Notes under the pieces: generated by a model
The model's input: the letters and a program-made list of their open reading frames with translations, nothing else
What the model was told of the DNA's origin: nothing
Databases searched by the model: none
Virus record (IMG/VR): IMGVR_UViG_3300017759_000111
Span: 1 to 20,909 of that record
Direction: 5' to 3' (one strand)
Origin: a virus
Length of the DNA stretch: 20,909 nt
Shown: positions 1-20,909 of the stretch, one piece after another
Numbering within the stretch: position 1 is the stretch's first letter
Layout of the letters: each line of letters starts with the position of its first letter
Translations under genes and position numbers: made by a program

Positions 1-483
1 GTTCTTGCTGTTCCAACCAATGTTGGTAACACTGTACGAACCATTGAAGCAATCTTAGATATTGACGCAATGGTTACTGCTGGATATTCTGGCGCAGATG
101 GGGATATTTTTCAACTGTTAGAAATTCCTGCTGAATCAGTTATCGTTGCTGCTGGTGCAGAAATCATGAAGTCCTTTACGGCTTCTTGTACCTGTAATAT
201 TGACTTCGCTGGTGGCGATGACATTATTGACGGTGCTGCACTAGATGCTGCTGCTGGTACATACCTTGCAAAAGGTACTAACGGTGAAGCTAACGTTGTT
301 AATACAGGCGCAGCTTCTACGTTTGCTGCTGCTGCTTTGGCATGTGTTGGTGCTGCTGATACTATTGACGTTGTTGTTGCTGGTGCTGCACCTGCTACTG
401 GACGCCTTCGGGTATACGCAGTAGTTGCTGATGTATCGGCTGCACAAACTGAGGCCGCTGTAGCTGCACGTGACCTTATTTAA
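1..483 (+). CDS. Probable capsid decoration/head protein, 5' truncated
   Basis: The reading frame is open from the first base, so the true start lies upstream; the Met at base 70 is internal. About 160 residues are visible, very rich in Ala, Gly, Val and Thr, with alternating hydrophobic stretches typical of a beta-sandwich. The pattern DIFQLLEIPAESVIVAAGAE, then a variable loop, then ADTIDVVVAG and GRLRVYAVVADVS, matches from memory a small head-associated protein common beside the major capsid gene of marine phages. It would coat the outer capsid surface; that role is inferred from family resemblance and from its position upstream of the adaptor. Its GC is higher than in most of the window (47% in one 60-base sample), which fits a highly expressed virion gene. 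A stem-loop follows its double stop (TAATAA). It could instead be the end of another beta-rich head protein. Confidence 0.8.
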   Translation, partial: VLAVPTNVGNTVRTIEAILDIDAMVTAGYSGADGDIFQLLEIPAESVIVAAGAEIMKSFTASCTCNIDFAGGDDIIDGAALDAAAGTYLAKGTNGEANVVNTGAASTFAAAALACVGAADTIDVVVAGAAPATGRLRVYAVVADVSAAQTEAAVAARDLI

Positions 484-499
484 TAAACCTATATACTTT

Positions 500-522
500 G
501 GGGCTGGCTATGTGCTGGCCCC
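500..522 (+). terminator. Stem-loop after the decoration-like gene
   Basis: GGGGCTGGC, loop TATGT, GCTGGCCCC: a nine-pair stem with two G-U pairs and a five-base loop, 17 bases after the stop codon. No run of T follows (the next bases are ATTGGTGTATC), so a classical rho-independent terminator is not complete. It may act as a leaky terminator or as an RNA 3' end stabiliser that keeps the head gene transcript more abundant than the genes behind it. Confidence 0.45.
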
Positions 523-557
523 ATTGGTGTATCAAATTTACACCTTAAGGAAACAAA

Positions 558-764
558 ATGAAAAAACGTAAGTATGCATTAGGCGGTAATGTGACACCTA
601 TGGAAGATAACGATAAGTATGGAAACTCTTCCTTTAATAAGTTTAGTCAAGGCATGATGAGTCCAAAAGGTACAAGCGCAGTTATGGGCATGAATAAAGG
701 TGGCTATGTAAATTGTGGTGCATCTATGAAGCCTACGCAAAAAACTACCCCTAAGAGTAGTTAA
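558..764 (+). CDS. Small basic Gly/Met-rich protein of unknown function
   Basis: A 68-residue protein starting MKKRKYALGG, rich in Lys, Gly, Met and Ser, with no hydrophobic segment and a Lys/Thr/Ser tail. The start has a good ribosome binding site, AAGGA, nine bases upstream. It lies between the head decoration-like gene and a small beta-rich virion-like gene, with only two bases separating it from the latter. Short KK..Y..GG proteins are often seen beside head genes of marine phages, in my recollection, but I know no function. The basic charge could suit DNA or scaffold contact, which is speculation. Its coding status rests on the ribosome binding site, the packing and the phage-like N-terminus. 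Confidence 0.75.
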   Translation: MKKRKYALGGNVTPMEDNDKYGNSSFNKFSQGMMSPKGTSAVMGMNKGGYVNCGASMKPTQKTTPKSS

Positions 765-766
765 AT

Positions 767-1153
767 ATGGCAAGCACTCAGTTTAGAACAGAAAGTAAAT
801 TTGCTGCAGTAACAGGTAACTCAGCTAGTACTACCTCTAATCCTGATAATGCTACCTTACTGTTTACTTGCCCTAATAATTATGAAGCAGAGGTAGTTTT
901 TCTTTTAGTTTCTAATGATCAAACTTCTAACTCTAATATTGGAATACAGGTGTATCACGAAGATGATACCGAATACCATACATTAGTTTTAGAAGAACAG
1001 ATAACAGGCAGAGCCAGCACACAATTTATTAGTTCTGGCCCATTATATTTACATGCAGGTGACAAAGTTTTAATTCATAGAATTACAAGTAGTCATAACT
1101 TTAGTGCTACTCTTTCTTGTAGGTTATACTTTTCATCAGCTAATCGTACATAA
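767..1153 (+). CDS. Small beta-rich virion-like protein
   Basis: A 128-residue protein with no signal peptide or membrane segment. After a Ser/Thr/Asn-rich N-terminus come short alternating strands: a CPNNYEAEVVFLLVSND segment, a polar turn, IGIQVYHEDD, and GPLYLHAGDKVLIHRITSS near the end. This layout (P-N, hydrophobic strand, V/A-N-x-D, then xYL..GD) is also seen in the gene at 6690-7055, so the two may share a beta-sandwich fold. Similar small proteins occur among marine phage structural genes. It sits just before the adaptor gene and may be a capsid or neck accessory protein; exact role unknown. There is no strong ribosome binding site, and with two bases to the previous stop it is probably translated by coupling. 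Confidence 0.8.
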   Translation: MASTQFRTESKFAAVTGNSASTTSNPDNATLLFTCPNNYEAEVVFLLVSNDQTSNSNIGIQVYHEDDTEYHTLVLEEQITGRASTQFISSGPLYLHAGDKVLIHRITSSHNFSATLSCRLYFSSANRT

Positions 1154-1164
1154 TAGAGAGAAAC

Positions 1165-1887
1165 ATGTCAACATTTTTGAATTTAACAAATGAGTTACTG
1201 AGGCGTTTGAATGAAGTTCAAATTGAAGCAGAAAGTTTTAGCGCTGTAAAAAATGTACAGGCACTAGCTAAAGATGCAATTAACTCTTCTATACGTGAAA
1301 TATTACAGGACGCTCAAGAGTGGCCTTTTGCTCTTATAACTTATGAACAAACTTTAACTGCAGGTACTGGACAGTATGCTTTTCCTGCTGACTACTCTAA
1401 AGCCGATTGGGATACCTTCTATGTTAATCGTCTTACAAGTGAGGGCAACCTTCCTAGAAAATTAACGCTTTTAACATACGATCAATATTTATCAAGTTAC
1501 AGGTCTGTAGAAGATGTAAATGGAGAAGGGGGTAGAAATGATCCTTTATTTGTTTACTTAACTCAAGAAAGTAAGTTTGGTGTTCATCCTGTACCTGATG
1601 CTGCATATGTAGTCGAGTATAGATATTATAAATTTCCTGCAGATTTAACAACACACAGTGATACAGCTTTAATACCTGATAGATTTAAACACGTAATTAT
1701 TGATGGTGCTATGATGTACATGATGATGTTTAGATCAAATGAACAATCAGCACAAATACATACTAAAAAATTTAAAGATGGTATTGACATGATGCGAAGA
1801 TTATTATTAGATCAACCTGTTAATGTAATATCTACAGTAATACAACGTTCTTCTAATACTAGTTCTTTTAAATCTAATGTGTTTTAA
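1165..1887 (+). CDS. Head-tail adaptor-like protein (tail tubular protein A type)
   Basis: A 240-residue protein. The N-terminal helical part contains FLNLTNELLRRLNEV and then VQALAKDAINSSIREILQ followed by EWPFA (about residues 3-56), the pattern I associate with adaptor proteins of short-tailed phages (SU10 adaptor-like or T7 gp11-like). These form a ring beneath the portal on which the tail nozzle docks. The middle is a beta-rich barrel-like part and the end is helical with Met-rich DGAMMYMMMF (about 180-189). Length suits the family. The gene directly behind it encodes a nozzle-like protein, as gp11 and gp12 are paired in T7-like phages. The start follows a GAGAG purine stretch. Family membership is judged from motif and order, not from an alignment. 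Confidence 0.8.
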   Translation: MSTFLNLTNELLRRLNEVQIEAESFSAVKNVQALAKDAINSSIREILQDAQEWPFALITYEQTLTAGTGQYAFPADYSKADWDTFYVNRLTSEGNLPRKLTLLTYDQYLSSYRSVEDVNGEGGRNDPLFVYLTQESKFGVHPVPDAAYVVEYRYYKFPADLTTHSDTALIPDRFKHVIIDGAMMYMMMFRSNEQSAQIHTKKFKDGIDMMRRLLLDQPVNVISTVIQRSSNTSSFKSNVF

Positions 1888-1889
1888 AT

Positions 1890-4043
1890 ATGGCTGATAA
1901 CCTACAAACATTTGCTGCTATTTGTGCAGGGGGTCTAGTAACTAACGTAGACCCTATTACACAGTCTTCTAAAATGCCGGGAAGTGCTATTAGTTTAATT
2001 AATATGGAACCTTCTTTAGAAGGTGGGTATAGACGAATAAGTGGTTTTTCTAATAGTTATGGTACTATGCCGGGAGAAGGCAAAGTTTTAGGTCTGACTG
2101 TTAATGGAGAAATTAATCAAGGTATTTTTGCTGCAAGAAAACCTGAAACGGGTAGCAACTATTTTCATTTTTATAATAATCATTACACAGTAGTAGTAAC
2201 AGATAACCAAGCAGCTAGTTTTACTATAGGTGAAACTATTACTTCTGTAACAAGTTCTTCTGATGCTACTAATACAGGTGTTACCGCAACTGTTATTTCT
2301 AAAACAGCTAATGGAACAGGTAACTCTATAGTATTAGATTTAGGTAAACTCCCTACTACTATACACGCCGCTGGAAATGTTTTAACAGGTGCTACTTCTT
2401 CTCACTCTAGTACAGTAGTAGGTACTCCTACTGTTATTGGTTGGACTGCTGTAGATAGTTCTTTTGTAGCAGATGACACAGATGGGGTATGTGCAGCACA
2501 AACAACAAGTGGTGCAGCTAACTTAACTTTAAATGGTGCATTAGCAGATGGTGGAGCAATTAATTTTTACACTGCTGCGTCTCTACAGCCAAGAAAATTA
2601 ACTATAACTGGATTAGCAGGTAATGATAATTCTGGTGTAACCTTTACTATAACAGGTACAGATTCTCTTGATGTTGCTCAAACAGAAGCTATTGCTGGTC
2701 CTAATGGTGCAGTTACTGTAAGTAGCACAAAGTACTTTAAAACTATTACACAGATAGCAGCAGGGGGTGCAGTTACAGGAAATATTACAGCAGGTTCTGG
2801 TGCAGGGCAGTATAGACCTACTAACCCTAGTTTTACTGACATAGATATTGTACGCTTCTCAAAACATAATTGGAGTGAAGAGGTACTAATACTTACTGAT
2901 GGTATAAATCAAGCTGCTAAATATAATGGTACTGACTACATAAAGTTATCACACGAACATGCTCCTGCTACACCAAAGTTTTCTAGTGCTTTTGCAAACC
3001 ATTTGTTTTTAGCTGGTGATGCTACTGAACCTTTTAATCTGTACTTTTCTGCGCCTCTAAACGACATAGATTTTGATCCTGCTAATGGTGCTGGTGTAAT
3101 TAATGTAGGTTTTGTTATTACCCAAATTATAGGGTTTCGTAATCAACTTTATATCTTTGGTCAAAATGCTATTAAAAGATTGTCAGGAGATAACTTTTCT
3201 AATTTTATAGTTGAAAGTGTTACTAATGATTTAGGTTGTGTAGCGTCAGATACTGTAATAGAATTTGGTGGAGATATTCTTTTCTTAGGGCCAGATGGTC
3301 TTCGCCCAGTATCAGGTACAAGTAGAATTGGTGATGTTGAACTTGAAACTGTATCAAAAGAAATACAAAAAACTTTTGAAAGTTATTCAACAAACGAAGA
3401 TATAATAAAACTAAAAGCTGTTGTAGTAAGAAGAAAGTCACAGTTTAGATTGTTTTTTGAACAAAGTTCTTCGTTATCTCTTATGGGTTCAATTCGCAAA
3501 AGCCCTACTGCTCAGTCTACTTTTGAGTATAGTCAACTTGTAGGTATAGATGCTACTGCTGTAGCTAGTGGATACATAGGGCAGTTTGAGTTTATTATTC
3601 ATGGAGATAGTTTAGGTAAAATACACCGACAAGAAACAGGTAATAGTTTTAACGGGGCTGATATTTTAAGTGTATATCAAACTCCTTATTACTTTATGCA
3701 AGACACAGACATTAGAAAGATGTTTTATAAAGTAAAAACTTTTCTTAGAACAGAGGGAATAACTGAAGTTGCTTTAGGAATTAGTTATAACTTTGGTGAT
3801 TCAGATGTACCTACACCTTCTAGTTTTAATTTTACAACTGCAAATGCGGCAGTTTATTATAATGATATTGGTACTACATACGATGAAGCAGATATTTATG
3901 ATGGTAATCCTTCACCAATAAAAACTACTTCAATTAGCGGGTCAGGGGATTCTATTTCACTAACCTATGTTACAAACAATACAAGTCCTAGCCACACTAT
4001 TCAAGCGGTTACGGTGACTTACGGATTAGGTGATAGGAGATAA
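1890..4043 (+). CDS. Tail nozzle-like protein (tail tubular protein B type) with inserted domains
   Basis: A 717-residue protein. The N-terminus carries GGLVTNVDPITQ, MPGSAISLINMEPS and GGYRRISGF (residues 14-53), typical of nozzle or stabilisation proteins of marine short-tailed phages, which form the lower tail tube. The beta-rich core resumes near residue 311 (YRPTNPSFTDIDIVRFSKHN) and runs to the end with segments such as ILILTDGINQAAKYNG-like blades. Between about residues 103 and 310 is a Thr/Gly/Ala-rich stretch that looks inserted; it contains a GETITSVTSSSDAT-type unit and then a NLTLNG...LTITG...TFTITGTD...FKTITQI unit resembling immunoglobulin-like phage decoration domains. The start is two bases after the adaptor stop, with no clear ribosome binding site, suggesting coupled translation. 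The conserved N-terminal motif fixes the start. Confidence 0.8.
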   Translation: MADNLQTFAAICAGGLVTNVDPITQSSKMPGSAISLINMEPSLEGGYRRISGFSNSYGTMPGEGKVLGLTVNGEINQGIFAARKPETGSNYFHFYNNHYTVVVTDNQAASFTIGETITSVTSSSDATNTGVTATVISKTANGTGNSIVLDLGKLPTTIHAAGNVLTGATSSHSSTVVGTPTVIGWTAVDSSFVADDTDGVCAAQTTSGAANLTLNGALADGGAINFYTAASLQPRKLTITGLAGNDNSGVTFTITGTDSLDVAQTEAIAGPNGAVTVSSTKYFKTITQIAAGGAVTGNITAGSGAGQYRPTNPSFTDIDIVRFSKHNWSEEVLILTDGINQAAKYNGTDYIKLSHEHAPATPKFSSAFANHLFLAGDATEPFNLYFSAPLNDIDFDPANGAGVINVGFVITQIIGFRNQLYIFGQNAIKRLSGDNFSNFIVESVTNDLGCVASDTVIEFGGDILFLGPDGLRPVSGTSRIGDVELETVSKEIQKTFESYSTNEDIIKLKAVVVRRKSQFRLFFEQSSSLSLMGSIRKSPTAQSTFEYSQLVGIDATAVASGYIGQFEFIIHGDSLGKIHRQETGNSFNGADILSVYQTPYYFMQDTDIRKMFYKVKTFLRTEGITEVALGISYNFGDSDVPTPSSFNFTTANAAVYYNDIGTTYDEADIYDGNPSPIKTTSISGSGDSISLTYVTNNTSPSHTIQAVTVTYGLGDRR

Positions 4044-4046
4044 TAC

Positions 4047-6677
4047 ATGACAGGTTACGTAAGGCAGTCTTCGGCAGACATTGTTGCAACAGCCGTTGTA
4101 CGTGCTAACCCATTAAATACTGAATTTAATACTTTACGTGATGCTTTTGCATTTCATTCTAGCGGAACTACAGGCCACAAACATGATGGGTCTTCTAGTG
4201 AAGGTTCTTATGTACCTCTTATTGCTGACTTAGATGCATTAAATAAAGTAGCTGTTGATACTAGCAATAATAGAGTTGGTGTTTTTGTTGAAGTAAGTAG
4301 TTCTGCAGTAGAACAGTTACGTGTTTCTGATGGGCTAGTAACCCCTGTAACTGACAATGACATTGATTTAGGTCAAAGTACTGTAGAGTTTAAAGACTTA
4401 TACTTAGACGGTACTGCACATATAGATACATTAGATGTAGATGAAAATGCTGCTATTATAGGTACGCTAACTGTAACAGGTGTAACTGCCCTCAATGGTG
4501 GTTTAACTATGGACAGCAATAAGTTTACTGTTGCAGATACTAGTGGTAACGTTGCTACAGCAGGTACTCTCTCGGTAACAGGTGTTACAGCACTTGACGG
4601 TGGCCTTACAATGGACACTGACAAGTTCACAGTAGCTGATACATCAGGTAACGTAGCTACAGCAGGTACTCTTGCTGTGACAGGTACATCTGCTTTTACA
4701 GGTGCAGTTACTGCTGATGCAGGTGTATCTATAGATAATATTACTATTGACGGTACAGAAATAGATTTATCTTCTGGTGATCTTACAGTAGACGTAGCAG
4801 GTGATATTATACTTGATGCTGATGGTGGTGACATCTTAGTTAAAGATGCTGGTACTACGTTTGGATCATTAACTAATACTAGCGGCAACTTAATCATTAA
4901 GTCAGGTACAACTACTGCAGCTACTTTTAGTGGAGCTAATGTAGATTTTGCTGGTACAGTAGATGTAACTGGTGCAGGAACATTTGATAGCACAGTAGCT
5001 GTAGCTGGTGTTTTGTCTCCTGCTACGCATGTAGATATGCCTGACAATGCTAAGATTAAAGTAGGTACAGGTGATGATCTTAACATCTACCATGATGGTT
5101 CTAACAGTTACATTGAGAATGCTACAGGGGCATTAAAGATTGCTACTGAAAGTAGCGGTATTGCTGTTACAATAGGACACAGTACTTCAGAAGTAACTGT
5201 TGCTGATAATCTTACTGTTGCAGGTAACTTAACTGTTACTGGTACACAGACTATTGTTGACACAGTTACAATGAATGCAGAAAATGCTATTGTGTTTGAA
5301 GGTGCAACAGCAGATGCACATGAAACTACATTAACTATTGTAGACCCTACAGCAGATCACACATACAAACTACCAGACTTAGGAAGTACTGCTGATGAAG
5401 GTTTTATTGCTGCTTTTGCTGCTGATCCCGGTAGTAGTCCTTTAGTCACAGCTACACCTACTGAGCTTAGTATTATGGATGGTGATACTAATGCTACATC
5501 TACAACACTAGCAGATGCAGACCGTGTAGTGGTTAATGACGCCGGTACGATGAAGCAGGTCGCACTGACTGACGTTTCAACATATGTTCTTGGTAATGTA
5601 ACTACAGTAGGTGCCTTGAACAGCGGCTCAATTACGTCTGGATTTGGTACTATTGATACTGGTTCATCTGCTATTACAACTACAGGAACAATAAACTTTG
5701 GTAGTTTAGCTGATGGAACTATTACAGTAACAGGGTTTGTAGATGAAGATAATATGTCATCTGATAGTGCTACACTTATTCCTACTCAACAGTCTGTTAA
5801 AGCATATGTAGCTACTATTGCAGGTCAGTCTAATAATATAGTTGGACTAACTGCTTCTGCAGATGAGTTAAATATCTTAGACGATGCTACAGTTACTACA
5901 GCAGAATTAAACATACTAGATGGTAGTGCAACAACACAAGCTACAGTTACACTAGCCGCAACAGACGGTGTTGTAATTAGTGATGCTGATGTAATGAAAC
6001 AGTGTCTTGTTAGTGACTTTGACACTTTTATGGCAAGTACAACTAAAACACTTACAAACAAGACTTTGACAAGTCCTACACTTAATGGTACAATAGTAGT
6101 AAGTGACGGTTCAAATGATTTTAACATTGCCTCACATGACGGTAGCAATGGACTTAAACTTGGTGGTACACTTGTTACTGCCTCTGCTACTGAACTAAAT
6201 ATACTAGATGGTGGTACTTCTGCTACATCAACTACAGTGGCAGATGCAGACCGTGTTGTTATGAATGATAATGGCACTATGGTTCAAGTAGCTGTAACAG
6301 ACCTTGCTGCATATTTTGACGATGAAATAACTGCAATGCCTAACCTTGTAACTACAGGAGCATTAAATTCAGGTAGTATTACATCTGGGTTTGGTACTAT
6401 TGATACAGGCTCTTCTGCTATTACTACTACAGGTCTTATTTCTGGTGGTTCATTAAACATTGGTGGTACTAATGTAACTTCTACTGCAGGAGAACTAAAT
6501 CTACTAGATGGAGGTACTTCTGTTGGTAGTTCAATAACAATAGCAGATGCTGATGGCTTTGTAGTTAATGATGGTGGAACAATGAAGACTATTCCAGCAA
6601 CAGATTTAAAAACTTACGCTAGTGGTAGTTCAGCCACTAAAGGTTTTGCTATTGCTATGGCAATCGTGTTCGGATAA
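4047..6677 (+). CDS. Repeat-built tail fibre protein
   Basis: An 876-residue fibre. The N-terminal segment (about 1-60) holds NTEFNTLRDAF and GTTGHKHDG (43-48 is GHKHDG), a pattern common at the virion-attached end of marine phage fibres; the His pair resembles metal-binding HxH knots in phage fibres. The shaft is Thr/Ser/Ala/Gly/Asp-rich with repeats: two 34-residue units at 141-174 and 175-208, then several ELNILDG-type units, including two long near-copies at 472-547 and 715-796. The protein ends in KGFAIAMAIVFG, a tail I recall from other marine phage fibres. It probably trimerises and binds host surface receptors. Ribosome binding site AGGAGA lies seven bases before the start. It directly follows the nozzle gene and leads the adhesion cluster. 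Confidence 0.85.
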   Translation: MTGYVRQSSADIVATAVVRANPLNTEFNTLRDAFAFHSSGTTGHKHDGSSSEGSYVPLIADLDALNKVAVDTSNNRVGVFVEVSSSAVEQLRVSDGLVTPVTDNDIDLGQSTVEFKDLYLDGTAHIDTLDVDENAAIIGTLTVTGVTALNGGLTMDSNKFTVADTSGNVATAGTLSVTGVTALDGGLTMDTDKFTVADTSGNVATAGTLAVTGTSAFTGAVTADAGVSIDNITIDGTEIDLSSGDLTVDVAGDIILDADGGDILVKDAGTTFGSLTNTSGNLIIKSGTTTAATFSGANVDFAGTVDVTGAGTFDSTVAVAGVLSPATHVDMPDNAKIKVGTGDDLNIYHDGSNSYIENATGALKIATESSGIAVTIGHSTSEVTVADNLTVAGNLTVTGTQTIVDTVTMNAENAIVFEGATADAHETTLTIVDPTADHTYKLPDLGSTADEGFIAAFAADPGSSPLVTATPTELSIMDGDTNATSTTLADADRVVVNDAGTMKQVALTDVSTYVLGNVTTVGALNSGSITSGFGTIDTGSSAITTTGTINFGSLADGTITVTGFVDEDNMSSDSATLIPTQQSVKAYVATIAGQSNNIVGLTASADELNILDDATVTTAELNILDGSATTQATVTLAATDGVVISDADVMKQCLVSDFDTFMASTTKTLTNKTLTSPTLNGTIVVSDGSNDFNIASHDGSNGLKLGGTLVTASATELNILDGGTSATSTTVADADRVVMNDNGTMVQVAVTDLAAYFDDEITAMPNLVTTGALNSGSITSGFGTIDTGSSAITTTGLISGGSLNIGGTNVTSTAGELNLLDGGTSVGSSITIADADGFVVNDGGTMKTIPATDLKTYASGSSATKGFAIAMAIVFG
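4467..4670 (+). repeat. Two tandem 34-residue fibre shaft repeats
   Basis: Bases 4467-4568 and 4569-4670 encode two near-identical 34-residue units, LxVTGVTALxGGLTMDxxKF followed by TVADTSGNVATAGT. A third, decayed unit starts at 4671 (LAVTGTSAF). The protein copies differ at few residues, whereas many codons differ synonymously. Confidence 0.9.
5460..6620 (+). repeat. Dispersed ELNILDG-type fibre repeats
   Basis: Long repeat copies at 5460-5687 and 6189-6434 share T-E-L-x-I-x-DG, ADADRVV, GTM and a fully identical 26-residue end (5610-5687 and 6357-6434). A third, shorter copy starts at 6489 (GELNLLDGGTS). Partial units with ELNILDD and ELNILDG lie between them at about 5860-5930. Such units are common in marine phage fibre shafts. 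Confidence 0.85.
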
Positions 6678-6689
6678 AGGGAAAGATAA

Positions 6690-7055
6690 ATGGCCGTAAT
6701 AAACTTAATTAATGTATCAAGTATTACTCCTACGACAGTAGCTGGTGCAGTAACAACAAGCAGAGCATCTATTATTGATGTTGCTGCAGATAAAGTAGCC
6801 AAAGTAAATACACTTATTATTGCAAACATTGATGGTACAAATGCTGCTACTGTTACTGTTGAGGTGAGCGTAGATAATGGCTCTAACTACGTACCCATAG
6901 CTAGTACAGTATCCGTACCTGCTGATGCAACTCTAGTTGTTGTAGGTAAAGACAATGGGTTCTACTTAGATGAAACAGACTTACTCGCAGTTACAGCTTC
7001 TGCAAACAGTGACTTAACTTATTTGTGTAGCTTTGAACTTATGGATGATGCATAA
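6690..7055 (+). CDS. Small beta-rich virion-like protein in the fibre cluster
   Basis: A 121-residue, Val/Thr/Ala-rich protein with no membrane segment. Strand-like stretches include KVNTLIIANIDG, ATVTVEVSVDNGSNYVPIAS, ATLVVVGKDNGFYLDETDLL and a C-terminal LTYLCSFELMDDA. The order (hydrophobic strand, A-N-x-D-G-T, paired strands, FYL..xD) resembles the protein at 767-1153, though identity looks low. I recall similar proteins among marine phage structural genes but know no assigned role. It lies 12 bases after the fibre gene and two bases before the first propeller-type gene, so it may be a connector or collar for the adhesins. The upstream AAAGGGAAAG stretch is a plausible ribosome binding site. 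Confidence 0.8.
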   Translation: MAVINLINVSSITPTTVAGAVTTSRASIIDVAADKVAKVNTLIIANIDGTNAATVTVEVSVDNGSNYVPIASTVSVPADATLVVVGKDNGFYLDETDLLAVTASANSDLTYLCSFELMDDA

Positions 7056-7057
7056 CA

Positions 7058-8257
7058 ATGGCAAGACGTAACGGTGGCTTTATTGGTACTGATGGATTAG
7101 ATGCACCTGATCCACCAACAGCTATTACACCTACGGCTGGTGATGCACAGGTAAGTGTAGCATTTACTGCTCCTACTGATACAGGTACTTCTGCTATCAC
7201 AGGTTTTGTTGCACAGGTTAGTACAGACGGTACAGCTTATAGTGCAGGTTCTGGTACAGGTACGTCTTCACCTATTGTTGTAAGCAGTCTTACTAACGGT
7301 ACTGCAGCTACAGCTAAAGTGTGGGCTATAAATGCTTACGGTACATCTTCTCCTAGCGATGCTAGTGCTAGTTTTACTCCTATTTTATCTATAGGTTTTT
7401 TTGTAGGGGGATATAATAGCGGTTTTGCTAGATTAAATCAAATACAAAATGTATCCATTGGCTCTACAGGTGACGCACAAGACTTTGGAGATTTAACTGA
7501 AACTGTTGCAGAAACTTCTTCTTTTGCCAGTAAAACAAGAGGATTACGAGCAGGAGGTCAAGCAAGTGGTAGAGCTGATGTAATAGATTTTTTTTCCGTA
7601 GCTAGTTCAGGGAATGCACAAGATTTTGGAGACTTATCTGCTGGTAGAAGATACTTGGCGGCGCTTTCAAATTCTACAAGAGGTATGGTTGGGGGAGGTC
7701 AAGAAGCCTCTAGCAGTACTAATACAATAGAGTATGTTACTATGGCTTCTGAAGGTAACGTTACAGATTTTGGAAATTTAATTTCTGATATAAAAGAAAT
7801 TACAGGTTTTGCATCACCAACAAGAGGTGTTTTTGGTGGGGGTACTACAGGTTCAAGGCAAGATGTAATACAGTATGTAACAATAGCTTCTACAGGCAAT
7901 GCTTCAGATTTTGGAGACTTATCTACTCCTTTAGATAGCCATACGGGTTGTTCTTCCTCTACTCGGGGGTTGTTTGGTGGTGGTGAAACTAGCAGTGGCA
8001 AAGTTAATACTATTGAATTTATTACCATAGCGTCTACAGGTAATGCTACAGATTTTGGAGACTTGGAAGTAACGGCTAATCATCTGTCTAGTTGCTCATC
8101 AGAGGTTAGGGGATTATTTGGAGGGGGAAACCCTTCAACTAATAGAATAGAATTTGTTACTATAGCCTCTACGGGGAACGGAACAGATTTTGGTGATTTA
8201 TTACAAGCCCAAGGCTTTTTTGCAAGTTGCTCTAGTGGTCATGGAGGACTTTCATAA
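7058..8257 (+). CDS. Fn3 plus six-repeat beta-propeller-type adhesin
   Basis: A 399-residue protein. Residues 15-107 form a fibronectin type III-like domain (PPTAITPTAGDAQVSVAFTA, then AITGFVAQVS, then SLTNGTAATAKVWAINAYG). From about 110 to 393 there are six repeats of 45-48 residues with the consensus TRGxFGGGx(6-9)NxIxYxTIASTGNAxDFGDL plus a variable tail ending in SS or SN. The last six residues, GHGGLS, look like the first strand of a seventh unit cut short. The repeat length and Gly-rich turns fit blades of a kelch-like six-bladed propeller, which is a structural inference. It is probably a receptor- or glycan-binding part of the tail tip. It overlaps the next gene by one base (TAATG), and that gene and the following one encode the same repeats with other N-termini. 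Confidence 0.85.
   Translation: MARRNGGFIGTDGLDAPDPPTAITPTAGDAQVSVAFTAPTDTGTSAITGFVAQVSTDGTAYSAGSGTGTSSPIVVSSLTNGTAATAKVWAINAYGTSSPSDASASFTPILSIGFFVGGYNSGFARLNQIQNVSIGSTGDAQDFGDLTETVAETSSFASKTRGLRAGGQASGRADVIDFFSVASSGNAQDFGDLSAGRRYLAALSNSTRGMVGGGQEASSSTNTIEYVTMASEGNVTDFGNLISDIKEITGFASPTRGVFGGGTTGSRQDVIQYVTIASTGNASDFGDLSTPLDSHTGCSSSTRGLFGGGETSSGKVNTIEFITIASTGNATDFGDLEVTANHLSSCSSEVRGLFGGGNPSTNRIEFVTIASTGNGTDFGDLLQAQGFFASCSSGHGGLS
7385..8254 (+). repeat. Six propeller-type repeats, copy 1
   Basis: Six units. Their ASTGNAxDFGDL-type cores read IGSTGDAQDFGDL, ASSGNAQDFGDL, ASEGNVTDFGNL, ASTGNASDFGDL, ASTGNATDFGDL and ASTGNGTDFGDL. The DNA coding these cores is also closely similar between units and with the next two genes, so homologous recombination between copies is possible. 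Confidence 0.9.
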
Positions 8258-9222
8258 TGCCCAACTATAATGGCGTATGGAGTATCTCAACACATCTTCA
8301 GTATGTTAGTGATTGGCCTGTTCCACCACAAAGAGGTATTATGGGTGGGGGTAGAACCTCTGCTGGTAATACTAATGTCATTCAGTTTATTAATATTATT
8401 ACTTTAGGTAATGCCGCAGACTTTGGTGATAGAACAGTAACACAGGCAAGACCTAGTGCTTTATCTTCAGCTACTAGAGGTGTGTTTGTTGGTGGTCAAA
8501 CAGGCAGTACTATTGATTACATTACGATAGCTACAACAGGCAATGCCACTGACTTTGGTGATCTCAACAACAGTCTAGGTGGATCACATAGCTATGGTGG
8601 TGGCTCTGTATCTAACGGTACAAGAGGTGTTACACACACTGCAACAGGTAGCAATCGTGATACACTGCAATATATTACTATAGCTTCAACAGGTGATGCT
8701 GCAGACTTTGGTAATTTAACTGTGTCAAGAAGGTCTTCTGATAAGGCTTGTAATTCAACTACAAGAGGCTGCATAGCTGGTGGTGTTGCTGCAGCACATG
8801 GTAGCGATGTAATAGATTATATCACTACAGCATCTACTGGAAACGCTACAGATTTTGGGAACTTGTCAGTAGGTAGATCACAAGGTGGTGGCGGTGGAAA
8901 CTCAGTGCGAGGAGTTTTTGGTGGTGGAGAAAACGCATCACAAGCTGCTGTAAATACAATAGATTACATTACTATAGCAAGTACGGGTAACGCTTCAGAT
9001 TTTGGTGACTTGTTAGCAACAAACTCAGGAACAATAGGAGCTTTATCAGGAACAACCAGACTTGTTTTTTGTGGTGGTTGGTCCGGTTCTGCTAGATTTG
9101 ATGTAATGCAGTCTGTTGAAATAGCTACAACAGGTAACTCTACTGACTTTGGTGACTTACTAGCTGCAGATAATGGTGTTTCTACATGTGGTATAAGTGA
9201 TGCACATGGAGGACTAGGATAA
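8257..9222 (+). CDS. Six-repeat beta-propeller-type adhesin with short N-terminal motif
   Basis: A 321-residue protein. A short N-terminus contains NGVWSISTHLQYVSDWPVP (residues 5-23), which shares the GVW...QY-V...WP pattern with the next gene. Six repeats of about 45-50 residues follow from residue 26, each with a ...TRGxxxGG...IxYITIASTGNAxDFGDL core; the third has lost the GGG and the sixth has VEIATTGNSTDFGDL. The protein ends AHGGLG, matching the ends of both neighbouring paralogues. The variable loops after DFGDL are Gly- and Ser-rich and differ strongly between paralogues, as expected for ligand-contact loops. The start overlaps the previous stop by one base (TAATG), suggesting coupled translation. 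A tail-tip adhesin is the likeliest role; no enzyme motif is visible. Confidence 0.85.
   Translation: MPNYNGVWSISTHLQYVSDWPVPPQRGIMGGGRTSAGNTNVIQFINIITLGNAADFGDRTVTQARPSALSSATRGVFVGGQTGSTIDYITIATTGNATDFGDLNNSLGGSHSYGGGSVSNGTRGVTHTATGSNRDTLQYITIASTGDAADFGNLTVSRRSSDKACNSTTRGCIAGGVAAAHGSDVIDYITTASTGNATDFGNLSVGRSQGGGGGNSVRGVFGGGENASQAAVNTIDYITIASTGNASDFGDLLATNSGTIGALSGTTRLVFCGGWSGSARFDVMQSVEIATTGNSTDFGDLLAADNGVSTCGISDAHGGLG
8332..9219 (+). repeat. Six propeller-type repeats, copy 2
   Basis: Six units from RGIMGGG at residue 26 to the terminal AHGGLG. Cores read IITLGNAADFGDR, IATTGNATDFGDL, IASTGDAADFGNL, TASTGNATDFGNL, IASTGNASDFGDL and IATTGNSTDFGDL. Confidence 0.9.
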
Positions 9223-10259
9223 TGTCATATAAACAAATGACAGGCAACATAATCTCTGCCACAAAAGTAGAACCTAGTGGTCAGTTTCAGGATGATGCAG
9301 CATCTGGTGTGTGGAACTTACAAGATCAATATGATTATGTAAGAGGTGGTAATTGGCCTACGTCTGGGAATGCACAAAGAGGTTTTTTTGCAAGCTTTGA
9401 TCCTCAAAGTGGTTCTAAAACTATTAAATCTATTAATTTATCTACCACAGGTAATGATGGTTCTGATTGGGCAGATTTGCATACAATCGTTAGAAATGGT
9501 GGAAAAGGTCAATGTTCTTCCTCTACACGTGCTATAGTTTTTATGGGTATAGTAGATTCAACCAATGCTAGAGTAAATAATATTCAATATTATAATATGG
9601 TTACAGCAGGTGATGGTGCTGATTTTGGAGATGCTACTACTGCAGCATATGAACCGGGTTCTCTTTCTAATGGTACAAGAGCTATTAGAGTGGGTGGTGG
9701 CACAAATGCAAACAATATTATTGAATATGTAACTATTGATACAACTGGCAATGCTACTGATTTTGGTGATTTTGATGAAAATTCTTATGGTCAGGCAGGA
9801 CTTGCATCTACAACAAGAGGACTTTTTTGTGGAGGTTATGACAGTAATCAAAGGGATGAAATTAAATATATTACTATAGCCTCTACAGGTGATGTTACTG
9901 ATTTTGGCAATCTTTTAACAACTAATTTATCTCCCGGCGCACTTGCTAGTAGTACAAGAGGGGTAATAGCTGGTGGCTTTGTTAGCAGCAGTATTAATGT
10001 TATACAATACGTTACCATAGCTTCAACTGGAAATGCTTCAGACTTTGGTGACTTAACAGAAACTAAACAATCACCGGCTGGAGCTTCTTCTAAAACACTT
10101 GGTTATTTTGCAGCAGGGACAAGTGCGCCAAGTGGTGATAATACTAGAATTGAACATATAGTTATTGCATCAACAGGAAATGCAAGTGACTTTGGTGATC
10201 TTGGATTGCAATACACTCTTGCAGGTACTGCTTCAGTTTCACACGGCGGTTTAGCATAA
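9222..10259 (+). CDS. Six-repeat beta-propeller-type adhesin with longer N-terminus
   Basis: A 345-residue protein. The N-terminus (1-52) starts MSYKQMTGNIIS and contains SGVWNLQDQYDYVRGGNWP (28-46), the longer form of the motif in the upstream paralogue; it could be the part that docks onto the tail. Six repeats follow from residue 53. The first two are the most divergent (STTGNDGSDWADL and VTAGDGADFGDA), while the last four are canonical (…IASTGNASDFGDL). The C-terminus is SHGGLA. The gene is the last of the three-paralogue array and starts inside the previous stop (TAATG). Its DNA is locally more AT-rich (25% GC in bases 9541-9600) than the second paralogue, so the three copies have not been homogenised recently. 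Likely a receptor-binding virion protein. Confidence 0.85.
   Translation: MSYKQMTGNIISATKVEPSGQFQDDAASGVWNLQDQYDYVRGGNWPTSGNAQRGFFASFDPQSGSKTIKSINLSTTGNDGSDWADLHTIVRNGGKGQCSSSTRAIVFMGIVDSTNARVNNIQYYNMVTAGDGADFGDATTAAYEPGSLSNGTRAIRVGGGTNANNIIEYVTIDTTGNATDFGDFDENSYGQAGLASTTRGLFCGGYDSNQRDEIKYITIASTGDVTDFGNLLTTNLSPGALASSTRGVIAGGFVSSSINVIQYVTIASTGNASDFGDLTETKQSPAGASSKTLGYFAAGTSAPSGDNTRIEHIVIASTGNASDFGDLGLQYTLAGTASVSHGGLA
9378..10256 (+). repeat. Six propeller-type repeats, copy 3
   Basis: Six units from QRGFFAS to the terminal SHGGLA. The first two units are degenerate in the core motif and the last four are canonical. This is the same unit length and number as in the two preceding genes. Confidence 0.88.
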
Positions 10260-10279
10260 TAACAACAAGAAAGAAAACT

Positions 10280-11128
10280 ATGAAAGATACAATTCAAGAA
10301 ACGGCATTAGCTACAACAGACCTTAACATCCAGCTTCCATCTGCGAAGCCTGAGTACAAGTCTATGTTGGCTAACATTAAAGATAAAGCTCCTGCTATTG
10401 CACAGGCATCTACTAACTTTTACAAGTCTCACTCACAGATGATGAGTGTTACACTAGACGTAACTGCAATCACTCCTATCCGTTCTGTGAAGCACTCACT
10501 AGCTGAGATTGAGAAGACTAAAGCTGCTCTGCAAGAGGGCTACTTCAATATGAAAAAGAAAGAAGTAAAACTCAAAAAGCTAGAACGTAAGCTAAGTATG
10601 GAGACAGACGATCTTGAGCAGGAAATGCTAGAAATAAAGATCAACGAAATGCAAGCACAAGCAGCTAGTGGTCGTGGTTATGTTGAGGCTGCTGTTCGTA
10701 AGTTAAACTTCTTTACCAACCAGTATGAAAACTTGATGAAGAAGATTGGCAAAGAAGAGCTTACTGAGGCTGACTATGAGTTAGAGGAAATTAAGTATCA
10801 CATTATGACCTGTATGAAACAGGCACTTAATTCTGCAAGACCACGCAACGGTGTGATTGACGAAGGTAACATGATCTACTTATTTGATCTTGGGATTAAT
10901 GCAGCACAGGCACAGCTTGAAGTTATGTCATACCTTAATTGGGAAAATGAGCTTGTCAAAGAAGGTAAAGCCCCAGAGCATCATCACACTGTTCAATGGC
11001 TAGAGGCTTGTGCAGACAAGTGGGCGCATTGTCCCAGTGATTTTGCAGAGAGCCGTGGGTTTGTCATATATGACGAAACATCTTTGACCAATACACCACA
11101 GATAGAGGATAAAACAGATGGCGTATAA
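10280..11128 (+). CDS. Long coiled-coil protein of unknown function
   Basis: A 282-residue, mostly helical protein. Residues about 71-165 are heptad-rich and charged (AEIEKTKAALQEGYFNMKKK; KLERKLSMETDDLEQEM), a strong coiled-coil candidate. A helical C-terminal part follows, with HHH at about 233-235 and several Trp residues (NWENEL, VQWLEACADKWAH). There is no signal peptide or membrane segment. I recall similar proteins in marine phage genomes but no assigned role. It could be a virion, chaperone or tail-assembly protein; its place directly after the adhesin genes would suit a fibre assembly factor, which is inference. Codon use is less AT-biased than in the adjacent adhesin genes (many AAG, AAC and TAC codons). 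A purine stretch, AAGAAAG, precedes the start. Confidence 0.85.
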   Translation: MKDTIQETALATTDLNIQLPSAKPEYKSMLANIKDKAPAIAQASTNFYKSHSQMMSVTLDVTAITPIRSVKHSLAEIEKTKAALQEGYFNMKKKEVKLKKLERKLSMETDDLEQEMLEIKINEMQAQAASGRGYVEAAVRKLNFFTNQYENLMKKIGKEELTEADYELEEIKYHIMTCMKQALNSARPRNGVIDEGNMIYLFDLGINAAQAQLEVMSYLNWENELVKEGKAPEHHHTVQWLEACADKWAHCPSDFAESRGFVIYDETSLTNTPQIEDKTDGV

Positions 11129-11465
11129 AGTAGTAAAGTACAGACTAGAATCAAATGGTACGATACCTACATGGTTAAAGTTTGGTGTACCTCAAAGTAC
11201 AGGTGGTATGTACCCTGTATTTGATCCTGATACAGCAAGTCCTCAAGATTGGATTATGATAGGCATAGCTGATGATGGTGCAGACATATCAGGTGCTATT
11301 GCTGAGATTACATCTAAGGCAGACTTGCAAACATACCTGACTAATATGGCAAGTGCAAATAGTTGGACTGATCCTGATCCTAGTGACCCTGATGAAACCA
11401 TTGCGTTTGATCCTGCAGCCCACGCTAAACGTGTTTGGGATGATTTAGACACACTTAATGGATAA
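11118..11465 (+). CDS. Small acidic protein of unknown function
   Basis: A 115-residue acidic protein. The N-terminus, YKVVKYRLESNGTIPTWLKFG followed by GGMYPVFDP, resembles small proteins from marine phages that begin with Y-K-x-V-x-Y and G-T-x-P. The middle is DWIMIGIADDGADISGAIAE, and the tail has repeated Asp/Pro (DPDPSDPDETIAFDP). It overlaps the previous gene by 11 bases and has an AGAGGA ribosome binding site inside that gene, nine bases before the start. The next gene starts inside its stop codon (TAATG). Function unknown; the tight coupling suggests production with its neighbours. Confidence 0.82.
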   Translation: MAYKVVKYRLESNGTIPTWLKFGVPQSTGGMYPVFDPDTASPQDWIMIGIADDGADISGAIAEITSKADLQTYLTNMASANSWTDPDPSDPDETIAFDPAAHAKRVWDDLDTLNG

Positions 11466-11902
11466 TGAGTATTTTAATTTATGCTAAAATACCTATTAAT
11501 AAATTATACTTTGGTGTATCTCGTAGTTTAAATGAAGATAGATATGTTTATGCAAGAGAAAAAATAAAAAAGTCCATACTTAAAGAAGGATTAAACAACC
11601 CTTTATGTTGTGGTAATGTAAAACAAGACGGCACATACAAAGTTAATAGAGGCAATCAGTGCCTAGCAGCTTTACAAGAGTTAAACGTTGATACAGTTTC
11701 TTGTATTGTTTGTTGCAAACAAGACAGTTTAAATAATCCACAAGGTATAAAAGTTACAGTAAAAGACCTTAGTAAATTTTTTAAATCAGGTATTAGTGCA
11801 ATACGTGCAGAAGCATATCCTGAGTGTTTTGAGGCCATACCCTCTGATTATCAAGAGTATGATCCTAATAAATTACAAATAAGGAATAATAACAATGACT
11901 AA
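11465..11902 (+). CDS. ParB/sulfiredoxin-fold protein with altered motif
   Basis: A 145-residue protein. The start, IPINKLYFGVSRS (9-21), the helix REKIKKSILKEGLNNPLCC (31-49) and then YKVNRGNQCLAALQELNVD (58-76) followed by TVSCIVC match the ParB N-terminal/sulfiredoxin-like fold (strand, helix, E-G-L-x-x-P-L, Y-x-V-x-x-G-N). In ParB-like proteins the G-N-x-R-x-x-A box contains an arginine used for nucleotide binding; here that position is Cys66. Cysteines are unusually many (48, 49, 66, 80, 83, 84 and one near 120). Small ParB-like proteins are frequent in marine phages with unknown roles, sometimes called nucleases without proof. It sits among small late genes, starting in the previous stop (TAATG) and overlapping the next gene by eight bases. 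No helix-turn-helix is evident. Confidence 0.75.
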   Translation: MSILIYAKIPINKLYFGVSRSLNEDRYVYAREKIKKSILKEGLNNPLCCGNVKQDGTYKVNRGNQCLAALQELNVDTVSCIVCCKQDSLNNPQGIKVTVKDLSKFFKSGISAIRAEAYPECFEAIPSDYQEYDPNKLQIRNNNND

Positions 11903-12167
11903 AGATAGTTGGCACATGAATAAATCTATACCAATAACATTAATTTTTGGTTTGTTTGTACAAGGTGCAGCTATTATCTGGTCAGTATCAGGCATGGTAT
12001 CAGACATTAAGTACAACAAGGCTACTATATCAGAAGTACGTACAGACAATGCTAGACTAGCTAGTGAAGTACATGAGAATGACGTAATGATTGCACGTAT
12101 TGATGCCAATGTAGAAGCAATTAAGGAAGCATTAAATGTGGTTACAACTAGTCACGCACAGAATTAA
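11895..12167 (+). CDS. Small membrane protein with coiled coil, holin- or spanin-like
   Basis: A 90-residue protein. Residues 11-31 (SIPITLIFGLFVQGAAIIWSV) form one transmembrane helix near the N-terminus. After it, residues about 45-82 are a charged heptad-like helix (ISEVRTDNARLASEVHENDV). One N-terminal membrane segment plus a periplasmic coiled coil is the layout of inner-membrane spanins, and also of some small holin-like phage proteins. No endolysin or lipoprotein partner is visible in the window, so lysis function is inference. Ribosome binding site AAGGA lies about ten bases upstream, inside the preceding gene, which it overlaps by eight bases. It is followed after four bases by another gene with a membrane segment. 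Confidence 0.8.
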   Translation: MTKDSWHMNKSIPITLIFGLFVQGAAIIWSVSGMVSDIKYNKATISEVRTDNARLASEVHENDVMIARIDANVEAIKEALNVVTTSHAQN

Positions 12168-12171
12168 TTAA

Positions 12172-12651
12172 ATGATTGACCCCGTTACAGCTTTTGCTGC
12201 AGCTAATGCAGCCTTCAAAGGGGTCAAGATGCTAGTAGGTGCTGGTAGAGAGATACAGGATGTATCACAGCAACTAGGTAAGTGGTACGGTGCAGTAGCT
12301 GATATTACTAGGGCTGAGTCACAACGTAAGAAACCTACATGGTTAGATAAAGCTACACAAGGCTCTGAGAATATAGAGCAACAGGCAATGGACATTATTG
12401 TTCGTAAAAAAACATTGCTTGAAAAAGAAAAAGAAATAAAGTTTATGTTAGACTTTAGGTTTGGTGTAGGCACATACGATGAAATGTTAGGGATGCGTAG
12501 ACAAATACGTAAAGAACGAGAAGAGACTATATATAAAGCTATGGAAAGTAAAAGACAGATACAGAATAACTTAGCTATATGTACTCTATCGTTACTAATT
12601 ATTGGTGTATTAGGTGGGGGCATATATCTGATAGCACTAGGAATTGGTTAA
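12172..12651 (+). CDS. C-terminally anchored helical membrane protein, unknown function
   Basis: A 159-residue protein. It begins IDPVTAFAAANAAFKGVKML and continues through a charged helical body (WYGAVADITRAESQRKKP, then EKEKEIKFMLDFRFGVGTYD, then RRQIRKEREETIYKAMESKR). It ends in one transmembrane helix at about 134-158 (AICTLSLLIIGVLGGGIYLI). The body closely resembles, from memory, an uncharacterised family common in cyanophage and other marine phage genomes, where it stands beside small membrane proteins. A role in lysis timing or membrane attachment is possible; nothing in the sequence proves it. The next gene starts in its stop (TAATG). Confidence 0.82.
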   Translation: MIDPVTAFAAANAAFKGVKMLVGAGREIQDVSQQLGKWYGAVADITRAESQRKKPTWLDKATQGSENIEQQAMDIIVRKKTLLEKEKEIKFMLDFRFGVGTYDEMLGMRRQIRKEREETIYKAMESKRQIQNNLAICTLSLLIIGVLGGGIYLIALGIG

Positions 12652-12917
12652 TGATTAATCTTGTTGTGTTACCCCTTGTATTAGCAGGGCTATTAAGTAG
12701 ACCTGAGTTTGTACAGTGTCACTTAGCAAAAAGAGTTAAGATACAGGGAGAAATGGTTTGCATTTACCGTGGACCTAATGGTACAATAGGCTACCACTAC
12801 CCTATGTTTAAATTTAGTGAGTGTCCTAAGACATACATGTGCAGGTACACACCTAATGCTAAGAAAAAAGTAAGTGTGCAAGACATACTAGACGGATTAA
12901 AAGACGGATTTGAGTAA
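12651..12917 (+). CDS. Small protein with hydrophobic N-terminus, possibly exported
   Basis: The reading frame opens at 12579, but the best start is the ATG at 12651, which overlaps the previous stop (TAATG). It gives 88 residues and a typical hydrophobic leader, MINLVVLPLVLAGLLS. The rest contains four Cys (QCHLAK, MVCIYRG, SECPKT, YMCRY), which could form two disulfides if exported, and a charged tail (KKKVSVQDILDGLKDGFE). No lipobox cysteine follows the leader, so it is not an obvious outer-membrane spanin. With the two preceding genes it forms a three-gene set with hydrophobic segments, placed just before a strong promoter. Function unknown. Confidence 0.75.
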   Translation: MINLVVLPLVLAGLLSRPEFVQCHLAKRVKIQGEMVCIYRGPNGTIGYHYPMFKFSECPKTYMCRYTPNAKKKVSVQDILDGLKDGFE

Positions 12918-12918
12918 T

Positions 12919-12933
12919 GTAACATTATGTTAC
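12919..12933. promoter_or_regulatory. Perfect 15-base palindrome, candidate operator
   Basis: GTAACATTATGTTAC: seven-base arms around one central base. It begins one base after the stop of the preceding gene and ends directly against the -35 box of a consensus promoter. The position suits binding of a dimeric repressor or activator. It is too AT-rich to be a terminator. Confidence 0.5.
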
Positions 12934-12961
12934 TTGACAAGAAAATTAAAATAGGTATAAT
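12934..12961 (+). promoter_or_regulatory. Consensus sigma-70 promoter for the internal virion gene run
   Basis: TTGACA at 12934-12939 and TATAAT at 12956-12961, both matching the bacterial sigma-70 consensus in all six positions, with a 16-base A-rich spacer. Transcription would begin near 12968, about 25 bases before the start of the 887-codon gene. It lies in one of the two longest gene-free gaps of the window (74 bases), which supports a real promoter rather than chance. Confidence 0.75.
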
Positions 12962-12975
12962 TTGTCTTATGACAA
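12962..12975. promoter_or_regulatory. Inverted repeat at the predicted transcription start
   Basis: TTGTC, four bases TTAT, GACAA: a five-base inverted repeat straddling the predicted start site and lying just before the AGAGGA ribosome binding site (12977-12982). It may be a second protein-binding site or a weak 5' leader hairpin. Short enough to be chance. Confidence 0.3.
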
Positions 12976-12991
12976 TAGAGGATAATAAACA

Positions 12992-15655
12992 ATGACAGCA
13001 ATTCAATTTCAAGGATTTAAACCAGAAGCAATGCAACGTATAGCTGGTACGTTGGGCTATAAAGGTGACATGAAAAAGTTTAAGGACTTTTTAAAGTCTG
13101 ATCCTGAAGCATTGTCAAAGTTTGAGGACTTTCAAAGTAAAGCTATACAAATGGTGCAAGGTGGTATGGTACGTAAACAATACCATGACGGGGGTGTAGC
13201 AGGACATGTACACGATGAAAGTAATCCCGATCCAGATGCTGCCAATGATGGTGCTGCAGGTGATGGTGCTGCAGGTGATGGTGCTGCAGGTGATGGTGCT
13301 GCAGGTGATGGTGCTGCAGGTGATGGTGATGGTGATACTACTACTGCTGTGAATACCATAGGTCAAACTACAGTAGATCGTATGCAAGCACCTGCATTAC
13401 CTACTGGTGGTAAAGTAACAGCTACTGGTATTGTTGCTCAAACATCTGAAGATATTGCTGCAGGTTCTGGTGCTGTGGGTACTTTCGATGCAGCGGGAAA
13501 TAGAATTGGTGATCCTGCAGCAACTGCTAGTGAAGGTGTAGCTAAAGGAACAGGGGCATTTCGTGACCCAAGAAAATCTTATGAAGCAACAGAAGATACT
13601 ACAAACCTTGCAAAAAAAGGCGAGTATGACACTTTATACAATAACTTAATTAATAGTGGGGCCATTCCAGAACAAGTCATTACCGCATACAAACGTGATG
13701 GAACTGTAACTGCTGGGTATCAAGGTTTAATAGACGCTTATGACGCTGCATTTCCAAAGGGCGCTATTAGCAATGCTAGGGATGCACAGACAGGTAAAGC
13801 TACAGCTACTGTAACTGCTGATAAAGCAGAAACTAGAATGGGTGAAGTTGTAGGGGGAGTTACCAGAGATTACAAACAAGTTGGCGCTGATGAAGCTGGT
13901 TTCACGCCTCCCCCTGCCGGTACGCCTGTCACAGCGGCAGCAGAGGCTTTTCATAATCCAATAACAGGTGAAATAGTTACTGTTAATACAGGCGGTTACA
14001 CTGCACCTAAAGGCTGGGTTAAAGGCGCTCCAACAGAGCAGTTTCAAGAGGGTGGAGCTAAAGCGGCACAAGGCACTGTATCCGATAGAGCAGAAATGGA
14101 TGCAGTAACAGCTAGTGCTACAGATGTAGCTGGACTTGGTTTAAAAGATGAATATGATAAAGATGGCAAGCTAATTACTAAAGGCATCGAACAGATTTTA
14201 ACTAAAGATGTATATGATAAAGATGGCAACCTTATAAAATCTGCAAATGTAAATCAAATTGATGCATTAAATGATGCCACTAAACGTAAGTTGCAAACTG
14301 AAAATGTATATGATGCAGATGGTAATATTATTAGCTATGGAGAAATTGTAAGTGAAGCTGGATTTACTGACAAAGAACAATCTAAAGTAGATACTACAAT
14401 AGATAAAGCAAAAGCTGCACAAATAGATACAGGTGCCAGAGATACATACGATAAAGATGGCAATCTTATTAAAAAAGGTGACAAAGGATATACAGTTAAA
14501 GCACAACTAGAAGGGTTGATGGAAGACTTTGAAGGTGGTGCTTCACCAGCATGGGCAGCAGGAGCTATGAGACAAGCTACAGCAACTCTTGCTGCACGTG
14601 GGCTAGGTGCTAGTAGCATGGCAGGACAAGCCATTGTACAAGCAGCTATGGAGGCTTCACTGCCTATTGCACAAGCTGATGCTGCAACCATTGCACAGTT
14701 TGAAAGAGACAATCTTAGCAACAGACAACAGACTACTATGCTTGCTGCACAACAAAGAGCAGACTTTCTTAAATTAGAGTTTGATCAAAAGTTTCAATCA
14801 AGAGTAATTAATGCATCTAAAATTAGTGATATTGCTAATTTAAATTTTACTGCTGATCAACAAATTACTTTAGAAAATGCAAGAATAGTAGCTACAGCAG
14901 ACTTATCAAACATGAGCGCAAAGAATGCTAAAATTATGGCTGATGCTGCAACTATGGCAGCTATGGATTTTAAAAATTTAGATAATAAACAACAGGCTGC
15001 TGCCTTAAACGCTAAAGCTTTATTAGATATGGACTTTAAAAATTTAGATAATAGACAACAAGTTCAAGTATTTAAAAATCAAGCTCGTGCAAATGTAATA
15101 CTTTCAGATCAAGCAGCAACTAATGCAGCTAAACAATTTAACGCTAGTTCAGAAAACCAAGCAGAACAATTCTTTACTAATCTTAGAGAACAAGTTAGTC
15201 AATTTAATGTAGCACAAAGTAATGCTATGGAACAGTTTAATAAAGGCGAAGAAAATTCTATTGCTAAATTTAACCAAGAAGTAGTAAATCAACGAGATCA
15301 ATTTAATGCACAAAACGCATTAGTAGTTGCACAGTCTAATGCTGTTTGGCGTAGAGAAATTGCAACTGCATCAAATGCCGCTACTAATAGAGCTAATGAA
15401 CTTAATGCTGCGGCTCTACTTGATGTATCTAATACGGCGTATAATAATCTGTGGCAAGAACATGCTGATCAAATGGAATGGGCATGGACTTCATCAGATA
15501 ACGAGCGAGATAGACAAAATGCTGTAACGCTAAGTCATTTAGCAGCAAATAGAGAAAGAACACAGGCAGAAATGGAAGCAGACTTAGCGTCCTCAAATCT
15601 TATAGGAGATTTTGTAGGTACATTAATGTCAAACGCAGTATCAAGCATTGTTTAA
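12992..15655 (+). CDS. Large internal/virion structural protein with repeats
   Basis: An 887-residue protein. The first 60 residues are helical (EAMQRIAGTLGYKGDMKKFK). Next come a His/Gly segment (YHDGGVAGHVHD, 64-75) and five perfect DGAAG repeats at 86-110 that end in GDGDGD. Four YDKDGNLI-type motifs lie at 388, 408, 440 and 486. From about 500 to 880 the protein is Ala/Gln/Asn-rich and helical, with repeated QFN and FKNLDN units (QAATNAAKQFNASSENQAEQ; NAVWRREIATASNAATNRAN). The latter part resembles a virion structural protein I know from marine cyanophages. An internal or ejected virion role is inferred from the helical, Ala/Gln-rich make-up and from the genes that follow. It has its own promoter and an AGAGGA ribosome binding site. 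Confidence 0.85.
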   Translation: MTAIQFQGFKPEAMQRIAGTLGYKGDMKKFKDFLKSDPEALSKFEDFQSKAIQMVQGGMVRKQYHDGGVAGHVHDESNPDPDAANDGAAGDGAAGDGAAGDGAAGDGAAGDGDGDTTTAVNTIGQTTVDRMQAPALPTGGKVTATGIVAQTSEDIAAGSGAVGTFDAAGNRIGDPAATASEGVAKGTGAFRDPRKSYEATEDTTNLAKKGEYDTLYNNLINSGAIPEQVITAYKRDGTVTAGYQGLIDAYDAAFPKGAISNARDAQTGKATATVTADKAETRMGEVVGGVTRDYKQVGADEAGFTPPPAGTPVTAAAEAFHNPITGEIVTVNTGGYTAPKGWVKGAPTEQFQEGGAKAAQGTVSDRAEMDAVTASATDVAGLGLKDEYDKDGKLITKGIEQILTKDVYDKDGNLIKSANVNQIDALNDATKRKLQTENVYDADGNIISYGEIVSEAGFTDKEQSKVDTTIDKAKAAQIDTGARDTYDKDGNLIKKGDKGYTVKAQLEGLMEDFEGGASPAWAAGAMRQATATLAARGLGASSMAGQAIVQAAMEASLPIAQADAATIAQFERDNLSNRQQTTMLAAQQRADFLKLEFDQKFQSRVINASKISDIANLNFTADQQITLENARIVATADLSNMSAKNAKIMADAATMAAMDFKNLDNKQQAAALNAKALLDMDFKNLDNRQQVQVFKNQARANVILSDQAATNAAKQFNASSENQAEQFFTNLREQVSQFNVAQSNAMEQFNKGEENSIAKFNQEVVNQRDQFNAQNALVVAQSNAVWRREIATASNAATNRANELNAAALLDVSNTAYNNLWQEHADQMEWAWTSSDNERDRQNAVTLSHLAANRERTQAEMEADLASSNLIGDFVGTLMSNAVSSIV
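13247..13321 (+). repeat. Five perfect 15-base tandem repeats
   Basis: Unit GATGGTGCTGCAGGT, five exact copies at 13247, 13262, 13277, 13292 and 13307, followed by a GATGGTGATGGTGAT tail. The unit is a multiple of three and encodes DGAAG, so changes in copy number keep the frame. Exact identity, even at wobble bases, points to recent expansion by slippage. Confidence 0.97.
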
Positions 15656-15679
15656 TAAATATAAATTAGGAGAATAGTA

Positions 15680-15895
15680 ATGTCTTTAAACGGTCAAGCA
15701 CTTATAACTTATACAGAATACCTTAAAAAAACTATGGGCAGAAATGTATTACAAAAAGAACCCACAACAGGACTACTTTCTCGTAATAAATTGACAAAAA
15801 AAGAAGATAAAAAAATAGAACCAGTAGACTATTTAATGGAACAATTTGAAATTATACAGAAAGCAAGAGTGAGTTTAAAAAATGGAAGAGAGTAA
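15680..15895 (+). CDS. Small basic protein between virion structural genes
   Basis: A 71-residue Lys-rich protein: SLNGQALITYTEYLKKTMGR, then a basic linker (RNKLTKKEDKKIEP) and a helix (VDYLMEQFEIIQKARVSLKN). No membrane segment. It has a strong ribosome binding site, TAGGAG, seven bases before the start, and overlaps the next gene by 14 bases. It is unrecognised as a family; its place inside the helical virion gene run suggests a small virion or assembly component. Confidence 0.8.
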   Translation: MSLNGQALITYTEYLKKTMGRNVLQKEPTTGLLSRNKLTKKEDKKIEPVDYLMEQFEIIQKARVSLKNGRE

Positions 15896-16418
15896 TTTTA
15901 TTTTTGATACTTCTATACCGGGACAATCTTTAACTGCAGAAATTGGTTCTAGGCCGTGGCAACAACCTGCAAAGTATTCGACGGTAGAAGAAGCACTAGA
16001 ACACTATGTTAAAAAAATTACTGATCCAGCCCTTAATGAACCATTGTTGGATACTCTTGAAATGGGTACTCCTGTAACATCTATTGCTGAAATAATTGTA
16101 CAAACAAGCGCTATGGAAGGCTTACATACTATTGATGTATCTATGTTATTGCTTCCTGTAATTATGGAACTTATTGCGTATGTTGCAGACGAAGCTGAAA
16201 TAGAATATAATATGGGCCTAACTAAACCGGTTAATACAGATGAAATATCTCCTGCTAATATTGCGTTAGCTATGAAAAAATTTAAAAGTAAATTGCCAGA
16301 GGAAGAAGAAAATGAAGGCTTAAATACAATAGAAGAAATGCCGCAACAAGATGCAGAGCCAAGTGGATTAATGGCCCGTCCAAATAGTGATGCACCTACT
16401 ACGCAGGGAGAAATGTAA
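15882..16418 (+). CDS. Virion structural protein of marine phage type
   Basis: A 178-residue acidic protein. IPGQSLTAEIGSRPWQQP (12-29), then TVEEALEHYVKKITDPALNE, LETLEMG-type PVTSIAEI, and GLHTIDVSMLLLPVIMELI (about 80-98) form an order I recognise from a virion structural protein of T4-like cyanophages and other marine phages: P-G-x-S-L-T, R-P-W, EEAL, a single H-T-I-D-V motif and a L-P-V-I helix. The C-terminal 50 residues are an acidic, disordered-looking tail. It starts inside the preceding small gene (14-base overlap) and its stop contains the next start (TAATG), so the three genes are probably translated as a unit. Molecular role in the particle unknown. Confidence 0.82.
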   Translation: MEESNFIFDTSIPGQSLTAEIGSRPWQQPAKYSTVEEALEHYVKKITDPALNEPLLDTLEMGTPVTSIAEIIVQTSAMEGLHTIDVSMLLLPVIMELIAYVADEAEIEYNMGLTKPVNTDEISPANIALAMKKFKSKLPEEEENEGLNTIEEMPQQDAEPSGLMARPNSDAPTTQGEM

Positions 16419-17494
16419 TGGGTTTTAATTTAATGTCATTTTTAGGTGGTGCTGCAAGTGCTGGTAGTAGAGGAATACAAGAGCGTAGGGATGCTTTGCA
16501 GCGTCAAAAAGAAACTGCAGAAGCAAGGCAATGGCAAATTGCTACTGAAGCACGTGCAGATTCTAGAGCTAGGAAAAAAGCAAGGGCATCTAAAAAAAGA
16601 CAAGCTGAAGAACGTACAGAAATGCTATCTCTATACTATACAGAAGATCAAGTAAAAGATATTATGGCAGGTGGAAATGCCCAAGCACAGTATGCCCTTG
16701 ACTATGCAAAAAAACTTCCTACAGATCAAGATGCTAGTGCAAACTACAGAACATCTTCTATGATAGCAGAAGTTCCCCCTATTTCTGGTGGCCCAAGAGG
16801 TAGAGTAAGTCCTTTTACTAGTAGATTTAAAACTACTGCTGCCGCATTAGAAAAATATGAGGGTGGCTTTGGAGAAATGCTTGCAATTAATGCGAGAAAT
16901 GTATTAAAGTTTCAAGGTAATGAAACTAAACTAGCAGAGTTAGCTGCAGAAAGAGCTACTATAGAAAATAGTGTTAAGTCTTATGAAGCTGCTAAAGAAA
17001 AAGCAGAACCTGATGCAGATACTACTGATATTTTTTCTGGTGGACTAGGTGCTACACGTATGGAAAGTATATTTAGGCAAACAGAAGGACAGGCTTTAGA
17101 GACTGCAGAACTTGCTGAGTGGGATAAACAAAATAAAAAATATGTTTTGAAGGCAGGATCAACAGGACAAATTCAATCTGCAATATTAAAAAATTTACAA
17201 GGGTTAGAAAATAGTTATGCACAGTTTAGTCCTAGTATGCAAACTAAAATTGACTTTAATAGAGAAGAGGCTGTAAAAAGTTTACGTGTATTTGGTGCTA
17301 GTGTAGTAGAAAGTGGTAACACAAAAAAATATAGTACTATAGAAGAGTTTCAAAACGCTGTTGCAACTAATTCTATACTTCCCGGTTCTGTAATAGATGT
17401 AGCTGGCGGTGCAAAGTTTTTTGTATATACTGGACAACCAACAATACCGAATGCTGTTAATGGAACTATGCAAACTTTCTTTGAATTTAACTAG
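16418..17494 (+). CDS. Helical internal/virion structural protein
   Basis: A 358-residue protein. The N-terminus is GFNLMSFLGGAASAGSRGIQ, then a very basic, coiled-coil-like stretch at about 20-70 (QERRDALQRQKETAEARQWQ; RARKKARASKKRQAEERTEM). The middle is helical (ETKLAELAAERATIENSVKS) and the C-terminal third is mixed, with IPNAVNGTMQTFFEFN at the end. The short Gly/Ala-rich N-terminus before a basic coiled coil is common in phage virion-internal proteins. It starts in the previous stop codon (TAATG) and lies nine bases before the giant last gene. I recall homologues in marine phages as structural proteins, without a known function. DNA contact through the basic region is speculation. Confidence 0.82.
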   Translation: MGFNLMSFLGGAASAGSRGIQERRDALQRQKETAEARQWQIATEARADSRARKKARASKKRQAEERTEMLSLYYTEDQVKDIMAGGNAQAQYALDYAKKLPTDQDASANYRTSSMIAEVPPISGGPRGRVSPFTSRFKTTAAALEKYEGGFGEMLAINARNVLKFQGNETKLAELAAERATIENSVKSYEAAKEKAEPDADTTDIFSGGLGATRMESIFRQTEGQALETAELAEWDKQNKKYVLKAGSTGQIQSAILKNLQGLENSYAQFSPSMQTKIDFNREEAVKSLRVFGASVVESGNTKKYSTIEEFQNAVATNSILPGSVIDVAGGAKFFVYTGQPTIPNAVNGTMQTFFEFN

Positions 17495-17503
17495 GATTTT
17501 TTA

Positions 17504-20500
17504 ATGTCTGATATTTCTAATATGTTTGAGGGTATTACGCTTGACAGTAGTATAAAAAAACAACCATCAATAGATATTGTAACTCAAACAAATCAAGATG
17601 ATCTTTCAAGTATGTTTGAAGGTGTTGAACTAGAATCTAAAGAAAACAGTGTTGCATTAGAACAATCTAATGTGCAGCGTGGTGTGCCATCAGGTGATGC
17701 TGGACCGCAAGTACCACGTGCTGATCCTGTAGATGATCCCCTTGGGGCAGATGCTGCTTTGTCTAGTGAAATGCAAAGCAGTATATATAATCGTGAACGC
17801 ACATTAATGGAAGAACTGTCTGGTTATGTAACACCAGAAGGTACAGTAGTACCTAGCCAATATAAAGAAGATTCTGTATTAGATGAAATAAACAGAAATA
17901 GACCAGAAGGTACAGCAGATGTATTTGATATAGATGATATGTCAAAAGAAGAAACTGCTAAAGTTAAAGCTGAGTTTATAAAAGAAATGACTACATTTAA
18001 AACTAATGAGGTACGTGATCCTATGCAGTACCTTATTGCTGGTGTAGCTAAAGTAGACTTAAAGTTAGGTATTAAACTAGCAGATGGTATTCAATACGCT
18101 ATGGCAGGTGTTGGTGATATTATGATAAAAGATATGGAGCTTGCTAAGAATGGTACGTATGGTGTAATAGGTGAGCAATTTTATGAGAGTGCAAAGAATT
18201 TACTGTCTGGTTTTGGTAGATTTAAAAAGAAGTCAAGTCCTAGAGAATTAGTACTGGGCTATGGTGAGGCTATAGGTGCAGCTACAGAAGCAATGGGTGC
18301 ATCTGTTCTAAGCACAGGCACAGTATCTACTATGTATAGTGCAAATGCCATAACTAAAAACATGAGAACTTTAAAAGAACAAGAGGCAAAGTTTACTGCT
18401 AGACGAAATACTGTTTCTTTAATGGAAGGTGCAACTAAAGAAGCTGTACGTGAAGCACAGGAACGTGCCAGAAAAGCTGCAGCCGTTGCAGATAATACAG
18501 TTACACAAGACGTTATTGAATCTATTGAAATGAAGTTAGGTGGTAGACGTATATCAGATGGTGAAGTAGGAAACAAAGTAGTAAACTATGATACAGTACG
18601 TAATGTCGGTAGGTCTATTACTTATGAAGCCTTTGATAAACAGAAATTAAAAGAAGGTAGAACTACTGCAGAATTTATGCGTGATATAACTCCCGGTGCA
18701 GGAGATAGTTCTCAACAAGGCGTTACAGATTTAGCTAGAATAAACACCCCTAATCAAACTTTGTACGAACCAATAATGAAACCTGAAAATATTGATGCTT
18801 TGATAGCAATAGCTGACAGGTATAAAAAAAGATTTGAAGGAGTAAAGGATGCAGATGGAGTTCCGTTATGGAATAACAAATTTCCTGATGGATCAAAACG
18901 TCCTGTCATAGATATTTTATTTGACCTTACTGCAAAAAGAGACTTGATACCTGACCAACAATTAATAGATGATTTAGCAGAATTTGGAATGTCCTTTGAA
19001 GAATATGGTATGTCTATTATAGGTGATTTTAGTTTGGCAGGTACTATACTGCAAAAAGCGGCTGTACTTGGTAAACTAACTCCTGCAAGACAACTAGACT
19101 TTGAAAGAAATCGTGCTATACTTGAGGCAGAAAGTGTTCCTGCTAAAATGTGGGCTAGACTTGAGGGCGTTAGAAAAGGTATGATGGTTTCTCAATTTGC
19201 TACAATGGCACGTAACTTTACTAGTACATTTATTCGTGCGCCACTTGAAGGTTTGTTTAATGTAGTAGACAGTGCTATGATTGAGTATGATAAACCAATT
19301 AGATTAGCTAAAAAAGGTGAACGTCCACAGGGAGGTTTTGTAGGGGCAGGATATAAATTAATCTCTCCTGATAACTGGAAAAGAAGTTTTAAATTATTTG
19401 ATTTAATGTACAACAGACCTGATGTAGCTGCTGACATGACAGATTTATTGTTAAAGCGTCCTGAGTTAGCTAAACAAGCATCAATGTTTTATGAACGTGT
19501 TAATGATATTCAAGTTGCAAGAGGGCGTGGGACTAACACCTTTACCGAAAAACTTACTGAAGGACAGTATGCAGATGCAATTTTATCTGAGGCAGAAGAT
19601 ATTGTAGGTGCATTAAACATTCCTAATACTCTACAGGAAATGATGACACGTAAAGCTATTTTTATTAGTGAGTTAGAAAGAACTGTCTTTGATAATTATA
19701 ACATTGACTTTCGTGACGCTTTACTAGAAGGTAAACTTCCTAACCTATTAAAAGATACTTCTGATGTTAGGCCAGAGGGCGCACCTAGTTTTCTTACTCT
19801 TGTAGATGAAGCTAATTACAGAGCCTTGGCAGGTACATACGCTGGTGAACCGCAGGTTCCAATGCTTAAAGAATTAAATAGATTTATTAGTAAGTATGGT
19901 ACAATAGTAGAGCCATTCTCTAGGTTTCTTTTTTCTAGCATGGAATTTATGGGACAGTCTATGGGTGGGGCATCAATACCTCTTACCAAAAAAATACTTA
20001 ATCTAACCACTATGGGTACAGCCTATAAAGATTATAGTTGGAACCCTAAAAAACCAAATCCTTTTACTACTAAAGACAGAGAACGTGTAGCTAGAAATAT
20101 AGTAGGTATAGCTACTGTGCTTGCAGGTATTAAATTACTTAAAGCCACAGGCACAGAAACAGACGAAGCAGAAATGGTTATTACTGGACCTACTAATGAT
20201 CAGATAGATGCGTTTTTAATTAAGGCAGAAGAGGAAAGAGAGTATATTAATAATGATAAGACCCTTGATCCTGCCTACAAAAAACAAGAGTTTGCTAGAC
20301 TAGACTTTGAAATATCTGAAATGTTAAGGGCTAGATCAGAAGGAGTAGAAATAAATACTACTGCTATATATCCTTTTGCACAGTTTAAATACTTGTCTAA
20401 GGCAGCTATTGACGTAGAGAATGGTGTGTTCTTAGATAAATTTAATTACCTAGAGTTTAGGGATTTGTTCTTATCATCTAGTCTAAGATCACCAAATCAA

Positions 20501-20909
20501 TTCTCTGTAATTGAAGATGTTGCAAGTATGTTTGAGGCTACAGATATAGGTGCAGGTGAAGAGGCTGCTAGATTTGCTGGTGAGTTTATGTCAAACTATG
20601 TTAAGTCTTGGTTAGCGCAAGCAAATCAATCTATAAATATTGATAGAGCAAGGGGCTATAGAACTGATGTAGTTAAAAACCTGAGAACAGAAGACCCTTC
20701 ATTTATGACAACACCAACTCTTGATAACATCATACCTGATCCACTTGAAGATGCATTTAAAGGACCACTAAAAACCGCTGGTATTACCACTACAGCAGAA
20801 GAAGAACGTGCTGCAGAAAACAAGAGTAATGTATTTATGCCAGAAGGATTTAGACGTAGGATGCAGTCTTCACGTGTCTTACTTGGTGTATCAGCTACGG
20901 ATAGAAAAA
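17504..20909 (+). CDS. Giant internal/ejection virion protein, 3' truncated
   Basis: A single frame without stop runs from the ATG at 17504 (AGGA at 17493-17496) through the last base, so at least 1135 residues are encoded and the end is missing. The N-terminus has two copies of an S-x-MFEG-x-x-L-x-S motif at 5-15 and 35-45, then an acidic disordered stretch to about 165. Most of the rest is helical. Near residues 805-820, PFSRFLFSSMEFMGQS resembles a PFxRF...N/S-xEF motif I recall in very large structural proteins of marine phages. A hydrophobic helix, IVGIATVLAGIKLL, lies near 867-880 and could insert into a membrane. No lytic transglycosylase or other enzyme motif was found in the visible part. 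By size, helix content and position it resembles T7 gp16-type ejected proteins, which is an inference. Confidence 0.85.
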   Translation, partial: MSDISNMFEGITLDSSIKKQPSIDIVTQTNQDDLSSMFEGVELESKENSVALEQSNVQRGVPSGDAGPQVPRADPVDDPLGADAALSSEMQSSIYNRERTLMEELSGYVTPEGTVVPSQYKEDSVLDEINRNRPEGTADVFDIDDMSKEETAKVKAEFIKEMTTFKTNEVRDPMQYLIAGVAKVDLKLGIKLADGIQYAMAGVGDIMIKDMELAKNGTYGVIGEQFYESAKNLLSGFGRFKKKSSPRELVLGYGEAIGAATEAMGASVLSTGTVSTMYSANAITKNMRTLKEQEAKFTARRNTVSLMEGATKEAVREAQERARKAAAVADNTVTQDVIESIEMKLGGRRISDGEVGNKVVNYDTVRNVGRSITYEAFDKQKLKEGRTTAEFMRDITPGAGDSSQQGVTDLARINTPNQTLYEPIMKPENIDALIAIADRYKKRFEGVKDADGVPLWNNKFPDGSKRPVIDILFDLTAKRDLIPDQQLIDDLAEFGMSFEEYGMSIIGDFSLAGTILQKAAVLGKLTPARQLDFERNRAILEAESVPAKMWARLEGVRKGMMVSQFATMARNFTSTFIRAPLEGLFNVVDSAMIEYDKPIRLAKKGERPQGGFVGAGYKLISPDNWKRSFKLFDLMYNRPDVAADMTDLLLKRPELAKQASMFYERVNDIQVARGRGTNTFTEKLTEGQYADAILSEAEDIVGALNIPNTLQEMMTRKAIFISELERTVFDNYNIDFRDALLEGKLPNLLKDTSDVRPEGAPSFLTLVDEANYRALAGTYAGEPQVPMLKELNRFISKYGTIVEPFSRFLFSSMEFMGQSMGGASIPLTKKILNLTTMGTAYKDYSWNPKKPNPFTTKDRERVARNIVGIATVLAGIKLLKATGTETDEAEMVITGPTNDQIDAFLIKAEEEREYINNDKTLDPAYKKQEFARLDFEISEMLRARSEGVEINTTAIYPFAQFKYLSKAAIDVENGVFLDKFNYLEFRDLFLSSSLRSPNQFSVIEDVASMFEATDIGAGEEAARFAGEFMSNYVKSWLAQANQSINIDRARGYRTDVVKNLRTEDPSFMTTPTLDNIIPDPLEDAFKGPLKTAGITTTAEEERAAENKSNVFMPEGFRRRMQSSRVLLGVSATDRK

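Follow-up and report, generated by a model that had tools for sequence, protein, structure and literature searches.

The window analysed here, the whole stretch of 20,909 nucleotides from an IMG/VR virus record, carries in its tail module, next to fibre genes, an array of three genes whose products are built from the same short repeat. The array lies after a fibre-like gene and tail genes related to those of HMO-2011-type podoviruses, and is enclosed by two conserved border genes. Each of its members consists of an N-terminal anchor and a C-terminal block of repeats, termed the ring, and the features are as follows:

4047..6677, + strand: upstream fibre-like tail protein of 876 aa (phrog_8215 baseplate wedge initiator, 8e-9)
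6690..7055, + strand: conserved border gene of 121 aa, upstream of the array
7058-8257, + strand: gene 1, ORF of 399 aa
7058..7393, + strand: gene 1 anchor, residues 1-112, MARRNGGFIGTDGLDAPD peptide and fn3-like domain, conserved among phages
7394..8254, + strand: gene 1 ring, six blades and a closing half repeat, variable cassette
8243..8247, + strand: GGAGG in the HGGL codons of gene 1, 9 bases 5' of the gene 2 ATG, proposed Shine-Dalgarno site
8257-9222, + strand: gene 2, ORF of 321 aa
8257..8331, + strand: gene 2 anchor, residues 1-25 (MPNYNGVWSI...WP), in a conserved DNA island at 8231-8328
8332..9219, + strand: gene 2 ring, six blades, in the protein chosen for the structure model
9208..9212, + strand: GGAGG in the HGGL codons of gene 2, 9 bases 5' of the gene 3 ATG
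9222-10259, + strand: gene 3, ORF of 345 aa
9222..9371, + strand: gene 3 anchor, residues 1-50 (GNIISATKVEP...GVWNL...GGNWP), in a conserved DNA island at 9200-9360
9372..10256, + strand: gene 3 ring, six blades, the first degenerate, HGGL encoded with GGCGGT, no coupled gene after it
10280..11128, + strand: conserved border gene of 282 aa, downstream of the array, phrog_1409 (unknown)

Ring architecture and predicted fold

The ORFs of the array are joined by one-base overlaps, CATAATG between genes 1 and 2 and GATAATG between genes 2 and 3, and each protein has six repeat copies, whether it is cut at DFGDL or scanned with a repeat HMM. On three genes with TAATG overlaps and six repeats apiece, the exact coordinates, the cutting and the HMM all agree with the preliminary description of this DNA. 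Repeat length is mostly 44-52 residues. Copy 1 of gene 3 is degenerate (SDWADL, 7.9 bits), and the remaining copies of the three genes score 36-80 bits each by HMM, so the six-repeat pattern is not due to chance. The repeats open at the N-terminal end with strands 2-4 of blade 1 and close at the C-terminus with a half repeat of 18-20 residues terminating in HGGL, which supplies strand 1; this order, strands 2-4 first and strand 1 last, is the permutation expected for a self-closing propeller. A variable loop after DFGDL had been described and is present, but it is not the sole one: each blade has a second, between GG and NxIxY. In the gene 1 anchor, which starts with the NGGFIG... peptide, the fn3 match is weak, and DNA identity to relatives persists until about 7381-7414.

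The AlphaFold2 model of gene 2 (59 relatives in the input; pLDDT 88.2, pTM 0.87) contains 24 strands in six groups of four, arranged as a closed ring that is completed by the final strand at 311-314; repeat order and model alike place the N- and C-terminal strands in one blade. The model is thus a closed ring and not a solenoid, as the idea of a closed six-bladed ring had anticipated. Foldseek searches of the PDB with it returned as top matches six-bladed kelch domains (Plasmodium kelch protein, KLHL12 and Keap1), with E-values down to 6e-16, TM-scores up to 0.87 by target and about 12% identity, and searches of viral models matched kelch-like proteins of uncultured Caudovirales and other phages. 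Kelch propellers are made of four-stranded blades, and their ring is closed by a strand 1 supplied from the C-terminus. The phage rings share with Keap1 and KLHL12 six four-stranded blades of about 47 residues, closure by C-terminal strand 1, and a Gly-Gly ending strand 2 (Gly at columns 20 and 21 in 79% and 88% of 2,098 blades). They differ from these proteins, beyond the low identity, in lacking a BTB domain, in their consensus TRGxFxGG...IDYITIASTGNATDFGDL, and in that Pfam kelch models gave no match for genes 1-3 at E up to 1. The rings are predicted to have the kelch fold, yet by sequence they cannot be recognised as members of the kelch family. Prediction and blade counts together strongly support a closed six-bladed fold, and the model of gene 2 probably extends to genes 1 and 3, which have the repeat in common with it.

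Sequence searches with the rings found no match to any protein with an assigned function; for gene 2, this included a PDB sequence search and comparison with Pfam and PADLOC. Against 50,697 phage records, tblastn gave no match for gene 2 at 1e-5 and only distant matches for gene 1 (S-SKS1 and AG-345-L05), while the gene 1 anchor had no tblastn match among cultured phages. The ring repeat is uncommon among cultured phages. The S-SKS1 proteins have related repeats, but under the ring HMM the DFGD half is absent and the six rule is not followed. Matches on contigs titled as Lokiarchaeota, Parcubacteria and other bacteria or archaea resemble mis-binned phage contigs and were not used for host inference.

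Blade number, split rings and coupling

A first count with the repeat HMM covered 228 loci (IMG/VR plus the window) and gave 389 distinct complete ORFs, with six blades in 348, twelve in 19 and eighteen in one. Extended to 319 loci, the count comprised 464 complete ORFs, among them 407 with six blades, 25 with twelve and 1 with eighteen, so that 433/464 hold a multiple of six; the other 31 are 26 halves of split rings and five ORFs with weak or partial blades. The same picture emerged from a survey anchored on the downstream border gene, and hence not selected for ring likeness, with six blades in 113/126 before refinement. Where both border genes were present (115 arrays), the blade total was 18 in 58 arrays, 12 in 40, 24 in 7, 30 in 3 and 6 in 4, and was divisible by six in 112, with three exceptions. 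An apparent seven-blade gene at locus L156 was probably due to a spurious match within its fn3 region; refined counting showed no anomaly there. The model of a twelve-blade protein (pLDDT 82, pTM 0.53) has two 24-strand blocks and a low-confidence linker at 343-350.

The preliminary description took equal repeat number as a sign of a closed ring, and relatives do keep multiples of six, also when genes are fused or split; of the six-by-three arrangement that it singled out, the six per ring is constant, whereas the three is not: arrays range from a single ring to about five. Tandem repeats of 45-50 residues are capable of forming solenoids, and the six copies might be read as a coincidence of recent duplication in an open solenoid or fibre. 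That reading is hardly credible given the closing strand of the AlphaFold2 ring, the Foldseek matches to kelch domains, and a rule of six that holds even for split and fused genes; the gene 2 model and the blade counts rule it out in the main.

In a number of loci one ring is divided over two ORFs (L116, L047, L138/L252/L253, L255, L307, L089 and L035, and further L040, L053, L177, L214 and L272). The break always falls in the strand 2-3 loop, in a blade that differs between cases; typically the first ORF ends in RGVFxGGxx* and the second restarts with MxxVNxIDYITI, mostly at a TAATG or near-adjacent start. All 13 split pairs (13/13) sum to six blades, as 1+5, 2+4 or 3+3. In one 3+3 family (L138/L252/L253, L047/L255 and L307) the same break has been maintained over a dS of 0.5-0.9, and purifying selection acts on each of the two halves (dN/dS about 0.13-0.35); sequencing error as the source of the split is accordingly rejected for these loci. 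At several split rings the blade's own Gly-Gly, as GGAGG or GGGGG, occupies the Shine-Dalgarno position of the restart.

We infer that the halves assemble into one ring. On a broader reading, which we hold to be evenly balanced between right and wrong, the ring is an exchangeable plug-in that may come from a single gene, from fusions of two or three rings, or from two adjacent genes as a two-chain ring; the split always lies in the 2-3 loop, where the Gly-Gly codons of the blade itself can act as ribosome-binding site for a new start, in the manner of the HGGL codons at gene borders. According to one study, propellers nearly always consist of a single chain, and fragments of WD40 propellers gave no hetero-oligomers (PMC6805158). 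Multi-chain propellers made in the laboratory likewise form a ring from separate chains; those are homo-oligomers, whereas the phage pairs are natural adjacent ORFs encoding complementary halves (PMC6805158). Most surprising in the system are the split rings, which appear to be two-chain; as candidate natural two-chain propellers they bear on propeller evolution.

The glycine codons of the terminal HGGL motif are GGAGG in 167/187 genes followed by a coupled ring gene vs 11/76 genes without one (Fisher p 6e-32, a value that ignores relatedness), against a baseline of 17% for Gly-Gly in blades. The window fits this pattern, with GGAGGA in genes 1 and 2 and GGCGGT in gene 3. Codon usage strongly suggests that HGGL doubles as the ribosome-binding site of the next ring gene, for which it would recruit the ribosome; a protein motif in this position would be a clean overlap of coding and regulatory constraint.

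Exchange of rings and the variable face

Between phages, flanks that are 80-99% identical enclose rings whose identity falls to a floor of ~45%. DNA of the window is mostly about 77-95% identical to relatives over 6473-7381 and 10283-11465; identity is lost at the start of the gene 1 ring and regained mainly at the anchors (8231-8328 and 9200-9360). Against L006, its identity runs mostly at 91-99% over the flanks, at 53-63% over rings 1 and 2, and mostly at 87-93% over ring 3. Among pairs with 3' border proteins at least 95% identical (124 loci; the pairs are not mutually independent), ring 1 has a median identity of 45%, which is the value for unrelated pairs. Several pairs have just one ring in common (L026/L049, L045/L073, L005/L043 and L036/L042), the last being a mosaic with ring 1 at 53% and ring 2 at 99%.

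Median ring identity is 44.4% within slot 1 and 44.5% between slot 1 and slot 2, and nearly identical rings occupy separate slots and are joined to different anchors (L172 slot 2 and L167 slot 1, 95%; L149 and L028, 91%; L188 and L054, 83%); the rings are therefore not slot-specific. Rings and anchors have the form of a variable head on a conserved attachment end. As far as these comparisons go, they show whole rings exchanged as cassettes, both between phages and between slots. The exchange probably proceeds by recombination, in which the anchors and border genes would give the flanking homology for whole-ring swaps. Metagenome misassembly could produce some of the mosaics, but hardly the recurrent, slot-consistent borders. 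About 40 arrays have a two-ring total, and a GVW..W anchor of the slot-3 type stands on 28/42 long non-ring ORFs after the last ring; three of these ORFs were scanned and carry DUF7483 or tail-fibre heads. Of the components of a diversity-generating retroelement, neither a reverse transcriptase nor a template repeat was apparent among the ORFs and tandem repeats of the window, which represents an incomplete genome.

Variation within the ring is unevenly distributed. By entropy over the 2,098 blades, the 4-1 and 2-3 loops vary in sequence and length, while conservation marks the 1-2 turn (SSxTRG) and the 3-4 turn (STGNATDFG). In a set of 54 close ring pairs, every ring being used once, amino-acid change is 0.25-0.27 in the 2-3 and 4-1 loops vs 0.05-0.14 elsewhere, pN/pS is 0.45-0.53 vs 0.06-0.27, and indels fall almost exclusively in the 2-3 loop; at about 0.5 and not above 1, the loop pN/pS does not demonstrate positive selection. 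Kelch propellers carry the 2-3 and 4-1 loop sets on one face, which is the ligand side in Keap1. By this analogy, variation would concentrate on one face of the phage ring, with the conserved turns on the opposite face.

Role of the rings and comparison with known phages

Rings also occur as parts of larger proteins. In Desulfobacter vibrioformis DSM 8776 a ring forms the C-terminus of a J/TipJ-like protein (phrog_31 1.5e-85, PF13550); in phage lambda it is the C-terminal end of J that binds the receptor. At L048 the ring is fused to a tail-fibre and LamG protein, and on other contigs its fusion partners are NHL repeats or a lactonase-like propeller with fn3. The J/TipJ, tail-fibre and other fusions favour a host-binding role. 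The multi-adhesin tip suggested in the preliminary description gains support from these fusions, from ring-by-ring exchange in near-identical phages, and from the tail-fibre heads on slot-3 type anchors; receptor binding by the rings we infer.

We consider it probable that the locus is a translationally coupled array of tail adhesins, composed of anchors and closed six-bladed heads, that are swapped as cassettes and bind the host with a variable face. Each adhesin would consist of a slot-specific N-terminal anchor, docking the ring onto the tail or fibre, and a C-terminal propeller head, closed by the C-terminal strand that completes blade 1; the variable face would bind host-surface molecules, for example glycans or other envelope receptors, and several swappable rings could broaden or shift the hosts recognised.

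The rings might instead be enzymes, for instance depolymerases or hydrolases of the sialidase type, that break down the surface polysaccharide of the host and are not simple binders. Propellers are present in phage endosialidases (PMC4901313), and six-bladed propellers are predicted as domains of Klebsiella phage depolymerases (PMC11448410). In the rings, however, every blade repeats the near-invariant residues (TRG, GG, STGNxxDFGD), which lie at turns and strands, no single conserved catalytic-looking set stands out beyond these repeat residues, and variation sits in the loops, which makes an enzymatic function unlikely. It is very unlikely that the rings have a structural role in tail or capsid, as spacers or decoration proteins, and evolve fast under weak constraint: no ligand is known, and the loop pN/pS could reflect relaxed constraint, but whole-ring replacement in near-identical phages, movement between slots, strict blade number and the C-terminal position on J/TipJ all fit host recognition better.

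Propellers within known or putative host-recognition proteins have precedents in phi11 Gp45 (five blades), PRD1 P2 (a distorted five-bladed propeller) and phiKZ gp131 (seven blades) (PMC4901313). In the trimeric stem-platform-tower protein of phi11 the propeller makes up the middle domain (PMC4901313), whereas the present rings would be six-bladed C-terminal heads on short anchors, several distinct ones per phage. The metaviromic islands of marine phages are similar in that host-recognition genes differ among otherwise close phages; the genes named there are tail fibre, C1q, lectin-like and carbohydrate-binding, with kelch not mentioned (PMC3909814). In the present phages a defined ring is what is exchanged, and it changes slots as well. 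We found no description of this ring system in the literature searched, which was mostly without subscription papers, and an earlier account may exist. Host change in uncultured marine phages is largely obscure, partly because adhesins are hard to recognise. The ring would offer a common head recognisable from sequence, whose blade number is constant, whose slots and exchange borders are well defined and which has a variable face, and ring content could track host recognition in metagenomes.

The owner of the array, an uncultured marine phage, is best read as a podovirus distantly related to HMO-2011: with HMO-2011-type podoviruses (HMO-2011, CRP-1) it shares a related tail gene, 52% identical to that of CRP-1; the long gene at 17504 is related to theirs as well, though more distantly. 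Rings are absent from the HMO-2011 and CRP-1 stretches examined, and behind its fibre gene HMO-2011 has several small tail-fibre and C1q genes in a row.

Rings divided between ORFs, fused rings and other blade counts

Two adjacent open reading frames share one six-bladed ring, a predicted closed kelch-like beta-propeller, at the 11 intervals listed here, the blades of both parts totaling six, and in all of these split rings the break falls in the strand 2-3 loop, one of the two variable loops of each blade.

Rings split between two adjacent ORFs (locus with related rings: interval)
L116: 3780-4984
L047: 7213-8390
L253: 3001-4172
L307: 50-993
L089: 4785-5782
L035: 7971-8972
L040: 8917-10032
L053: 6535-7742
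L177: 5382-6377
L214: 8014-8975
L272: 5406-6448

A protein of 933 aa (L226:6923-9724) carries 18 blades, presumably as a single chain holding three rings. Related repeats lacking the DFGD half occur in Synechococcus phage S-SKS1 (L235:1663-3060), where one protein has nine weak matches; these probably form a more distant branch with another count or architecture.

Rings and alternative heads on tail proteins

The isolate Desulfobacter vibrioformis DSM 8776, a possible system for work on ring function, encodes a tail-tip protein of the J/TipJ-like kind whose C-terminus is a ring (L242:450-4232). At three loci, DUF7483 (PF24299) tail-fibre heads replace the ring on the anchor (conserved N-terminal part) typical of the array's third position.

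Slot-3 type anchor with DUF7483 (PF24299) head
L022: 5827-7869
L045: 9832-11835
L009: 8930-11029

Other genes of the window

The family of the gene at 1890-4043 is named 'amidase' in PHROG (phrog_5107) but labelled structural or tail protein in related CRP phages; the PHROG name looks like a mis-annotation. The middle of the 876-aa fibre gene (4047-6677), at 4440-6190, aligns only patchily with relatives and makes up a second variable region beside the rings. Downstream of the array lies an interval with a ParB-like gene (145 aa; 11465-11950); the close relative L006 either lacks it or has other sequence in its place, with about 91-99% identity on either side. An 887-aa protein (12992-15655) contains GDGAA repeats, encoded by a perfect 15-base tandem repeat of 5.5 copies (13246-13336), and a repeated YDKDGNLI; its gene also holds a 66-base repeat (14962-15085).
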